A stretch of 64,000 nt of DNA from Mucilaginibacter gotjawali. GTDB lineage: Bacteria > Bacteroidota > Bacteroidia > Sphingobacteriales > Sphingobacteriaceae. Where the stretch lies: assembly GCF_002355435.1 (NCBI RefSeq), contig NZ_AP017313.1, positions 5,456,001 through 5,520,000 on the forward strand, written 5' to 3'. Each line of letters opens with the position of its first letter. The stretch's first letter is position 1. The position numbers and the translations under genes are program-made. Positions 1-64,000 of the stretch are shown piece after piece. The notes under the pieces are model-generated. The model ran no database searches, was not told the origin of the DNA, and saw only the letters and a program-made list of their open reading frames with translations.

Positions 1-1
1 T

Positions 2-133
2 TTTGGCATATCTGTAATTATGCACGATGCAACCAGCAAGGGCGCCATCAATTACCTGAACCTGGCCCGCGAAATTATCCGAAAAAACGGTTTGGTGAAA
101 GCTGAACCCGAAGTTAACATAGAAACAGTGTAA
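2..133 (+). CDS. parA: ParA family ATPase, C-terminal end (partial)
   Basis: The window opens inside this gene; 43 codons and a TAA stop remain. The visible tail reads as the last helices of a ParA/Soj-type ATPase, with the segment VIMHDATSKGAINYLNLARE being typical of Bacteroidota ParA C-termini. ParA uses ATP-dependent DNA binding to segregate chromosome origins together with ParB. The stop lies 3 nt before the parB start, so the two are one operon. The Walker motifs are outside the window, so the assignment rests on the tail and on the parB neighbour. Confidence 0.85.
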   Translation, partial: FGISVIMHDATSKGAINYLNLAREIIRKNGLVKAEPEVNIETV

Positions 134-136
134 ATA

Positions 137-1039
137 ATGAGTACAGAGAAAAGAAACGCTTTGGGAAGAGGGTTAAGCGCACTGCTGAATGATTCTGAAA
201 ATGTACAACAAAATAAAAGTCATGTTTCAAACGCACCTGAGGTAAATAACCCGGGGTCGGTAAATGAGATAAAATTAGCTGAAATTGAAACCAACCCTTT
301 TCAGCCACGTACTGATTTTGATCAACAGGCTTTAGCCGAACTTGCCGACTCAATAAAACTGCAGGGCCTGATACAGCCTATCACTGTTAGGCGCATGAGC
401 GCGCACAGTTACCAGCTCATCTCAGGCGAGCGCCGGTTCCGGGCATCAAAACTTGCCGGTTTAACCCAGGTACCGGCTTATATCCGCACGGCAAACGACC
501 AGCAAATGCTGGAAATGGCGCTTATTGAAAACATTCAGCGTGAAAACCTGAACGCGATAGAGGTAGCCCTCAGCTTTCAGCGGATGATTGAGGAGTGTAA
601 CCTTAAACAGGAGGAACTGGGCGATCGCGTAAGCAAAAACAGGTCGACCGTAACCAATTACCTGCGCTTGTTAAGATTACCTCCCGCAGTACAAGCATCT
701 GTACGCGACGGGCAGATCAGCATGGGCCATGCAAAAGCCTTGTTAACGCTAGAAGACCCAACCCAACAAATATTTTACCACCAGCATATTATAAAGCAGG
801 GCTTATCCGTTCGTATGACAGAAGATCTGGTACGGAATGCGCAACGGCCGCCCGTTAAAAAGGACGATAAAAAGCCGGAGCCAGTTTCCTTTCAGGTGCA
901 AAAGATACAGGACGACCTGGCATCCAAGTTTAGCACACGTGTTAAGCTAAAGGTGAGCAGCCAGGGAAAGGGAACCATCGAGATCCCCTTTTTATCGCAG
1001 GAAGACCTGGGTCGTATCCTCGAAATTATGGATTGGTAA
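137..1039 (+). CDS. parB: ParB/RepB/Spo0J family chromosome partition protein
   Basis: A 300-residue ParB that loads on parS sites near the replication origin and acts with ParA. The N-terminus carries the conserved GRGLSALL box (residues 10-17), the segment that in this family contacts ParA. The ParB/Srx nucleotide-binding domain follows, with GERRFRA (97-103) and ENIQREN (131-137), the CTP-binding motifs. A helix-turn-helix lies at about 155-180 and a dimerisation domain at the C-terminus. Length is normal. The start ATG lies 3 nt after the parA stop, implying co-transcription and probably coupled translation. No parS-like 16-mer was noticed nearby. Confidence 0.96.
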   Translation: MSTEKRNALGRGLSALLNDSENVQQNKSHVSNAPEVNNPGSVNEIKLAEIETNPFQPRTDFDQQALAELADSIKLQGLIQPITVRRMSAHSYQLISGERRFRASKLAGLTQVPAYIRTANDQQMLEMALIENIQRENLNAIEVALSFQRMIEECNLKQEELGDRVSKNRSTVTNYLRLLRLPPAVQASVRDGQISMGHAKALLTLEDPTQQIFYHQHIIKQGLSVRMTEDLVRNAQRPPVKKDDKKPEPVSFQVQKIQDDLASKFSTRVKLKVSSQGKGTIEIPFLSQEDLGRILEIMDW

Positions 1040-1080
1040 TACGCCTATCGCATTTAGCGAATGGTTTTTTAATGTAAAAC

Positions 1081-1770
1081 ATGCTTAAACATTTGTCAGT
1101 AGTCTGCTTTTTGGTGCTGTTCGCTTTTAGCGCGATGGCTCAAAAACCAGATACCATATCAAAAGCTGCCAAAAAAGCCGGCAGCAAGGATACCCTGATA
1201 TCAACCCGGAAGGACACAATAGCCGAAAAGGAATCTATCCCCAAAATAAAAAAGGAAAAAGTTTTTCACCCGGATAGTACCCATAGCCCGCACCTTGCAG
1301 TGATGCATTCGCTGATGGTACCGGGATGGGGGCAGGTATATAATCACCAATGGTGGAAAGTGCCCCTTGTTTATGCCGGGCTGGGGCTGTTGGTTGATGC
1401 GATCATTTTTAATAATACCAATTACAACGAATTTTTAGCCTTATCAAAATACAGGGAATTCGGCACCACACCCAAAGTGGGGGATAAATATTATGCCGAT
1501 GCGATTTTATATTCGCAGGTATCCAGCCAGGCGCTGTACGATGCAACGGATGGCTACCGCCGTAACCGCGACCTTTGTATATTAGGTTTTGTGGGCGCAT
1601 GGGCCATCAATGCCATTGATGCCTATATCGACGCCAAATTCATTCACAGCTTTACAGTAGACAATAACCTGTCAATGCAGGTAAGCCCTACCCTAATTAA
1701 CCAAAACATGTTTGCCCAAAATTTTTCAGGTTCAAATATTCCCGCTTTAAAAGTTACCTTTACATTTTAA
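1081..1770 (+). CDS. DUF5683 domain exported/membrane protein
   Basis: A 229-residue protein with a signal peptide ending near MAQ (residues 19-21). A lysine-rich linker is followed by a domain at about 75-200 with the motif PGWGQVYNHQWWKVP and a hydrophobic stretch after it, characteristic of DUF5683. The function is unknown. It sits between parB and dapB, an order I associate with many Bacteroidota genomes, and lies 41 nt after parB, so it probably belongs to the same operon. The position suggests an envelope protein carried in a housekeeping operon rather than a partition role. Confidence 0.82.
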   Translation: MLKHLSVVCFLVLFAFSAMAQKPDTISKAAKKAGSKDTLISTRKDTIAEKESIPKIKKEKVFHPDSTHSPHLAVMHSLMVPGWGQVYNHQWWKVPLVYAGLGLLVDAIIFNNTNYNEFLALSKYREFGTTPKVGDKYYADAILYSQVSSQALYDATDGYRRNRDLCILGFVGAWAINAIDAYIDAKFIHSFTVDNNLSMQVSPTLINQNMFAQNFSGSNIPALKVTFTF

Positions 1771-1826
1771 TACAGCCATTCCAGGGAAATTGAATTTCTT
1801 TGCCGGCCATAAAGTATTTATTGAGA

Positions 1827-2573
1827 ATGAAGATAGCATTATTAGGGTACGGAAAAATGGGCAAGATCATTGAAAAAATTGCCACCGACCGTAAACACGA
1901 GATCGTATTAAAAATCGATTACAATAACCTGGACGAACTAACTACCGAAAACCTGGCCAAAGCTGATGTCGCCATAGAGTTCAGCACGCCCGGAACCGTG
2001 CTGGGCAATATCAAACAATGTTTTAATGCCGGTGTTCCTGTTGTGGTGGGTACAACGGGTTGGTACAACCAGTTGCCGCAGGTAAAACAAATATGCGAAG
2101 ACGGCGGCCATACGCTGCTGTATGCTTCCAATTTCAGCATCGGGGTAAATGTATTTTTTCATGTAAATAAGGTGTTGGCAAAACTGATGAACAATTATCC
2201 TTATTATGATGTACAGGTGGAAGAAATACACCATGTGCAAAAACTGGATTCGCCCAGCGGAACAGGCATTACTATTGCTGAGGGCATTATTGAAAACCTG
2301 GACCGTAAAAAAGAATGGGTAAACGTACTTACCACCGATGGCGACGAAACAGCGGACGATAATATTGCCGCTGATCAACTGCTGATAGAATCGTTCAGGA
2401 TCGACAGCGTACCGGGCACCCATACCGTGCTTTATGATTCGGAAGTTGACACCATTGAATTTAAGCACACAGCGCATAACCGCAACGGTTTTGCCGTGGG
2501 TGCAGTAATGGCTGCGGAATGGATAAGTGATAAAAAAGGCTTTCATTCAATAGAAGACATGTTTAATTTTTAG
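1827..2573 (+). CDS. dapB: 4-hydroxy-tetrahydrodipicolinate reductase
   Basis: DapB reduces the dihydrodipicolinate precursor in the diaminopimelate/lysine pathway, which supplies peptidoglycan cross-links. The 248-residue protein opens with a Rossmann loop, GYGKMGK (7-13), then VGTTGW (74-79) and the catalytic/substrate motif EIHHVQKLDSPSGTG (133-147), containing the paired histidines and the lysine. An upstream TTG at 1800 is in frame, but ATG 1827 is chosen because it puts the Rossmann strand at the N-terminus, as in the family. The gene follows the DUF5683 gene by about 56 nt and belongs to the parA-lepB cluster. Confidence 0.95.
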   Translation: MKIALLGYGKMGKIIEKIATDRKHEIVLKIDYNNLDELTTENLAKADVAIEFSTPGTVLGNIKQCFNAGVPVVVGTTGWYNQLPQVKQICEDGGHTLLYASNFSIGVNVFFHVNKVLAKLMNNYPYYDVQVEEIHHVQKLDSPSGTGITIAEGIIENLDRKKEWVNVLTTDGDETADDNIAADQLLIESFRIDSVPGTHTVLYDSEVDTIEFKHTAHNRNGFAVGAVMAAEWISDKKGFHSIEDMFNF

Positions 2574-2578
2574 AGAAA

Positions 2579-2659
2579 GAATCAGGAATCAAGAGTCAAG
2601 AACCAAGTTAAAAAAGAGGATTATATATAAGCTCCAAATTTTGTCTTGATTCCTGACTC
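2579..2659. repeat. Word-built inverted repeat upstream of lepB
   Basis: Arms 2579-2594 and 2644-2659 pair at 15 of 16 positions. Both arms lie in a longer tract made of short words of the type aatc/agtc spaced by agg or aag, about 7 nt apart. It lies between dapB and the first lepB. The arms could form an RNA hairpin; there is no clean T-tract, so a terminator role is uncertain. Confidence 0.6.
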
Positions 2660-2706
2660 TTGGCTCATGGTTCTTTTTATTCATAAATAATCCCCAATAT
2701 TGTAAA

Positions 2707-3849
2707 ATGAACTGGAAATTCTGGAATAAGAAAAATACGCCAAAAAACACAAATAAGAAGAAGAAAAGCGCTACCCGCGAGTGGGTTGACGCGATAGTTT
2801 TCGCGGTAATAGCGGCTACGCTGATCCGCACTTTTTTTATTGAGGCATATGTTATCCCTACCCCATCAATGGAGAGATCACTGCTTGTCGGCGATTTTTT
2901 ATTTGTAAGCAAAGTTAATTATGGCGCACGCACGCCCATGACACCAATCGCTTTCCCCTTCGCCCATCACACGATGCCATTAACCGGCACCAAAGCATAC
3001 TGGGATGGGTGGGAACTTTCCTATCACCGCCTGCCCGGCTTTAGCAGCGTAAAACGGGGCGATGTGGTCGTATTTAATTACCCCGCCGATACCATCAACA
3101 ACCGGCCCGTGGATAAACGCGAGAATTATATTAAACGCTGCCAGGGCATATCGGGCGATACCGTTAGTGTGGTTGACGGGCAGGTATATGTAAACCGCAA
3201 GGCTGCTCCAAACCCGCCTGGCGAACAGATGGAATATACTTATCATACTGTCGGAGAAGATTTGAACCCTCAGATCGAAGACGACCTGCAAATTACACTA
3301 TATGAAGGGCATTCAGCCAAGGCAATGACACAGGCTTCGGCCAATGTTTTGAAAAGTTATTCCAATGTAAAAGACTTTGCGCCGATTATTGCAAAAAAAG
3401 GGATTCCCGACCTACAATATCCGGTTTTTCCGAAGAGCAGTACTAGCATCATTGATGTAAAACTTACTCAAAATCCGCCGGAATATCATTGGAATGCAGA
3501 TAATTATGGTCCGATCATCATACCTAAAAAAGGCTGGACAGTAAAACTGGACAGCATGACCTTCCCGATCTATGAGCGTGCTATTAAGGTTTATGAAAAC
3601 AATAAACTGGAAGTTAAGGGGACGGATATTTATATCAACGGTGTAAAAACCGATAGCTATACCTTTAAAATGAATTACTACTGGATGATGGGCGATAACC
3701 GCCACGATTCGGAAGATTCACGTTACTGGGGCTTCGTTCCGGAGGACCATATTGTGGGGAAAGCCTTGTTTGTATGGATGAGCTGGGATGATAACGCCTC
3801 TTTCTTCCACAAAATACGCTGGAGCAGGCTGTTTATGGGGATCCATTAA
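2707..3849 (+). CDS. lepB: Signal peptidase I (first tandem copy)
   Basis: Type I signal peptidase, which removes signal peptides on the outer face of the inner membrane. The 380-residue protein has a lysine-rich cytoplasmic tail (1-25), one membrane segment (about 27-47) and the catalytic motif PTPSMERSLLVGD with nucleophile Ser54. The general base is in YIKRCQGISGDT (Lys143), and the family box [14 protein letters not shown] lies near the C-terminus. A lineage-specific insertion of about 150 residues separates the lysine box from the last box. It is closely similar to the second copy at 4306-5775, so the pair is a tandem duplication. Both copies keep the Ser/Lys dyad. Confidence 0.94.
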   Translation: MNWKFWNKKNTPKNTNKKKKSATREWVDAIVFAVIAATLIRTFFIEAYVIPTPSMERSLLVGDFLFVSKVNYGARTPMTPIAFPFAHHTMPLTGTKAYWDGWELSYHRLPGFSSVKRGDVVVFNYPADTINNRPVDKRENYIKRCQGISGDTVSVVDGQVYVNRKAAPNPPGEQMEYTYHTVGEDLNPQIEDDLQITLYEGHSAKAMTQASANVLKSYSNVKDFAPIIAKKGIPDLQYPVFPKSSTSIIDVKLTQNPPEYHWNADNYGPIIIPKKGWTVKLDSMTFPIYERAIKVYENNKLEVKGTDIYINGVKTDSYTFKMNYYWMMGDNRHDSEDSRYWGFVPEDHIVGKALFVWMSWDDNASFFHKIRWSRLFMGIH

Positions 3850-4305
3850 TTGGTTGATTAAGTGAGTGGTTGATTGGGTTGGAAATGGTAAATTTAATGA
3901 CTATTTTATTGAACTTAATCAATTTGACAGGCTCTATAATGAATTATTCGGGTGATTACATAAATATGAACCGGCAATTCTTGAATTGCGGAGAAAATAT
4001 CCCGTTAGGGATAACCCCTTTGTAGAAAAATAAGAATAGATGTTATTGCATCGCCGCACGGTAAATTCACGACAAAAACACCGGGATAAGCATGATGATG
4101 ATTTATCAAAGGATTTGACAATTTGAACCTATTTGTTAATACATTTTAATTGCCTGACAGATTATAAGGGTAGCCCGCCAACTGGCGGACAAAACATAGC
4201 GATGAATGTTGTTCCTACAAAGCGGTAGACCCTACGGGTTATAGAATTAGGTCACACGTGTAAAGCATCATTGAACTATCTGATCTAACCCAATCAACTA
4301 ACAAA
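3850..4305. repeat. 456-bp non-coding gap between the two lepB genes, with nested inverted repeats
   Basis: No convincing gene is present. The gap is bracketed by a 12-bp perfect inverted repeat (3869-3880 and 4287-4298). Inside, 4001-4026 and about 4209-4240 form an imperfect inverted pair sharing the core ctttgtag/ctacaaag. The palindrome ccgccaactggcgg lies at 4175-4188. The layout suggests a dispersed intergenic repeat unit inserted between the duplicated genes. Confidence 0.5.
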
Positions 4306-5775
4306 ATGCAAATCGGCAGCTACATCGGCGTACTCATTCTTGCCTCTCCAATTCTCTTGCTTGCCCTCGCCGGGTATTGGAAATTATTCCAAAAAGCGGG
4401 ACGCAAAGGTTGGGAGGCGCTGATCCCCTTTTATTCAGGCTACGTGATGCTAAAGATCAGCGGGCGACCTGTTTGGTGGTTGATCTGGCTTTTTCTGCCA
4501 TTGGCCAGCACTATTGTCGGGGCCGGTATCCTGGTTGATTTTATCAAGTGTTATGGAAAATATACCGCAAAGGACCGCGCCAAAGCTATACTTTTAGGTT
4601 TTATTTACCTGCCTAAATGGGGCTTCGAAAATAAAACGGTCTATCTTGGCCCCTCAGCATCGCCAGGTTTCAGGAAGGGGCACCCTAAAAGCAGGGCGGT
4701 ATCCTCCGTTATCGCCTGGGGACAAGCCGTGTTTTTCGCGGTGTTCGCCGCCATGTTCATCCGTACGTTTTTTATCGAAGCTTATGTGATCCCAACAGCC
4801 TCTATGGAAAGGACGCTCCTGGTGGGCGACAATATTTTTGTAAGCAAGTTAAACTACGGGGCAAGGATCCCGATGACCCCCATCAGCTTTCCTTTTGCTA
4901 ATCATACCCTGCCAAATACTAATTTCAAATCGTATTGGGATGGATTGGAATTACCTTATTTGCGTCTGCCGGGTTTCAGCAGCATAAAACGCGGCGACGT
5001 AATTGTATTCAATTACCCCCAGGACACCATTGATAACCGCCCGGTGGACAAACGCGAATTTTATATTAAACGTTGTGTGGCTATTGCAGGTGATACGTTG
5101 AATATAATCAACGAACAAGTATTTGTAAATGGCAAAGCACAGGCCGGCCCGCCAGAAGAACAGCTGGAATATTCTTACAAGCTCCACGGCAGGGAGGTTT
5201 CCCCTGATGTTTTGGAGGAGTTGCACGTTATTACCTACGATGGGCACCAATATCCGTCTATGACCAAACAATCGGCAAGGCTACTGCGGGGATATTCCAA
5301 CATCGAGTCCCTCAAACCTGTTTTTTCACCGAAAGGTTTTTCAGAAGATGTTTTCCCGCGCAGCAGTACCAGCTCGATGCATGTGTTGCTTACCAAAACC
5401 ATCCCCGATTATCATTGGAACGTAGACAATTTTGGACCCATCATCATCCCAAAAAAAGGCTGGACCGTAAAACTGGACAGCATGACCTTTCCGCTTTATG
5501 AGCGGGTGATTGAAGTTTACGAGCACAACAAGCTGGAAGTAAAGGGAACGGATATTTTTATCAACGGCAAAAAGATAAATACCTATACCTTTAAAATGAA
5601 CTATTACTGGGTTTTGGGTGATAACCGCCACGACTCGGAAGATTCGCGCTACTGGGGTTTTGTGCCCGAGGATCATATATCAGGCAAAGCCATATTTATC
5701 TGGATGAGCTGGGACAGCGATGCGCCGCTATTTAAAAAGATAAGATGGGAGAGGATACTCGGGGGGATCAAGTGA
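4306..5775 (+). CDS. lepB: Signal peptidase I with N-terminal DUF5684-like membrane extension (second copy)
   Basis: A 489-residue signal peptidase I paralogue. The first ~115 residues are an added membrane region resembling DUF5684, with hydrophobic segments at about 5-25, 57-78 and 93-103 and a [11 protein letters not shown] motif. The peptidase part follows: a membrane segment at about 137-157, nucleophile Ser166 in [13 protein letters not shown], base Lys255 in [13 protein letters not shown], and the [14 protein letters not shown] box. Apart from the extension the sequence closely tracks the first copy, including its large insertion. Both look active, so this is a duplication with possible specialisation by membrane topology. 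Confidence 0.92.
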
Positions 5776-5796
5776 TTTGTTTGATAAAAAGCAATG

Positions 5797-5850
5797 TCGA
5801 ATAATGAATTTTGAATATCAAACACCGAAGTTTCTTACTTCATTATTCGA
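5797..5850. repeat. Inverted repeat between convergent lepB and dehydrogenase genes
   Basis: Perfect 12-bp arms at 5797-5808 (tcgaataatgaa) and 5839-5850 are embedded in a tract of attcgat-like 7-nt words that runs on to about 5876. The position between convergent genes fits a bidirectional transcription end, although no long T-tract follows. The C-rich tract ccccctttaggggg at 5897-5910 overlaps the end of the next gene and could add a second hairpin. Confidence 0.55.
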
Positions 5851-5902
5851 TATTCAGCATTCGATGTTCGATATTAATCCTTCGCAGATTTAAATTCCCC
5901 CT

Positions 5903-6979
5903 TTAGGGGGTTAGGGGGCTGTCGAACTTTACCGCCAATCCCTTTAAATCATTCCATACGGCGTCCACAATCGGGATGCCGTTTTTCTTTCTATCCGCTT
6001 CCGCTTCCAGTTCCGGTTCGCCGGGGATGATCACTTTTTGATTTGGGTCGACAGTGGAGGCTGATTTAAACCGCGCGATCCAGTTATCCATATTAGCTTT
6101 AAATTCATCCAGGGGACGAAACCCATCCACGCGCATGGCGCCCACAAAATGGCCTATACCTAAGCCGACCGGGTCATTTGGTGGCTCTAAAAATGCCACA
6201 AATGGCGGCACCCATGGACCGTAGTTGGCACCGGATAATACTGCTGAAAGAATGTCGACCGTAGCACTCAGCCCAAAACCTTTGTGGCTGCCATGTTCCT
6301 TGTTGCCGCCCAGGGGTAAAAGCGAGCCACCTTTTTTTAAAGCATGGGGGTCTGTGGTAATATCTCCGTTGGCATCCTGGATCCATCCTTCGGGCACCTG
6401 TTTGCCTGATCGCTGGGCGATCTCGAGCTTGCCATTGGCTGCCGCAGAGGTCGCCATATCTACCACTACCGGGGGATAATTTCCTGCCGGGAAAGCGTAA
6501 CAGATGGGGTTGGTGCCCAATAAACGTTCGTTGCTGAATGTGGGGGCCACCAAAGGGCTGGCGTTGGTCATCGCGAAGCCGATCATATTTTTTTCAACCG
6601 CCATTAAGGAATGGTAACCGGCAATCCCAAAATGATTGGAATTTCGAACCGATACCCATCCCGAGCCATATTTTTCTGCTTTTTCAATGGCGAGGCGCAT
6701 CGCAAAAGGTGCAACCACCAGCCCAAGGCCGGCATCGCCGTCAACCGTGGCCGTGGTAGGCGTTTGATGCACAATGGTGATATTGGGATTGGGATTGATC
6801 CGTTTCTTCTCCCACAGGCGCACATAACCCACCAGGCGCGCAACGCCATGCGAGTCGATGCCGCGCAGGTCGGCCTGTATCAACACATCTGCGGCAAGCC
6901 CCGCGTGTTCATCGCTACAGCCCATGGCAAGGAAAACGTTTTGGGTAAAAGTACGGAGGGCCGATTCAGAAATTAGCAT
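5903..6979 (-). CDS. Malate/L-lactate dehydrogenase family (Ldh_2) oxidoreductase
   Basis: A 358-residue NAD(P)-dependent 2-hydroxyacid oxidoreductase of the non-Rossmann Ldh family (malate, L-lactate, ureidoglycolate and sulfolactate dehydrogenases). Diagnostic stretches are ADLRGIDSHGVARL near residue 50, GSGWVSVRNSNHFGIAGYH around 105-125 with the catalytic histidine, and GTNPICYAFPAG around 155-166. The substrate cannot be read from sequence. ATG at 6979 is the only sensible start. The gene appears monocistronic: a hydrolase lies 413 nt upstream and a convergent lepB is downstream. Its 3' end runs into a C/G-rich repeat that supplies the last codons. Confidence 0.9.
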   Translation of the reverse strand: MLISESALRTFTQNVFLAMGCSDEHAGLAADVLIQADLRGIDSHGVARLVGYVRLWEKKRINPNPNITIVHQTPTTATVDGDAGLGLVVAPFAMRLAIEKAEKYGSGWVSVRNSNHFGIAGYHSLMAVEKNMIGFAMTNASPLVAPTFSNERLLGTNPICYAFPAGNYPPVVVDMATSAAANGKLEIAQRSGKQVPEGWIQDANGDITTDPHALKKGGSLLPLGGNKEHGSHKGFGLSATVDILSAVLSGANYGPWVPPFVAFLEPPNDPVGLGIGHFVGAMRVDGFRPLDEFKANMDNWIARFKSASTVDPNQKVIIPGEPELEAEADRKKNGIPIVDAVWNDLKGLAVKFDSPLTP

Positions 6980-7032
6980 ACCGCAAATATAGTATGTTTT
7001 GAATTATACAATCCCCCATGCCGTCCGCCCAT

Positions 7033-7248
7033 CAGGGAAATCGCGTTTAAAACTTGTCGCTTAAAATGTGGCTAAAGCCTTTGTCTTTTTGTTGACTTTT
7101 TCCGTTCCTTAAAAGGAACGGAAATGAATTTTAGAAGTATCGTTTTTCATTCATTGCCGTTGGCTTTAGCCAACTGGTAAACTGAAGCAATAAAAATGGC
7201 TTTAGCCTCAATTAAATATGCCCGTCTTTTTTAAACGCGATTTCCCTG
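7033..7248. mobile_element. MITE-like element with 20-bp inverted ends and 10-bp target duplication
   Basis: A 216-bp non-coding element with perfect 20-bp terminal inverted repeats (cagggaaatcgcgtttaaaa at 7033-7052; its reverse complement at 7229-7248). The ten bases gtccgcccat occur immediately outside both ends (7023-7032 and 7249-7258), as expected of a target duplication. Inside are a hairpin ccgttcctt/aaggaacgg (7102-7121) and three copies of the palindromic core ggctttagcc (7070-7079 inverted, 7162-7171, 7198-7207). No protein is encoded, so movement would need a transposase in trans. The rest of the gap (7260-7392) holds acctgtc-type word repeats and no gene. Confidence 0.75.
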
Positions 7249-7392
7249 GTCCGCCCATTGGCGGATCGGCACCTCACTTGCTATGTATACGCCGTGCATG
7301 TGTCCGCCATACGGGCTACCTGTCATGCGCCCACCTGTCTTGCGTAAACCTGTCCGTGGGGTCCTGAAACAAGTCCAGGATGACATGGAGGT

Positions 7393-7929
7393 TTATATTT
7401 CTACCTGTTTTAAAAACGTCAACCCTTCATCCCACTCCCCATAGCCGGATGATACATTGATGTGCCCCGCATTACCTACATTTATAAATGCACTTCCCCA
7501 GCTATCGGCAAATAATTTTGCGCGCTCAGCGGTTACATAAAAATCATTGGTACTTGAAACAACAATGGACGGGAAAGGTAGTTTTAAAAGCGGCATCGGC
7601 GAAAAGCCATTAGTTACGGTTGGAAAACTTTCCGCTTCGGAATCGGCCGGTGCCGCCAGTAAAGCGCCTTTTATTTTAACATTGAATTTTTGCGCCCAAT
7701 AAGCAACGGCAGCGCAAGCAAGGCTGTGGCTTACCAGGATCACGCCGGCCGGGTCATACCTATTTACCGCAATGTTAATATTTTCTATCCAATCGGCACA
7801 AACAGGCGTTTCCCAATCCGATTGTTCAACGCGGGTAAAATTATATTGTTTTTCCCAAATGGATTGCCAATGCTGCGGCCCTGAACCGCCCAGGCCAGGG
7901 ATGGTGAGGATGGTGGAGTTAAAATGCAT
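7393..7929 (-). CDS. RBBP9/YdeN family alpha/beta hydrolase
   Basis: A 178-residue serine hydrolase of the RBBP9/YdeN family, short alpha/beta hydrolases whose natural substrates are mostly unknown. The N-terminus reads TILTIPGLGGSGPQHWQ, the family oxyanion region. The nucleophile elbow is LVSHSLACAAVAYW (a GHSLG-like motif with SHSLA here), the acid is in SSTNDFYV and the base is in NAGHIN. An in-frame extension to 7983 exists, but its residues are unlike the family, so ATG 7929 is preferred. It is flanked by repeat-rich gaps and has no operon partner. Confidence 0.85.
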   Translation of the reverse strand: MHFNSTILTIPGLGGSGPQHWQSIWEKQYNFTRVEQSDWETPVCADWIENINIAVNRYDPAGVILVSHSLACAAVAYWAQKFNVKIKGALLAAPADSEAESFPTVTNGFSPMPLLKLPFPSIVVSSTNDFYVTAERAKLFADSWGSAFINVGNAGHINVSSGYGEWDEGLTFLKQVEI

Positions 7930-8013
7930 AAATAATAATAATAACGTGTTTAGCGATTGAAAACCCGATACTAAAAGTATCAACTAATTGAAAACATGAG
8001 CGTTATTGTAACT

Positions 8014-8120
8014 CCCCTCTCGAGAGGGGGTGTGCTGGCCTGTGTTGTGGCGGGGGTGTGTTGGCAGCATACTCGCTAACACACCCCTCCACCCCTCTCA
8101 AGAGGGGAATCGCACAGGCC
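8014..8120. repeat. Nested long inverted repeat (about 107 bp)
   Basis: Three nested pairs are visible: cccctctcgagagggg (8014-8029) with cccctctcaagagggg (8092-8107), ggggtgtgttggc (8053-8065) with gctaacacacccc (8075-8087, 12 of 13), and ggcctgtg (8037-8044) with cacaggcc (8113-8120). It lies downstream of the bshC locus and upstream of the hydrolase. It resembles dispersed intergenic repeats of Sphingobacteriales more than a simple terminator. Confidence 0.6.
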
Positions 8121-8181
8121 CGGCTTTAAACCCCTCCTTTTTCTCTATTTTTAATCTCTAAACACGTTAATAATAGCGTTT

Positions 8182-9770
8182 TTATTCTGTCAGCACCGTA
8201 AACTTAAAGTCCAGCGGTTCAAAATTACGAATGAGCTCATCGATAAAGCTTTGCCCCCATTTAACATAAAACAGGCCGAAATTTTCGTTACGTTCCTGCA
8301 GGCTGTCATGTGGGAAAAGATCAGCTTTGATATGTTCCACCTGTTCAAGCCGGGTATGGTAGTTTATTTTTTCGGCTTTTACCAGTTTCTTTTCCAGGTT
8401 CTCCATGGCATGTTTCAGCCGGGCCTGAACGGCGGCAGCAGAATTGGCCAGTGTTGGGTCGATTTTATGTGCGCGGAGTTTTATCTTCTCAAAAATGCAG
8501 GATAACTCCCTCCATTCTTCGGTTAAATTCAAAGTGTGTTCGCTATGTTTTTTAACCCAGTTGTTTTTGATGAGATCGGCGCTTTTAAACAACTCGGCAG
8601 GCGCCAGATCCATGCGGGTTATCTTTGCCGCAGTTTCCTTTGAGATGACGAGGCCGGAATTCCGCAGGATCAGTATCGGGAAGTCAACTTTATAATGATC
8701 AAAATTCGATTTCAGCTCCAGCCAGTAAACCACTTCGGCACCCCCGCCTACGTAGGCAATATTGGGTAAAATACATTCCTGGTATAAAGGGCGCATCACC
8801 ACGTTAGGGCTAAACCTTTCGGGGAATTCGCTGATCTCCTTCTTTAATTCCGCTTCTGTAAAACTGATCGCGCTGTTCAAAACCTGGTAGCGGTCGTTTT
8901 CAAAAACCAACCTTTCGCGCAACCCGTCCTGTAAATAAAAAAGTTTATTTCGCGCGGGTTTACCTGTATGTGTACGCCCAACTCCTGCAGTTTATCGTTG
9001 GTGGCGCTGATATTTTTAAAACTGTTTTGCTCGATTATATCGCGCTCCATTACCGGCGCGAACTGCTGCTTAAAACGGTGATCGTCAGCATCGATGATTA
9101 CTAATCCGTATTGCCCGAATAGCGCATTAACCAAATAACGGGTGGCATCAGCCAGTTTATCAAAACCGGCATAGGCATGTTCAACAATATCGGCCAGTTC
9201 ACCGGCATGATGATCGATCCCTAAAGCGCCTTTGTACTGGTTAAGCGCCTGCCGCATCGTATCTGGATTGATCCGCCCGGTAGCACCGGAGGCCTCGTAC
9301 CACCAATGCACTTTTTTACCGCCGATATGGGTATAATTGATCTCCGCAAAATCATGATCTTCGGACGCCATCCAATAAACCGGCACAAAGTTTTTAGCGG
9401 GGAATTTTTCTTTTAGCTGCCGCGATAACTTGATGGCGGTTACAATTTTGTAGATAAAATATAATGGGCCGGCAAAAATATTGAGCTGATGACCGGTGGT
9501 AATGGTGTAAGTGTCAGGCGATTTCAGCAGGGAAATATTATCCAGCACCTCAACCGGGTAATTATCCTGGTGTTGGTATTGTTCCAAAAGGATATCATGC
9601 AATAACTGGCGGTCGGCAACAACTGTTTTGTTTTTCAATAGCGCTGCAAAGCCATCCAAATCAGGCCGGTAACTATAAAATGGACGTAATTCCGGAAGAT
9701 CTTCCAGGTAATCAATAACCGTTTGTGAAAAATAACCGGTGTCTTTATAGTTTATACAGGCTGAGTCCAT
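8182..9770 (-). pseudogene. bshC: Bacillithiol biosynthesis cysteine-adding enzyme, frameshifted
   Basis: BshC attaches cysteine to glucosamine-malate, the last step of bacillithiol synthesis. The coding sequence is split into two frames. The 5' part (from ATG 9770, starting MDSACINYKDTGYF) runs in frame to about 8943. The 3' part, reading LRERLVFENDRYQVL onward, is in another frame and ends at 8182. The break sits at six A's (8937-8942; six T's in the mRNA). Adding one base restores a continuous protein of about 529 residues, the usual length, through a junction like NPREINFFYLQDGLRERL. The rest looks intact, so the cause is either a very recent mutation or a homopolymer sequencing error. 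An upstream in-frame ATG at 9896 lies in repeat sequence and is rejected. Confidence 0.88.
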
Positions 9771-9794
9771 CTTTTGATTTCGGAGTTCGGATGT

Positions 9795-10060
9795 TCGAAT
9801 TCGGATTGAAGCCAGAGGATATTCGAAACATTTTTCACCCTCTTTACGCGAAGCGAAGAGAGGGTGAACGAGCGCAGCGATGTTCGGGTGAGTCAACCCA
9901 GGCGGACATTACCGCCAATGCATATCGGCGAGTCTACTCACCCCGACGGCGCTACGCTGGTCGGGCCTCTATTCCGCAAGCGGTAAAGAGGGTTGTTGTT
10001 ATGGTCTTATATTTCGAATACTCAGGGCTTAAAAACACTTACTCGTTTTATCCTTTATGT
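9795..10060. repeat. Intergenic repeat cluster between bshC and rimO
   Basis: The 354-nt gap contains no supported gene. It holds several pairing words: accctctttacgcgaagcg followed by aagagagggtg, a gtgagtc/gactcac-type pair spanning 9888-9944, and a gacggcgctacgctggtcgg to ccgcaagcggtaaagaggg block at 9950-9995. The order is that of a long composite hairpin. The 112-codon open frame across it looks like a by-product of the repeat. Confidence 0.45.
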
Positions 10061-10124
10061 TAATGCAAAGCCCGAATTTAGATTTTTAAAATGCTAAAAC
10101 AGAAACCGGGCAGCTAAAAATGGT

Positions 10125-11459
10125 TTATTTTACAATATGTCCATAAAGGTCGAAGTCCTGGGCGGTATCTATCTTTACGTTTACAAAGCTGCCGATGGTG
10201 GCGTAATCAACTGTGGCGTCAATTAAAACTTCGTTATCCACCTCCGGCGAATCATACTCGGTACGGCCAACAAAATAGTTTCCGTCTTTCTTATCCACCA
10301 ACACTTTGTAGGTATTGCCTATCTTTTCCTGGTTTTTATCGAACGAAATGCCCTGCTGGATTTCCATAATGGCATCAGCACGCTGCTGTTTCACTTCGTC
10401 AGGCACATCATCAACCAGCGCATAAGCATGCGTTTTTTCTTCATGTGAATAGGTAAAGCAACCCAGTCGGTCAAATTGGGTTTCTTCCACCCATTGCTGC
10501 ATTTCTTCAAAATCCTGCTCTGTTTCGCCGGGGTAACCGGTGATCAGCGTGGTACGCATGGCAATGCCGGGTACTTTATCACGGATCTCGTTGACCAGGT
10601 CGATTGTTTTTTGTTTGGTGATGCCGCGGCGCATGGATTTCAGCATTGTATCGCTGATGTGCTGTAATGGCATATCCATGTATTTGCAGATGTTGTCGCG
10701 TTCATTCATCACCTCCAGGATCTCCATCGGGAAACCTGAGGGATACGCGTATTGCAGCCTGATCCATTCAATGCCATTCACATCCGAAAGTTTGCGCAGC
10801 AATTCGTCCAGGTTACGTTTGCCGTACAGGTCGAGGCCGTAATAGGTAAGGTCCTGGGCAATTAATATCAGTTCTTTAGTGCCGTTCTTGGCCAGATTTT
10901 GGGCGTCCTTCACCAATTGGTCAATCGGCTGGCTCAAATGCTTGCCACGCATCAATGGTATGGCGCAAAACGAGCAGGGGCGGTTACAACCTTCAGCTAT
11001 TTTAAAATAGGCGAAATGCTTTGGCGTAGTTAACAGGCGTTCGCCAATCAGTTCATGCTTATAATCAGCGCCGACAGAAATTAACAGGTTTTGCAGGTCA
11101 TTGGTACCAAACCAGCCATCAACGTTTGTGATTTCGGCTTCCAGTTCGGGCTTGTACCGTTCAGACAGGCAGCCGGTAACAATCACCTTCCCTACCTTGC
11201 CCTGGTCTTTTAACTCGCTGTATTGTAATATGGTATCGATAGATTCCTGTTTGGCATTATCAATAAAACCACAGGTGTTGATGACAATGATATCATCGCT
11301 TCCGGCTGTTTCCGATTCATGCACCACGTCAAAATGGTTGCCTTTCAGCTGCCCCATCAGGATCTCGGAGTCGTATATGTTTTTTGAGCAGCCCAACGTC
11401 ACCACGTTGATACGTGGTTTGCTTTTGGGTATTGGCTCGATGATTGATTTTGTTCTCAT
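10125..11459 (-). CDS. rimO: Ribosomal protein S12 methylthiotransferase RimO
   Basis: RimO is a radical-SAM enzyme that methylthiolates a conserved aspartate of ribosomal protein uS12. The 444-residue protein has the three N-terminal cluster cysteines of the methylthiotransferase domain (GCSKNIYDSE, NTCGFIDNA and TGCLSERY), the radical-SAM motif CNRPCSFCAIP (CxxxCxxC) and a C-terminal TRAM-like domain ending in DLYGHIVK. The IYDSE and GFID signatures and the short TRAM separate it from MiaB. It lies 97 nt downstream of ftsY on the same strand and ends the rpmB-rpmG-DUF4295-ftsY-rimO block. Confidence 0.95.
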   Translation of the reverse strand: MRTKSIIEPIPKSKPRINVVTLGCSKNIYDSEILMGQLKGNHFDVVHESETAGSDDIIVINTCGFIDNAKQESIDTILQYSELKDQGKVGKVIVTGCLSERYKPELEAEITNVDGWFGTNDLQNLLISVGADYKHELIGERLLTTPKHFAYFKIAEGCNRPCSFCAIPLMRGKHLSQPIDQLVKDAQNLAKNGTKELILIAQDLTYYGLDLYGKRNLDELLRKLSDVNGIEWIRLQYAYPSGFPMEILEVMNERDNICKYMDMPLQHISDTMLKSMRRGITKQKTIDLVNEIRDKVPGIAMRTTLITGYPGETEQDFEEMQQWVEETQFDRLGCFTYSHEEKTHAYALVDDVPDEVKQQRADAIMEIQQGISFDKNQEKIGNTYKVLVDKKDGNYFVGRTEYDSPEVDNEVLIDATVDYATIGSFVNVKIDTAQDFDLYGHIVK

Positions 11460-11467
11460 TGTTTCTC

Positions 11468-11562
11468 GGCAGCCCCCTCTAAATCTCCCCCGGTAGGGGA
11501 GACTTTAGCTGCACTCCTTTTTTAAGCCCTCCCTACCGGGGAGGGTTGGGTGGGGCTTATTG
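11468..11562. repeat. Inverted repeat between ftsY and rimO
   Basis: An agccccctctaaatctcccc-type left arm (from 11468) pairs imperfectly with ccctccctaccggggagg and gggtggggct on the right (to 11562). The cores cccccggtagggg and ccctaccgggg are also internally complementary. It fills most of the ftsY-rimO gap and overlaps the ftsY stop. It looks like a dispersed intergenic repeat rather than a promoter. Confidence 0.5.
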
Positions 11563-12522
11563 CTTAAACAGGCTATCCACAAACGCCTGCCGGTCAAACA
11601 ACTGCAGATCATTCATGCCTTCGCCAACCCCGATATATTTTACAGGAATTTTAAATTGATCAGAGATGCCTATCACTACACCGCCTTTTGCCGTGCCGTC
11701 AAGCTTGGTTAAAGCAAGTGCATTTACGGCAGTGGCTTCGGTAAATTGTTTGCATTGCTCGATGGCGTTTTGCCCGGTTGAAGCATCCAGTACCAGCAAG
11801 ATCTCATGCGGCGCGCCGGGTACCACCTTTTGCATCACGTTTTTGATCTTGGTGAGCTCGTTCATCAGGCCCACTTTATTGTGCAAACGACCTGCAGTAT
11901 CTATTATCGCCACATCATCGCCATTGGCCACCGCCGAGCGCAAAGTATCGTATGCTACAGAGGCCGGATCGGAACCCATGTCCTGCGCCACTACTTTTAC
12001 GCCTACACGCTCGCCCCAAAGCTGGATCTGTGAAACAGCTGCCGCACGGAAGGTATCCGCCGCGCCCAATACCACTTTACTGCCTGCCTGTTTTAATTTA
12101 TGCGCCAGTTTGCCAATAGTAGTAGTTTTACCCACGCCATTTACGCCCACCACCATAATTACATAGGGCTTATGACTGCCATATTCAAAATTATGAAAAT
12201 CGTTGCTGTTATTTTCGGCCAGGAGTTGCTGAATTTCATCCTTCAGCAATTTATTCAGTTCACCGGTACTTACATATTTATCGCGTAATACACGTGCCTG
12301 GATACGCTCAATGATCTTAAGGGTAGTTTTAACGCCTACGTCCGAAGTTACCAGCACTTCTTCCAGTTCGTCTAAAACGTCGTCGTCAACGGTTGATTTA
12401 CCGGCGATAACTTTAGTGATCTTTGAAAAAAAGTTATCCTTGGTTTTTTCCAAACCGGTATCCAGCGCCTCCTGTTCCTGTGGCGTGCTTTCCTTTTTTT
12501 TGAAAAAATCGAATAATCCCAT
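11557..12522 (-). CDS. ftsY: Signal recognition particle receptor FtsY
   Basis: FtsY is the SRP receptor GTPase that docks ribosome-nascent-chain complexes at the inner membrane. The 321-residue protein has the short N-terminal region usual in Bacteroidota instead of the long acidic domain of E. coli. The N domain (about 20-100) is followed by the G domain with GVNGVGKTTTIGKLA (G1), DTFRAAA, DTAGRLHN (G3), TKLDGTAKGG (G4) and a C-terminal GEGMNDLQLF. The start ATG at 12522 lies 8 nt from a long hairpin (12530-12635) that would be in its leader if ftsY is read through from the ribosomal genes. Confidence 0.96.
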   Translation of the reverse strand: MGLFDFFKKKESTPQEQEALDTGLEKTKDNFFSKITKVIAGKSTVDDDVLDELEEVLVTSDVGVKTTLKIIERIQARVLRDKYVSTGELNKLLKDEIQQLLAENNSNDFHNFEYGSHKPYVIMVVGVNGVGKTTTIGKLAHKLKQAGSKVVLGAADTFRAAAVSQIQLWGERVGVKVVAQDMGSDPASVAYDTLRSAVANGDDVAIIDTAGRLHNKVGLMNELTKIKNVMQKVVPGAPHEILLVLDASTGQNAIEQCKQFTEATAVNALALTKLDGTAKGGVVIGISDQFKIPVKYIGVGEGMNDLQLFDRQAFVDSLFKQ

Positions 12523-12529
12523 GTTTTTG

Positions 12530-12635
12530 ATGTGCGGATATGCGGATGTGCAAATGTGCAGATTTTAAATGGGCAGATGAATGGATGCGTTATTTTTATT
12601 CATTTGCACATCCGCACATTTGCATATCTGCACAT
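12530..12635. repeat. Word-built inverted repeat immediately upstream of ftsY
   Basis: The arms at 12530-12563 and 12602-12635 pair at 28 of 34 positions. Both are built of atgtgc/atatgc words 8 nt apart. Nearly all differences fall in the 2-nt spacers, where gg in one arm stands for aa in the other. In the ftsY-sense RNA this would be a long hairpin ending 7 nt before the start codon. Confidence 0.7.
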
Positions 12636-12692
12636 AAAAAAAGCCTTCTCGTAAAACAAGATGGCTTTTATATTTTGATCAAAATTACCGGA

Positions 12693-12854
12693 TTATAATT
12701 TCCCGGCAATCGCGTCTTTCACAAAATCGTTAGCAACGATCTGCTCTTTGAACGAGTAAGCACCTGTACGTGGTGATTTCACCATGGTGATTACTTTTGA
12801 ATAATCTTTGCCTTTACCTGCTACTTTCAGTGTTGCAACTACTTTCTTTGCCAT
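12693..12854 (-). CDS. DUF4295 family small basic protein
   Basis: A 53-residue gene, MAKKVVATLKVAGKGKDYSK to AIAGKL, matching the DUF4295 family that in Bacteroidota sits between rpmG and ftsY. It is rich in lysine and has the conserved segment MVKSPRTGAYSFKEQIV. I recall that a Flavobacterium ribosome structure assigned this family as a ribosomal protein (bL38), but this cannot be checked here. The constant neighbourhood with L28 and L33 fits that role. ATG 12854 is the natural start; rpmG ends 111 nt upstream across a small hairpin. Confidence 0.88.
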   Translation of the reverse strand: MAKKVVATLKVAGKGKDYSKVITMVKSPRTGAYSFKEQIVANDFVKDAIAGKL

Positions 12855-12878
12855 GTCTTTTTAATTATTGAGTTAGTG

Positions 12879-12902
12879 AACCTGCCTGTCGGCAGGCAGG
12901 TT
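12879..12902. repeat. Small perfect hairpin between rpmG and the DUF4295 gene
   Basis: The 9-bp arms aacctgcct (12879-12887) and aggcaggtt (12894-12902) close a 6-nt loop. No T-tract follows on the minus strand, so it is more likely a dispersed palindrome than a terminator. The rest of the gap has ttcaac/tcaacc words near 12930-12962. Confidence 0.55.
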
Positions 12903-12965
12903 AGTGAGGTGGTGATTTTATTGAACTTATTCAACCCAATCAACCATTCAACTTAATCAACCAAA

Positions 12966-13148
12966 TTATTTAATTTCCTTATGAACTGTTACTTTACGCA
13001 AAACCGGGTTGAATTTTTTCATTTCAAGCCTTTCGGTTGTGTTTTTCTTGTTCTTGGTGGTAATATAGCGGGACATACCAGGCATGCCGCTTGTTTTATG
13101 CTCGGTGCATTCTAAAATTACCTGAACCCTGTTGCCTTTCTTAGCCAT
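12966..13148 (-). CDS. rpmG: 50S ribosomal protein L33
   Basis: bL33, a 60-residue large-subunit protein, starting [17 protein letters not shown] and ending [11 protein letters not shown]-like ([11 protein letters not shown]). Only one cysteine is present, so this is the zinc-independent form lacking the CxxC pairs. The lysine-rich centre and the [16 protein letters not shown] segment are family-typical. It lies 95 nt downstream of rpmB on the same strand. Confidence 0.96.
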
Positions 13149-13243
13149 CTTTTTATTTATTGAATTAGTGATTTATTGAATTAGTGATTTGGGGCGTGGT
13201 TAAAATCTTAACTACTCACCATTCACCGCTCACAACTCACCTA

Positions 13244-13477
13244 CTAAATATACCCTTTTTTTACAAATTTATTGATACAGGCAGTGATCCCATTTTTGCT
13301 GATGGTTTTTACTGCTGATGTGGAAACCTTTAAGGTAATCCATTTATCTTCCTCAGGAATATAAAACTTCTTAAGTTTCAGGTTCGGATGGAATCTTCTT
13401 TTGGTCTTAACGTTTGAGTTAGAAACGTTATTTCCTACTAAAGATGCTTTTCCTGTTAAATCACAAATTCTTGACAT
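13244..13477 (-). CDS. rpmB: 50S ribosomal protein L28
   Basis: bL28, a 77-residue large-subunit protein. The N-terminus [19 protein letters not shown] and the [10 protein letters not shown] motif identify it. The second zinc cysteine is replaced (CDLTGK instead of CDLCGK), so it is the zinc-independent form, matching L33. It is the first gene of the minus-strand ribosomal block, and a candidate promoter lies 39-69 nt upstream. Confidence 0.96.
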
Positions 13478-13515
13478 GACAAATCTTTTTTAGCTCCTTT
13501 TCTCAAAAGAGTTTG

Positions 13516-13546
13516 CAAATATCAGGATTTTAAGTTGAATAGGCAA
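13516..13546 (-). promoter_or_regulatory. Candidate promoter of the rpmB block
   Basis: On the minus strand, TTG (13544-13546), 20 nt and GATATTTG (13516-13523) approximate the Bacteroidota pattern TTG-N19-TAnnTTTG with one mismatch. It lies 39 nt upstream of the rpmB start, a plausible leader length. Confidence 0.4.
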
Positions 13547-13762
13547 TAGTGATTTGAAAAATATTTTTAAAAAAGTCCGGAAGTTGGAAAAGTCCGGAAG
13601 TCCGGGAGAAACTACAGGTCACGTTTTTTGGAAAAACAGCCTTATTTATACAGAAATTGGATATGGTTCCAGATCTGGCTGACCGAAAATATACCGATCA
13701 GCTTAATTATTGTATACCGTGATTTGTTGTAAATTTTAAGAGTTCGCTATAATTGAACAATG

Positions 13763-13924
13763 TCATTTTTTCAAATGCTCTGGTAAGGGATGTTTACGCA
13801 AAAACGCAGCAGCCTTTTCTTCTTTTTTTATGAAAAAAGGTTCATCCGCATAACTCCTGACTTTATCGGTTACGATAATATTATATTCCTTTTCTTTAAT
13901 GGATGCTTTCTTGACTGTGGACAT
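13763..13924 (-). CDS. Small protein downstream of a broken DUF6934 gene
   Basis: A 53-codon frame, MSTVKKASIKEKEYNI to LPEHLKK, preceded by the purine-rich aaaggaaaggggttatt, a rare plausible ribosome-binding site here. It begins 35 nt after the stop of the DUF6934 fragment on the same strand, so the two look like a former two-gene unit. The composition is charged, with no membrane segment or signal peptide. I recognise no named family; the pairing resembles two-gene accessory modules such as toxin-antitoxin pairs, but that is inference. Whether it is still expressed is doubtful because its partner has lost its 5' half. Confidence 0.45.
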   Translation of the reverse strand: MSTVKKASIKEKEYNIIVTDKVRSYADEPFFIKKEEKAAAFLRKHPLPEHLKK

Positions 13925-13958
13925 AATAACCCCTTTCCTTTATCTCAAATATACCTCA

Positions 13959-14186
13959 TTATTTTCTTTTCACCAAAAATGCTTCATAATTTACGTTGAT
14001 CCTGAAATCCTGCCAGGAGTCGTCCTTATAACCCCAGACATCAAAATCCAGGCTGATTGCTTCCCATAATCGAGCAATTCCCATTTGATAAAGCCTTGTT
14101 CTGGCAGCAGTGCTGCTTTCAGCATAAATAAAATGATTGCCATAATGATCACAAAATGCATTAATAGTGTTAGCAACGGTGAAAGC
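13959..14186 (-). pseudogene. DUF6934-like gene, 3' half only
   Basis: The minus strand from 14186 to the TAA at 13959-13961 reads AFTVANTINAFCDHYGNHF, then IYAESSTAARTRLYQMGIAR, and ends YEAFLVKRK. This is the C-terminal half of the DUF6934 family, with its YAxxSTxARTRLYxMGI core. An in-frame stop at 14187-14189 and the absence of the N-terminal half show truncation. The break abuts, within a few bases, the truncated 5' end of a GNAT fragment on the opposite strand, at the sequence aagcttaagct. DUF6934 has no established function that I know of. Confidence 0.65.
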
Positions 14187-14324
14187 TTAAGCTCAATCGG
14201 TGTGATCGTTGACCCATTGGATGAAGATGCGGTTACCTTTTACAAAAAATTCGGATTTATCCTGCCGCCCTACTGCGGGAAGATGTTACTGCCAATAGCG
14301 GATGTGGCGTTATTGGGGTTGTGA
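14187..14324 (+). pseudogene. GNAT acetyltransferase, C-terminal fragment
   Basis: The plus strand reads SSIGVIVDPLDEDAVTFYKK, then FGFILPPYCGKMLLPIADVA, to a TGA. This fits the last strands and helix of a GNAT acetyltransferase of the type found in TacA-like toxin modules (DAxDEaAxxFYxKxGF, then LPMxxI). The acetyl-CoA binding loop and everything upstream are missing; codons before about 14187 do not resemble the family. It is therefore the remnant of a divergent neighbour of the DUF6934 gene. Confidence 0.55.
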
Positions 14325-14373
14325 TTTGCAGCTTGTTTTGGCATTGGCCAGGGCATTTAAATATTCAAACTAA

Positions 14374-14796
14374 CTACCTGGCATACTTGGCATTGATAAG
14401 CCCCTTTATGAATGCCATTAACGGAATATTGGATAATAGCACACCGTCCTTGTAAAAATGACCAAACTGGTCAAAGCAATATTCAGTTTGCTTTTCCTTA
14501 TAATTCAGGGTGATAACACCCCTGACATCGATGTTTTTGTACAGTTTTTCCTTCGTGAAGTATTTAAGCAGGCTATTTATTTCAAAAACAGCGTCAAAAT
14601 TATCCAATGATTTAGTTTGCTTTGTACTTTTGAAAGTATCCTTAAATTGATCACAGCCAACATCTACAATTGTTTCCGTATTAAAATCCTCCCATTCAAT
14701 TTTAACTGAAATCAGCTTTTTTGTTTGAGAGAAAGCTTTGCCGGTTATTAACGACAAGACTAATGGGAAGATGAAAAATAAGGTTTTGGCTTTCAT
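14374..14796 (-). CDS. Secreted hypothetical protein
   Basis: A 140-residue protein with a clear signal peptide, MKAKTLFFIFPLVLSLITG with cleavage near AFSQ (residue 24). The mature part is mixed alpha/beta, with cysteines at two positions (VGCDQF and TEYCFD) that could pair. No family is recognised. A perfect 8-bp palindrome lies 4 nt upstream of the start codon and may control it. It is transcribed away from acs, so the two share a divergent control region. Confidence 0.6.
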   Translation of the reverse strand: MKAKTLFFIFPLVLSLITGKAFSQTKKLISVKIEWEDFNTETIVDVGCDQFKDTFKSTKQTKSLDNFDAVFEINSLLKYFTKEKLYKNIDVRGVITLNYKEKQTEYCFDQFGHFYKDGVLLSNIPLMAFIKGLINAKYAR

Positions 14797-14799
14797 TTA

Positions 14800-14823
14800 T
14801 TCGATATGAAACATTATATCGAA
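14800..14823. promoter_or_regulatory. Palindrome at the start of the secreted hypothetical gene
   Basis: Perfect arms ttcgatat (14800-14807) and atatcgaa (14816-14823) are separated by 8 nt. The site ends 4 nt before the start codon of the minus-strand gene. It could be an operator or an RNA hairpin covering the start. Confidence 0.45.
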
Positions 14824-14904
14824 TATAGCGTCTTTTTTTTACAATCTGGAATATTGCCCAGAAAAACACAAAAAACCACTCACAAAATATTGTCAGCACT
14901 CAAA

Positions 14905-14933
14905 TTGCTAATTATCAATATTTTATATCTTTG
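14905..14933 (+). promoter_or_regulatory. Candidate acs promoter with a long leader
   Basis: TTG (14905-14907), 18 nt and TATCTTTG (14926-14933) match the Bacteroidota sigma-A pattern. Transcription starting near 14940 would give a leader of about 230 nt before acs. The leader contains pairing segments such as aggcaa/ttgcct around 15006-15033. The gap has no other gene. Confidence 0.55.
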
Positions 14934-15173
14934 CTGCAGGGTGTTGTACGTGTTGCGCAAGGCAACAAATTTCTACTCCAACCCCTGATATTCCATAGGC
15001 TGAAAAGGCAATCGTCTATGAACTTTTGCCTATAGTAATTACACTGGATTATTTTTAGACGGGTATCCGGAGAAAAGCAACCGGTGGACTTTTTAAATTA
15101 TTTTAAAAAGTATTGTTTTATTGCCCTGTTAATACAAAAATTACTAATTTACGCCCACCAATTATTGTATAAA

Positions 15174-17087
15174 ATGAAGACCCCGTTAAAAGTTACCTCC
15201 TTTGAAGAATACCAGGACGTTTACCGCAAAAGCGTAGAGCAACCCGAAGAATTTTGGGCAGAGATCGCTGAAAATTTTTTGTGGCGAAAAAAATGGGATA
15301 AAGTACTGGAGTGGAACTTTAAAGACCCCAGCATTAAATGGTTCCGCGGTGCGAAGCTGAACATTACCGAAAACTGCCTCGACCGTAACCTGAATGCCCT
15401 GGGCGATAAACCGGCCATCGTATGGGAATCAAATGATCCTCACGAAGATCACCGCATTTTAACCTACCGCCAGCTTTATGATAAAGTTTGCCAGTTTGCC
15501 AACGTGCTAAAAAATAACGGCGCCAAAAAAGGCGACCGGATCTGTATTTATATGCCGATGGTGCCCGAACTGGCCATTGCGGTTTTAGCCTGCGCCCGTA
15601 TCGGTGCGGTGCACTCCGTAGTATTTGGCGGTTTTTCATCGCAGTCCATTGCTGACAGGATAAAAGATGCAGAATGTAATATCGTGATCACCAGCGACGG
15701 CGGCTACCGCGGCACCAAGGAAATCCCCCTTAAAAATATTATAGACGACGCATTGGTACAATGCCCGTCGATCAAACGCTGCATCGTACTTACCCGCAGC
15801 CGCACCCCGGTATCCATGATCAAAGGCCGCGATGTTTGGTGGGAAGACGAAGTTAAAAAGGTAGAAACACAGGGAAACCCTGATTGCCCGGCCGAAGAAA
15901 TGGATGCCGAAGATATGCTGTTCATCCTGTACACTTCCGGTTCAACCGGCAAGCCAAAGGGAGTGGTGCATACCTGCGGCGGCTATATGGTTTACACCGG
16001 CTATACTTTTGCCAACGCGTTCCAGTACAACCAGGGCGAGGTTTATTTTTGTACCGCCGACATTGGCTGGATCACCGGGCACTCTTACATTGCCTACGGT
16101 CCGCTTACACAGGGTGCAACCGTGGTAATGTTTGAAGGTATCCCATCATGGCCTACCCCCGGTCGTTTCTGGGATATTGTAGAAAAATTCAAAGTAAACA
16201 TATTATATACTGCGCCAACCGCCATCCGCTCGCTGATGAGTTTTGGGGATGAGGTATTAAAAGGAAAAGATTTTAGTTCGATCAAAAAACTGGGGTCCGT
16301 TGGCGAACCCATCAACGAAGAAGCGTGGCACTGGTTTGATGAAAAGATAGGCCTGGGCCATTGCCCGATCGTTGATACCTGGTGGCAAACTGAAACCGGC
16401 GGATTTATGATCTCGCCGATTGCCGGGATCACCAAAACCAAACCTGGCTACGCCACCCTGCCGCTGCCGGGTATACAACCTGTTTTGGTTGATGAAAACG
16501 GAAAAATTATTGAAGGCAATGAGGTAAGCGGCAACCTGTGTATCCGTTTCCCATGGCCTGGCATGCTGCGCACCACTTATGGCGATCATGAACGCTGCCG
16601 CACTACTTATTTTGCAACGTACCCCGACCTGTATTTTACAGGCGACGGCTGCCTTCGTGATGCCGATGGCTATTACCGCATTACCGGCCGCGTGGACGAC
16701 GTGCTGAATGTTTCCGGTCACCGGATTGGTACGGCCGAAGTGGAGAACGCCATCAACATGCATAGCAGCGTAGTGGAATCTGCCGTAGTAGGTTACCCGC
16801 ATGATATCAAAGGCCAGGGCGTTTACGCTTTTGTGGTTTGCCCCAATAAACATGGAGACGATGAACTGGCCCGTAAAGATATTATGATGACGGTTACCCG
16901 CATCATCGGCGCTATTGCCAGGCCGGATAAGATCCAGTTTGTATCAGGCTTACCAAAAACACGTTCGGGCAAGATCATGCGCCGCATCCTGCGCAAAATT
17001 GCCGAAGGAGATACCAGCAATTTAGGGGATACCTCTACCTTGCTTGATCCGGCTGTGGTGGAGGAGATAAAGGAAGGGGCGTTGTAA
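15174..17087 (+). CDS. acs: Acetyl-CoA synthetase (acetate--CoA ligase)
   Basis: Acs activates acetate to acetyl-CoA through acetyl-AMP. The 637-residue protein has the ACS N-terminal domain (about 10-70), the AMP-binding P-loop YTSGSTGKPKGVVHTCGGY, the VDTWWQTETGG motif, the hinge YRITGRVDDVLNVSGHR and the C-terminal PKTRSGKIMRR whose lysine is the conserved acetylation site. ATG 15174 is chosen over an in-frame ATG at 15084, because residues coded before it are unlike the family and lie in the leader. Length is normal. The gene stands alone behind a long leader, suggesting carbon-source control. Confidence 0.96.
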   Translation: MKTPLKVTSFEEYQDVYRKSVEQPEEFWAEIAENFLWRKKWDKVLEWNFKDPSIKWFRGAKLNITENCLDRNLNALGDKPAIVWESNDPHEDHRILTYRQLYDKVCQFANVLKNNGAKKGDRICIYMPMVPELAIAVLACARIGAVHSVVFGGFSSQSIADRIKDAECNIVITSDGGYRGTKEIPLKNIIDDALVQCPSIKRCIVLTRSRTPVSMIKGRDVWWEDEVKKVETQGNPDCPAEEMDAEDMLFILYTSGSTGKPKGVVHTCGGYMVYTGYTFANAFQYNQGEVYFCTADIGWITGHSYIAYGPLTQGATVVMFEGIPSWPTPGRFWDIVEKFKVNILYTAPTAIRSLMSFGDEVLKGKDFSSIKKLGSVGEPINEEAWHWFDEKIGLGHCPIVDTWWQTETGGFMISPIAGITKTKPGYATLPLPGIQPVLVDENGKIIEGNEVSGNLCIRFPWPGMLRTTYGDHERCRTTYFATYPDLYFTGDGCLRDADGYYRITGRVDDVLNVSGHRIGTAEVENAINMHSSVVESAVVGYPHDIKGQGVYAFVVCPNKHGDDELARKDIMMTVTRIIGAIARPDKIQFVSGLPKTRSGKIMRRILRKIAEGDTSNLGDTSTLLDPAVVEEIKEGAL

Positions 17088-17151
17088 GGAAGATTTTAAA
17101 TAACGGAGTGAAATCCTTAAATTCGAAAATAGGAAATCAACATTATTCAAA

Positions 17152-17364
17152 ATGTCTATATTAACCATCCACCCGAAAGACGAAGCCCAGGAAACGGCAT
17201 TAAAAACAATTCTTGATGGTTTTGCTGTCCGTTACGAGATAGAACCTGATGAGACCGAGTACCTGATGTCAAGCAAAGCAAATGAAATTGCACTGGACAA
17301 AAGTATAAAGCAGGCTGAAGAGGGCGATGTAGTAAAAATAGCCCTCGATGATTTATGGAAATAA
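17152..17364 (+). CDS. DUF2683-like antitoxin
   Basis: A 70-residue acidic protein, MSILTIHPKDEAQETALKTI to DVVKIALDDLWK, resembling the small DUF2683 proteins that precede RelE/YoeB-type toxins in Bacteroidota. It would neutralise the toxin and probably repress the operon. The toxin start codon overlaps its last codons (ATG 17355), the classic coupled arrangement. The toxin is broken, so this is an orphan antitoxin, intact over its full length. Confidence 0.75.
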   Translation: MSILTIHPKDEAQETALKTILDGFAVRYEIEPDETEYLMSSKANEIALDKSIKQAEEGDVVKIALDDLWK

Positions 17365-17612
17365 CTTTTACCAGAGAAGCCAGAGAACACTTGGAATACT
17401 GGAAGAAAAGCGGGAACATATAGATAAAAGAGAAAATAACAAGCCTGCTGAATGAAATTCAAGTCACGCCGTTTGAAGGTACAGGCAAACCAGAAGCTCT
17501 GAAATATAAATAGAGCGGATATTGGTCACGGCGGATAACGAATGAACATCGAATGGTTTACAAAGTTGAAAATGAAACTATAACGATTGTTCAATTGCGT
17601 TTTCATTATTAA
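17355..17612 (+). pseudogene. Txe/YoeB family toxin with two in-frame TAG codons
   Basis: The frame starting at ATG 17355 reads MEITFTREAREHLEYWKKSG, continues as KITSLLNEIQVTPFEGTGKP, and ends SRRITNEHRMVYKVE to VQLRFHY, a complete 85-codon YoeB ribosome-dependent mRNase with the C-terminal catalytic region (RRITNEHR, LRFHY). TAG codons interrupt it at codon 23 (17421-17423) and codon 53 (17511-17513). No frameshift or deletion is seen, so both are single-base nonsense changes, for example CAG to TAG and TTG to TAG. Loss of the toxin with the antitoxin kept is a common end state. Confidence 0.85.
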
Positions 17613-17683
17613 TAAATCGAAGATTATTTTAAACAAATGATGTTTAGAGGTGTTTTATGTTTACATCTTAAATAAAAAACATC

Positions 17684-17869
17684 ATGGATAAGTTAGAATT
17701 AAAGGGCGGCTGGAACCAGGTAAAAGGGAAAATAAAACAGGCATATGGCGATCTCACCGATGATGACCTGATCCACGAAGAAGGGAAAGACGATGAAACA
17801 CTCGGGAAACTCCAGGCCAAAACGGGCAAATCCCGCGATGAGTTGGTCAAATGGATAAACAGCTTATAA
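17684..17869 (+). CDS. CsbD family stress protein
   Basis: A 61-residue CsbD-like protein, [20 protein letters not shown] through [19 protein letters not shown]. CsbD proteins are small, highly charged and induced by general stress; no biochemical activity is established. The whole length matches the family. A rho-independent terminator follows at once (17878-17903), so it is a single-gene transcript. Confidence 0.92.
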
Positions 17870-17877
17870 TATTTGAA

Positions 17878-17903
17878 AGGCTCCGGTAAAACGGGGCTTT
17901 TTT
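17878..17903 (+). terminator. Rho-independent terminator after the CsbD gene
   Basis: The stem aggctccg/cggggct closes the loop gtaaaa and is followed by a seven-T run. It lies between convergent genes. Confidence 0.75.
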
Positions 17904-18454
17904 TATTTGAAAATATAACTTAAATCAAAGCTAAATCCGGGAATGACTAATGAATGAAGCATTTCGTTCTGCTGGGCCTTTTGGTGTAAATAATAAATGC
18001 CATCCTTTAATGCATATAAGCTGGCATTTTTTGCAATGGGATCAAAAATGATATATTCTTTGACACCATATTTTTCATACACTTCTTTTTTCTGGATAAG
18101 GTCATAATAGGCATTTGAAGGGGATAATATCTCAATGGCCATATCCGGAGCCCCTTCAACACGGTTCTTTATAATTTCACCCACGCGTTCCTCAGATACA
18201 TACAAAAAGTCCGGTTGAAATATATTATTTTCATCAAACACCACATCCATCGATCCGGCGGTATAAGCCTCTTTTTGTTGGCTCTCTAAAAAAATGAGCA
18301 TTATTTTAGAAAGTCGGGCAACAATGGCCTGGTGAAAAGGGTTTGGTGAGGGTGACATAATGAGTTCATTATTGATCAATTGAAAAGGGGCACCTTCTTC
18401 CAGTTGCATATAATCATCAGCGGTGTATTTCTTTTTTCTTTCACCCTTAAGCAT
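17903..18454 (-). CDS. Uma2 family (DUF820) putative endonuclease
   Basis: A 183-residue protein of the Uma2/DUF820 PD-(D/E)xK nuclease-like family, frequent in cyanobacteria and Bacteroidota and without a settled role. The N-terminal YTADDYMQLEEGAPFQLINN is the family opening. The putative catalytic core is FQPDFLYVSEE, followed by GAPDMAIEILSPS and KKEVYEKYGVKEYIIFDP. It is divergent from surE with only 28 nt between start codons. Its end overlaps the CsbD terminator by one base. Confidence 0.88.
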   Translation of the reverse strand: MLKGERKKKYTADDYMQLEEGAPFQLINNELIMSPSPNPFHQAIVARLSKIMLIFLESQQKEAYTAGSMDVVFDENNIFQPDFLYVSEERVGEIIKNRVEGAPDMAIEILSPSNAYYDLIQKKEVYEKYGVKEYIIFDPIAKNASLYALKDGIYYLHQKAQQNEMLHSLVIPGFSFDLSYIFK

Positions 18455-18468
18455 AAATCAAATATGAC

Positions 18469-18476
18469 TAATTTTG
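18469..18476 (+). promoter_or_regulatory. Candidate surE -7 element close to the start codon
   Basis: TAATTTTG (18469-18476) fits TAnnTTTG and ends 6 nt before the surE ATG, implying a leaderless or nearly leaderless mRNA. No good -33 TTG was seen at the expected distance, so support is moderate. Confidence 0.35.
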
Positions 18477-18482
18477 CGTCAA

Positions 18483-19256
18483 ATGACAAAAATACATCCA
18501 ACCATATTGGTGGTGAACGACGACGGCATTACCGCCCCCGGCATTAAATGCCTGATGGAGGCCATGCAGGAACTGGGCCGCGTAGTGGTAGTTGCGCCGG
18601 ATAGCCCGCAGTCGGGTATGGGGCATGCCATTACCGTCGGCAAGCCATTGCGTTTTGATAAGGTAGATATTTACGAAGGGATTGAAATGTACAGTTGCTC
18701 GGGCACCCCGGTTGACTGTGTAAAACTCGCTGTTAATAAAGTATTCAAGGGCCGTAAACCCGACCTTTGCGTTTCGGGCATCAATCACGGTTTAAATAAC
18801 TCTATCAATGTTCTCTATTCCGGCACCATGTCGGCGGCAGTGGAGGGGGCTATTGAAAGCATCCCTTCCATTGGTTTTTCTTTGGACGACTACACGCTGC
18901 AGGCTGATTTCTCGCATTCCATCAAATATGTTAAGGAGATCGCGGCACAGGTTTTAAAAAACGGCTTGCCCGCAGGAACATTGCTGAATGTAAACTTCCC
19001 GGCTACCCCTCATATTAAAGGCATCAAGATATCACGCCAGGCAAACGCCAAATGGGCCGAAGAGTTTGACGAGCGCATGGATCCGCATAAGCGCCCTTAT
19101 TACTGGCTTACCGGTGTTTTCCAGTTAAACGACGGCGGCGAGGATACTGATGTTTGGGCGTTGGAAAATGGTTATGTATCTGTCGTACCCGTTCAGTTTG
19201 ATATGACGGCGCACCATGCCATACCTTTACTGCACAGCTGGACTTTTAATGTATGA
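18483..19256 (+). CDS. surE: 5'/3'-nucleotidase SurE
   Basis: SurE is a metal-dependent nucleoside monophosphate phosphatase. The 257-residue protein has the family start ILVVNDDGITAPGI, with the metal-binding DD pair, then SPQSGMGHAIT, the CSGTPVDCVKLAV motif and SGINHGLNNSINVLYSGT with the catalytic GINxG loop. ATG 18483 is preferred to the in-frame TTG at 18474, which overlaps the candidate -7 element. Its stop overlaps the next start (ATGA), so it is translationally coupled to the membrane protein and then to lpxB. Confidence 0.95.
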   Translation: MTKIHPTILVVNDDGITAPGIKCLMEAMQELGRVVVVAPDSPQSGMGHAITVGKPLRFDKVDIYEGIEMYSCSGTPVDCVKLAVNKVFKGRKPDLCVSGINHGLNNSINVLYSGTMSAAVEGAIESIPSIGFSLDDYTLQADFSHSIKYVKEIAAQVLKNGLPAGTLLNVNFPATPHIKGIKISRQANAKWAEEFDERMDPHKRPYYWLTGVFQLNDGGEDTDVWALENGYVSVVPVQFDMTAHHAIPLLHSWTFNV

Positions 19257-19537
19257 TGGAAGAAAACAATATGTTCAGCAAAAATAGTTACCTGGCCGGC
19301 GCCCTGATAGCCCTGGTATTTCCGGCAATATCTTTAGTGGCAGCCTACCTGTTAAAAGATAGCATGTTGCTCTTTAATAAACCTGCACTGCCCTACCTGG
19401 TAGCCATAGTTTTAAACCTCATCATTATGCGTCTTTTGTCAAAAAAAGAAACGGTGAAAACTGTTAAAGGCATCATGATCGTTACTTTTATATTTATAAT
19501 CGTCCTTTTTATCTTAAAACAGCACCTTTTTAGATGA
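19253..19537 (+). CDS. Small membrane protein in the surE-lpxB operon
   Basis: A 94-residue protein with about three hydrophobic segments: roughly 12-31, 41-59 and 70-89. Each end overlaps a neighbour by 4 nt (ATGA with surE, ATGA with lpxB), so its translation is tied to both. No named family is recognised; the short cytoplasmic loop RLLSKKETVKTVKG is basic. Its place next to lpxB suggests an envelope function, which is inference from context only. Confidence 0.75.
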   Translation: MMEENNMFSKNSYLAGALIALVFPAISLVAAYLLKDSMLLFNKPALPYLVAIVLNLIIMRLLSKKETVKTVKGIMIVTFIFIIVLFILKQHLFR

Positions 19538-20685
19538 AATATTACCTGGTAGCCGGCGAGGCCTCGGGCGACTTACACGGCGCCAATTTAATGAAGGCCC
19601 TGAAAGCGCAGGACCAACAGGCGGAGTTCCGCTTTTTTGGCGGCGACCTGATGCAGGCCGAGGGCGGCACCATTGTAAAAAACTACGCCGATATGGCCTT
19701 CATGGGCTTTATTGAGGTAGCTTTAAATCTACGTGAGATCTTTAAAAATATAAAAACCTGCAAGGATGATATTATATCCTGGCAACCGGATGTATTGGTA
19801 CTGATAGATTTTCCGGGCTTTAATTTAAGGATTGCTGAATTTGCCAAAAAGAACGGCATTTTGGTTTGCTTCTACATTTCGCCAAAGGTTTGGGCATGGA
19901 ACCAGAAACGGGTTCTTAAAATAAAGCGCGTTATCGACCACCTGTTTTGTATCCTGCCTTTTGAGGTCGATTTTTATAAAAAATGGGGCATGGAAGTAGA
20001 TTATGTAGGCAACCCGCTGCTGGATGCCATCGATGCCTTTAAACCCTCAACGGTTTTCGCAAAAGAATACAACCCGGCGGGCAAAAAAATCATTGCCCTG
20101 CTTCCCGGCAGCCGCCGGCAGGAGATCAGCCGGTTATTGCCTGAAATGCTGGGGGTAACGGAGCAGTTCCCCGATCACCAGTTTATTATTGCCGGGGCGC
20201 CGTCGTTTAAAAAAGAATATTACGACCAGTTTACCCACCAAAAAAACATTCCGGTCGTTTTTAACGCCACTTACGACCTGTTAAATAATGCCGATGCAGC
20301 GATTGTCGCATCGGGTACCGCTGTGCTGGAAACCGCTTTATTTCATGTTCCTGAAATGCTGGTTTACCGGGGGCACCCTATTTCTATCGGTATTGCCCGG
20401 GCGGTAGTGAAAATACGGTATATCGGGCTCGTTAACCTGATTATGGATAGCGATGTGATCAAAGAATTCATACAAGAGGATTGTAATGCACAAACCATCA
20501 AAGCCGAGCTTGATAAGCTGCTGAATAATAAAGCTTACCGCCAAAAAATGATGGACAACTATAACCTGCTGGATGAAAAAATGGGGCAACCCGGCGCATC
20601 ATCCCGAACCGCGGGCCTAATCATCAAATATGCCTCAAAAAATAGCGCCCTGCAATTTGCAAAGCGCTATCGTTTTGATAGATGA
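19534..20685 (+). CDS. lpxB: Lipid-A-disaccharide synthase
   Basis: LpxB (GT19) condenses UDP-diacylglucosamine with lipid X to form the lipid A disaccharide at the inner membrane. The 383-residue protein opens MKYYLVAGEASGDLHGANLM, the family signature, with FFGGDLMQAEGG, CFYISPKVWAWNQKRVLKI and LLPGSRRQEISRLLP following, and the donor-site region AIVASGTAVLETALFHVPEM. Length is normal. It is the last gene of the surE operon; the first genes of the lipid A pathway are not in the window. Confidence 0.95.
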   Translation: MKYYLVAGEASGDLHGANLMKALKAQDQQAEFRFFGGDLMQAEGGTIVKNYADMAFMGFIEVALNLREIFKNIKTCKDDIISWQPDVLVLIDFPGFNLRIAEFAKKNGILVCFYISPKVWAWNQKRVLKIKRVIDHLFCILPFEVDFYKKWGMEVDYVGNPLLDAIDAFKPSTVFAKEYNPAGKKIIALLPGSRRQEISRLLPEMLGVTEQFPDHQFIIAGAPSFKKEYYDQFTHQKNIPVVFNATYDLLNNADAAIVASGTAVLETALFHVPEMLVYRGHPISIGIARAVVKIRYIGLVNLIMDSDVIKEFIQEDCNAQTIKAELDKLLNNKAYRQKMMDNYNLLDEKMGQPGASSRTAGLIIKYASKNSALQFAKRYRFDR

Positions 20686-20718
20686 TGTAAAATATATGTA
20701 GTTAACGGTATATGATGA

Positions 20719-20862
20719 TCAGGCCGCCGATAAATTTGAATTTACCATTGCCTGTTGTTTGCTTAGTAAAAATGATTTCAGATCATTTGTCAACAAATTC
20801 TTCAGTTCGTTATCAAAACGAATTAATAATTTTTTTGCTGATGGTTTTTTAATCGTTTTCAT
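20719..20862 (-). CDS. Small basic peptide, possible gene
   Basis: A 47-codon frame, MKTIKKPSAKKLLIRFDNEL to MVNSNLSAA. Codon usage looks coding and the peptide would form an amphipathic helix at residues 11-35. It lies 33 nt downstream of another small gene on the same strand. No family is recognised and no strong start signal is seen, so this is a tentative call. Confidence 0.35.
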   Translation of the reverse strand: MKTIKKPSAKKLLIRFDNELKNLLTNDLKSFLLSKQQAMVNSNLSAA

Positions 20863-20895
20863 AGGCTTGTAATTTAATTTTGGTGTTCTGTTAAA

Positions 20896-21075
20896 TTAGT
20901 TTCTATTATCAGTTTTAGTTTCTTCTGTTGTCAAATTATCTTTCCTGCGTTTGGCCTCCTTATACTGACGCAACAATTGCTCCTTGTCCCTTTCATCGGT
21001 AGTCATGGCAGGGTTCACAGGGTTTTCCCATTCTTTCTCTTCACTATCGCGATGTTTTTTATCTTCAGGGGCCAT
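20896..21075 (-). CDS. Small highly charged protein
   Basis: A 59-residue protein, MAPEDKKHRDSEEKEWENPV to DNRN, with an NPAMTTDERDKEQLLRQYKE helix. It is soluble, without signal peptide, and enriched in Asp, Glu, Lys and Arg. I recognise no family. It lies upstream of the 47-residue frame on the same strand and may share its transcript. The even coding character along its length makes it more credible than the neighbour. Confidence 0.5.
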   Translation of the reverse strand: MAPEDKKHRDSEEKEWENPVNPAMTTDERDKEQLLRQYKEAKRRKDNLTTEETKTDNRN

Positions 21076-21233
21076 AATTTATCGTATTTGAAATGATTTA
21101 TTCCAATTCAGTGCCAAAAAACAGGACAAACAACAAACAAACTGAAAAAAATTACCCATACGGCTTTTTTCTGTAAAAAAACGCGCTTTCTATAAAGCAA
21201 TAGCCCCCGGCCGCCCGGTTATTACGCAACTAT

Positions 21234-21256
21234 GGTGTACAAAATTTTAGTACACC
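21234..21256. promoter_or_regulatory. Hairpin after the MFS gene
   Basis: The 7-bp arms ggtgtac and gtacacc surround 9 nt, and another gtgtac copy lies at 21261-21266. It may end the minus-strand MFS transcript, but no T-tract is present; an operator role is also possible. Confidence 0.35.
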
Positions 21257-21287
21257 TGTTGTGTACAATAGTCACTCCATAGGTGGC

Positions 21288-22475
21288 TCAGGCTGTTTTT
21301 GGTTGATTAATGAAATGGATAAGCAGTGTAATTAAAGAAAGAATGGCCCCAATGGCGCATACACCGTTCCACTGATAATTTTTCCAAAGCTGGGTAGCTA
21401 AAAAGGTACCTGCAGAACCTCCCAGGAAATAGGTAACCATATAAATAGTATTGATCCGGTTGCGCGCTTCGGGCCTTAAAGCAAAAATGATGGATTGGTT
21501 GGAAATGTGGGTAGCCTGCACGCCCATATCCATCACGATAACTCCAATGATCAACCCAACAATACTGTGTGCAGAGAAATAAAATATAATAAAGGAAACG
21601 ATGATGAGCAGGATGGTAAAGCCCGACAATTTGTAAGCATTCATTTTGTCGCTCAGCCGCCCCATTAATCCCGCAGCGACAGCCCCGGCAGCGCCAACCA
21701 GGCCAAATTCACCGGCAACACCGCTGCCCATATTGAAGTTAGCCTTCAGTAAAAAGACAATGGTTGACCAAAAAGCGCTGAAACAGGCAAAGCATAAAGC
21801 ACCGCGCAAAGCTGCAATTCTCAACTGCGGTTCGTCCCTCACCAGTTCAACCAGCGAACTCATTAACTTTCCGTAGCCGTCTTTATGCCCGGGCTCCACT
21901 TCGGGTAAAAACAAACCGATCATCAGCCACATCACCAGCATAATGCCGGCCGCTACATAAAATACCGCCCGCCATCCAAAATGGTCGCTTATTACCCCGC
22001 TGAACGTTCGGGATAGCAGTATGCCTATTAACAGGCCTGCCATAATAGTGCCTATCTTTTTGCCTCGTTCCTCCGGTTTGGCCAGGTGGGCCGCCATTGG
22101 CACCAACAGCTGCGGGATCATAGATGACGCTCCTAAAAAAAAACTGGTGCAAACCAGCAGGTTAATACTCTGGGCAGTGGCCGTTAAAACGAGGGATAAT
22201 ACGATGAAAGCAAAGATCACCATCATCATCCGTTTACGTTTGAGCATATCGGCCAGCGGAGCCAAAAAAAACATCCCGGCAGCGTAGCCCAATTGAGTAA
22301 GCATGGATACCTGCCCGGCTTTTGCACGGGTGGTATGAAAAGTCCGGGCTATATCTTCAAGCAGGGGCTGGTTATAGTACAGGTTGGCCACAATTAAACC
22401 GGTGGCTACCGTCATTATCCATAATGTTAAAGCAGTTAGCTCAGGATTTTTTTTTACAGGGGCAGCAATTGACAT
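21288..22475 (-). CDS. Major facilitator superfamily transporter
   Basis: A 395-residue MFS protein with twelve predicted membrane segments. The first loop carries the variant PLADMLKRKRMM after helix 2, and the second half starts near residue 205 with the mirrored GRLSDKMNAYKL. The opening TGLIVANLYYNQPLLEDIA is typical of an MFS subgroup annotated as drug or sugar efflux. The substrate is not deducible. ATG 22475 is used; an in-frame TTG lies 24 nt upstream. It appears monocistronic, after an AT-rich 5' region. Confidence 0.9.
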   Translation of the reverse strand: MSIAAPVKKNPELTALTLWIMTVATGLIVANLYYNQPLLEDIARTFHTTRAKAGQVSMLTQLGYAAGMFFLAPLADMLKRKRMMMVIFAFIVLSLVLTATAQSINLLVCTSFFLGASSMIPQLLVPMAAHLAKPEERGKKIGTIMAGLLIGILLSRTFSGVISDHFGWRAVFYVAAGIMLVMWLMIGLFLPEVEPGHKDGYGKLMSSLVELVRDEPQLRIAALRGALCFACFSAFWSTIVFLLKANFNMGSGVAGEFGLVGAAGAVAAGLMGRLSDKMNAYKLSGFTILLIIVSFIIFYFSAHSIVGLIIGVIVMDMGVQATHISNQSIIFALRPEARNRINTIYMVTYFLGGSAGTFLATQLWKNYQWNGVCAIGAILSLITLLIHFINQPKTA

Positions 22476-22955
22476 GAATTTTTGCGAATCTTCCCGCAAA
22501 AATGTTAAAGCATTTTTAGAATGATGTTTGATTTAAGCAATTTTTTTGGCCTGCACTTAAATTTTTAACTTCTTTTAACAGCTTAACGAATATTAAATGG
22601 ATCGTTCTGCCGTTTTTTTATCAGAAATTGCGCAGGCAAAGCGATCATGTTATTTTTTAATTGCAGTTGATAACTCTTAATTGTTTTAATAAAAGCATCA
22701 CTTTTTTGAAAAAAATAGCGAAAAGTTGCATTAAATCACAATAAAAAGGCAAAAAAATGGTTAATAATTCAAAGTTTAGCGTTAAATTTTAGCTTTACTT
22801 GAGTTTTTTTATATTTTATTTGAAATAATTGAAAATAAAAATGATGAAAAATCAATAAATATTAAAATTAACAACCAAAAATTGACACAAAGCAGCATTT
22901 TTTTACCCACATTCATTTTTTTTAAAAAATTATGATATTTCTAACAAAATGTTTG
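22476..22955. other. Very AT-rich non-coding stretch
   Basis: No gene-like frame is present. The stretch is dominated by A and T runs and likely contains the MFS promoter region on the minus strand. Nothing else is recognised. Confidence 0.5.
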
Positions 22956-23134
22956 TATTTTTGACAATCAAATAGGAGCAACAAGCATTTTTACAAAAAT
23001 ATTACAAAAAAAATTGCTCTTATTTTAAATGTTAGTGTTACATTTACACCGTAATACAAATACATAAAAAAGTCTTCTCATAATTTAGGTTTATAATTGG
23101 TTAGTAAAGGCCCCTGCCCATCAGGGGCTTTACT
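22956..23134 (+). ncRNA. Possible small RNA: promoter-like box to intrinsic terminator
   Basis: TATTTTTG (22956-22963) fits the Bacteroidota -7 box, and a strong terminator hairpin ends at 23134. The roughly 165 nt between encode no protein; the longest start-initiated frame is a dozen codons. A first stem can form between aggagcaa (about 22975) and ttgctctt (about 23012). A -33 TTG at good spacing was not found, and no known RNA family is recognised, so this is a candidate only. Confidence 0.3.
23103..23134. terminator. Strong intrinsic terminator hairpin
   Basis: The arms agtaaaggcccctg (23103-23116) and caggggctttact (23122-23134) pair perfectly apart from one bulged g, around the loop cccat, and are followed by tgtttta. 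It may act on the candidate RNA or stop IS transcripts leaving on the minus strand. Confidence 0.7.
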
Positions 23135-23206
23135 TGTTTTATAGGGTTTTTGTAAGCATCCGCTAATTTTAAAGGATCATGACGAAAAGTTGGGGGATAA
23201 GTACTT

Positions 23207-24190
23207 TTAGGCATATATTTTAGCGAGTCTAAACAGAAAGAAAGTAGTATCTCTTACGCCCCTTGAAGTAGCCCTGAAAGCTTTGACTTTTGCATTGAAG
23301 GATTCGGCAGAAGCATTTGTACTTCTGTTATCGAAGAAGTTTAAGATGGATTCATAATGCTGATGAACGGATCTCGCTACCGTTTTAAAGGCATCAATAC
23401 CTGCAGCCTCCACATCGTTATACCAGATTGCCAGCCTTTTAAAGGCGACCTGCTTACTTTTGCAGATCGTAAATATTTTACCCAGTCTGATAGCAAGGTT
23501 ATAAGCTTTCAACAGTTCCGGATACCGTGGAAAAAGCAAATCGGCCCTTTCCTTTTGAGAAGCAGTCCATTTAGACTCATGTTTGAATAACAGATACCGG
23601 CTTCGGGCCAGTAATTGCTTTAACGTATCTCCATTGCTGAATACTTCGGGCTGAAAGGATTGTTTGTTTTTCCGGGCTTCCTCAATCGACTGGCTTTCTG
23701 CGTCAAGGGCTTCCCAGCGGTATTTTATTCTTGCTTCCTGTACAGCATCATAGGCTAATTTTTGTACATGGAAACGGTCAATTACACGGATGGCGTTATT
23801 AAAGCATCTCCTGACAGCTTTGATCATATTTGCCGCCATGTCCATTGTCACCTCTTTTACCCGGTTTCTTTTTCGGACAGGTATGCGTTCCAATACAGCT
23901 ATGATCTGCTCTGCCTGTGTACCTTTCAGCATCGCTACAATAGCTTTTTTACCACCTTTAGCTTCCTTATTGGTTACAATGGTATATAGCTCACCATTGC
24001 TAAGGGCTGTTTCATCTATACTAAGCGAGGGACCGATGTTATCTTCAAACAACATCCATTCATCCGCATGGTCTTTCTGCCCCCAGCTATGGAAGTCACT
24101 CAGGAAATCTTTGTATTGCTGCTGCAACTGTTTGCCGTCAACTGTATATAAACGGCCTAATAAATGGCAGCTGATCGGGTTATTATCCAA
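23207..24190 (-). CDS. ISAon1 family transposase (ISL3-like DDE)
   Basis: A 327-residue transposase. Candidate catalytic acids are in PSLSIDETALSNGE, in EVTMDMAANMIKA or VIDRFHVQKL, and in STNASAESFNAKVKAFRATS, the ISL3-type C-terminal glutamate context. The first in-frame start is a TTG at 24190, overlapping the end of the upstream gene by 8 nt. The upstream gene is in another frame, and this frame is open upstream only to a stop about 9 codons into the overlap region. Expression therefore needs restart at the TTG or a +1 shift; no standard -1 slippery heptamer serves. Confidence 0.88.
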   Translation of the reverse strand: MDNNPISCHLLGRLYTVDGKQLQQQYKDFLSDFHSWGQKDHADEWMLFEDNIGPSLSIDETALSNGELYTIVTNKEAKGGKKAIVAMLKGTQAEQIIAVLERIPVRKRNRVKEVTMDMAANMIKAVRRCFNNAIRVIDRFHVQKLAYDAVQEARIKYRWEALDAESQSIEEARKNKQSFQPEVFSNGDTLKQLLARSRYLLFKHESKWTASQKERADLLFPRYPELLKAYNLAIRLGKIFTICKSKQVAFKRLAIWYNDVEAAGIDAFKTVARSVHQHYESILNFFDNRSTNASAESFNAKVKAFRATSRGVRDTTFFLFRLAKIYA

Positions 24191-24539
24191 ATATACCTTT
24201 TAAAAAAGTGCCGAATTCCGTTGTCATTCGCGCCCCTTTTCTTACTAAATTCCAGTCTCTTGTAATAATCTCACCGCTTGCTTTTACTTCCCACCTCCGC
24301 CTTTTAATGCATAGCGCTACTTTATGCCCGCGGATAGGAAAGTCCTGAATGCTCACTTCAGGCAAAAAACCTTTTGATTCCAATTGCGATTTTTCGTAAC
24401 CCGCTGGCGGAAGGTTCTTTTCTTCCAGGTATATATTCAATTGTCCGCTATCTGATGAACGGACATCATTAAGTTCAAAGTATTCTAAAAGCCCTTCGGG
24501 AAGAATCAGACGGACTAGCGTTTCGTATGCAGTTGACAA
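24183..24539 (-). CDS. ISAon1 family transposase N-terminal region protein
   Basis: A 118-residue protein, MSTAYETLVRLILPEGLLEY to GTFLKGIFG, matching the separate first gene of ISAon1-type elements, which carries the zinc-finger-like/DNA-binding N-terminal part of ISL3-like transposases. The start is TTG at 24539; no ATG lies upstream in frame. The gene ends inside the start region of the transposase gene, as in other members of this group. Confidence 0.8.
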   Translation of the reverse strand: MSTAYETLVRLILPEGLLEYFELNDVRSSDSGQLNIYLEEKNLPPAGYEKSQLESKGFLPEVSIQDFPIRGHKVALCIKRRRWEVKASGEIITRDWNLVRKGARMTTEFGTFLKGIFG

Positions 24540-24778
24540 GTGTTATTGTTTTTTATTCTTCCTGCAAAACAAATACTTTTTAATCAATCCCCCAATTATT
24601 CTGCTTGACCCATTTTAAATCCAAAGCCATTCCCCTGATCTTCCGCAAAAATCGTCCCGGCCGATACAGATATAAATTGTGATTTAGGGTGCTGATTTAT
24701 CTCAAAAGGTAATAGCTTTACCGTGTATTAAATTATTTAACAAAAATTTGTTTCTACTTTAAATAGCTACCTCTGTTT

Positions 24779-27265
24779 ATGTATTTAAAAATTACACGCC
24801 TCGCGTTAACCTTCCTTTCGGGTTTAATTTTACCGGCCGCCGCTATGGCACAATCATCAAAAAAGGATATAACCATTAATGCGTCCGGCATACAAATGGT
24901 GCTAAATTACGACCACCAGGCCAGCATCACTTCGCTAACTGTTGGCGGGCAAACGGTCATCAGTGGCGCGGGTGGCGTTTTCACTTCGGTAACTATGGAT
25001 GGTACTGTTTATTCTTCGCAACATTTAAATACATCGCCTGTACTCCTAAAAACAAAAAACACCATTAAACTCAACGGCATTCAATACGGACCGGTCACTG
25101 AAAACTGGACTTTTACTATTTCAAGTCAAAACATCAAATGGCGTATTGAAAGAAGCAATACAAAAGCATTGAAGGTAGACGAAGCTGCTTTTCCGGCTTT
25201 CAATTTCGATAACATCAATACCTGGGAAGGCGCTTACCAGGGTTATGGCGGGCTGGCCTGGTTTTACCTGTTTAATGAAAAATTGTGCACTTATGGGATC
25301 CACACACGTTCATCGGATTTCTGGAACAGCAAAAACAACACTGGGCTTAATATAACTGTTGATGCCCCGGGCAAAAATGTTTGTATGAAATACAGCCGCA
25401 CCAACGGAGATAAGCTGGCCTATACCATTGGCGTTTCAGACAAAGAGATGCAATATAAAATGGACACTGGCACCAACAGGAGAAGATTTATCAGGCAACG
25501 GACAGACGTATGGGCACCTTATATCATCCCGGCAGGAAAAAGTTATCAAACCATAAAACTAAGCTATTTTAATTTTAACCAAAAATACGGCCGCGGAAAA
25601 TTAAAGGGCATTGACAGCACAGCGGTGAGCGCGGTTTTAAATACTATTGCCAGGATAGGCGTTATTGACTCGCTGCATTTTGGCGGCAACAGCTGGCATA
25701 CCCCTTACGGCCCGATCTGCCTGCATGAACAATATATTGGCCAGCTGGGCCTCGGCATAAATGACCCCAAGTATCTGAAAGGCTACCAAAGCTGCCTGGA
25801 TTTTTACCGCGATCATGCCATTAAGCCGGACGGCCGCGTTTACCCGCGCTGGGCCTATACCAATGAAGATGCTATGCCGGGAAAATTTAATCAATATGGT
25901 TTTTACGAGGCCCAATGGGGTATTTTGATGGACTCCAACCCCGACCTGGTGACTAATGTTGCCGAACTGTATGATATGTCGGGCGATAAAACCTGGGTAA
26001 AAACGCACCAGTTATCCTGCGAAAAAGCTTTGGACTGGATCCTGAAACGCGACAGCAACCATAACGGGCTGGTAGAAATGATGACTAATGATCAAAGCGA
26101 AAAAAAGAGCAGCGACTGGATAGACATCATTTGGGCTTCCTACGAAAATGCTTTTGTGAATGCGAAACTATACCACGCATTGGTAAAATGGGCAGCTATT
26201 GAGCGGTTATTAAATAACAATACCAAAGCAGGCTATTACGAAGACTTTGCTGCCCGGCTGAAAACCAGTTTCAATAAATCGACTAAAGATGGCGGTTTTT
26301 GGGATGAAGAAAAAGGATGCTATGTGCACTGGATAGCTAAAGATAAAACGGTACACGGTACCAACATGGTTACGCCGGTAAACTTTATGGCGATTGCTTA
26401 CGGCATTTGCGATGATGGTGCGCGGAGAAAGACCATCCTGGATAATATAGAAACACAGATGCAGCAGGAGAAACTCTTTTTTTGGCCCATAGCTATGACT
26501 ACTTACGCCCCGGGCGAAGGAAACGGGTGGCAGTTCCCTTTCCCTAATTACGAAAACGGGGACTTGTTTCTATCATGGGGTTCCATCGGCGTAAAAGCCT
26601 ATGCGGCATATAGCCCTGCACTGGCCCTTAAATATGTAAAAAATGTATTGAACCAGTATAGCAAAGACGGCCTTGCGTTTCAGCGTTATGGCAGGCTGAA
26701 ACAGGATGGTTTGGGTGACGATATCCTGTCGGGCAATAGTTTGGCAATAGTGGGCCTGTACCAGGCGATATATGGCATCAACCCCGAGTATAACCGCCTT
26801 TACCTTGACCCGCATATTACGCCTGAACTGGAGGGCACCAGTTTAAATTACAGATTCAGGAACGAACGCCTTGTTGTTAACCTTGAGCATGATAAATATG
26901 CGGTTAGTAATAGCAGATTTAAAATGGTTGCCCAAACGGATTTTGGATTTTTTGCCACCAAAACCCGATTGAGCTATTTTAATGGCAACAATGCTAATGC
27001 TGCTTTACAAATTACCTCGGCAAAACCGTTAACCATTGAAATAAAAAACTGGGATGCAAGTAAAATGGAATGGCTGCAAACATCAGCCCCTTCATCATCG
27101 CCGGTAACATATACCGTCCATCAATTAAAACCCAATTCAGCTTATACTTATAGTGTAGATGGCAACTTTGTTAAAAGCATACAGAGTAACACATCGGGGG
27201 ATCTGGTTATTAGCCGGAAAAGCTCCGCGGGAACTAAATTAATAACCATCTCGTCCAAAAAATAG
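24779..27265 (+). CDS. Secreted (alpha/alpha)6-barrel glycosidase-like protein
   Basis: An 828-residue exported protein with a signal peptide ending AAAMAQ (residue 25). An N-terminal beta-rich domain (about 28-270) precedes a six-hairpin helical barrel (about 280-680) with WAYTNEDAMPGKFNQYGFYE, LVEMMTNDQSEKKSSDWIDI and GNGWQFPFPNYENGDLFLSW, the last resembling catalytic loops of GH63/65/94-type enzymes. A C-terminal beta domain follows. The exact GH family and substrate cannot be fixed from sequence reading. It lies right after the IS element and has no SusC/D neighbours. Confidence 0.7.
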   Translation: MYLKITRLALTFLSGLILPAAAMAQSSKKDITINASGIQMVLNYDHQASITSLTVGGQTVISGAGGVFTSVTMDGTVYSSQHLNTSPVLLKTKNTIKLNGIQYGPVTENWTFTISSQNIKWRIERSNTKALKVDEAAFPAFNFDNINTWEGAYQGYGGLAWFYLFNEKLCTYGIHTRSSDFWNSKNNTGLNITVDAPGKNVCMKYSRTNGDKLAYTIGVSDKEMQYKMDTGTNRRRFIRQRTDVWAPYIIPAGKSYQTIKLSYFNFNQKYGRGKLKGIDSTAVSAVLNTIARIGVIDSLHFGGNSWHTPYGPICLHEQYIGQLGLGINDPKYLKGYQSCLDFYRDHAIKPDGRVYPRWAYTNEDAMPGKFNQYGFYEAQWGILMDSNPDLVTNVAELYDMSGDKTWVKTHQLSCEKALDWILKRDSNHNGLVEMMTNDQSEKKSSDWIDIIWASYENAFVNAKLYHALVKWAAIERLLNNNTKAGYYEDFAARLKTSFNKSTKDGGFWDEEKGCYVHWIAKDKTVHGTNMVTPVNFMAIAYGICDDGARRKTILDNIETQMQQEKLFFWPIAMTTYAPGEGNGWQFPFPNYENGDLFLSWGSIGVKAYAAYSPALALKYVKNVLNQYSKDGLAFQRYGRLKQDGLGDDILSGNSLAIVGLYQAIYGINPEYNRLYLDPHITPELEGTSLNYRFRNERLVVNLEHDKYAVSNSRFKMVAQTDFGFFATKTRLSYFNGNNANAALQITSAKPLTIEIKNWDASKMEWLQTSAPSSSPVTYTVHQLKPNSAYTYSVDGNFVKSIQSNTSGDLVISRKSSAGTKLITISSKK

Positions 27266-27304
27266 ACTCATTAACTATATTTAATTAAAATTAACTCCGT
27301 ATTT

Positions 27305-27526
27305 GTGGAAACTATTGATAACGCCCAAAAGCTAAAACAGGCCCGAATGATCTTTTGGTTAAATCTTTTATTATCAGTGTTCGCGCTGGCTATTTTTATA
27401 AAATCGCTGGGCGGTAATGAAGTCTGGAAGATGATAAGTTCGGGAGTCGGTTTCGCGCTCATATTTGGTTTAACAGTTATCTTATTTCTCAGGATACTTC
27501 AGTTAAAAAAGCAGGTAAATAATTGA
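27305..27526 (+). CDS. Small two-helix membrane protein
   Basis: A 73-residue protein with membrane segments at about 16-33 and 43-64 and a basic C-terminus (RILQLKKQVNN). The start is GTG 27305; an in-frame ATG at 27347 would remove the first 14 residues, which are charged and plausible. No family is recognised. It lies 39 nt after the glycosidase gene and may be read from the same transcript. Confidence 0.5.
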   Translation: METIDNAQKLKQARMIFWLNLLLSVFALAIFIKSLGGNEVWKMISSGVGFALIFGLTVILFLRILQLKKQVNN

Positions 27527-27641
27527 ATCTGCGGACACCTGGCTGTTGCTGCAATTTGAGTAAAATCCAAAAGCGTTTTTTTGCCGTTGTAATTACTAAT
27601 TTAGTGCTGTTTAAAGCTTAACTGACATTACAGGCAATATC

Positions 27642-29285
27642 ATGCGAAAAACGATACTTACAACGCTCAGTATTTTTATGCTGACAGGCCAGCTCATGGC
27701 GCAAAACGTTACCAGGGAATCTATAAAGTCGGCTGAAAAAATGCTCGACCTTAATTTTACTGATGCGAAGCGCGATTCAATGACCGACATCCTGTCGAAG
27801 AACATCAAGACATACGCCTTTCTGCACAGCCAGAATTTTAAAAATGATGTACCGCTGCCATTGGCTTTTAATGTCGACCTGCCCGGTTTGGTTGTGCCCA
27901 AAAAGCAATTGCCGGTTTATTTTAATATCCCGGCAAATGTGGAGCTGCCGAAAAACAGCAACGATCTTGCTTTCTACAGCATTCCGCAGCTGGCATCCTT
28001 AATTAAAAATAAAAAGATCAGCTCCGAAAAGCTTACCCGCTTTTACCTTGACCGTTTGAGAAAATACGGCCCGGTACTGCATTGTGTTATCGAACTGACA
28101 GATACCATCGCCATTGCCCAGGCAAAAAAGGCTGATGCCGACCTTGCCAAAGGCATTTACCATGGCCCGCTGCATGGCATCCCTTATGGCATAAAAGACT
28201 TGTTTGCCGTTAAAGGCACCCATACCACCTGGGGAACACCTCCCTATAAAGATCAAATTATTGATGAAACATGTTTCGTGGCCCAAAAACTGCAGGCTGC
28301 CGGCGCGGTGCTGGTTGCCAAACTCTCCCTTGGCGAGCTGGCCGAAGACGACGTGTGGTTTGGTGGCTTAACCCGCAATCCGTGGGATATCAGTAAAGGC
28401 TCCGGCGGCTCATCTGCAGGCTCATCATCCGCGACCGCTGCAGGCCTCGTGCCATTTGCAATCGGCACCGAAACCTATGGTTCTATTGTTGACCCATCGA
28501 TGCGCTGCGGAGTTACCGGCTTAAGGCCCACCTACGGCAGTATTGCCCGCACCGGCGCTATGGCACTTTGCTGGACATCGGACAAAGTAGGCCCCATCTG
28601 CCGCTCGGCCGAAGAGGATGCTATTGTGTTTAATTACATCCATGGCACCGATAAAAAGGATGCTTCGGCTATTGATTTTGCTTTTAACTATACCGGCTCT
28701 GTCGATATTAAAAAATTAAAGATCGCCTATGTAAAAAACTATATCGACACCCTGCCGGAGAACAGCACCGAAAAGCAAACGCTGGCCACACTCAAAAAAA
28801 TGGGTGCAACCGTAACCGGCATCAATTTCCCGGATAATTTGCATGGAGATGAGACATTGTCGTTAATTATCGGTGTTGAGTCTGCTGCAGCATTTGACGA
28901 ACTTACCCGCACCAACCAGGATGACCTGATGGTACAGCAGGGTAAAGATCGCTGGCCGAATACTTTCCGCACGTCGCGTTTTGTACCTGCGGTGGAATAC
29001 CTGAATGCCTGCCGTTACCGGTACCAGCTGATGGCGCAACTAGATCCGCTGCTGGATAAGTATGATGTGATCATTACCCCGCCGGAAACCGGCGACCAAC
29101 TGGCTATTACTAACCTAACCGGCAACCCCTCTGTCACTTTACCCAATGGCATGTTAAAAAACAATATGCCTGCCAGCATCAGTTTTATTGGCAAACATTT
29201 TGGTGAAGCAAAGCTGCTGGCCTTTGCCAAAGCTTACCAGGAATATACCGGGTATAATTTAAAACACCCGGCAATGTTTAAATAA
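27642..29285 (+). CDS. Secreted amidase (amidase signature family)
   Basis: A 547-residue exported amidase-signature hydrolase; the signal peptide ends LMAQ (residue 21). The Ser-cisSer-Lys triad is visible: Lys in PYGIKDLFAVKG, the cis-Ser in GSGGSSAGSSSATAAG and the nucleophile Ser in GTETYGSIVDPSMRCG. The C-terminal ITPPETGDQLAITNLTGNPS completes the fold. Periplasmic members hydrolyse various amides; the substrate is unknown. The 43-nt distance to the dehydrogenase gene suggests possible co-transcription. Confidence 0.9.
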   Translation: MRKTILTTLSIFMLTGQLMAQNVTRESIKSAEKMLDLNFTDAKRDSMTDILSKNIKTYAFLHSQNFKNDVPLPLAFNVDLPGLVVPKKQLPVYFNIPANVELPKNSNDLAFYSIPQLASLIKNKKISSEKLTRFYLDRLRKYGPVLHCVIELTDTIAIAQAKKADADLAKGIYHGPLHGIPYGIKDLFAVKGTHTTWGTPPYKDQIIDETCFVAQKLQAAGAVLVAKLSLGELAEDDVWFGGLTRNPWDISKGSGGSSAGSSSATAAGLVPFAIGTETYGSIVDPSMRCGVTGLRPTYGSIARTGAMALCWTSDKVGPICRSAEEDAIVFNYIHGTDKKDASAIDFAFNYTGSVDIKKLKIAYVKNYIDTLPENSTEKQTLATLKKMGATVTGINFPDNLHGDETLSLIIGVESAAAFDELTRTNQDDLMVQQGKDRWPNTFRTSRFVPAVEYLNACRYRYQLMAQLDPLLDKYDVIITPPETGDQLAITNLTGNPSVTLPNGMLKNNMPASISFIGKHFGEAKLLAFAKAYQEYTGYNLKHPAMFK

Positions 29286-29336
29286 AACAGTTTATTAAGG
29301 GTTTAGTCAGTAATTTTATCAAAACAAGTAAATTTT

Positions 29337-30185
29337 ATGAAAGCATTTTTGGGTATGGGCCTTTTAGGCTCAAATTTTGTTAAAGCGATGATCAATAAAG
29401 GCGAACAGGTACAGGTTTGGAACCGTACCGCCAGCCGTGCAAAAGTATTGGAAGCATTTGGCGCAAAAGCTTTTGACAGTGCCGCTGATGCTGTTAAAGG
29501 CGCGGATGTAGTACACCTTTGTGTGAAGGATGACGCGGCTGTTGACCAGGTTTTGGAACAAGCAGCTCCCGGCTTTTATAAAGGTGTTTATATTATCGAC
29601 CATACCACTACCTCAGCCAAAGGCGCTGTTGAGCGCACCAAAGCATGGAAGGCACGCGGCTTTATTTACCTGCATGCCCCGGTGTTTATGGGCCCGCCAA
29701 ACGCATTGGCAAGTACAGGCACGATGCTGGTTTCGGGCGACCAAACCGTGATCGCCAAAATGGAACCTGAACTTTCCAAAATGACAGGCAAACTGCTTAA
29801 CCTTGGCGATGTGGAAGGCAAAGCGGCAGGCATGAAACTGATAGGCAACCTGTTTTTAATTGCGCTTACCGGTGCGCTGTCGGATACGCTTGCAATGGGC
29901 AAGGCGCAGGGGATCACCGGTGATGATATTTTAGGACTGTTTGATACCTGGAACCCAGGCGCCATGACAGTTGCCCGCCTAAAAAGAATAATGGCCGGCG
30001 GTTTTGATGACCCTTCGTGGGAGTTAAGTATGGCCCGCAAGGATGCCGGCCTGATGATGTCAGCAGCTAACGAAGGCGGGACAGATCTGCTGGTGATCCC
30101 GGCCATTGCTGCTGAAATGGATAAATGGATTGAGCAGGGACATGGCGATAAAGACTGGACCGTGTTTACCAGCCCCAATATTTAA
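29337..30185 (+). CDS. NAD(P)-dependent beta-hydroxyacid dehydrogenase family protein
   Basis: A 282-residue member of the 3-hydroxyisobutyrate dehydrogenase/6-phosphogluconate dehydrogenase-like family. The N-terminal Rossmann motif is GMGLLGSNFVKAM and the cofactor loop after strand 2 is WNRTASRAK, favouring NADP. The substrate loop APVFMGPPNALASTGTMLVS and the catalytic-lysine segment GKAAGMKLIGNLFLIAL follow. It ends at a strong terminator (30210-30235). The substrate is unknown. Confidence 0.88.
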   Translation: MKAFLGMGLLGSNFVKAMINKGEQVQVWNRTASRAKVLEAFGAKAFDSAADAVKGADVVHLCVKDDAAVDQVLEQAAPGFYKGVYIIDHTTTSAKGAVERTKAWKARGFIYLHAPVFMGPPNALASTGTMLVSGDQTVIAKMEPELSKMTGKLLNLGDVEGKAAGMKLIGNLFLIALTGALSDTLAMGKAQGITGDDILGLFDTWNPGAMTVARLKRIMAGGFDDPSWELSMARKDAGLMMSAANEGGTDLLVIPAIAAEMDKWIEQGHGDKDWTVFTSPNI

Positions 30186-30209
30186 GAATTTTATTTTTTA
30201 TCTATCCAT

Positions 30210-30235
30210 AGCCCCGGTAATTTCCGGGGCTTTTT
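30210..30235 (+). terminator. Rho-independent terminator
   Basis: The stem gccccgg (30211-30217) and ccggggc (30224-30230), loop taattt, is followed by five T's. It ends the dehydrogenase transcript. Confidence 0.88.
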
Positions 30236-30345
30236 GCATTCAAAAGTTCAAATTATACAAGCTTTATTTTTGTTTTAATAAGTGAATTTTTTATGTATTT
30301 TTAGAAATATCAATTATAACCACCAATGGATAGCTTTTTCTGCGA

Positions 30346-30903
30346 ATGAGGTATTTATTTCTTATTCTATTTTCCTGGTTGCAAATTAATCATACAGGGC
30401 AGGACCTATACCTCTGTAAAAATGCCCGGATCGCTATTTTTTCCGGCGCTCTTATCGAAGATATTAATGCAGTAACATCATCAGGACTTTCGATTTATAA
30501 TGCTGCCAGCGGCGAACTGGATTTTAGTGTAGCCATTAGTTCTCTGCAGTTTGAAAAGTCATTCATGCAGCAACATTTCAATTCAGACTATATGGAAAGC
30601 GATAAATACCCGCGGGCCATTTTTAAAGGAAAAATGCTGGAACATATTGACGTAACCAAAGATGGCGACTATCCCGTAACGGTAAACGGCAGGCTATCGG
30701 TTCACAATATCACGCAAAACCGCACCATTCAAGGCAACGTTGCTGTAAAGAACGGCGTAATTACCATGACATCGGAATTTATTGTAAAATGTGCTGACCA
30801 TCATATAGATATACCACAGATTTTATTTTACCATATTGCGGAAAACATCAAGGTTACCGTATCGGCTACATATAGCCCATACAACAATAACCCACCAAAA
30901 TAA
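30346..30903 (+). CDS. YceI-like family protein
   Basis: A 185-residue exported protein of the YceI-like lipocalin-type fold, which binds isoprenoid or other lipophilic ligands. The N-terminal signal-like stretch is followed by SGELDFSVAISSLQFEKS, the FNSDYMESDKYPRAIFKG motif and the VNGRLSVHNITQNRTIQG strand pair. The family motif order is preserved. The next gene starts 9 nt later, so it is co-transcribed with the DUF5777 barrel protein. Confidence 0.88.
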   Translation: MRYLFLILFSWLQINHTGQDLYLCKNARIAIFSGALIEDINAVTSSGLSIYNAASGELDFSVAISSLQFEKSFMQQHFNSDYMESDKYPRAIFKGKMLEHIDVTKDGDYPVTVNGRLSVHNITQNRTIQGNVAVKNGVITMTSEFIVKCADHHIDIPQILFYHIAENIKVTVSATYSPYNNNPPK

Positions 30904-30912
30904 ATTTAAACC

Positions 30913-31851
30913 ATGAAAACGTTTATTATAACAGCAGCCTTTTTAATGACGTGTACCGGGTTAATAGGCCAGGCAACTGACACTTCTAAAGCCACGTCGT
31001 TAACTGATTCGTTATTCAACATGATGGACAAGCCAGCAAAAAACGAGCGTGTTATTGTATTTGATGCTTCAAGGCTAATTTTATCGCAAAGCAGCGAAAC
31101 CGTAAAAAAAAATAATTTTAATTTTTTGGTAATACACCGGTTTGGCGATTTTGCCGGACATTTGGGTGGCGGAAAATATTTTTACGGTATTGATGCAGTG
31201 GCCGACGTATATATAGGCTTCGAATATGGGCTGAGTAACGATCTGAATATCGACTTCGGCAGGTCAACCGTACCCCTGGTTGGTGGATTGGTTGACGTTG
31301 AGTTGAAATATGCCTTACTGCATCAAAACACCGGCGGCGGTTCGCCCATTGCGATCACCGTGCTTGGACAAACCGGCATTCGCACATATAATTCATTTAA
31401 TAGTTTTGGCGACAGGCTTTCGTATTTCGCCCAGGCTATTTTTGCGCGCAGGTTTTCGCCCGATTTTTCTTTACAGGTAGCGCCTTCAATCCTACAAAAC
31501 AACCTCCCGATCCCCGATCTGACCGGAAATTCGCAGGCATTTGTATCATTATCCGCAACGGCGCACCTAAAAGTGAGTAAGCTGATGAGTATCATTGTGG
31601 ACTATGCACACCCTTTTTCATCATTCAGGAACGGAACCAACGGCTTTAGCGACCCGCTTGGTTTGGGTCTGCAGGTGGTAACCGGCGGGCACGTTTTTAC
31701 CGTTAACGTCACTAATGCCCGGGCCGTGTCTGAAATTAACTATTTGAGCAATACAACTTCTGATCTTTCGAGGGGACAATACCGGCTGGGGTTTACCATA
31801 TCAAGAATGTTTGATTTCAGCCACAAAGAGAAATACAACCCGCACAGGTAG
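30913..31851 (+). CDS. DUF5777 family beta-barrel protein
   Basis: A 312-residue outer-membrane-type protein; the signal peptide ends GLIGQ (about residue 19). The features are those of DUF5777: the VIHRFGDFAGHLGGGKYFYG segment, GFEYGLSNDLNIDFGRS, alternating beta strands and a C-terminal FTISRMFDFSHK. The function is unknown. In Bacteroidota such genes are often beside YceI genes, as here (9 nt apart), suggesting the two act together at the envelope. Confidence 0.85.
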   Translation: MKTFIITAAFLMTCTGLIGQATDTSKATSLTDSLFNMMDKPAKNERVIVFDASRLILSQSSETVKKNNFNFLVIHRFGDFAGHLGGGKYFYGIDAVADVYIGFEYGLSNDLNIDFGRSTVPLVGGLVDVELKYALLHQNTGGGSPIAITVLGQTGIRTYNSFNSFGDRLSYFAQAIFARRFSPDFSLQVAPSILQNNLPIPDLTGNSQAFVSLSATAHLKVSKLMSIIVDYAHPFSSFRNGTNGFSDPLGLGLQVVTGGHVFTVNVTNARAVSEINYLSNTTSDLSRGQYRLGFTISRMFDFSHKEKYNPHR

Positions 31852-31868
31852 CGCCGGCTAAAACTCTG

Positions 31869-32693
31869 TCACTCAACAGTAACCATATCCATTTCGTTCA
31901 CTTTTTCATTGTTTTTCATCAAAACCTGGTCGAGCTCGGTGGATGATATTTCGAGCATCCTCAAAAACTCTTCCCGCTCCTGCTCATTGGCTTCCTTAAG
32001 CAGATCTATCAGCGCAAGTATTGAACAAAGCGGTTTGCGTAACTCGTGTGAGTTGGACCAGGCGATATGTAAAAGCACTTCGTTTGACGTTTTGATCTTT
32101 TGATACGCATCTTCCAGTTTCCTTTCCTTTTCAATCAGTTCCGTAATATCAGTGGCCATTACCAGGTGACAAGGCTCGTTGTTAAACATTACAGGGTACG
32201 AGACAATGGATACCATAAATGTTTCGCCTGATGCCTTTACATGCTGCCAGATACCCGCTAAGCGTAACTTATCCATTTCGTCGTCCAAGTCTTCTGTCAG
32301 CAACTCATCTGGGATCTTATAATGAATATCGTCGATGTTCATTTTTAAAAACTTGCGGCGGGTATGCTGATATTTTTCAACGGCAGCATTATTTACCTTC
32401 ACAAAACGCATTTGGCCATTATAAATCCATAGCGGGTTGGGGTTACTTTCAAACAACTGCCTGTATTCCTCTTCTGATTTAGTGATCTTATGCTGCTGTC
32501 TTTTAATTTTGACATATAAAACATAACTGATAATAACGACGAACACCAGGTCGTTCAGGCTCCTGAATGAATCCTGTTCGGTAGGCGCCAGGTGCCTGTA
32601 AAAAAAAGTAATAATCGGGTTGCTGAACAGTGCCCAGCAAACACCAATGACCAAAAACGTCAGAGGGATTTTTACCGAATTAAATGTTTTCAA
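31869..32693 (-). CDS. Membrane PAS protein with DHp (HisKA-like) domain but no ATPase domain
   Basis: A 274-residue protein. Two membrane segments (about 10-31 and 46-62) are followed by a PAS domain (about 73-190; FESNPNPLWIYNGQMRFVKV) and a DHp-like helix pair with the phospho-acceptor context NSHELRKPLCSIL (His216). It ends at residue 274, with no N, G1 or G2 boxes, so there is no HATPase_c domain. It cannot phosphorylate itself and may accept phosphate from another kinase, or act as a sensor that dimerises with one. The end is a normal stop; no kinase remnant lies downstream, where the DUF5777 gene converges. Confidence 0.82.
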   Translation of the reverse strand: MKTFNSVKIPLTFLVIGVCWALFSNPIITFFYRHLAPTEQDSFRSLNDLVFVVIISYVLYVKIKRQQHKITKSEEEYRQLFESNPNPLWIYNGQMRFVKVNNAAVEKYQHTRRKFLKMNIDDIHYKIPDELLTEDLDDEMDKLRLAGIWQHVKASGETFMVSIVSYPVMFNNEPCHLVMATDITELIEKERKLEDAYQKIKTSNEVLLHIAWSNSHELRKPLCSILALIDLLKEANEQEREEFLRMLEISSTELDQVLMKNNEKVNEMDMVTVE

Positions 32694-33046
32694 TGTATAC
32701 GCTATGTTTTTCTGTCCCTAATACGCAAAACGGCTTGTTTAAGTTTAGTTTCAAATACCCGCTCCCATCATTCAACGGCCAACTTGTTACAACCTATTGA
32801 TGTTACGGTTTGTTGAATAGCATTGGTTGCCACGTGGTTAAAAAAAAGTGAATATTTTCCTTTTGAGAAACCCGCAAACATCCTTTACCCGGTTGCATTA
32901 GCTTATTCGCTGTTGTTATTACCCAAATACCAGTTAACCCCGTTATATAACCCTAATTCAACCACCAATGAGCTAATGACATTCCCATTGCCGTTTTTGC
33001 TATGAGTTAAAATATCTATATTAGCCCAAAACAAGCTGCTGATGAT
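32694..33046. other. Divergent intergenic region without recognised features
   Basis: The 353 nt between the PAS gene and xth hold no convincing frame, repeat or hairpin. Promoters for both genes should lie here, but no clear TTG/TAnnTTTG pair was seen. Confidence 0.5.
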
Positions 33047-33817
33047 ATGAAAATAGCCACCTATAACGTAAATAGTATCAATGCAAGGCTCCCGGTGGTG
33101 CTGCGCTGGCTGAGTGAAACCGCACCTGATGTGGTATGCCTGCAGGAACTGAAGGCGCCGCAGGACAACTTCCCTGAAAAAGCATTGGCGGATGCCGGCT
33201 ATAACGCGCTTTGGCACGGCCAGAAAAGCTGGAACGGGGTAGCTATATTGGCGCGAAATGCGGATATTACCGAAGTGAGGCGTGCGCTGCCGGGCGACCC
33301 CGAAGATGAACACAGCCGCTATATTGAAGCCGTAGTAAACGGCATTACCGTTGGCTGCCTTTATTTGCCCAATGGTAACCCGGCACCGGGCCCTAAATTT
33401 GATTATAAGCTGCGCTGGTTTGAAAGGCTTACGCTGCATGCGGCCGATCTGCTGGCAGCAGGCAAACCAGCGGTACTAACCGGCGACTATAATGTGATGC
33501 CCACTGAACTGGATGTTTACAAGCCCGAAAAATGGGTAGATGATGCATTATTCCGCCCGGAGACCCGGGCTGCATTTAAAAAGCTGGTAGACCTGGGCTG
33601 GACGGATGCTGTGCGGAAACTTTACCCCAATGATAAAATCTATACTTTTTGGGATTATTTCAGGAATGCTTATGGCCGTGATGCCGGTTTAAGGATAGAT
33701 CACTTTTTATTGACCCCTGACCTGGCCGAACGCCTTACAGGAGCGGGCGTTAACCGGGATGTAAGAGGCTGGGAAAAAAGCAGCGACCATGCCCCGGTTT
33801 GGATCGAGCTGGCTTAA
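33047..33817 (+). CDS. xth: Exodeoxyribonuclease III (AP endonuclease)
   Basis: A 256-residue ExoIII/Xth family enzyme that cleaves DNA at abasic sites and trims 3' ends. The residues of the endonuclease-exonuclease-phosphatase fold are visible: the NVNSINARL start, CLQELKAPQDNFP with the metal-binding Glu, LPNGNPAPGPKFDYKLRW, GDYNVMPTELDV with the catalytic Asp-Asn, RIDHFLLTPDL, and the final SSDHAPVWIEL with the Asp-His pair. Length is normal and it stands alone. Confidence 0.95.
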   Translation: MKIATYNVNSINARLPVVLRWLSETAPDVVCLQELKAPQDNFPEKALADAGYNALWHGQKSWNGVAILARNADITEVRRALPGDPEDEHSRYIEAVVNGITVGCLYLPNGNPAPGPKFDYKLRWFERLTLHAADLLAAGKPAVLTGDYNVMPTELDVYKPEKWVDDALFRPETRAAFKKLVDLGWTDAVRKLYPNDKIYTFWDYFRNAYGRDAGLRIDHFLLTPDLAERLTGAGVNRDVRGWEKSSDHAPVWIELA

Positions 33818-33945
33818 ATTCCATATTCTGGAATTTAAATTCTAAAAATGGGATTCTATTGCAACCAGGTTGGCGCATTATGCTATATATCAGCCTATTG
33901 TCAACATGGCATCCGTTTAGCTCCGGCCTTGCAAAATAATATATA

Positions 33946-34257
33946 ATGCAAGAATCATCAAACATCAGCAAATCCACAACGAATAATACTTCGTTGTGGG
34001 AAACGGAAAAAATGGAGTATATCAACTCAATAAGTTGCCTGAACCAAAAAATGAAAGATCTTTCCTGGATCCAGTCGAATTTCATCCGCGATCCGCTTTT
34101 CAGGATCAAATGTATTCTTCGTTTGATGCAGGAAAAAAATACAGACATGGAATATGTAGGTTCGATGCTGCAATGTTTAAGTATGTCGGTGAAAGAATTG
34201 GACTCATCGCTCAGATACCTGAAAGAAATTACCGAGTTAGACGGAAATAAATATTAA
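33946..34257 (+). CDS. Small DHp-like helical protein lacking the phospho-accepting histidine
   Basis: A 103-residue protein whose residues about 30-95 resemble the DHp helix pair of the PAS protein at 31869-32693. Aligned at the tryptophan, AWSNSHELRKPLCSIL there corresponds to SWIQSNFIRDPLFRIK here, so Asn45 stands where His216 accepts phosphate. The second helix (MEYVGSMLQCLSMSVKELDS) also matches in spacing. There is no ATPase domain, membrane segment or signal peptide. It may act as a dimerisation partner or inhibitor of a kinase; that is inference. Confidence 0.6.
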   Translation: MQESSNISKSTTNNTSLWETEKMEYINSISCLNQKMKDLSWIQSNFIRDPLFRIKCILRLMQEKNTDMEYVGSMLQCLSMSVKELDSSLRYLKEITELDGNKY

Positions 34258-34344
34258 ATGCCGTACATTCAAAAAAAGGCAGGCACTTTTTTTTGAAAAT
34301 TTCATTTTATTGAAATTTTAATAACTTGCGGTTCATAAATCTAA

Positions 34345-35418
34345 ATGACTGCAATCGTACCCGCACGCAATTATGGCCTTGATATTTTAAGGGTTCTGTC
34401 CTGTTATATGGTTATCCAGGCACATGCGGGCGAATTTTATTATATCGGCAATGGCGAAGCAGTTTTAAATACAGCTGACGCCCACCTGGGGGGCTGGTTG
34501 AATTCATTATGTATTTCATCGGTACCAATGTTTGTGATGCTTTCCGGCTTTTTCCTTTTCCCGGTAAAAGACACTCCCTCCTTTTTTAAAAAACGGCTGA
34601 GCAGGGTGGCCATTCCATTTGTTTTATGGTGCGTATTTTATGCCCTTTACGCTTACTTAAGGGGATATACTACCTTAAATGCATCTATTATCAATGTCAT
34701 CCAGATCCCTGTAAATTATGGGGCAAAGGTTGGGCACCTTTGGTTTGTTTATATGCTTATCGGTATTTACCTGTTTGCCCCTGTTATTTCGCCCTGGGTA
34801 CAAACCGCCAGCCGCAAAAGCATGGAGTTATACCTTATTTTATGGACGATCTCCCTCACCCTTCCGTACCTCCATTTAATTTTCCCTGAGATCTGGGGCG
34901 AAGCTTTCTGGAACCATACGCCGATGCTGTACTATTTCTCGGGATTTTTGGGATATGTTATGCTGGCCAATTATATCAAGCGGTTCCATATGGATTCGCG
35001 GCGCTGGCATTATGTTGCCGGGATCGCCCTTTTAATTATTGGTTACCTGGTTACCACCCTGGTTTTTTTACACCGCTTGGATACCGAAAAATGGGTAAAG
35101 AACCTTATCCTTTCCTGGAGCTTTGATACCATTAACATCGCCATGATGGCGGCAGGGCTGTTCCTGCTGTTTAAAAATGTCCACTTCAAAAACACAAATT
35201 CATTTCCGGTAAAATTATTGGGCGACATGGCTGCAAAAAGCTATGGTATTTACCTCGCCCATATCATTGTTTTAAATGCTGTGCACTCAATTTTGGCCAG
35301 CCGTTTAACCCATTGTGCTGTTAAAATTCCAATTATTGGGATATGCGCCTTTATCATTACCTATTTTATCATCAAGGCGCTGTCGTATCTTCCCTACAGC
35401 AAATGGATAACAGGCTAA
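34345..35418 (+). CDS. Acyltransferase 3 family membrane protein (copy 1)
   Basis: A 357-residue membrane O-acyltransferase of the acyltransferase-3 type, which transfers acetyl or other acyl groups to extracytoplasmic glycans. The opening ARNYGLDILRVLSCYMVIQA is the family start, with a histidine just after it (AHAGEFYY). About ten hydrophobic segments follow, with FFKKRLSRVAIPFVLWC, VGHLWFVYMLIGIYLFAPV and the late KSYGIYLAHIIVLNA motif. It is followed by a close paralogue 72 nt downstream. The substrate glycan is unknown; no sugar-pathway genes adjoin. Confidence 0.88.
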   Translation: MTAIVPARNYGLDILRVLSCYMVIQAHAGEFYYIGNGEAVLNTADAHLGGWLNSLCISSVPMFVMLSGFFLFPVKDTPSFFKKRLSRVAIPFVLWCVFYALYAYLRGYTTLNASIINVIQIPVNYGAKVGHLWFVYMLIGIYLFAPVISPWVQTASRKSMELYLILWTISLTLPYLHLIFPEIWGEAFWNHTPMLYYFSGFLGYVMLANYIKRFHMDSRRWHYVAGIALLIIGYLVTTLVFLHRLDTEKWVKNLILSWSFDTINIAMMAAGLFLLFKNVHFKNTNSFPVKLLGDMAAKSYGIYLAHIIVLNAVHSILASRLTHCAVKIPIIGICAFIITYFIIKALSYLPYSKWITG

Positions 35419-35490
35419 CGTTACCACTTAAAATTATTACCATCTTATTCCAAATTTCTTTAAATTGATCACCTCTAATAATTTAACGAA

Positions 35491-36564
35491 ATGACCGATA
35501 CAACCGTTACGCGCAACTATGGACTGGATATTTTGAGGGTGATAGCCTGTTACATGGTGATCCAGATACATACCGGCGAGTTTTATTATATTGGCGACAG
35601 GGGTAACGTACTAAATACCCTTGATGCCAATTGGGTTTGCTGGTATAATTCGCTATGCCGCATTTGCGTGCCGCTATTCGTCATGATCTCGGGATTTTTT
35701 CTTTTTCCCGTAAAAGATGCCTCTGTCTTTTTTAAAAAGCGATTCAGCCGGGTAGCCATACCATTTATATTGTGGTGCGTGCTGTACGCCTTCTATTTTT
35801 ATTTTAGGGGCGATGCAACTTTAAATGCCACGGTCACCAATATCGTGCATATCCCGGTAAATTACGGAGTAGAGATCGGGCACCTTTGGTTTGTTTATAT
35901 GCTTTTGGGGATCTACCTCTTTGCTCCCGTGCTGTCGCCCTGGATACAAACCGCCAGCCGCAAAAGCATGGAGTTTTACCTGTTGCTTTGGTGCATTGCT
36001 TTTTGTATCCCATATATCCATTTGATATTTCCTGCAATTTGGGGCGAGGCATTCTGGAACCATACCCCCATGCTGTATTATTTTTCGGGCTTTATGGGTT
36101 ATGTAGTGCTGGCCAATTATATTAAAAGATTCCATATGGAGCCGGCACGATGGAACTATGTTGCAGGTATTGCGCTGCTTGTCGTGGGATACGGTATCAC
36201 GGCCGTTGGATTTTCAATGCGGCTTCCGACCGAAAAATTTGTAAACACCCTTGAGCTTACGTGGAGTTTCGAAACCATCAATATTGCGATGATGACTGCC
36301 GGGGTTTTCCTGATGGTGAAGAACATTCAAATAAAAAATACCGGTTCGGCTATTTTAAAGCTGGTAGCTGATATATCCGCTAAGAGCTATGGTATTTACC
36401 TGGCCCATATTATGGTGTTAAATGTGGTACATGCTTTTTGGGATGGCCGCCTCGCCAGCGCCGCCGTCAAACTGCCCGTTATTGCTGCGTGTACCTTCGC
36501 AATTACTTTTATAGTTATTAAAATACTGTCGTTTATACCTAAAAGCAAATGGCTGATCGGCTAA
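35491..36564 (+). CDS. Acyltransferase 3 family membrane protein (copy 2)
   Basis: A second 357-residue acyltransferase of exactly the same length as copy 1 and similar along its whole length, with no gaps needed in the segments compared. Shared stretches include FFKKRFSRVAIPFILWCVLY, IGHLWFVYMLLGIYLFAPV and AKSYGIYLAHIMVLN. Differences cluster in loops (for example YFRGDATLNATVTN against YLRGYTTLNASIIN). The pair is a clear tandem duplication; retention of all family motifs suggests both are active. Confidence 0.88.
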   Translation: MTDTTVTRNYGLDILRVIACYMVIQIHTGEFYYIGDRGNVLNTLDANWVCWYNSLCRICVPLFVMISGFFLFPVKDASVFFKKRFSRVAIPFILWCVLYAFYFYFRGDATLNATVTNIVHIPVNYGVEIGHLWFVYMLLGIYLFAPVLSPWIQTASRKSMEFYLLLWCIAFCIPYIHLIFPAIWGEAFWNHTPMLYYFSGFMGYVVLANYIKRFHMEPARWNYVAGIALLVVGYGITAVGFSMRLPTEKFVNTLELTWSFETINIAMMTAGVFLMVKNIQIKNTGSAILKLVADISAKSYGIYLAHIMVLNVVHAFWDGRLASAAVKLPVIAACTFAITFIVIKILSFIPKSKWLIG

Positions 36565-36728
36565 ATAAGGCAATTTTTTTCGGGAAACTATCGGATATCA
36601 AATTTGCAATGGCCAAATTTACGCGTTAAAAGCTTGCACCGGAATATTAAAAGTAAATAGCGCATGGCGTTTTATTTATTAGAAAAAACTTTTAATTTCA
36701 CAGTTGCCATAAAGCTTTTATCAACAGC

Positions 36729-39700
36729 ATGAAATACCTGGTTTACATTTTACTATTTTACGTTACAATTTCTGAAACGGCCTCCGGTCAAAAGATTGAA
36801 CTGATCAATTCAGGCGAAACCATCAAACGCGGCGCAGTGCTATATGATTCGGGGCAATATAAAAGCGCACTCATCGAACTAAATAAAGTAAACCGGAGTG
36901 ACACCAACTATGTGTGGTCGGTTTATGAGAAAGCGCTCACTTGTGAAGCCGACAGTCAATACAGCCAGGCTATAAAATACTGTGAAGAAGGTTTGGCGCT
37001 GAAAGAGCAGCGCGAATATGAAGCTGAACTTTATAACACTTATGGCAACACCCTGAACGAAATGGGCCAGCCTGAAAAAGCATTAAAGATTTTTGATGCG
37101 GCGCTTGCCCGGTATCCTGTTTACTCCCTGTTTTATTATAACAAAGGAGTAGTCATGCTTGGCTTGAATAAATTGGAGGAAGCTGAACATTTGTTTCAGC
37201 AATCGCTGGTTATTAACCCCTATATGTATAGCGCCCATTTCCAGTTGGGCGTGGCTGCTTTAAAGCAGGGCAAAATTATCCCTGCTTTTTTGAGTTTAAC
37301 CGGCTACCTGCTGGTGAACCCCCAGGGCAGGTTCTGGCAAAAATCTGTTAATTTGCTTAACCAGATTTCAAAAGGCACGGATGAGATCCTTCAGCTTAAA
37401 AACAAACGGACGATCAGCCAATCTGAAAATTACCAGGAGGCGGAGGATATTTTGCTGTCGAAAATAGCGCTTGACAATGCTTATAAACCCGTTACGTCAC
37501 TGGATGATCCTATTTGCAGGCAAATACAGGCCATGTTTGAAAAGTTGGAATTTAAGGATGACGATGGAGATTTCTGGATCCAATATTACCTCCCCTATTA
37601 TAAAAAGGTGTTTAACGAGGGAAAGTTTGAACCCTTTATTTATGAAATATTTTCGAACGTCAAACTTCAGGTAATACAGGATTACACTAAAAAGAACAAA
37701 AAAACACTGGAAGCTTTTACAAATGATGCCGCAGATTACTTCAACAACATACGTGCAACAAGGGTTTTGAAGAAAAAAGACAGGGATACGGTTAGCCGCC
37801 AGTACTATTATGAAAACGGCTTGCTATTTGGAAAAGGCTTATTGGTAAATAACGGGAAAACACTGAACGGCTATTGGGAGTTTTACTACCCGCAGGGCAC
37901 CATAAAGAGCAAGGGTATTTTTGATGCCAGGGGCGAACGTGATGGCACCTGGCTGATCTATTTCCGATCAGGAAAATTGAAAGCAAAGGAAACTTCCGCC
38001 AACGGGAAGCTGGAGGGCTTGCAGGAGTATTATTTTGAAAACGGCAACCCATCCTCGACAGAAAACTACACCCACGGCGACCCTGACGGCCTTGTTACTA
38101 CTTATTATTATGGCGGCTATACCCGGTCAGTTACCAGGTATAAAGCCGGGAAGAAGGACGGCGAAGTGAAAAAATATTTTTCTAACGGTAACCTCGAATC
38201 AACAGATACCTATTTAAACGGTGTGCAAAACGGTACCTCAAAGGCTTATTTTAAAAGCGGCGCACTGAAAGAAGTTGAACAATACAGCAATGGCAAAGCA
38301 GAAGGCCCTTACAAAGCATACCATGAAAACGGGACTACTGCTACCGAAGGGCAAAACATAAAGGACAATGCCGAAGGTGAATGGAAATATTATTATGACA
38401 ATGGAAAATTGCAGGAAAAGCGCAATTATGTAAACGGCCTGGAGGATGGCATTCATGAAGAATATTACGAGGGCGGACAATTATCCGCCAGCTATCAAAG
38501 CAAAAAAGGCAAAGAAAATGGCGAATCGGACCTGGTTGATAAAGACGGGAAGGTTTTTGGAAAATATATTTATGATAACGGGATCGTTAAGTCAGCCAAA
38601 TACTTTGACAAATCAGGCGCCCAGCTAAGCACCGCCGAAAAGATTGACGATATATTTAATATCATTACCTATACACCTGATGGCCATAAAAAGGCGCACT
38701 TATATTATAATAAAAAGGGCGACCTGGACGGCCCCGATACAACTTTTTATACTTCGGGTAAGATTGCTGCAGTAACTTATTACAAAAACGGGAAAGAAAA
38801 TGGCATCGCAGTATCCTACTATTTAAACGGGACGAAAAAATCCGAAGTAGGCATGACGGACGGCAAAGAAAATGGCCTGTACACGGGTTATTATTTAAAC
38901 GGCCGGCCCGAAACCTCAGGGTGGTTTACTGACGGTGAATGGCAGGGAGAATGGCAATTTTACGATGAAGCAGGCCGGATAACCACAAAGTCCTATTACC
39001 TGGATGGCGACCTGGATGGCTACAAAGAGCTTTTTCATCCTGATGGAAAAAAATATACCGAAGAAAAATATAAAACCGGCTGGCTTGAAAAATTAACACA
39101 ATTTGATGATGCGGGCCACGTTATGGCTGTTGATTCCCTTCCAAAATCATCAGGTAAATATACGCTGGTTTACCCCGGCGGGAAAACAATGGAACAAGGC
39201 AGTTATGTAAACGGCGAATTTGAAGGTCCGTATAAAACGTATTATTTTGACGGCAGTTTAGAAAGTAGTTACTTTTATAAAAAGGGCGTTCGCGACAGTT
39301 CCTTCGTGAGTTATTATTACGGGGGAATAAAAAAATCGGAAGGCTTGTATAAAAACGGCAGCAAAACCGGTGTATGGCGGGAATACGACGATGCCGGCAA
39401 ATTAGCCAGCACTTTGCAGTATGAAAATGATGCATTGAATGGCGCAAAAACATACTATTTACCCAATGGAAGCAGGTATATTGTTTCCGTGTATAAAGAT
39501 GACCTGCTTGAAGGGACTGAACAGCGCTTCGACCCTGATGGAACGCTGGCCTACGAGGTTTATTTTGAGGGCGACAGGGCAAAGGCCTATTCGTACCTGG
39601 ATAAGGATGGCAAATTACTTCCGCCAATCCCCATCTCCAGTGTAAATGGGGTGATGAAATCCTATTATCCGAATGGTAAACCGTCAAGGGACTGTATCTA

Positions 39701-40025
39701 CGATGACGGGAAGAAGAACGGGCTCGAACTGGTATATTACAATAATGGCCAGCTGTTATCAGCAGACACTGCCTCGTACGGGTTGTCAAATGGTGTTTAC
39801 AGGGAATATTATAAAAATGGGAAACCAAAATCTGCATACCGGTATACCATTGATAACGCTGATGGCGTTTGCAGCGACTTTGATGAAAATGGCGTATTGA
39901 AAATGGAAAAAACTTATAATGTGGGGATGAGTGATGGCCCGGCAAAATATTATGAAAACGGCAAACTGGTGAAAACGATGATCTACCGGGACGGTACACT
40001 TATATCTTCTAAAAATGAAAAATAA
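36729..40025 (+). CDS. Secreted TPR and YwqK/MORN-repeat protein
   Basis: A 1098-residue exported protein: signal peptide ending ASGQ (about residue 21), TPR repeats at about 30-215 (including YNTYGNTLNEMGQPEKALKI), a helical linker to about 350, then about 25-30 tandem units of 20-25 residues to the C-terminus. The unit pattern is G-x-Y-x-x-Y-Y-x-N-G-x-L-x-x-x-x-x-Y-x-x-G-K, as in MORN/YwqK repeats. Databases often name such proteins YwqK antitoxins; nothing here indicates a toxin partner. It overlaps the next gene by 11 nt, forming an operon with two DUF3857/transglutaminase-like genes. It is probably a surface or periplasmic scaffold; its ligand is unknown. Confidence 0.82.
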   Translation: MKYLVYILLFYVTISETASGQKIELINSGETIKRGAVLYDSGQYKSALIELNKVNRSDTNYVWSVYEKALTCEADSQYSQAIKYCEEGLALKEQREYEAELYNTYGNTLNEMGQPEKALKIFDAALARYPVYSLFYYNKGVVMLGLNKLEEAEHLFQQSLVINPYMYSAHFQLGVAALKQGKIIPAFLSLTGYLLVNPQGRFWQKSVNLLNQISKGTDEILQLKNKRTISQSENYQEAEDILLSKIALDNAYKPVTSLDDPICRQIQAMFEKLEFKDDDGDFWIQYYLPYYKKVFNEGKFEPFIYEIFSNVKLQVIQDYTKKNKKTLEAFTNDAADYFNNIRATRVLKKKDRDTVSRQYYYENGLLFGKGLLVNNGKTLNGYWEFYYPQGTIKSKGIFDARGERDGTWLIYFRSGKLKAKETSANGKLEGLQEYYFENGNPSSTENYTHGDPDGLVTTYYYGGYTRSVTRYKAGKKDGEVKKYFSNGNLESTDTYLNGVQNGTSKAYFKSGALKEVEQYSNGKAEGPYKAYHENGTTATEGQNIKDNAEGEWKYYYDNGKLQEKRNYVNGLEDGIHEEYYEGGQLSASYQSKKGKENGESDLVDKDGKVFGKYIYDNGIVKSAKYFDKSGAQLSTAEKIDDIFNIITYTPDGHKKAHLYYNKKGDLDGPDTTFYTSGKIAAVTYYKNGKENGIAVSYYLNGTKKSEVGMTDGKENGLYTGYYLNGRPETSGWFTDGEWQGEWQFYDEAGRITTKSYYLDGDLDGYKELFHPDGKKYTEEKYKTGWLEKLTQFDDAGHVMAVDSLPKSSGKYTLVYPGGKTMEQGSYVNGEFEGPYKTYYFDGSLESSYFYKKGVRDSSFVSYYYGGIKKSEGLYKNGSKTGVWREYDDAGKLASTLQYENDALNGAKTYYLPNGSRYIVSVYKDDLLEGTEQRFDPDGTLAYEVYFEGDRAKAYSYLDKDGKLLPPIPISSVNGVMKSYYPNGKPSRDCIYDDGKKNGLELVYYNNGQLLSADTASYGLSNGVYREYYKNGKPKSAYRYTIDNADGVCSDFDENGVLKMEKTYNVGMSDGPAKYYENGKLVKTMIYRDGTLISSKNEK

Positions 40026-41943
40026 AAAAAAACTATTCATATTTTTTACCGCAGTTGCCGGACTTACAGCATGTTCAACTGTTTTAAAGGCCCAGAATTT
40101 TGAAACGATACGAAAGCAATTCCCCGACGAAAAAGCGGTGATGTTAAACAGGACGCTGGAATATAATATCGACCTGAAAAACGGGCGGCCCAATGTTGAA
40201 AGCCACGAACAGCAGCAAATAGAATATTTGCTTGGCACGGCCACCGCCTTTATGGGTAAATATGGTTTCTCGCACAGTGATTTTCAGCAACTGGTATCGT
40301 ACGACGCCTATACCCTAACGCCAGATAATAAAAAGCTGAAAGTAAGTGAGTTTAAAACCGGAACCGATAAAGAAAGCTTTGTTTTTTACGACGATGTTAA
40401 AGAAACAACCTTCAACTTTCCGGCGATAGAACCCGGCGCGATCGGCAATCTGCAGGTTTCCTGGAATAATACTGACCCGCACCTGCTCTCCCCTTTTTAT
40501 TTTACCGATTATATGCCGGTAGTAAACAGCGAGCTGAAAATAACAGTTTCAAAAGACATTTCCTTAAAATACCATCTTATAGGGCAGGATACCAGCAACG
40601 TATCGGTTAGTGTTGAAAGTAAGCACCATAACAATATTTATACTTTCCTCTATAAAAACTGCCCTGCGGATAAAAGGTATCCTGACGCGCCGGGCTTTGC
40701 CTGGTATTCGCCGCATATTGTGTTTTATATAGCCAATTATAAGGATGACAAGGGCAACCTTGTGCCCTATTTATCCAATGCTGATGACCTGTACAGGCTC
40801 AATTACAGTTATATCAAATCGGTAAATCAAAGTATCAGCCCTGAGCTGAAACATATTGTTGATTCATTAACAACCGGTTTAACGCGGCCGGATGATAAGG
40901 CAAGGAAAATTTACCGCTGGGTACAGCAAAATATAAAGTACGTGGCTTTTGAAGACGGCATGGGCGGCTTTGTTCCGCGTGAGGCAAGCCTCGTATGCAG
41001 CAGGCGTTTTGGCGATTGCAAGGATATGGCTAGTATTTTAACCGAAATGAACAATGCCGCAGGCGTAACAGCTTATTTTACATGGATAGGCACCCGCGAC
41101 CTGCCTTATAAATTCAGCCAGGTACCTTTGCCAATTGTGAGTAACCACATGATCTGTACTATTAATTTGGATGGAAAATACATCTTCCTGGATGGAACCG
41201 ACCCCACCTGCGTATTTGGCTTAACACCGGCAGGTATACAGGATAAAGAGGCCATGATCGCTATAAACGATAAAGAGTACAAGATTCTGCAGGTACCCGT
41301 GATGGATAAAAGTAAGAATTTAGTTACCGATACTACCTGGCTGGAGCTAACCCCAACCGGTATTAAAGGTAAAATAAAGAAGTCATTAAGCGGTTACCCC
41401 GCGATGGATATGTATGGAAAACTGCTGTACTGGAACAGCAGAAACATAAAGGAGGATATGAAAAACGAGTTTAGCCGGGGCTCAAATAAGTTTCAGTTAG
41501 ATACTTTTAGTGTAGAGAGGAAGCCCGTTTGGGACGAAATTTCATTAACGGGCGAATTTACCCTCCCCGATTATGCAAAAAAAGTAGGGAAAGAGTATTA
41601 TTTGAACCTTAACCTTTTCAAATTTTTTGAGCACGAAGAAATAGATTACCCTAAAAGAAAAGTGCCGGTTGAAAGTAGTTTTAAGTCGGTACGAAAGTAC
41701 GTTACCATGCTGAAAGTGCCTGAGGGCTACGCGGTGAGTTACCTGCCCCAGGGAAAATCGTTCCATAATAATGTTTGGGGTTTTGACCTTAAGTACGAGC
41801 AAAAAGGAAATTGGGTGATCCTGAAGCAGGAATTTGATAACGACGACCTTACACTTAACAGCGATGAATTTGAAGCCTGGAACAAAGTTCTGCAAAACCT
41901 TTTCCCTTTATATAAAGAAACACTAAGCCTTACAAAAAATTGA
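40015..41943 (+). CDS. DUF3857 and transglutaminase-like lipoprotein
   Basis: A 642-residue protein. The N-terminus has a lipobox-like GLTAC (Cys20), suggesting a lipoprotein, although cleavage at LKAQ is an alternative. DUF3857 occupies about 45-235. The transglutaminase-like core has RRFGDCKDMASILTEMNNAA (catalytic Cys335), the histidine in VSNHMICTINL and the aspartate in YIFLDGTDPTC, so the Cys-His-Asp triad is intact. A beta-rich C-terminal domain follows. Such folds act as proteases, amidases or cross-linkers; the activity here is unknown. It starts inside the end of the repeat-protein gene and is 4 nt from the next gene. Confidence 0.85.
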   Translation: MKNKKKLFIFFTAVAGLTACSTVLKAQNFETIRKQFPDEKAVMLNRTLEYNIDLKNGRPNVESHEQQQIEYLLGTATAFMGKYGFSHSDFQQLVSYDAYTLTPDNKKLKVSEFKTGTDKESFVFYDDVKETTFNFPAIEPGAIGNLQVSWNNTDPHLLSPFYFTDYMPVVNSELKITVSKDISLKYHLIGQDTSNVSVSVESKHHNNIYTFLYKNCPADKRYPDAPGFAWYSPHIVFYIANYKDDKGNLVPYLSNADDLYRLNYSYIKSVNQSISPELKHIVDSLTTGLTRPDDKARKIYRWVQQNIKYVAFEDGMGGFVPREASLVCSRRFGDCKDMASILTEMNNAAGVTAYFTWIGTRDLPYKFSQVPLPIVSNHMICTINLDGKYIFLDGTDPTCVFGLTPAGIQDKEAMIAINDKEYKILQVPVMDKSKNLVTDTTWLELTPTGIKGKIKKSLSGYPAMDMYGKLLYWNSRNIKEDMKNEFSRGSNKFQLDTFSVERKPVWDEISLTGEFTLPDYAKKVGKEYYLNLNLFKFFEHEEIDYPKRKVPVESSFKSVRKYVTMLKVPEGYAVSYLPQGKSFHNNVWGFDLKYEQKGNWVILKQEFDNDDLTLNSDEFEAWNKVLQNLFPLYKETLSLTKN

Positions 41944-41947
41944 ATAA

Positions 41948-43918
41948 ATGAAAAAGCAATTTCTTCCCCTGATAATATTTCTAGTAACCGGTCAGTATTT
42001 ATTTGGCCAGGCTCCGGATATTGAAAAGGAAACATGGTCTGCTAAGCCGCAGATCAATACGCTGGATAATAAATACAGCAAGGAGTCGGCAGTGATTATC
42101 TACGACAGCCGGCGCGTGGAGTTTGCCGACCAGGCTAAGGAGGAAATCGCCGAATATTATACCATCCATAAGATCATACATATCAATGACGACAGGGGCA
42201 TAGAAGATTTTAATAAAATTTACCTGGGCATCAGCGAGAAATCAGACATTGTGGATATCAGGGCACGTACGCTGCTGCCCGGCGGCAAGATCATTGAGCT
42301 GGACCAAAGCAATATCAAGGACCTGAAAGAGCAGGATGGCAATGTATACAAGATCTTCGCGATGGAGGGTTTGGAAAAGGGTTGCGAGATTGAATATTTT
42401 TATACTTATAAAAAGCCCGCTACTTTTTTTGGAAGGGAGGTGTTGCAGTCGATATTTCCTGTGCTTGAATCGAAATTTCAGATCATCGGGCCAAAACGTT
42501 TAAAGTTTGAGATCAAGCCTTATAATTTTACCGCGCCTGCATCAGATACAGTGATTAAGGATAAGCGGTTTACACAGGTAAAACTTAAAGCAACAAGCGG
42601 CGTTGAAGAGGAAAAATATGCTTCGTACGATGCCAATTTGATGCGTGTTGAATTTAAATTATCCTATAATGATGCCACCCGGAGCGGTGAACGCCTTTTT
42701 ACGTGGAATGAGCTGGCCAAACGAGTATTTGGTATTTATACCTTATATACTGACAAGGAAGTAAGCAAAGTTGCCGAACTGGTAAGCAGTAATGGCTGGG
42801 ACAAGCTTGCCGATGAAGTAACAAAAATTGCTGCCGTTGAAAACTACCTAAAAAAGAATTTTGCCTATAATGAAGAACTAAGCAGCGAAGATGGCAATAA
42901 ACTGGAAACCGTACTGCAAAATAAAACAGGCGGTACCATAGGCACCCTGCGTTTATACAGTTTGATATTTAAGGCTTTGGACATAAAATTTCAGTTTGTG
43001 CTAACCGGCAACCGAAACAACTATATTATCGACAAGGACTTTGAAAACTGGAACAATTGCGAAAATCCGTTATTTTATTTCCCCGCTGAAAATAAATTCC
43101 TGGCGCCTACCCGGCCCGATTACCGGTATCCCTGGATTTTCCCTGCCTGGGGCAATACCAACGGCCTTTTTTGCAAAAGCACTTCGCTCGGCAGCTTTTC
43201 AACGGCCATTGCCGAAATAAAAGACATTCCGCTGGAAGATTACACCAAAACATTTGAAAACATCGACACAAAATTAGAGCTCAACACCAGTGCCGACTCA
43301 CTTACCATTGATGCCAGGCAGACTTATGCCGGCTATGCCGCAGTAAATTTGCGGGATGCTTTTAATTTTTCGAATGATGAACAAAAAGGAAAAATCGTTA
43401 AAGAACTGGCAAAATCCGTTTCAAGCTCCGAACATATAATTTCCTCGGAAATACTAAACCAGGATTTCGAGAGTGCCGGAACAAATATCCCCCTGGTTTT
43501 ACACACCGTAACCAAATCGGGCGAATTGATTGAAAGCGCCGGGAATAAACTGTTATTAAAAATAGGCATGGCCATAGGCCCGCAGGTTGAAATGTACCAG
43601 GAAAAGCCAAGACAGGAACCTATTGACATGGATTTTGCACACGTTGAAGAAAGAAAAATAGATTTTATCATCCCAAAGGGATATGCCATAAGCAATCCCG
43701 ACGATTTGAAGATCAACGAAACTTATAAGGAAAATGGCGAATTAACGATGGGCTTTGTTACCGATTATGTGATTAAAGGGAACGTGCTCTCCATCCATAT
43801 CATGGAGCAATACCGTCGCACATTATATCCTATGAACCAGTTTGAACAGTTCAGGAAGATCATAAACGCCTCATCAGATTTTAATAAAGTGGTGCTGGTG
43901 CTGGAAAAAAAGGGATAG
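41948..43918 (+). CDS. DUF3857 protein with degenerate transglutaminase-like domain
   Basis: A 656-residue exported paralogue (signal peptide ending YLFGQ, residue 21). DUF3857 is recognisable by IHKIIHINDDRGIEDFNKIY and the SYNDATRSG region. In the transglutaminase-like part, where active members have GDCKD, this protein reads KTGGTIGTLRLYSLIFKALD, with Thr330 in place of the cysteine. The rest of the fold seems kept, so it is probably a non-catalytic binding partner. It follows the active copy by 4 nt and is the last gene before a strong terminator (43979-44015). Confidence 0.8.
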   Translation: MKKQFLPLIIFLVTGQYLFGQAPDIEKETWSAKPQINTLDNKYSKESAVIIYDSRRVEFADQAKEEIAEYYTIHKIIHINDDRGIEDFNKIYLGISEKSDIVDIRARTLLPGGKIIELDQSNIKDLKEQDGNVYKIFAMEGLEKGCEIEYFYTYKKPATFFGREVLQSIFPVLESKFQIIGPKRLKFEIKPYNFTAPASDTVIKDKRFTQVKLKATSGVEEEKYASYDANLMRVEFKLSYNDATRSGERLFTWNELAKRVFGIYTLYTDKEVSKVAELVSSNGWDKLADEVTKIAAVENYLKKNFAYNEELSSEDGNKLETVLQNKTGGTIGTLRLYSLIFKALDIKFQFVLTGNRNNYIIDKDFENWNNCENPLFYFPAENKFLAPTRPDYRYPWIFPAWGNTNGLFCKSTSLGSFSTAIAEIKDIPLEDYTKTFENIDTKLELNTSADSLTIDARQTYAGYAAVNLRDAFNFSNDEQKGKIVKELAKSVSSSEHIISSEILNQDFESAGTNIPLVLHTVTKSGELIESAGNKLLLKIGMAIGPQVEMYQEKPRQEPIDMDFAHVEERKIDFIIPKGYAISNPDDLKINETYKENGELTMGFVTDYVIKGNVLSIHIMEQYRRTLYPMNQFEQFRKIINASSDFNKVVLVLEKKG

Positions 43919-43978
43919 CCTGCTGTTTAATATCCAAATTAAACCCCATTTTATTAATTTCACTTTCGTTGTTTTAGT

Positions 43979-44015
43979 CACACGTGCCCGGCGCCTTTTG
44001 CACCGGGCACGTGTG
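43979..44015 (+). terminator. Perfect 13-bp hairpin ending the repeat-protein operon
   Basis: The arms cacacgtgcccgg (43979-43991) and ccgggcacgtgtg (44003-44015) surround 11 nt and are followed by cttttac. The strong stem and position mark the operon end. Confidence 0.75.
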
Positions 44016-44197
44016 CTTTTACATGGAAGCAACCTTTTTTACCTGTTATTTAATAGGGGAATAATGCACTTGGTATATACAAAACGTGTGTTGGTGTAAT
44101 TATTTTGACAATCTGCAACCCGAAGGCTAACTTGTTAACTTAAAGGCAAAACCTCTGCCTTAAAAAGAGGCATCTATTAAACTAAAGAAATTATGTT

Positions 44198-44380
44198 ATG
44201 AAAACGGAAATGAAACCCTTATCCCGTGGTGAAATGAAAAAAGTACTTGGAGGCGTAAACTTTACGATCTGGAATTGTGCCGAAGGACAACAATGCTCCA
44301 GCACGGATCCAAGTGTGAGGTGCGGACTTACTTCATGCACCAATACGGGCGTTAGATGCAATAATACAGCTTGCGTTTAA
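44198..44380 (+). CDS. Double-glycine leader, cysteine-rich bacteriocin/RiPP-like peptide
   Basis: A 60-residue peptide. The leader MKTEMKPLSRGEMKKVLGG ends in Gly18-Gly19 and has the LSxxEMKKxxGG form of Bacteroidota GG-leader peptides exported and cut by C39-peptidase ABC transporters. The 41-residue core has six cysteines (27, 33, 42, 47, 54, 59), including a repeated VRCxxTxC unit (VRCGLTSC, VRCNNTAC). No modifying radical-SAM enzyme, C39 transporter or immunity gene lies in the window. It has its own terminator. Disulfides, thioethers or other modification are all possible; the activity is unknown. Confidence 0.75.
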   Translation: MKTEMKPLSRGEMKKVLGGVNFTIWNCAEGQQCSSTDPSVRCGLTSCTNTGVRCNNTACV

Positions 44381-44402
44381 TGTAATGGCATCAAAACACT
44401 TA

Positions 44403-44440
44403 AAGCCTTCTCCTGGCAACAGGCCGGAAGGCTTTTTTTT
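44403..44440 (+). terminator. Rho-independent terminator after the cysteine-rich peptide
   Basis: aagccttc (44403-44410) pairs with gaaggctt (44427-44434), followed by an eight-T run. It separates the peptide from the convergent ABC gene. Confidence 0.82.
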
Positions 44441-44472
44441 GTGCAGAAATAAACCTACAACTCTTCTGCGCT

Positions 44473-45471
44473 TCAATACTCCAGCCATCTATGTAGCTTC
44501 AGGTTAATTCTTGTGCCTTCGGTATATTTGCCAAACTGGTCGTTCAAAACGCGGATGGTGATGCCTTTATGCTCCAGCAACAGGTCTTCATAGCAACCCT
44601 TAAAAAGCACCTGTTTAATTTCCCAATCGTTATTGGTCCAGGTTTTAACGGTTTCAATCCACTCGGGGTAAATCACCACATGCTCAGCCCTGGTTTTCAG
44701 GCCGCAGGCTTTAGCCTCATCACGGGTTAAAACTGTACAATTGGTAAGCAGCCGGGCGGTATAAAGATTTGCAGGGTTTTGGTACATGGTTTTGGGATTT
44801 CCTGATTCCAAAATTTCGCCATCCTTCAGCACCAGTAATTCATCAGCCATGGAAAGCACCTCGGCAGGATCGTGCGATACGATGATCACCGTTAAGCCGG
44901 TATCTTTAACAATTTGCCTGATATCGTGTTGCAGCCCTTCCCTGAAGGAGGTATCCACCTGGTTAAAGGGTTCATCAAGCAACAATATTTCGGGGTTTAC
45001 GATAATAGCCCTCGCAATTGCCAAACGTTGCTTTTCGCCGCCGCTTAAATTAGCCACCTGCTTGCCGGCAAGGTTAGTTAGGCGCAGCTGCTTAAGTATA
45101 TTTTCCGTTTTTTCCGTTTTGGCTTTCAGGTCGGTACTGGGCAGCATTATGGCTATATTATCCCAAACTTTGGCATAAAGGTTCAGGTCATCAGTTTGCT
45201 GGGCAACCATTTTCATCGCATCGTGCCCGGGTATCAGTTTTTCATTCGGCCCCCAAACACGTTCGCCTTTAAACCGCACCTCGCCGCTATCCGGCGACAG
45301 CAAACCATACAGTAGTTTTAACAGGGTGCTTTTGCCGCTGCCGCTTTCGCCAATAATAGCGGTGATCTTACCCTGGGTTATGGTAAGATCCGTTGTTTTT
45401 AACCCCGAGGTTTGTGAACCCGGGTAGGTTTTGGCAACAGAGATGGCCTGTAAAAATGGTGTATCTGACAT
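44473..45471 (-). CDS. ABC transporter ATP-binding protein (importer type, orphan)
   Basis: A 332-residue ATPase subunit. Walker A is GESGSGKSTLLKLLYG, the Q-loop is in MVAQQTDDLNL, the signature LSGGEKQRLAIARA, Walker B EILLLDEPFNQVD and the switch histidine SHDPAEV. A C-terminal TOBE-like domain of about 100 residues (from TCTVLTRDEAKACG) resembles the MalK/PotA branch. No permease or binding protein adjoins. An upstream in-frame extension to 45567 is rejected as unlike the family; ATG 45471 gives the expected N-terminus MSDTPFLQAISVAKTYPG. Confidence 0.88.
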   Translation of the reverse strand: MSDTPFLQAISVAKTYPGSQTSGLKTTDLTITQGKITAIIGESGSGKSTLLKLLYGLLSPDSGEVRFKGERVWGPNEKLIPGHDAMKMVAQQTDDLNLYAKVWDNIAIMLPSTDLKAKTEKTENILKQLRLTNLAGKQVANLSGGEKQRLAIARAIIVNPEILLLDEPFNQVDTSFREGLQHDIRQIVKDTGLTVIIVSHDPAEVLSMADELLVLKDGEILESGNPKTMYQNPANLYTARLLTNCTVLTRDEAKACGLKTRAEHVVIYPEWIETVKTWTNNDWEIKQVLFKGCYEDLLLEHKGITIRVLNDQFGKYTEGTRINLKLHRWLEY

Positions 45472-45673
45472 CGCGGTAAAGATACACGAACAAGGTATTA
45501 GGCAGACTGATTTTTTTGCAGAAATATTTAAGCGGCAAGCTACAGGATTGCAGGACCGGGCCAGCAATAAAAGCGCACAGCTAACTCACCCGGACTTTGC
45601 CGGTCATGTCCGTCCGCTCTTTGGTTAGCGATAAAGAATAAAAAAAAATTTAAACTACTTAAGCAACAAATTT

Positions 45674-45889
45674 TTAGGCATTATTTTTTTTACCGCAGGT
45701 ATTGATCCCGAACGGCAGGTAAAGCGGGCAAAAGCTGATAAAACTGGTCAGTATAAAAACACCCGAAAGTACCAGTAAAACGATCTCCAGCGTGCCGCTG
45801 AGCCAGTCGGTTGTGAAATAAATGGCGATGATGGCTAATGCAACCAGGATCCTTAATATACGGTCGGCAGCGCCCATGTTCTTTTTCAT
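45674..45889 (-). CDS. DUF2892 (YgaP-like) small membrane protein
   Basis: A 71-residue membrane protein with the DUF2892 start MKKNMGAADRILRILVALAI, two hydrophobic helices and a conserved cysteine near the end of helix 2 (SFISFCPLYLPFGINTC). DUF2892 is the membrane part of YgaP-like rhodanese proteins. An in-frame ATG at 45925 would add 12 residues; the internal ATG 45889 matches the family start. It lies 72 nt downstream of the Crp/Fnr gene on the same strand and is probably regulated by it. Confidence 0.8.
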   Translation of the reverse strand: MKKNMGAADRILRILVALAIIAIYFTTDWLSGTLEIVLLVLSGVFILTSFISFCPLYLPFGINTCGKKNNA

Positions 45890-45961
45890 GACGTGTGATT
45901 TATTGTTAATGCTAAAGATCTTCATTTATCACCCATCATTTCGGAACATTTGTTACACAGG

Positions 45962-46567
45962 CTACAAAAGCTCAATGGTATTGCGGCCCAACCGCACCAG
46001 GTTTTTTTCTTCCATGGTGCGCAGCAGCCTGCTGATGGCTTCGCGATGGGTATGCAGTTCGTCGGCTATTTGCTGGTGGGTGATGCTGATCTTTTTGGTG
46101 CCTGCGGCCCTGCCCCTTTGCTGCAGGTAATGCAAAACCTGTTTATCCATATTGCTAAAGGCAATCAGGTCAACTACCTCTATCAGTTCGGTAAAACGCT
46201 GGCCGTAGGTGCTGTTCACAAACATTTTCCATTCCGGGTATTTAAACCAGTCGTCAATTAAATTTACGGGCACCTGTAATACTTCGGTATCATCTTCGGC
46301 TATCGCCTTCACCGCGCTGATCTTATCGGCCTGGCAGCAGTTGATGGCCATGGCGCAGGTTTGCCCCGGATAAAGGTGATATAAAAATATTTCTTTATCG
46401 CCGCCCCCCTGCCTGATAATGCGTAAAACCCCTTTCAAAACAATCGGTACAAAAACAACTTTATCACCGGGAGAAATCAGCGTTTCCCCGGCTTTGATGG
46501 TTTTTGTACGGGTAAACCGTTTTATTTCATCTAAAAGCTTGGGATCAGTAAAAGGGAGCGGGTTCAT
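45962..46567 (-). CDS. Crp/Fnr family transcriptional regulator
   Basis: A 201-residue regulator: a cyclic-nucleotide-binding-like beta barrel (about 15-130; KAGETLISPGDKVVFVPIVL, then IFLYHLYPGQTCAM) and a C-terminal winged helix with the recognition segment ITHQQIADELHTHREAISRL. Cysteines occur at CAMAINCC, but the Fnr-type N-terminal cluster is absent, so the signal is unclear; thiol chemistry is possible. In Bacteroidota such regulators commonly sit beside DUF2892/rhodanese genes, as here. Confidence 0.9.
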   Translation of the reverse strand: MNPLPFTDPKLLDEIKRFTRTKTIKAGETLISPGDKVVFVPIVLKGVLRIIRQGGGDKEIFLYHLYPGQTCAMAINCCQADKISAVKAIAEDDTEVLQVPVNLIDDWFKYPEWKMFVNSTYGQRFTELIEVVDLIAFSNMDKQVLHYLQQRGRAAGTKKISITHQQIADELHTHREAISRLLRTMEEKNLVRLGRNTIELL

Positions 46568-46639
46568 TTATTGTTTGATTTGGCGCAGGTAAAAATACAA
46601 AAAGGGGGCGGCACTTACCACAATTGGTTGCAACTGAAA

Positions 46640-47416
46640 TTAAACCTTGTACAAACCGGCGGATACCTTCTCCACCAGGGCTTTGCTGAAATGCCGGGAG
46701 CCAAAAGCCATCATCCTGTTTAAAAAGCCGGTAATGATCTCGGGCTTTTTATTAAACAGGCCTTTTAAACCTATTTCGGCCACTTTTAGCGGGGGCATGT
46801 TAAATTTTTCGGCGATATGGGCGATGGCATCCATACCGGCGCGCGCCACAAAGCCGGTATCAGTGGGCCCCGGGCAAAGGCAGCTTACCGAAACTGGTGT
46901 ATCTTTCAATTCGTACCGTATGGCGCGGCTAAACGATAAAATAAAAGCCTTGCTTGCCGAATACAGGGCCAGCGTAGGCACCGCCTGGTAAGCGGCTGTG
47001 CTGGCCACGTTTAGGATGTACGATTGCTGCTGCGATTTCAATGCAGGTAACAAATAGTGGGTTAACTCCACTACTGCGTTGATATTTAAGTTGAGCATAT
47101 TCATTTGATCAGCAAGGCCCAGTCCGTCAAAATGCCCCCAAAGGCCGTAGCCCGCGTTATTTACTAAAATTGACAAAGGTACCGCCAGGCCGGTATACCA
47201 ATCAGCCACCTGCTTTGCCGCGCCGGGTACAGAAAGATCAATGGTCAGGTATCGGGCCTCAACCTTATACTCCTGCTGAATGGCTGCCGACAGCTGCTGT
47301 AATTCCGTTTGTGACCGCGCGACTAACAACAGGCTGTATCCTTTTTGCGCCAGCAACAGGGCGATAGATTTTCCGATGCCTTTACTGGCACCGGTTATTA
47401 AAGCATAGTTTTCCAT
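46640..47416 (-). CDS. Short-chain dehydrogenase/reductase
   Basis: A 258-residue classical SDR. The cofactor motif TGASKGIGKSIA lies at the N-terminus, VNNAGYG in the middle, and the catalytic Ser (NVASTAAYQ) and Tyr-x3-Lys (YSASKAF) follow; CPGPTDTGF is the usual post-active-site loop. The family resembles DltE/YqjQ-type enzymes; the substrate is unknown. ATG 47416 gives the family start MENYALITGASKGIG; an in-frame upstream ATG at 47458 is rejected. Confidence 0.9.
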   Translation of the reverse strand: MENYALITGASKGIGKSIALLLAQKGYSLLLVARSQTELQQLSAAIQQEYKVEARYLTIDLSVPGAAKQVADWYTGLAVPLSILVNNAGYGLWGHFDGLGLADQMNMLNLNINAVVELTHYLLPALKSQQQSYILNVASTAAYQAVPTLALYSASKAFILSFSRAIRYELKDTPVSVSCLCPGPTDTGFVARAGMDAIAHIAEKFNMPPLKVAEIGLKGLFNKKPEIITGFLNRMMAFGSRHFSKALVEKVSAGLYKV

Positions 47417-47557
47417 GGTAGCTGGGCTATTGAAAATGGCCTGCTGCAAGTTTAGCAAATTAAATGCCGTTAAAAATGACGCTACGGGCTTAATTATGTT
47501 TTGATTGCCGGGATTTTGTCATTTTTGTTTAAATTCATTTAATCATGATTGAAATAC

Positions 47558-47708
47558 ATGAAGAAGTATTGGTTCGAAAGGGAGCTTCCTAAATCTCAGA
47601 ATGATCTGATCAGGTGCACAGGTGGCCGGTGCTTTGGCAGCGGGGGCAGTTGTTTTTATTTATCCGTTAAGTAAACAGACAGGCAATGCTGAAAAGTTGT
47701 ATTTTTAA
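47558..47708 (+). pseudogene. Possible decayed membrane-protein gene
   Basis: Two short pieces in different frames look protein-like: MKKYWFERELPKSQNDLI from ATG 47558, and AQVAGALAAGAVVFIYPLSK to a TAA at 47706-47708. The second resembles the last helix of a secondary transporter. Together they may be the remains of one gene joined by a frameshift after an internal deletion. The rest of the 47417-47809 gap holds a ggctttagcc core near 47779 and nothing else recognised. Confidence 0.25.
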
Positions 47709-47809
47709 TCCGTTACCCGTAAACACAGATTTCGGTGCGGTTGGCATAAACCAACCGGCAAAAAGAATAAATCAAAAGGCTTTAGCCTGCTTAAATTGAA
47801 CAAATCACA

Positions 47810-48685
47810 ATGACCAATCGCAGATCATTCATCAAAAACACCGGCCTGCTGGCTTTATCACTTCCGCTTTTAAAAAGTAATTTACTTGCCTCATCAACCC
47901 AAAAGAAACTTCCGGCTATTGGTATCCAGCTGTATATGGTGAAAGAAGATATGGCGAAGGACCCGGCGGGCACATTGGCACAGCTTGGCAAAATGGGCTA
48001 TACCCAAATTGAAAGCTATGGCGGCGATAAGGGCATATTTTGGGGGATGACTAATAAAGAGTTTAGTAAACTGGCGAATGATAATGGCTTAACCCTTATA
48101 TCCAGCCATTTTGCGGGCAATGAAGAAGATTTTGAAAAGACGGCTGCCCTGGCGGCAGAGATCGGCATGAAATACCTCATCTATCCATGGAAAGGGCCGC
48201 AAAAAGACATTGATGCATTTAAAAGGATAGCTGCCGAGTTTAATGACTATGGCGCCATTTGCCAGAAGAACGGCATTAAATTCGCCTACCACCCGCACGA
48301 TTATCCGTATAAACCCGTAAACGGGCAGTTGCCCATTGATGTTTTGCTGGCCAATACCGATAAGGAATTTGTGGACTTCCAGATGGATTACTACTATACC
48401 GTTACGGAGGGGCAGGACCCGGAAACCTATATTAAAAAATATCGTCCGCGTTTTAGGTTGTGCCATTTGCGTGACGTGTTAAAGGAGCGTTTACCTGCAG
48501 GAAGCGAAGACGAATCGGCGTGTGACCTGGGGCAAGGCATTATTAATTACCCGCACCTGCTCTCCACTGCTTTGGATAATGGCATGGAATATTTTTTTGT
48601 GGAACAAAGCCGGTTTTACCACGAGACGCCGCTGCAAAGTGCCAGGGTTAATCTGGATTATTTGAAGAATTTGAAACTTGTTTGA
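47810..48685 (+). CDS. Exported sugar phosphate isomerase/epimerase-like TIM-barrel protein
   Basis: A 291-residue xylose-isomerase-like TIM barrel (AP endonuclease 2 superfamily) with a Tat-type signal, NRRSFIKNTGLLALSLPLL. The metal-site residues typical of the fold are suggested by YTQIESYGG, the KFAYHPHDYP histidines, DFQMDYYYT, RLCHLRDV and the final YFFVEQSRF glutamate. These enzymes act on sugars or inositols in the periplasm; the substrate is unknown. The next gene starts 10 nt later. Confidence 0.87.
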   Translation: MTNRRSFIKNTGLLALSLPLLKSNLLASSTQKKLPAIGIQLYMVKEDMAKDPAGTLAQLGKMGYTQIESYGGDKGIFWGMTNKEFSKLANDNGLTLISSHFAGNEEDFEKTAALAAEIGMKYLIYPWKGPQKDIDAFKRIAAEFNDYGAICQKNGIKFAYHPHDYPYKPVNGQLPIDVLLANTDKEFVDFQMDYYYTVTEGQDPETYIKKYRPRFRLCHLRDVLKERLPAGSEDESACDLGQGIINYPHLLSTALDNGMEYFFVEQSRFYHETPLQSARVNLDYLKNLKLV

Positions 48686-48695
48686 TACAAACCCG

Positions 48696-49184
48696 ATGAT
48701 TGAAAAACAACTCAAAATAAAGATCAGGATCTGGCTGGTGCTGTTCATCGCAGGCCTGGCATTAAGCGGCATCACCGCTTTTCCTATCCAAACAGAACTG
48801 GCGTTTTTATCGCGCAACTCGGCTTCGTTTCCGGCGACACTGGGCAACTGGATCAATACTGTTTATAATGCAGTTAAGGTAACAAACGCAAGCTATCCCT
48901 ACCTGGCTTATGGTACCGACTGGCTGGCCTTCGGCCATTTGGTGATCGCAACAGTTTTTATCGGGCCGCTTATTAATCCTGTAAAAAATATCTGGATCCT
49001 GCAGTTTGGGATGATCGCCTGTGTAATGGTTTTTCCGCTGGCCTTTATCGCAGGGCCTATCCGCCATATCCCCTTTTACTGGCGACTGATTGATTGCTCA
49101 TTTGGCTTTTTCGGCTTTTTCCCGCTGTATATCTGTTACCGGAGCATCCGCAAGCTGGAGAAAATGCAGGAAGGGAAACGATAG
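48696..49184 (+). CDS. Four-helix membrane protein of unknown function
   Basis: A 162-residue membrane protein with hydrophobic segments at about 13-31, 73-90, 99-117 and 127-143, and conserved-looking YLAYGTDWLAFGHLVIA and AGPIRHIPFYWRLIDCSFG motifs. An in-frame TTG at 48678 overlaps the upstream gene; ATG 48696 is preferred. It is probably co-transcribed with the isomerase. No family name is recalled with confidence. Confidence 0.7.
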   Translation: MIEKQLKIKIRIWLVLFIAGLALSGITAFPIQTELAFLSRNSASFPATLGNWINTVYNAVKVTNASYPYLAYGTDWLAFGHLVIATVFIGPLINPVKNIWILQFGMIACVMVFPLAFIAGPIRHIPFYWRLIDCSFGFFGFFPLYICYRSIRKLEKMQEGKR

Positions 49185-49583
49185 ATCAACCCGCAAAGAC
49201 CAGTAGCGTTCATCGCCTTGGTGTCGTGTCAACCATAAATTGACCAATCGCCAATCTAAAAGTTCATTGGACGCAAAAAGCACAAAAAGGGTTTACAAAA
49301 GGTTTACACATTTAAGAATTTAAATTTTGTAAACATCTTATAATGAGTTATTTATGAGCGTTTGGATTATGACAGGGTTTACACTATTTTACATGACCTC
49401 ACCCGGTATTTTTAAGCCGTTATGAAAAGGCCTGGATACTACTTTATAAAAGACATGACACTAGTCCCTGACATTTATTTTAAAAATTTATTTATGGAAA
49501 ACCACACCCGCCTGCATCTTTTATTCAGATTTATAAAGAATTAAAGAAATGCACGTTATTAACTTATATAAACCTGAACAAAT
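49185..49583. other. Gap before the alpha-2-macroglobulin gene with a repeated gtttaca motif
   Basis: There is no gene in these 399 nt. gtttaca occurs at 49291-49297, 49302-49308 and 49377-49383, and inverted (tgtaaac) at 49328-49334: four copies within 93 bp. The second and inverted copies form an inverted pair. They may be regulator sites for the downstream gene; no promoter box is certain. Confidence 0.4.
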
Positions 49584-52500
49584 ATGCCTTTAGCCTCCAT
49601 CAAAATATCCCGTAACCTGCTTGTTTTTGCTTTGCTGTTTTGTTTTTATAACGCAGGCGCGCAGGTAAAATATGATGCCATTAGTTTCCGCATCGATTCA
49701 CTGGCTAACATCGGCCTGCCGAAATCAGCGTTAAAAGAAGTGGATAAACTGGATAAACTGGCCCGGAAAAATGACAATGCGCCGCAACAGGTCAGGGCAG
49801 TAATTTACCGGATGACCTTTCAGTCATACCTGGAAGAAGACGCTTTGGCGGCCATTATCAGCCGGCTGAGAACGGATATTGATAAAGCGGCGTATCCCGT
49901 TAAACCCGTATTGCAATCGCTGCTGGGGCAAATGTACTGGAACTATTACCAGCAAAACCGCTACCAGTTTGGCCAGCGTACCCGGCTGGAAAAACCGGAT
50001 ACTGACTTTGCCAAATGGGACCTGCAGACCCTCATCACCCAAACCGGCCATTTGTATGATCTTTCCTTAACCGATGCCGCAAAGGAACAAACCACCCCCA
50101 TCAGCGTGCTTGATGGTGTTCTGGAAGGCGACAGCACTACCCGCTACCTGCGACCTACATTGTACGACCTGCTGGTGCAGCGTGCTTTTGATTTTTTCCT
50201 GGCGGATGAGGCGGGCCTAACAAAACCCAAATTGCCATTCTCGCTAAATGATCCACGGTTTTTCGGTGACAGCCAGGCTTTTGCGGACCTGCTGATTAAA
50301 ACAACCGATACCGCTTCAACAGCCTATAAAGGCCTGAAATATTTACAGCAGGCAAGTAAGTTCCACCTCGGGCATCATGATGAAGAGGCCCTGGCCGACC
50401 TGGATCTGCAACGGCTGAAGTTTTTATACGCCCGGTCTAATGTGGAGCATAAGGATTCTTTGTACCTGTCCGCTTTGAAACAAATTACGGAACATTTTTC
50501 CGCAAAGCCGATCAGCAGCGAAGCGCTGGTTTTACAGGGCCAGTATTACCAGGGATTAGATAGTTTGGCGATGGCTTACGGTTTTTTTAAGAAAGCGGCA
50601 GCGGCATATCCCAATAGTTTAGGCGGCAAAAACGCGGCTACCCTGATGCGGCAAATTGAAGAAAAGGAGCTTTCGGCAACGGTGGAGGAGGTAAACAGTC
50701 CTGACAAACCGATACTAGCTCTGCTTAATTATAAGAATTTAACCGGCATGAAGTTAGCTGTTTACCGCCTGAGCGAATCTCAATTAAATAGCTATACCAC
50801 TGGTTTTAGCCCAGATTACTCCAGGCAGAAAATATCCGGCTATCACCTTGACTATTTGAAAAAACTGGCGCCTGTTCAAGCCAAAACCATTTTCTGGACG
50901 GATTTTAAAGACTTTAAAAAACACAGTTTGGAGTTTAAGATAGATGCATTACGCCCGGGCAATTATGTTTTATTAATTACTGATACATCAGGGCATTTGG
51001 AAAACCTGACCGGGCTAAGTAGTTTCAGGGTAAGTGGATTAGCTTATAATGCAAGGGCAAATCCCGATAATGTCATCGAGGTCCGTGTGATGGACAGGGA
51101 AACTGGAAAACCCTTAAGTGGTGTTAAAATTAACTTAGAAACCAGAAATAACAATTATAATAGCTCGACTAAAAAAAACGAATGGGTTATTGTTGATGCG
51201 GAAGGCTTTTCGGATAGGAACGGCTTATACAAATCGGCTAAATTTTCTTCAGGTTATGGGATGTCCGTTAGTTTGACGGCTAATGGAGATACACTAAAGG
51301 ATAAATCAAAATATATAAACGGCGCACGTGATGATTCATCGGACGACGGCGAACCAGACGATAAAACTATTTTTTTTACAGACAGGCAGATCTACAGGCC
51401 GGGCCAAACCATATATTTTAAAGCGTTGCAGCTGCAAAGCTTGCACGGTAAAAGCAAAATAATGGCCGGCAAAAACGTGGAGGTGCAGTTTTGGGATGCC
51501 AACAATAAACAAGTTTCAGCGGTAAAATTAAAAACGAATGATTTTGGCACAGTTGGCGGCAGTTTTATCATACCGCAAAGCACATTAGGTGGCAACGTAG
51601 CTTTAAAAACGCAGGACGGCGAAATAGAAGTTAAGGTTGAGGAATACAAACGCCCGACTTTCCAGGTGAAATTTTTACCCGTTAAGGAAAGCTATAAGTT
51701 AAATGATTCTGTTGTCATAAATGGAAACATTACAGCTTTTTCGGGATACGGCTTATCGCAGGCCAAAGTGGCTTACAACATCGTACGTTCCCGAAACGGA
51801 GACTACACTAATTATAAATTCATTCGGGGTGTTATGCGCCCCAATTATAATAATGATGTTGATACGGAGATCAAATCAGATACGATAACATCCGACGACC
51901 AGGGGCATTTTCAAATAAAGTTTAAGGCCGTTACTGCGGATTCAATTGACGTAAACTCGATAAATTACAACTATGCCATCAACGCTGATATAACAGATGC
52001 CAGCGGTGAAACCCATTCAGGCGAAACAACGGTAATTATTGGGAACAACAATATTAAAATTGATAACTATTTACCGGAACAGGTATTTGCAAAAGACTCA
52101 CTTAAAGAGGAGATAAAAATAACCAACCTTAACGGGGAACCACAAAAGGGAGAAATAAGAGTTGAAGTATACCCATTAAAGGGCCCGGATAGGGTTTTCA
52201 AAAACAGGCTGTGGCAGGGTTGTGATCAGTTTATTATAAGCAAGTCTGATTTTAGGGTCGATTTTCCGGGATACGCATATGCAAAAGAAGATGTGGTGGA
52301 GCTATGGAACAAGCTTGGGAGGGTAATTAGCTTAAACCTTAAACTTGACACTTTAAAACCCGGTATTATCAACCTTTCTGCTTTAGGCAAGCAGCCATCG
52401 GGAATGTACCAGGTCATCTTACACGCCACTAATGAAAAGGGGGATACCTCCTCAGTGACTAAATATATTAATTTGATTGCCGATCAACCTAAAATAATAA

Positions 52501-55500
52501 AGATTGATAAATGGGTGATCCCGGTTCTCAATTATATTAAGCAGGGGGATACGGCAAGCTTCTTGGTTGGGACAGATCAAAAGATCAATGTGCTGATGGA
52601 GCATTTTAATGGGCCAAAACTCATCTCATCAAAATGGATAACCATTAATAAAGGCCAGCAGAACATTAAGATACCTATTGATAGTGCCGAAAAGGACGTT
52701 GCTGTACAATTTATGATGGTATTTGAAAACAGGACCTACGCCAGTTACCAGAAAATATACATTGCAAACGCCGAAAATAGCCTTAAAATAAAACTGCTTA
52801 CTTTTAGGGATAAACTGCAACCGGGCGAAAAAGAGCAATGGAAATTAAGGGTCAGCAACCAAAATAATGAGCAACAAGCGGCTGAAATGGTAGCGGGTTT
52901 GTACGATGCCTCCCTTGATGACATTACACCCGCAACAAATTGGAACAACGCGCTTGAATTGGAGGGAGGAGGAATCCCGAATTATTATGAATGGAATGTT
53001 TGGGATTTTATCCGCCCAGTAAAGACATTGCCGGTAAATTACTTGTATACTAGTTATGAATTGCTGAGCCGCAGTTATGAACGCCTGAATATGTTTGGTT
53101 ATAACTATTACGGAGGAAATAATAATGGTTATGAAAATTATCTGAAGAAAGTAAACGCCGGCAAAACAAATGCCGATAATAATAAGCGACTGCAGGAAGA
53201 GTATTTAAAAAATGCAGCCCGTGTAAAAAACGGATATGATATTATTGGCAGGGTGATCAGCGCTGATGACAAAACAGAGATTCCCGGTGTTACTGTTAAA
53301 ATAAAAGGAACCAGCATAAGTACGCAGACCAATTCAGCAGGTTATTTTAAAATACGTGTGCCAGTTAACGGAACGTTGGCTTTTTCTTTTGTCGGTTATA
53401 AACCACAGGAAGTAATTACCGCCAAAGCCGGAAATATTTCAGTAACCTTAAATCCTTCATCAAACGCGTTGAACGAAGTAGTAGTAACCGCATACGGTGT
53501 ACAAATGAAAAAGGAATTAACGGGCAGTGTTTCGCGGGTAATGATCAGGGGCATAGCCTCCCCAAGTGCAGCTATGGAGCCTGACGATACATTGGCAGGA
53601 CAGGCATCGGGCTTTGTGGTAATGCGCGAAATCCGAACTGCTCCCGGCGTTAAGTTTGATAAAGAATTACTGATTAGAAAACCCATCATCCCCCGCACCA
53701 ACTTCAACGAAACAGCATTCTTTTACCCGCAACTGCACACGGACGAAAAAGGACAGATTCTGATTGATTTTACCATCCCCGAGGCGCTTACCCGCTGGAA
53801 ATTCAGGAGCTTTGCCCATACGCAGGATTTGAAGACCGGGTATATCGAAAATACGGTTGTCACCCAAAAACAATTGAGCATCAGCGCCAATACGCCAAGG
53901 TTTTTGCGGGAGGGCGATACCATTACCATTTCGGCGCGTTTGGCCAATTTAACTGCCGGTACTTTAAAGGGCAAGGTGCAAATGCAGCTGTTTAATGCGC
54001 TGAATATGCAGCCTGTTTCACTGTTTGTGAATAAGGCTGATGCCGAACAAACCTTCGAAGTTGCCACTAATACTAATAAGGCGGTGTCCTTTAGGCTGGT
54101 GATCCCGGCGGGGCTGGACGCGTTGGATTATAAACTCACAGCTGATGCAGGCAATTTTACCGACGGTGAAGAAAATACTTTACCGGTGCTGCCCAACCGT
54201 ACACTGGTGACCGAATCGATGCCGATGATGGTACGGCCAGGGCAGACCCGGGAGTTTACCTTTGATAAACTGGTAAACCAAAGCAGTTCGACCTTAAAAA
54301 ACAAAACACTCACGCTGGAATACACCCAAAACCCGGCCTGGTATGCAGTGCAGGCGTTGCCCTATATGATGGAATTTCCGTACGAGTGTTCGGAACAGGT
54401 GTTCAGCAGGTATTATGCAAATAGCCTGGCCACTAACCTGGTGAGTAAAATGCCCGCCATTAAACAGGTTTTTGAGCAATGGAAGATGAGCAACAGTACT
54501 GAATTGCTCTCCAACCTGGAAAAGAATCAGGAGTTAAAATCAACCCTGCTGGAAGAAACGCCCTGGCTGCGCGACGCGGTGAGCGAATCGGAACAAAAAA
54601 AGCGCATTGCTTTACTATTCGACCTGAATAAAATGAGCGATGAGCTAAAAACGAACCTGGATAAACTGCAAAAAAGGCAATTGCCCGATGGCAGCTTCAC
54701 CTGGTTTGGCGGCGACAGGGGCGACCGCTACATTACCCAGCATATTGCCGAAGGCATGGGCGAGTTATATCATTTGGGGATAGGAACTGACGATGCGGAA
54801 TTAAAACAAATTTCGGATAACACCCTCAAATATTTGGATGATCAGTTAACCTCGGATGAAAAACTACGGAAAAAAAATAAGGATGGTATTTGGCTTTACG
54901 GCGACCTGGAGATTCACGCCTGGTTTGCCCGCAGCTACTTTTTTAATAAACCCCTTGACAAGGGTTTGAACGCTGCCCTTGCCAATTATTTAAAATGGGC
55001 TGCGGAGGAATGGAAATTCCGCAATGTGTATGAGCAGGGGATGATCGCCTTAACGATGCAGCGCTACAAAAAACCAGACGTTACCGCACAGATCGAACGT
55101 TCCTTGCTGGAAACCGCGCAGCAATCCGACGATATGGGCATGTACTGGGCAAAAAACCAGCAGGGTTATTTTTGGTACGAGTCGCCTGTTGAAACCCAAA
55201 GCCTGCTGATTGAGCTGTTTACCGAAGCCGGCAATAATACCAAAGCCGTTGACGAAATGAAGATCTGGCTGTTGCGCAATAAACAAACCAACGACTGGAA
55301 AACCACCAAAGCCACTGCGGCGGCCTGTTACGCGCTTTTATTGAAAGGCAGTAGCTTACTGGCCGACACAGGTCAATCGGCTATCAAACTGGACGGTAAA
55401 ACGCTTGAAGAACTAAAACCGGAGATAAAGGCCGATGCCGGAACAGGCTATCTCAAAACCAGCTGGGCCGACGAGCAAATAAGACCTGCACTGGGCAAAG

Positions 55501-56015
55501 TAGAGATCAAAAACAACAGTACCAGCATCAGTTGGGGAGCCCTGCACTGGCAATATTTGGAGAATTTGGACAAGATCACTTCGTCAGCAACCAATATCAA
55601 ACTGGAAAGAAAATACTTTATCCAAAAACAAACGGATGCCGGGCCGGTATTAACCGCTGTTGACGCTACCCATAAACCCAAAACGGGCGACCTGCTAAAA
55701 GTAGTAGTTTACCTTAATGCCGAACGTGATTTTGAATATGTGCAGCTAAAAGATCTGCGTCCTGCAGGTACCGAACCGGTTGATGCTTTATCAACCTATA
55801 AATACCAGGATGGCTTATCCTATTACCAGGTAACCAAAGATGTAGCCACCAACTTTTTTATCAGTTATTTAAACAAGGGCAATTATGTTTTTGAGTACCG
55901 GCTAAGGGTAGCGCAGCCGGGCAATTTTTCGACAGGGATAACCTCGGTACAATGCATGTATGCGCCTGAATTTAACGCGCACTCGCAGGGAGGAAGGATG
56001 GCGATAAAGCCATAA
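49584..56015 (+). CDS. Alpha-2-macroglobulin family protein with SusC-like insert
   Basis: A 2143-residue exported protein (signal peptide ending NAGAQ, about residue 27). After a helical N-terminal region come macroglobulin-type beta domains, with the MG start TDRQIYRPGQTIYFKALQLQ near 595. A CarboxypepD_reg-like domain (about 1217-1295, GRVISADDKTEIPGVTVKIK) follows and then the SusC-type signature NEVVVTAYGVQMKKELTGSV. The A2M bait/ANATO-like core resumes, with the thioester motif CSEQ (Cys1602-Gln1605) in FPYECSEQ. The helical TED and receptor-like domains complete it. Bacterial A2Ms trap proteases at the envelope. It is monocistronic. Confidence 0.9.
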   Translation: MPLASIKISRNLLVFALLFCFYNAGAQVKYDAISFRIDSLANIGLPKSALKEVDKLDKLARKNDNAPQQVRAVIYRMTFQSYLEEDALAAIISRLRTDIDKAAYPVKPVLQSLLGQMYWNYYQQNRYQFGQRTRLEKPDTDFAKWDLQTLITQTGHLYDLSLTDAAKEQTTPISVLDGVLEGDSTTRYLRPTLYDLLVQRAFDFFLADEAGLTKPKLPFSLNDPRFFGDSQAFADLLIKTTDTASTAYKGLKYLQQASKFHLGHHDEEALADLDLQRLKFLYARSNVEHKDSLYLSALKQITEHFSAKPISSEALVLQGQYYQGLDSLAMAYGFFKKAAAAYPNSLGGKNAATLMRQIEEKELSATVEEVNSPDKPILALLNYKNLTGMKLAVYRLSESQLNSYTTGFSPDYSRQKISGYHLDYLKKLAPVQAKTIFWTDFKDFKKHSLEFKIDALRPGNYVLLITDTSGHLENLTGLSSFRVSGLAYNARANPDNVIEVRVMDRETGKPLSGVKINLETRNNNYNSSTKKNEWVIVDAEGFSDRNGLYKSAKFSSGYGMSVSLTANGDTLKDKSKYINGARDDSSDDGEPDDKTIFFTDRQIYRPGQTIYFKALQLQSLHGKSKIMAGKNVEVQFWDANNKQVSAVKLKTNDFGTVGGSFIIPQSTLGGNVALKTQDGEIEVKVEEYKRPTFQVKFLPVKESYKLNDSVVINGNITAFSGYGLSQAKVAYNIVRSRNGDYTNYKFIRGVMRPNYNNDVDTEIKSDTITSDDQGHFQIKFKAVTADSIDVNSINYNYAINADITDASGETHSGETTVIIGNNNIKIDNYLPEQVFAKDSLKEEIKITNLNGEPQKGEIRVEVYPLKGPDRVFKNRLWQGCDQFIISKSDFRVDFPGYAYAKEDVVELWNKLGRVISLNLKLDTLKPGIINLSALGKQPSGMYQVILHATNEKGDTSSVTKYINLIADQPKIIKIDKWVIPVLNYIKQGDTASFLVGTDQKINVLMEHFNGPKLISSKWITINKGQQNIKIPIDSAEKDVAVQFMMVFENRTYASYQKIYIANAENSLKIKLLTFRDKLQPGEKEQWKLRVSNQNNEQQAAEMVAGLYDASLDDITPATNWNNALELEGGGIPNYYEWNVWDFIRPVKTLPVNYLYTSYELLSRSYERLNMFGYNYYGGNNNGYENYLKKVNAGKTNADNNKRLQEEYLKNAARVKNGYDIIGRVISADDKTEIPGVTVKIKGTSISTQTNSAGYFKIRVPVNGTLAFSFVGYKPQEVITAKAGNISVTLNPSSNALNEVVVTAYGVQMKKELTGSVSRVMIRGIASPSAAMEPDDTLAGQASGFVVMREIRTAPGVKFDKELLIRKPIIPRTNFNETAFFYPQLHTDEKGQILIDFTIPEALTRWKFRSFAHTQDLKTGYIENTVVTQKQLSISANTPRFLREGDTITISARLANLTAGTLKGKVQMQLFNALNMQPVSLFVNKADAEQTFEVATNTNKAVSFRLVIPAGLDALDYKLTADAGNFTDGEENTLPVLPNRTLVTESMPMMVRPGQTREFTFDKLVNQSSSTLKNKTLTLEYTQNPAWYAVQALPYMMEFPYECSEQVFSRYYANSLATNLVSKMPAIKQVFEQWKMSNSTELLSNLEKNQELKSTLLEETPWLRDAVSESEQKKRIALLFDLNKMSDELKTNLDKLQKRQLPDGSFTWFGGDRGDRYITQHIAEGMGELYHLGIGTDDAELKQISDNTLKYLDDQLTSDEKLRKKNKDGIWLYGDLEIHAWFARSYFFNKPLDKGLNAALANYLKWAAEEWKFRNVYEQGMIALTMQRYKKPDVTAQIERSLLETAQQSDDMGMYWAKNQQGYFWYESPVETQSLLIELFTEAGNNTKAVDEMKIWLLRNKQTNDWKTTKATAAACYALLLKGSSLLADTGQSAIKLDGKTLEELKPEIKADAGTGYLKTSWADEQIRPALGKVEIKNNSTSISWGALHWQYLENLDKITSSATNIKLERKYFIQKQTDAGPVLTAVDATHKPKTGDLLKVVVYLNAERDFEYVQLKDLRPAGTEPVDALSTYKYQDGLSYYQVTKDVATNFFISYLNKGNYVFEYRLRVAQPGNFSTGITSVQCMYAPEFNAHSQGGRMAIKP

Positions 56016-56082
56016 CCTGCCCGGTGCTATAAAAGGCAGCCATAAAAGTGCTTTTTTTGCCCGCGTGCTACTACGGAATTTG

Positions 56083-56110
56083 CTGCGTAAAACTACGTGA
56101 CATTACGCAG
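56083..56110. promoter_or_regulatory. Inverted repeat upstream of the two-component operon
   Basis: The arms ctgcgtaa (56083-56090) and ttacgcag (56103-56110) flank 12 nt that include tacgt. It lies about 157 nt before the first gene of the four-gene unit and is a candidate operator for its NarL-type regulator. Confidence 0.4.
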
Positions 56111-56266
56111 TTGTAAATCCCCGGTTAATTTATTAATTGTTGAAAATAAGCATATTGTGGAATTTCTGTTGCTTTTTCCGGTCATTATTGTGCGCTTGTA
56201 TAGTTTGAAATTATGACTAATTAACATTAGTTTTAGCAAACTATTTAAACCACAACAATTAAGAAA

Positions 56267-56686
56267 ATGGAAAACAGAAAACCACACCTTACCGGCCGGG
56301 AAGGCAGCCCGATCGATTTAAAAGTTGCCGCCAGCTGGACAAAACATTACCGCGACAGGCACCCCGGAGAAACCATCTCCCAGTTTTTTGGAAAAGAGAT
56401 CCTCGAAAAAATCCTCTCACAGCCAGGCTGCCTGGGCATCCGGTTTTATTATGCCTATGACGAACCGCGCGGCGGAAAAAAACATTTGATTATTGCAGGC
56501 GCCATGGCTGATGGTACCGACCAGATCCATACGGAAGCATTTGAAGCAGAAGCTGCTGTTGCACCAGGCGCTGCACCGCTGATGGGCGGACCGGCTCCCA
56601 AAATATATACCGTGGGTGAAATGTCAACTCCATGTCCTGGTTCCCCCGGATGCCCAACCAATGTTTTAACAGGGACAATAGATTAA
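56267..56686 (+). CDS. Hypothetical protein, first gene of a two-component operon
   Basis: A 139-residue soluble protein. The N-terminal 90 residues contain VAASWTKHYRDRHPGETISQ, FFGKEILEKIL, GCLGIRFYYAYDE and HLIIAGAMADGTD, a compact pattern I associate with uncharacterised proteins recurring in Sphingobacteriales. The C-terminal tail is rich in Ala, Pro and Gly and ends with PCPGSPGCPTN, a cysteine pair. There is no signal peptide. It lies 22 nt upstream of a membrane protein, followed by a sensor kinase and regulator, so it may be a sensed or regulated component. Confidence 0.7.
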   Translation: MENRKPHLTGREGSPIDLKVAASWTKHYRDRHPGETISQFFGKEILEKILSQPGCLGIRFYYAYDEPRGGKKHLIIAGAMADGTDQIHTEAFEAEAAVAPGAAPLMGGPAPKIYTVGEMSTPCPGSPGCPTNVLTGTID

Positions 56687-56708
56687 CCTAACGTTACAGT
56701 ACCGGGCT

Positions 56709-57353
56709 ATGTCAGCAGCTTCTATTTTGGATAATTTTTCTACCTATTCGGGTGTTTTACCAGTAATAGCCTGGTTGTACAATTACAAAAGCCTGGATAA
56801 AGTATTGAAAATAGCAGGTGTATTTTTCCTGATAGCATTTTTAATTGATCTCATTCTTGAACTAATGACAATGATGAAGGGGGTGGTTAACAACATGCCC
56901 CTGATACATCTTTTTATTGTGATCAATATTTTGTTTTTTACCGCTATTTATTACTATGCCTTTTTTAAGCCATCGGTAAAAAAAGCAATTATAGCGCTGG
57001 CCGGCCTGGCACTGCTCATCGTTATATTTAATATTATTTTTGTTGAAGGGATATGGGAATATCCCTCATTGTCCATCACAGTATTAAGTGTGTTGCTGAT
57101 CTGTTTTTCGCTGGCTTATTTTTACCAACTCCTAAACAGGCAGGAATTTATACATATAGAAAAGCAAGGCTTGTTTTGGATAAATTCAGGTGTGCTTTTC
57201 TACTTTGCCATTAATATATTTTTGTTTATGCTTTTTAAACACTTTAGCAAGGATGAGAAGCAGGAATATTATATGATACATAGCACCAGTAATACCATTG
57301 CTAACATTTTATATACAGTCGGACTGCTTTGCAAACCTCAGAAAATCACTTAA
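56709..57353 (+). CDS. Six- to seven-helix membrane protein in the two-component operon
   Basis: A 214-residue membrane protein with hydrophobic segments at about 10-24, 34-54, 64-85, 91-112, 117-135, 150-175 and 195-207. Charged loops are short. No domain is named with confidence; the architecture resembles 7TM sensory inputs split from their kinase. Its end overlaps the kinase gene by 25 nt, implying coupled translation and a likely physical complex with the kinase. Confidence 0.72.
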   Translation: MSAASILDNFSTYSGVLPVIAWLYNYKSLDKVLKIAGVFFLIAFLIDLILELMTMMKGVVNNMPLIHLFIVINILFFTAIYYYAFFKPSVKKAIIALAGLALLIVIFNIIFVEGIWEYPSLSITVLSVLLICFSLAYFYQLLNRQEFIHIEKQGLFWINSGVLFYFAINIFLFMLFKHFSKDEKQEYYMIHSTSNTIANILYTVGLLCKPQKIT

Positions 57354-58174
57354 TACCGGCGCTGATTAAAACTGCGACCCCAGCTGCAACCGAAAGTAAT
57401 TTAGTCCCGGTACTAATTACAGGCACGATTGTAATTGTTATCCTGCTGATTTTTTTATTTTTTTTCGTGATCATCTACCAGCGGAAAATGATCAAAAATC
57501 AGGTGGAGTTGCGTAAACTGCACGATGAAAAGCAAACCGGGTTATTGAACGCCGTTTTTGAGGCACAGGAAGGCGAACGCAAAAGGCTGGCCGAGGACCT
57601 GCACGACAGCGTGGGGCAGGTACTGTCAGCCATAAAACTTAACCTGCACCGGCTGGAGAAAAGCTGTACAACAGAAACCACCCAGCCCCTGATGGCCGAT
57701 ACCCGCAAATTGGCAGACGAGTGCATCAGCGAGATCCGCAATATCATTCAGAATGTACTGCCACCGGTGCTTACTGATTATGGGCTGCTTGAAGCGCTGG
57801 AAGGGCTTTGCGTTAAGATTGAACAAAATACCGGGGTGAAGGTAAACCTGAAAAAAAAACTGAACGGGGTACGGTTTAAGCCCGAGATCGACCTTGCTTT
57901 TTACCGCATAGCGCAGGAATTGTTCGGCAATGCCATTAAACACTCGGGGGCTACTGTCATCCATTTAACGCTTACCACGCAGGATGGCTGGCTGGTAATG
58001 GAATTTAAGGACAACGGAAAAGGGTTTGATATGGCCAATGTAAAACATGGGTACGGCTTGAAAAACCTGGAAAGCCGTGTAAAATTGATCAACGGGGAAA
58101 TTAATATTTATACAAAGCCGCAAAGCGGCGCAATAACTATTATTAGGGTAGCGCTGCCAAATGAGGGTAATTAG
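57329..58174 (+). CDS. NarL-type sensor histidine kinase
   Basis: A 281-residue kinase of the HisKA_3 class. One membrane segment (about 26-49) with a very short periplasmic part is followed by the phospho-acceptor motif ERKRLAEDLHDSVGQVLS and the HATPase_c domain (ELFGNAIKHSG N-box; FKDNGKGFD and HGYGLKNLESRV G-boxes). The start is uncertain: TTG 57329 lies inside the upstream gene, and no ATG precedes the membrane segment. The lack of a sensor domain suggests that the neighbouring membrane protein provides the input. Confidence 0.88.
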   Translation: MQTSENHLIPALIKTATPAATESNLVPVLITGTIVIVILLIFLFFFVIIYQRKMIKNQVELRKLHDEKQTGLLNAVFEAQEGERKRLAEDLHDSVGQVLSAIKLNLHRLEKSCTTETTQPLMADTRKLADECISEIRNIIQNVLPPVLTDYGLLEALEGLCVKIEQNTGVKVNLKKKLNGVRFKPEIDLAFYRIAQELFGNAIKHSGATVIHLTLTTQDGWLVMEFKDNGKGFDMANVKHGYGLKNLESRVKLINGEINIYTKPQSGAITIIRVALPNEGN

Positions 58175-58204
58175 TTATATTTATTGAATTCTTTTTATAA
58201 CGAT

Positions 58205-58858
58205 ATGAAAAAGATCAGGTTAGCTATAGCAGACGACCATAAAATCTTCAGGAACGGGTTAAAAGCCACCCTGGAAGATTGTGCTGATTTTGATTTGGTA
58301 ATGGAAGCATCAAATGGCAAGCAGTTAATTGCCCAGCTTGCAGCCACAACGCCGGATGTTATTTTGATGGATATAAAAATGCCCGAAATGGATGGCATTC
58401 AAACTACCGCCTGGGTAAAACAGCATTTTAGCCATATCAAGGTATTGGCGTTATCTATGTTTAATGAAGACAAATACATTGTGGATATGATGAAGGCCGG
58501 CGCATCGGGCTACCTGCTTAAAAATGCCGAGCCCGAGGAGATCATTGAAGCGGTATCAACCGTATTTGCAAAAGACTATTACTTTAACGAACACCTTTCC
58601 ATCACCCTGATCAAACAGCTGGCAGGCAATACGCAGCCGGGCAATGCCCCCCAATCGCTGGCTGATTTCAACGAACGCGAAATAGAAGTTTTAAAACTGG
58701 TTTGCCAGGAATACTCCAACCAGGAAATTGCCGATAAAATATGCCTCAGCGTGCGCACCGTTGAAGGCTACCGAGCCCGCCTCTTCGAAAAAACCCGCTC
58801 CAAAAACCTTGTCGGCCTGGTGATCTTCGCCGTTAAGACGGGGATTATCAGCGTTTAA
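58205..58858 (+). CDS. NarL/FixJ family response regulator
   Basis: A 217-residue response regulator: receiver domain with the acidic pair in IADDHKIFRNG, the phospho-acceptor aspartate in DVILMDIKMPEMDG and the Lys in YLLKNAEPEE; and a LuxR-type helix-turn-helix (FNEREIEVLKLVCQEYSNQE, then CLSVRTVEGYRARLFEK). ATG 58205 is used; an in-frame TTG 21 nt upstream is unlikely. It is the partner of the kinase 30 nt upstream, and its stop codon lies inside the left arm of a long inverted repeat. Confidence 0.93.
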   Translation: MKKIRLAIADDHKIFRNGLKATLEDCADFDLVMEASNGKQLIAQLAATTPDVILMDIKMPEMDGIQTTAWVKQHFSHIKVLALSMFNEDKYIVDMMKAGASGYLLKNAEPEEIIEAVSTVFAKDYYFNEHLSITLIKQLAGNTQPGNAPQSLADFNEREIEVLKLVCQEYSNQEIADKICLSVRTVEGYRARLFEKTRSKNLVGLVIFAVKTGIISV

Positions 58859-58993
58859 GTCCTGAGTCGAAAGTCTTGAGTCTTAAGTCGCATTATTCTT
58901 TACTCGAAAATCCCCTATTCTTATTTTACGAATGGTCGCGCAGTTCCATTGTGCTTTTTTGACTTAAGACTTTCGACTCAAGACTTTAGACTT
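58857..58993. repeat. Word-built inverted repeat between convergent genes
   Basis: The arms 58857-58889 and 58961-58993 (33 nt each) match at 24 of 33 positions. All nine mismatches lie in three 3-nt spacers between agtc words spaced every 7 nt. The arms include the stop codons of both convergent genes. It probably forms a hairpin ending both transcripts. Confidence 0.75.
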
Positions 58994-60746
58994 CCAAAGA
59001 AACCTTCTCCCCGATCTGCTGCCTCCACATGGCATAGTACAATCCTTTTTGATTCAACAGGTCGTAATGCTGACCTGATTCGATGATATGCCCTTTTTCC
59101 AGCACGAAGATCTTATCGGCATGCATAATGGTGGAGAGCCTGTGGGCGATCAGTATCGTAATATGGCTCACCGATTCGGATACATCGCGGATGGTATCGG
59201 TGATCTCTTCTTCGGTGATGGAATCCAACGAGGAGGTAGCTTCGTCAAACACCAAAATATCCGGCCGGCGCAACAATGCACGCGCAATGGAAAGCCGTTG
59301 TTTCTCGCCACCTGAAACTTTTACGCCACCTTCACCGATCACGGTGCTCAGGCCTTTGTCCGCCCTTGCCAGCAGGGTTTGGCAGGCGGCGCGCTGTAAT
59401 ACGTCCATACACTCCTCGTCGGTAGCGCCAGGGCGCACAAACTGCAGGTTCTCGCGGATAGTGCCCGAAAAGAGCTGGGTATCCTGGGTTACAAAACCAA
59501 TTTTTTCGCGCAGCTGATCAAGGTCAATCTCCTTGCTTAAGGTGTTATTGTATAAAATATCACCTTCCAGTGGTTGGTAAAGGCCTACTAATAGTTTAAC
59601 CAGGGTAGTTTTGCCTGATCCTGAGGGCCCTACAAAAGCAATGGTTTCGCCGGCTTTGGTTTCAAAGTTAATATGGTTAAGCGCGTTGCGGTTCGCAGTT
59701 AAGTGTTTAAAGCTTACGTTATCAAATGCCAGTTTATGCACTTTTTCCAATAGCACCGGTTTTTCTGGTTTTGGGTCGATGGGCGTATTCAATATCCCCT
59801 CGAAATTAGCCAGGGAAACCTGTGCCTCGCGCCACGACTGGATCACTGTGCCCAATTCCTGCAAAGGATTAAACAGAAAGAAAGAGTAAAACAAAAACAT
59901 TAAATAATTACCCGGCGTTAGTGTGCCTTTAAAAATTAGAACTAGCAAAACCAACACCATGCAACTGCGCACAAAGTTTACCGTGGTCCCCTGTACGAAA
60001 CTCATGCTGCGTACATATTTTACTTTTTTTAATTCAAGATCGAGGATTTTATAGGTAGTATTATTTAAGCGTTCAATTTCCTGCTTTACCAGGCCCAGGC
60101 TTTTAACAAGTTCAATATTTCTTAATGATTCGGTAGTTGAACCGGCAAGCGCAGTAGTTTGCGAGACGATATTTTTTTGAATGGTTTTTATCCGTTTGCT
60201 TAATGCAAGGCTTACAAACATAATAATTGGAATGGCAGCAAAATAAACCAGCGTTACCATATAATTTACCTTTAAAGAGTAAACGATAACGAACACCATC
60301 CCGATCAAACTCACAAAAAGAACGCTGATGAAGGAGGTAATAAATTTCTCGCTATCCAACCGCACCTTTTGCAATATGCCCAGGGTTTCGCCGCTGCGCT
60401 GGTCCTCAAAAACCTGGTAAGGTAGTTCAAGGGAGTGTTTTAGCCCGTCGGCATACATTTCGGCGCCGGTTTTCTGGGTGATAATATTGGTAAAATAGTC
60501 CTGGAAGTTTTTGGCAATGCGCGATACCATAGCGGCGCCTACAGCCAAACCAATCATACCCAGCGCGCCATAAAAACGATAATCAAAAGAATGTACCTGG
60601 TGGTCTTTTGGAACGATGTATTTGTCCATTATTTTACCGGTGATCATTGGGTCGAGAAGTGAAAAGCCAATGTTAAAACCCGCAAGAGCAAGGGCAAGGA
60701 CTACCACCCAGCGGTGTTTCTTTAAATAGGACAGGAGTATTTTCAT
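58986..60746 (-). CDS. ABC exporter, fused permease and ATPase
   Basis: A 586-residue half-transporter of the MsbA/multidrug type. Six membrane helices in the N-terminal ~320 residues are followed by an ATPase domain with Walker A FVGPSGSGKTTLVKLLVGLY, Q-loop GFVTQDTQLFSGTIRENL, signature KVSGGEKQRLSIARALLRRP and Walker B ILVFDEATSSLDSITE. It has no C39 peptidase domain, so it is not the obvious exporter of the GG-leader peptide at 44.2 kb. The substrate is unknown, possibly lipid or drug. It functions as a dimer. Confidence 0.93.
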   Translation of the reverse strand: MKILLSYLKKHRWVVVLALALAGFNIGFSLLDPMITGKIMDKYIVPKDHQVHSFDYRFYGALGMIGLAVGAAMVSRIAKNFQDYFTNIITQKTGAEMYADGLKHSLELPYQVFEDQRSGETLGILQKVRLDSEKFITSFISVLFVSLIGMVFVIVYSLKVNYMVTLVYFAAIPIIMFVSLALSKRIKTIQKNIVSQTTALAGSTTESLRNIELVKSLGLVKQEIERLNNTTYKILDLELKKVKYVRSMSFVQGTTVNFVRSCMVLVLLVLIFKGTLTPGNYLMFLFYSFFLFNPLQELGTVIQSWREAQVSLANFEGILNTPIDPKPEKPVLLEKVHKLAFDNVSFKHLTANRNALNHINFETKAGETIAFVGPSGSGKTTLVKLLVGLYQPLEGDILYNNTLSKEIDLDQLREKIGFVTQDTQLFSGTIRENLQFVRPGATDEECMDVLQRAACQTLLARADKGLSTVIGEGGVKVSGGEKQRLSIARALLRRPDILVFDEATSSLDSITEEEITDTIRDVSESVSHITILIAHRLSTIMHADKIFVLEKGHIIESGQHYDLLNQKGLYYAMWRQQIGEKVSLEV

Positions 60747-60852
60747 GCTGACTATGAGTGTTTTTCAACAAAAATAAAAAAGCAAACGGGTATTATGGAA
60801 TGTTCGGTTTAATTTGACATTTTACGTATTTTTAGTCTGGATATCTTCCGTC

Positions 60853-61290
60853 ATGCGAAAGCTCGTTTTATTTGTGTTTCTATCGGTATTTTTTGTTGCA
60901 AAATTATTTGCGCAGACCGACACCTCCGCGTTTAGATTTCTAAATCACCTGGTTTTTAAAAATGGCAAAGCGAGGATAACGATAAAGGCCATTTACAGGG
61001 ATTTTCACCGGAGTGGTGACGAACCTGAGTTTCTTAAAATGAGCCAAAAGAAAAAGCTCCGGTACAAAGACTATTTTCTTAGCTGCTGCGGGGGGAGTGC
61101 CATTAGTTTTAGGTTGCCAGCGTCATCGGAACTATATGATATAGTCATGCGACAGGGCATCCAATTCGATATTAACCATAGTAAACCGGGCGACGTTATG
61201 TATTTAACCTGCCTGGTATTCGAGGGTGAGAAACAGTATAACGGCGACCCTTTCCTTGTGGTAACCAATATTTCTGACAAGGCAGACTAA
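60853..61290 (+). CDS. Secreted hypothetical protein
   Basis: A 145-residue exported protein; the signal peptide MRKLVLFVFLSVFFVAKLF ends near AQ (residue 21). The mature part has a Cys-Cys pair (YFLSCCGGS) and a beta-rich tail (GDVMYLTCLVFEGEKQYNGD). No family is recognised. An upstream in-frame ATG at 60814 would block the signal peptide, so ATG 60853 is preferred; tatttttag about 30 nt upstream is a weak -7 candidate. It ends at a terminator shared with frr. Confidence 0.62.
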   Translation: MRKLVLFVFLSVFFVAKLFAQTDTSAFRFLNHLVFKNGKARITIKAIYRDFHRSGDEPEFLKMSQKKKLRYKDYFLSCCGGSAISFRLPASSELYDIVMRQGIQFDINHSKPGDVMYLTCLVFEGEKQYNGDPFLVVTNISDKAD

Positions 61291-61296
61291 AAATAA

Positions 61297-61325
61297 AAAA
61301 GCCACTTCTATCCGAAATGGCTTTT
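61297..61325. terminator. Bidirectional terminator between the hypothetical gene and frr
   Basis: The arms aaaagccactt (61297-61307) and aaatggctttt (61315-61325) pair except at one position. A-tracts and T-tracts at the two ends allow termination on both strands. Confidence 0.75.
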
Positions 61326-61349
61326 AATAAATTATGTGTTTGACCGGTT

Positions 61350-61913
61350 TTATACCGTCATAATATCTTTTTCCTTCGCTGCGGAAAGACTATCCACTTT
61401 GATGATATAAGCATCAGTTAACTTTTGAACTTCGGCTTCGCCAACTTTCATTTCATCTTCTGATACACCTTCAGTTTTTAGTTTCCTGATCTTTTCATTT
61501 GCCTCTTTACGGATATTGCGGATGGCAATTTTGCCGGTTTCAGCTTCAGCCTTGGCTTTTTTTACCAGGTCGCGGCGGCGTTCTTCGGTTAACGGCGGTA
61601 CGTTGATGCGGATGATCACACCGTCGTTTTGCGGGTTAACGCCCAGGTTGGCTTCCATGATGGCTTTTTCAATAGGCCCCAGCAGTGATTTTTCCCATGG
61701 CTGTACCACAATGGTACGCGCATCAGGTGTGTTTACACTGCCCACCTGGCTCAGCGGGGTTGGGCTGCCATAATAATCAACATAAATATCATCCAGCATG
61801 GAAGGGCTGGCCTTACCTGCGCGGATCTTTAATAATTCGCCATCGCAATGGTCAATGGCTTTGTCCATGTGCGCTTTGGCATCGTTAACTTGTTTTTTAA
61901 TGAGTTCGCTCAT
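61350..61913 (-). CDS. frr: Ribosome recycling factor
   Basis: RRF splits post-termination ribosomes together with EF-G. The 187-residue protein has the family start AKAHMDKAIDHCDGELLKIR, the conserved GKASPSMLDDIYVDYYG, GPIEKAIMEANLGVNPQNDG and PPLTEERRRDLVKKAKAEAE, and the C-terminal helix with a DSLSAAKEKDIM end. Length is normal. pyrH, its usual neighbour, is not in the window. Confidence 0.97.
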   Translation of the reverse strand: MSELIKKQVNDAKAHMDKAIDHCDGELLKIRAGKASPSMLDDIYVDYYGSPTPLSQVGSVNTPDARTIVVQPWEKSLLGPIEKAIMEANLGVNPQNDGVIIRINVPPLTEERRRDLVKKAKAEAETGKIAIRNIRKEANEKIRKLKTEGVSEDEMKVGEAEVQKLTDAYIIKVDSLSAAKEKDIMTV

Positions 61914-62118
61914 CGCTTCAGAATTTTGACAAAAATAGTAAAAAGGTTCAATTTACAATTACTATTTGCTGAACGGTTGAATAAGGGAAAAAGTGTGTGG
62001 AGAATAACGTGTGACCACCATACTTTTCAAAATATACCGGGATGATTATCTTAAATAAATAAATTACTGATATCCAAATGCTTTCGAAACATTATCTAAT
62101 ACCGCTGGTTGTACAGCC

Positions 62119-62295
62119 ATGAGAAGTTTAGTTTATATTATAGTGGTTGTGCTGATCATCAGCTGGCTGCTCGGGGGCTTTGCCTTCCACGTGGGCGGCG
62201 ATGCCATCCACATCATTATTGTAATAGCCGTTATTTTGTTATTATTTAACTTATTTGGCAACCATTCCGATTCGTACAGGCGCAGGTGGTGGTAA
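62119..62295 (+). CDS. lmo0937-like (DUF5670-type) small membrane protein
   Basis: A 58-residue protein with two membrane helices (about 4-23 and 29-46), the FHVGGDAIHIIIVIAVIL centre typical of the lmo0937/DUF5670 group, and the basic aromatic end YRRRWW. The group is widespread and often stress-related; no function is established. It stands alone between frr and the aminotransferase. Confidence 0.75.
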   Translation: MRSLVYIIVVVLIISWLLGGFAFHVGGDAIHIIIVIAVILLLFNLFGNHSDSYRRRWW

Positions 62296-62345
62296 CAAGC
62301 AAAATCTGTTTCAAATCGATATTTTCCTTGTGTCCATAGTGATGC

Positions 62346-62389
62346 CTTCGTGCACTTGGTGGTTAATTTTTACCACTAAGTGCACGAAG
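62346..62389. repeat. Hairpin with 18-bp arms near the aminotransferase 3' end
   Basis: The arms cttcgtgcacttggtggt (62346-62363) and accactaagtgcacgaag (62372-62389) pair except at one G-T-type position, with an 8-nt loop. It is followed by cgcaaagatcacgaag words. It lies between convergent genes and may end both transcripts. Confidence 0.65.
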
Positions 62390-62426
62390 ATTTCGCAAAG
62401 ATCACGAAGCGGAGGGGGCAAAGATC

Positions 62427-63623
62427 TTATTTTAATATAGTTTTCAGTGTGTCACACAAAAATTCTATCTCCTCTTCAGTATTATAATAATGGACCGATG
62501 CCCGTACAATGCTGGTTAGGTGGTGTTTATTCATATAGATAAGGGTTGATACCGCTTTGCCGACCGATACATTGATCTGTTTTTCACCCAGCAGGTTTTT
62601 TACAGTCGCGCTGTCCATCCCTTTTACGGAAAAGGTAACAATGCCGCATTGTTGGTCCCCTGCGTCGTGAACGGTTATGCCTTCTATATTTTCCAGCTGG
62701 TTGCGCAACAGTCCGGCTAAATATTGTATGCGCAGCCAGATCCTGTCTACACCAATATCAAGTGCATATTCCACCGCTTTGCCAAGGCCGAGAATCAGGG
62801 CACGATTTTTTTCGTAAAGCTCGAAGCGGCGCGCATCATCGCGCACTTTAAAATCATCTTCCGAAACTGAGGCCGCAGTGGAGCCGTCGATAAAGGTAAG
62901 TTTTAACTGATCCTGTACCGCTTTTCGCACAAATAAAAAACCCGTCCCGCGTGGTGCGCGCAGGTATTTGCGACCGGTTACCGCCAGCATATCGCAACCG
63001 ATCTCTTTTACGTCAACCGGAATTTGCCCGGCACTCTGGCAGGCATCTACCAAATATAAAATACCATGTTTGCGGGCTATTTGGCCAATCTCCACAACCG
63101 GGATCATCCCGCCGGCGGTTGAAGGGATATGCGTAACCGCAATGAGTTTGGTTTTTGGCGAAATGGCTGCTTCCAGAGCCTCCAGTGAAAAATTACCATA
63201 TTCATCATTGAGGATCACTTTAAATTCGATACCCAATGTTTTTTTGGCGTTTAATAAACCGATCAGGTTGGTTACATATTCCATTTCGGTAGTAAGCACC
63301 ACGTCGCCCGGTTTAAAATCAATGCCATTAAATGCCAGCATCCATGCGGTGCTGGCGTTTTCAACCATGGCTATTTCCTCTTTTTCAGCATTAATGAGGC
63401 GGGCTACCAAATCGTAAGTGTTATCTAATTGTTGTTTGTATTTGGCCTCAGTTTCGTAGCCGCCGCATGCGGCTTCTTCAAGCAAATAGTTGATCACCGT
63501 ATCTACCACCACGTCAGGCGGCAGCGAGGCCCCCGCATTATTGAAGTGGACCTTTTGCGCTGTCCCTTTTGTTGCAGCCCTCAATTGTTGTATCTCTTGT
63601 TCGCCGATTAAAGTCGAGTCCAT
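62427..63623 (-). CDS. Class V aminotransferase-fold PLP enzyme
   Basis: A 398-residue PLP enzyme of the cysteine-desulfurase/selenocysteine-lyase-like class V group. The start VHFNNAGASLPPDVV, the VTHIPSTAGGMIPV segment, the PLP-binding Asp and His context VDACQSAGQIPVDV and the Schiff-base lysine in LAVTGRKYLRAPRGTGFLFV are visible. The active-site cysteine loop of SufS is not evident, so C-S or C-N lyase activity (as in EgtE-like proteins) is as likely as desulfuration. It is monocistronic. Confidence 0.88.
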   Translation of the reverse strand: MDSTLIGEQEIQQLRAATKGTAQKVHFNNAGASLPPDVVVDTVINYLLEEAACGGYETEAKYKQQLDNTYDLVARLINAEKEEIAMVENASTAWMLAFNGIDFKPGDVVLTTEMEYVTNLIGLLNAKKTLGIEFKVILNDEYGNFSLEALEAAISPKTKLIAVTHIPSTAGGMIPVVEIGQIARKHGILYLVDACQSAGQIPVDVKEIGCDMLAVTGRKYLRAPRGTGFLFVRKAVQDQLKLTFIDGSTAASVSEDDFKVRDDARRFELYEKNRALILGLGKAVEYALDIGVDRIWLRIQYLAGLLRNQLENIEGITVHDAGDQQCGIVTFSVKGMDSATVKNLLGEKQINVSVGKAVSTLIYMNKHHLTSIVRASVHYYNTEEEIEFLCDTLKTILK

Positions 63624-63792
63624 TTTATTGGTAATTTGTTTAAAACAAAGTAAAAAGATCTAACAATAATAAAACAGATGCAGAAGTTGTAATTTAAAGC
63701 ATAACAGATCAGGTGGTGCTGCTTATTAATTTCTCATCCGATGATGGATAAGCAATAGCTGTAATGGAAGGACAAAATTTTAAATGAACATT

Positions 63793-64000
63793 TTATTCCA
63801 GCGCGTGAGGGAACTGTTGCGACACCAGTTTTTCAACCGGGTAGCCCATGGCTTTGCAGCGGGCAACAATTTCATCGTAAAGCTTTTTGTCCATATGCGG
63901 TTTGCGGCTCATGATAAACAGGAAACGGTAATCTGGATGGCCCACCACAGCCCAGGAATAATCAGGGGCAAGGTCTATCAGCCAGTAATCTACCTTAATT
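63793..64000 (-). CDS. Lipocalin (Blc-like), C-terminal part (partial)
   Basis: Only the last 69 codons are in the window; the gene continues beyond its right edge. The text IKVDYWLIDLAPDYSWAVVG, HPDYRFLFIMSRKPHMDKKL and MGYPVEKLVSQQFPHALE matches the C-terminal strands and helix of bacterial lipocalins of the Blc/apolipoprotein D type, outer-membrane lipid carriers. The N-terminal lipoprotein signal is not visible. Confidence 0.88.
   Translation of the reverse strand, partial: IKVDYWLIDLAPDYSWAVVGHPDYRFLFIMSRKPHMDKKLYDEIVARCKAMGYPVEKLVSQQFPHALE

Follow-up and report, generated by a model that had tools for sequence, protein, structure and literature searches.

The window analysed here is a stretch of 64,000 nucleotides (G000:C1:5456001-5520000) in the 6.34-Mb single-contig genome of Mucilaginibacter gotjawali, and the counts given for this genome refer to the best matches listed. 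Between two minus-strand ORFs (5903-6979, which from its translation we take to be an LDH2-type oxidoreductase, and 7393-7983, which on the same kind of reading is presumably alpha/beta-hydrolase-like) lies a 216-bp element in which no ORF reaches 80 aa. Its arms are complementary at 20 of 20 positions and share the end sequence CAGGGAAATCGCGTTTAAAA, which at up to three mismatches matches nowhere else in the window (chance expectation, 0.00), and identical 10-mers, GTCCGCCCAT, directly adjoin the arms. In this, direct reading and a repeat search agree with an earlier note on the same sequence, which had described perfect 20-bp ends abutting identical 10-mers. The three palindromes counted in that note are likewise all present, two as GGCTTTAGCC (one of them at 7162-7171) and one in the inverted form GGCTAAAGCC, whereas the hairpin it had given as 9 bp is real but has arms of 12 bp (7099-7110 / 7113-7124). 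As a single strand, the block folds into one long nested hairpin at -54.9 kcal/mol, compared with -23.5 +/- 3.2 kcal/mol for shuffled sequences (z -9.7). Removal of the element together with one 10-mer leaves gtccgcccattggcggat, as the earlier reading had it. This rejoined site is no repeat family in itself: only a 39-bp piece of its right flank (window ~7348-7386) recurs in the genome. The features of the block are collected in Table 1.

Table 1. Features of the block between the two minus-strand ORFs, in window coordinates
Feature	Position	Strand	Basis
Left target-site duplication copy, GTCCGCCCAT	7023-7032		Identical to 7249-7258; abuts the terminal repeat
Left terminal inverted repeat CAGGGAAATCGCGTTTAAAA, ISAs1-type end	7033-7052	+	End also found on ISAs1 elements
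Left spacer of the MITE shell	7053-7069		TIR-less REP copies match only from about element position 35-37 onward
REP-doublet (REPIN/BIME-like) core, class A	7070-7207		TIR-less relatives; RAYT-flanking palindromes
Outer palindrome GGCTAAAGCC	7070-7079	+	Direct reading; helix 1 of core alignment A1
REP hairpin CCGTTCCTTAAAAGGAACGG	7102-7121	+	Three helix pairs covary across 27 cores
Second REP hairpin, CCGTTGGCTTTAGCCAACTGG, in the opposite orientation	7157-7177	+	Matches RAYT-flanking hairpins in L176
Outer palindrome GGCTTTAGCC, the inverted counterpart to that at 7070-7079	7198-7207	+	Direct reading; core alignment
Right spacer of the MITE shell	7208-7228		Outside the TIR-less homology
Right terminal inverted repeat	7229-7248	-	Repeat search; end-sequence search
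Right target-site duplication copy	7249-7258		Direct reading

The window genome holds at least nine near-full-length copies of the 216-bp element with a matching interior (80-100% identity) as well as truncated ones, and the end sequence, at up to three mismatches, gave at least 42 matches there versus a single match for a reversed control pattern. Most copies, when read together with their flanks, have a 10-bp duplication that is exact or only slightly eroded. Perfect 10-bp duplications are present at L001, L002, and L008, while those of L003, L004, and L005 match at 8-10 of 10-11 positions. A second family in the same genome (L034, L038, L039, L041, L045, and L049; 205-224 bp) shares the ISAs1-type ends of the 216-bp element and has a quite different interior; its duplications match at 10/10 positions in L038 and L049, at 9/10 in L039 and L041, and at 8/10 in L045. 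An exact-pattern scan for the ends over 84,980 genomes returned at least 120 loci, mostly from Mucilaginibacter, and other hosts among the loci listed include Pedobacter, Parapedobacter, Algoriphagus, Cyclobacteriaceae, Prolixibacteraceae, and Marinilabiliaceae. When the ends among the loci listed were paired and two double-counted tandems removed, 68 elements of 92-576 bp from 26 Bacteroidota genomes were obtained. The 10-bp duplication is perfect in 26 of these 68 and matches at eight or more of ten positions in 44.

The element is thus short and without a transposase ORF, with perfect terminal inverted repeats and dispersed copies bearing target duplications, the features by which a MITE is recognized. 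The earlier proposal of a MITE-like element with a 10-bp target duplication is borne out by dispersed copies that share ends, length, and 10-bp duplications. These sequence comparisons show that the element was mobile in the past and duplicated 10 bp on insertion. Several of the MITEs (L063, L050, and L203/L204) carry an inserted repeat of ~250 bp with ends like GGCTGTCTCAAAAG / CTTTTGAGACAGCC, which looks like another MITE family.

Empty sites in relatives, which the earlier note had anticipated, exist for sibling copies but not in clean form for the window copy. In Mucilaginibacter MAG_BO124, the sites of L041 (empty in L154) and L197 (empty in L070) retain conserved flanks and a single target region. 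One copy is common to MAG_BO124 and the window genome (L126 and L006, respectively), and another is intact in the former (L070) and truncated in the latter (L010). For the window copy, orthologous spacers in G005, G033, G023, and G067 contain neither the element nor the target, and since these spacers differ in sequence, the state of the target cannot be read from them.

Four elements of ~1.2 kb with matching ends, from different genera, were found from the end sequence alone (L167, L151, L091, and L166). The transposase ORFs of L167, L151, and L091 match NF033564 (ISAs1 family) with E values of 1e-106 to 1e-120 and also match PF13808 plus PF01609; L166 has a broken ISAs1-type transposase, whereas the other three elements are intact or near-intact. 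Their flanking duplications match at 10/10 positions in L167 and 8/10 in L166, and no matching duplication was found for L151 and L091 (4 matching positions only). Within the genus, G027 has ISAs1 copies ending in CAGGGAAATCGCTTTTAAC. Another ISAs1 of this genome, likewise intact, ends in CAGGGCAGACGCATTAAAA and is flanked by a 9-bp duplication. By their ends, the ISAs1 elements of G027 (L186, L189-L191) fall into two or more lineages. The transposase using the same ends that the earlier note had called for is therefore available on ISAs1 elements of other genomes, but none was found among the matches listed for the window genome, so that its copies look orphaned. Among 36 same-genus relatives, only G027 has an ISAs1 transposase, and the end sequence occurs once or more in about half of them, a single near-match being weak evidence. 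Several MITE-rich genomes therefore appear to have no present mover.

The element resembles ISAs1 (NF033564; PF13808 + PF01609) in its ends, with CAGGGAAATCGCTTTTAA on full-length ISAs1 copies, and in the 10-bp duplication, which is the same on L167. It differs from ISAs1 in having no transposase gene, in its size (216 bp versus ~1.2 kb), and in its unrelated interior. Since it shares its ends with elements that encode an ISAs1 transposase but has no transposase gene of its own, it is filed as an ISAs1-type MITE and not as an ISAs1 insertion sequence, and an ISAs1 transposase probably moved these elements. The ends could also have come from another DDE family with CAGGG ends and 10-bp duplications, the likeness to ISAs1 being convergent. 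This would agree with the finding that no autonomous partner with identical ends was detected in the window genome, but all four ~1.2-kb elements and the G027 copies encode an ISAs1-type transposase, which makes such an origin highly improbable. An IS4-type origin, raised by the 10-bp duplication, was dropped because ISAs1 elements with matching ends were found. L060 4764-6120, a candidate for an autonomous 1.36-kb element, is really a gene running into a 202-bp MITE.

The interior of the element has a distribution of its own. TIR-less relatives in the window genome match element positions ~35-181 only, and the complete ones consist, in order, of the outer palindrome GGCTAAAGCC, a hairpin ending in CGGCAATGAA, a spacer, an inverted hairpin starting with TTCATTGCCG, and GGCTTTAGCC, an order that corresponds to the anatomy of a REP doublet. 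Class A palindromes flank a RAYT (Y1 transposase) gene of the same genome (G000 6066557-6066898; L176). Another Y1 gene (1872464-1872808; L178) has repeats on its flanks that the second MITE family matches. Of 21 RAYT loci from eight genomes, 16 have flanks similar to MITE cores (E <= 1e-3, the best at 4e-18), compared with 1 of 19 control loci; the control match L271 was left out, since L271 and RAYT L265 are one locus. The match is often to cores of the same genome, as seen for dorajii (L255-L165 and L264-L159), UBA5151 (L254-L147), and psychrotolerans (L268-L174). In the Y1 protein tree, the RAYTs beside class A REPs form one clade (5/5; support 100/99), and so do those beside class B REPs (3/3; support 99/97), both separate from the class C/D RAYTs. 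On the basis of this tree, REP class follows RAYT clade.

Twenty-seven class A cores were aligned and compared with shuffles and slid helices; the helices pair in 96% of cells. Compensatory cells number 27, whereas shuffles give 9.0 +/- 2.1 and slid helices no more than 10. As shuffles ignore relatedness, this covariation is no more than supportive. The core thus has the composition of a REPIN or BIME: two REP palindromes in inverted arrangement, with copies dispersed over the genome and a cognate RAYT flanked by the same REPs. The earlier note had regarded the internal palindromes as added structure; they are present, but not merely as structure, and form the REP doublet of a resident RAYT. 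We infer that the RAYT recognizes such cores inside MITEs.

REPs are tagged at the foot by GTAG or CGTC (PMC3733652); CCGTC is found within many class A cores and CCGTT within the window copy. The motif Y---Q--HH is present in all 21 strong Y1 loci from eight genomes and is the signature of RAYT subclass 1.2, which is described as low-copy and generally without IS200 terminal structures and for which no REP structures are listed (PMC6006769). Unlike in that listing, subclass 1.2 RAYTs here occur with REPs, as dispersed cognate REPs are present for most of the 21 loci, and the element ties this little-studied Y1 subclass to its cognate REPs. A tandem array of ~180-bp units rich in the REP hairpins GCCGCGTAGCGGC and GCCCCATAGGGGC was also observed (L175 900-1440; G000 near 4608818), directly upstream of a Y1 transposase gene.

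The whole element might also be moved as single-stranded DNA by the RAYT (Y1), in which case the inverted ends would be a mere extra stem. The long nested hairpin into which the whole block folds would suit such movement, and the window genome has RAYT genes, while no ISAs1 was found in it. However, Y1 (HUH) transposition, as in IS200/IS605, is not expected to produce the exact 10-bp duplications present here. In addition, some REPs lack the ends, among them those next to the RAYT, and the ends are found on DDE transposase elements. We consider movement of the whole element by the RAYT very improbable.

Different cores occupy the same kind of shell. With REP classes assigned by simple motif rules, the cores of the 68 paired elements fall into class B (18), class A (17), class C (7), and class D (6), giving 48 with a REP of classes A-D, and the other 20 lie outside these classes. 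At least four REP classes share one shell type with a total length of mostly 200-260 bp, and several classes may occur within one genome (A, B, and D in flavus; B and D in dorajii; A and B in psychrotolerans). These comparisons show that the shell has been paired repeatedly with different REP classes, and the pairing of shell and REP recurs widely among related bacteria from soil. The cores of two species differ at one orthologous site, being of class B in the window genome (L201) and of class C in YR_bin-2518 (L092); the flanks align to the base, and the duplications have decayed in both (~6/10). A core swap is suggested by this one site with its eroded duplications. In M. flavus, two MITEs stand in direct tandem (L055 6313-6753), core B followed by core A, with a single 10-mer between them and copies of the 10-mer on both sides. 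Within the window itself, a TIR-less inverted repeat of ~100 bp, CCCCTCTCGAGAGGGG ... CCCCTCTCAAGAGGGG, was noted at 8013-8115; it has 74% identity over 121 bp to a MITE core of M. psychrotolerans (L077 1035-1220), and its repeat class occurs both alone and inside an ISAs1-type shell.

Common intergenic MITEs and REPs might also have become nested independently, by chance insertion on a few occasions, so that their pairing would otherwise be meaningless. Long open frames do contain few copies of either repeat type (34 of 44 MITE sites lie outside them), the class A REP is also found alone in the window genome, and non-REP cores exist. Yet chance would have had to bring at least four REP classes into matching shells of similar length, often several per genome, and to place a REP core in 48 of 68 elements. 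We therefore hold independent nesting to be possible but doubtful.

The explanation that we prefer, at a probability of roughly 0.85, is that the block is a non-autonomous ISAs1-family MITE whose core is a REP doublet belonging to a RAYT system. Its ends would have been recognized in trans by an ISAs1 transposase that the window genome no longer has, and the element would have moved as a DNA duplex. REP doublets would have entered ISAs1-type shells, or been swapped within them, several times, be it through RAYT action, through insertion next to a second MITE and later loss of either one, or through recombination via the shared ends. In a tandem of the M. flavus type, the loss of either MITE would leave core B or core A at the same place, and each hybrid of shell and REP core may later have been amplified by the ISAs1 transposase. 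More tentatively, we propose a recurrent hybrid of two systems, in which ISAs1 shells with REP doublets of different RAYT clades, installed or exchanged in place, could be moved both by DDE (as duplex) and by HUH (as single strand) transposition, with the subclass 1.2 Y1 proteins being genuine RAYTs with cognate REPs; we rate this wider proposal as less likely than not.

A host role, such as bidirectional transcription termination or the protection of mRNA at sites downstream of genes, could be the reason why the copies are kept and would be compatible with the ISAs1-family MITE reading, although we rate it as rather unlikely. It would be in keeping with strong hairpins that show compensatory changes, with the location of the copies mostly outside long open frames, with their persistence without a transposase, and with one terminator-like site in the element (7099-7124). 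The count of terminator-like sites is at chance level (1 versus 0.6 in shuffles), however, and a terminator function of the element was rejected for this reason. Moreover, the Rfam search of the element gave no family at the gathering threshold, and compensatory change is equally expected if RAYTs recognize the hairpins.

The core resembles REPINs and BIMEs with their RAYT (TnpA-REP) in its inverted hairpin pair, its dispersal, and the palindromes that flank a Y1 gene, but differs from them in being enclosed in DDE transposon terminal repeats with a target duplication. A MITE of Porphyromonas gingivalis contains a minisatellite, according to the part of that report considered here (PMC4596501), and is therefore also a Bacteroidota MITE enclosing another kind of repeat; there it is a tandem minisatellite, whereas here REP doublets of several classes are enclosed. 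Some insertion sequences insert into REPs, as stated in the sections of two further reports that bear on this (PMC1525189, PMC8450116), and insertion sequence and REP are physically associated in those cases too. Compared with what these sections describe, the nesting here is the opposite, with the REP inside the transposon ends and copied along with them. In the open-access literature searched for ISAs1 MITEs, for RAYT/REP MITEs in Bacteroidetes, and for REPs within MITEs, the pairing is undescribed. Judged against that literature, the ISAs1 MITE is a known kind of element and the exchangeable REP cores are what is new.

The mechanisms of REP dissemination are called poorly understood in the relevant part of one report (PMC8266576), and the spread of REPs and the role of RAYTs are an open question in bacterial genome evolution. 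If REPs ride inside the ends of a DDE transposon, their dispersal need not hinge on the RAYT alone, and copy numbers taken as RAYT activity would mislead. The element, moreover, offers an easy test for core exchange in place and is a case of a MITE that has outlived its transposase in the majority of the genomes of one genus.

The suggestion in the earlier note that the element targets palindromes did not hold, as the 10-mers and the rejoined sites are no more palindromic or structured than controls. Over 43 insertion sites, half-site complementarity of the 10-mer is not above that of control positions, and 37 rejoined sites fold at a mean of -5.3 kcal/mol, versus about -5.6 kcal/mol at positions 105-210 bp away. 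Hairpin-like rejoined sites are few among the 37, L057 and L159 being the clearest and the window site moderately so. At 4170-4245, the window has a REP-like stretch, GGTAGCCCGCCAACTGGCGGACAAAAC ... CTACAAAGCGGTAGACCCTACGGGT, which resembles class C/D REPs and contains the palindrome at 4175-4188 that the earlier note had likened to the insertion site. Since this palindrome seems to belong to a class C/D-like REP, the resemblance can be explained without targeting. Two neighbouring plus-strand ORFs (2707-3849 and 4306-5775), named by eye only, are presumably signal peptidase I paralogues; their sequences are similar, and the second has an N-terminal extension.
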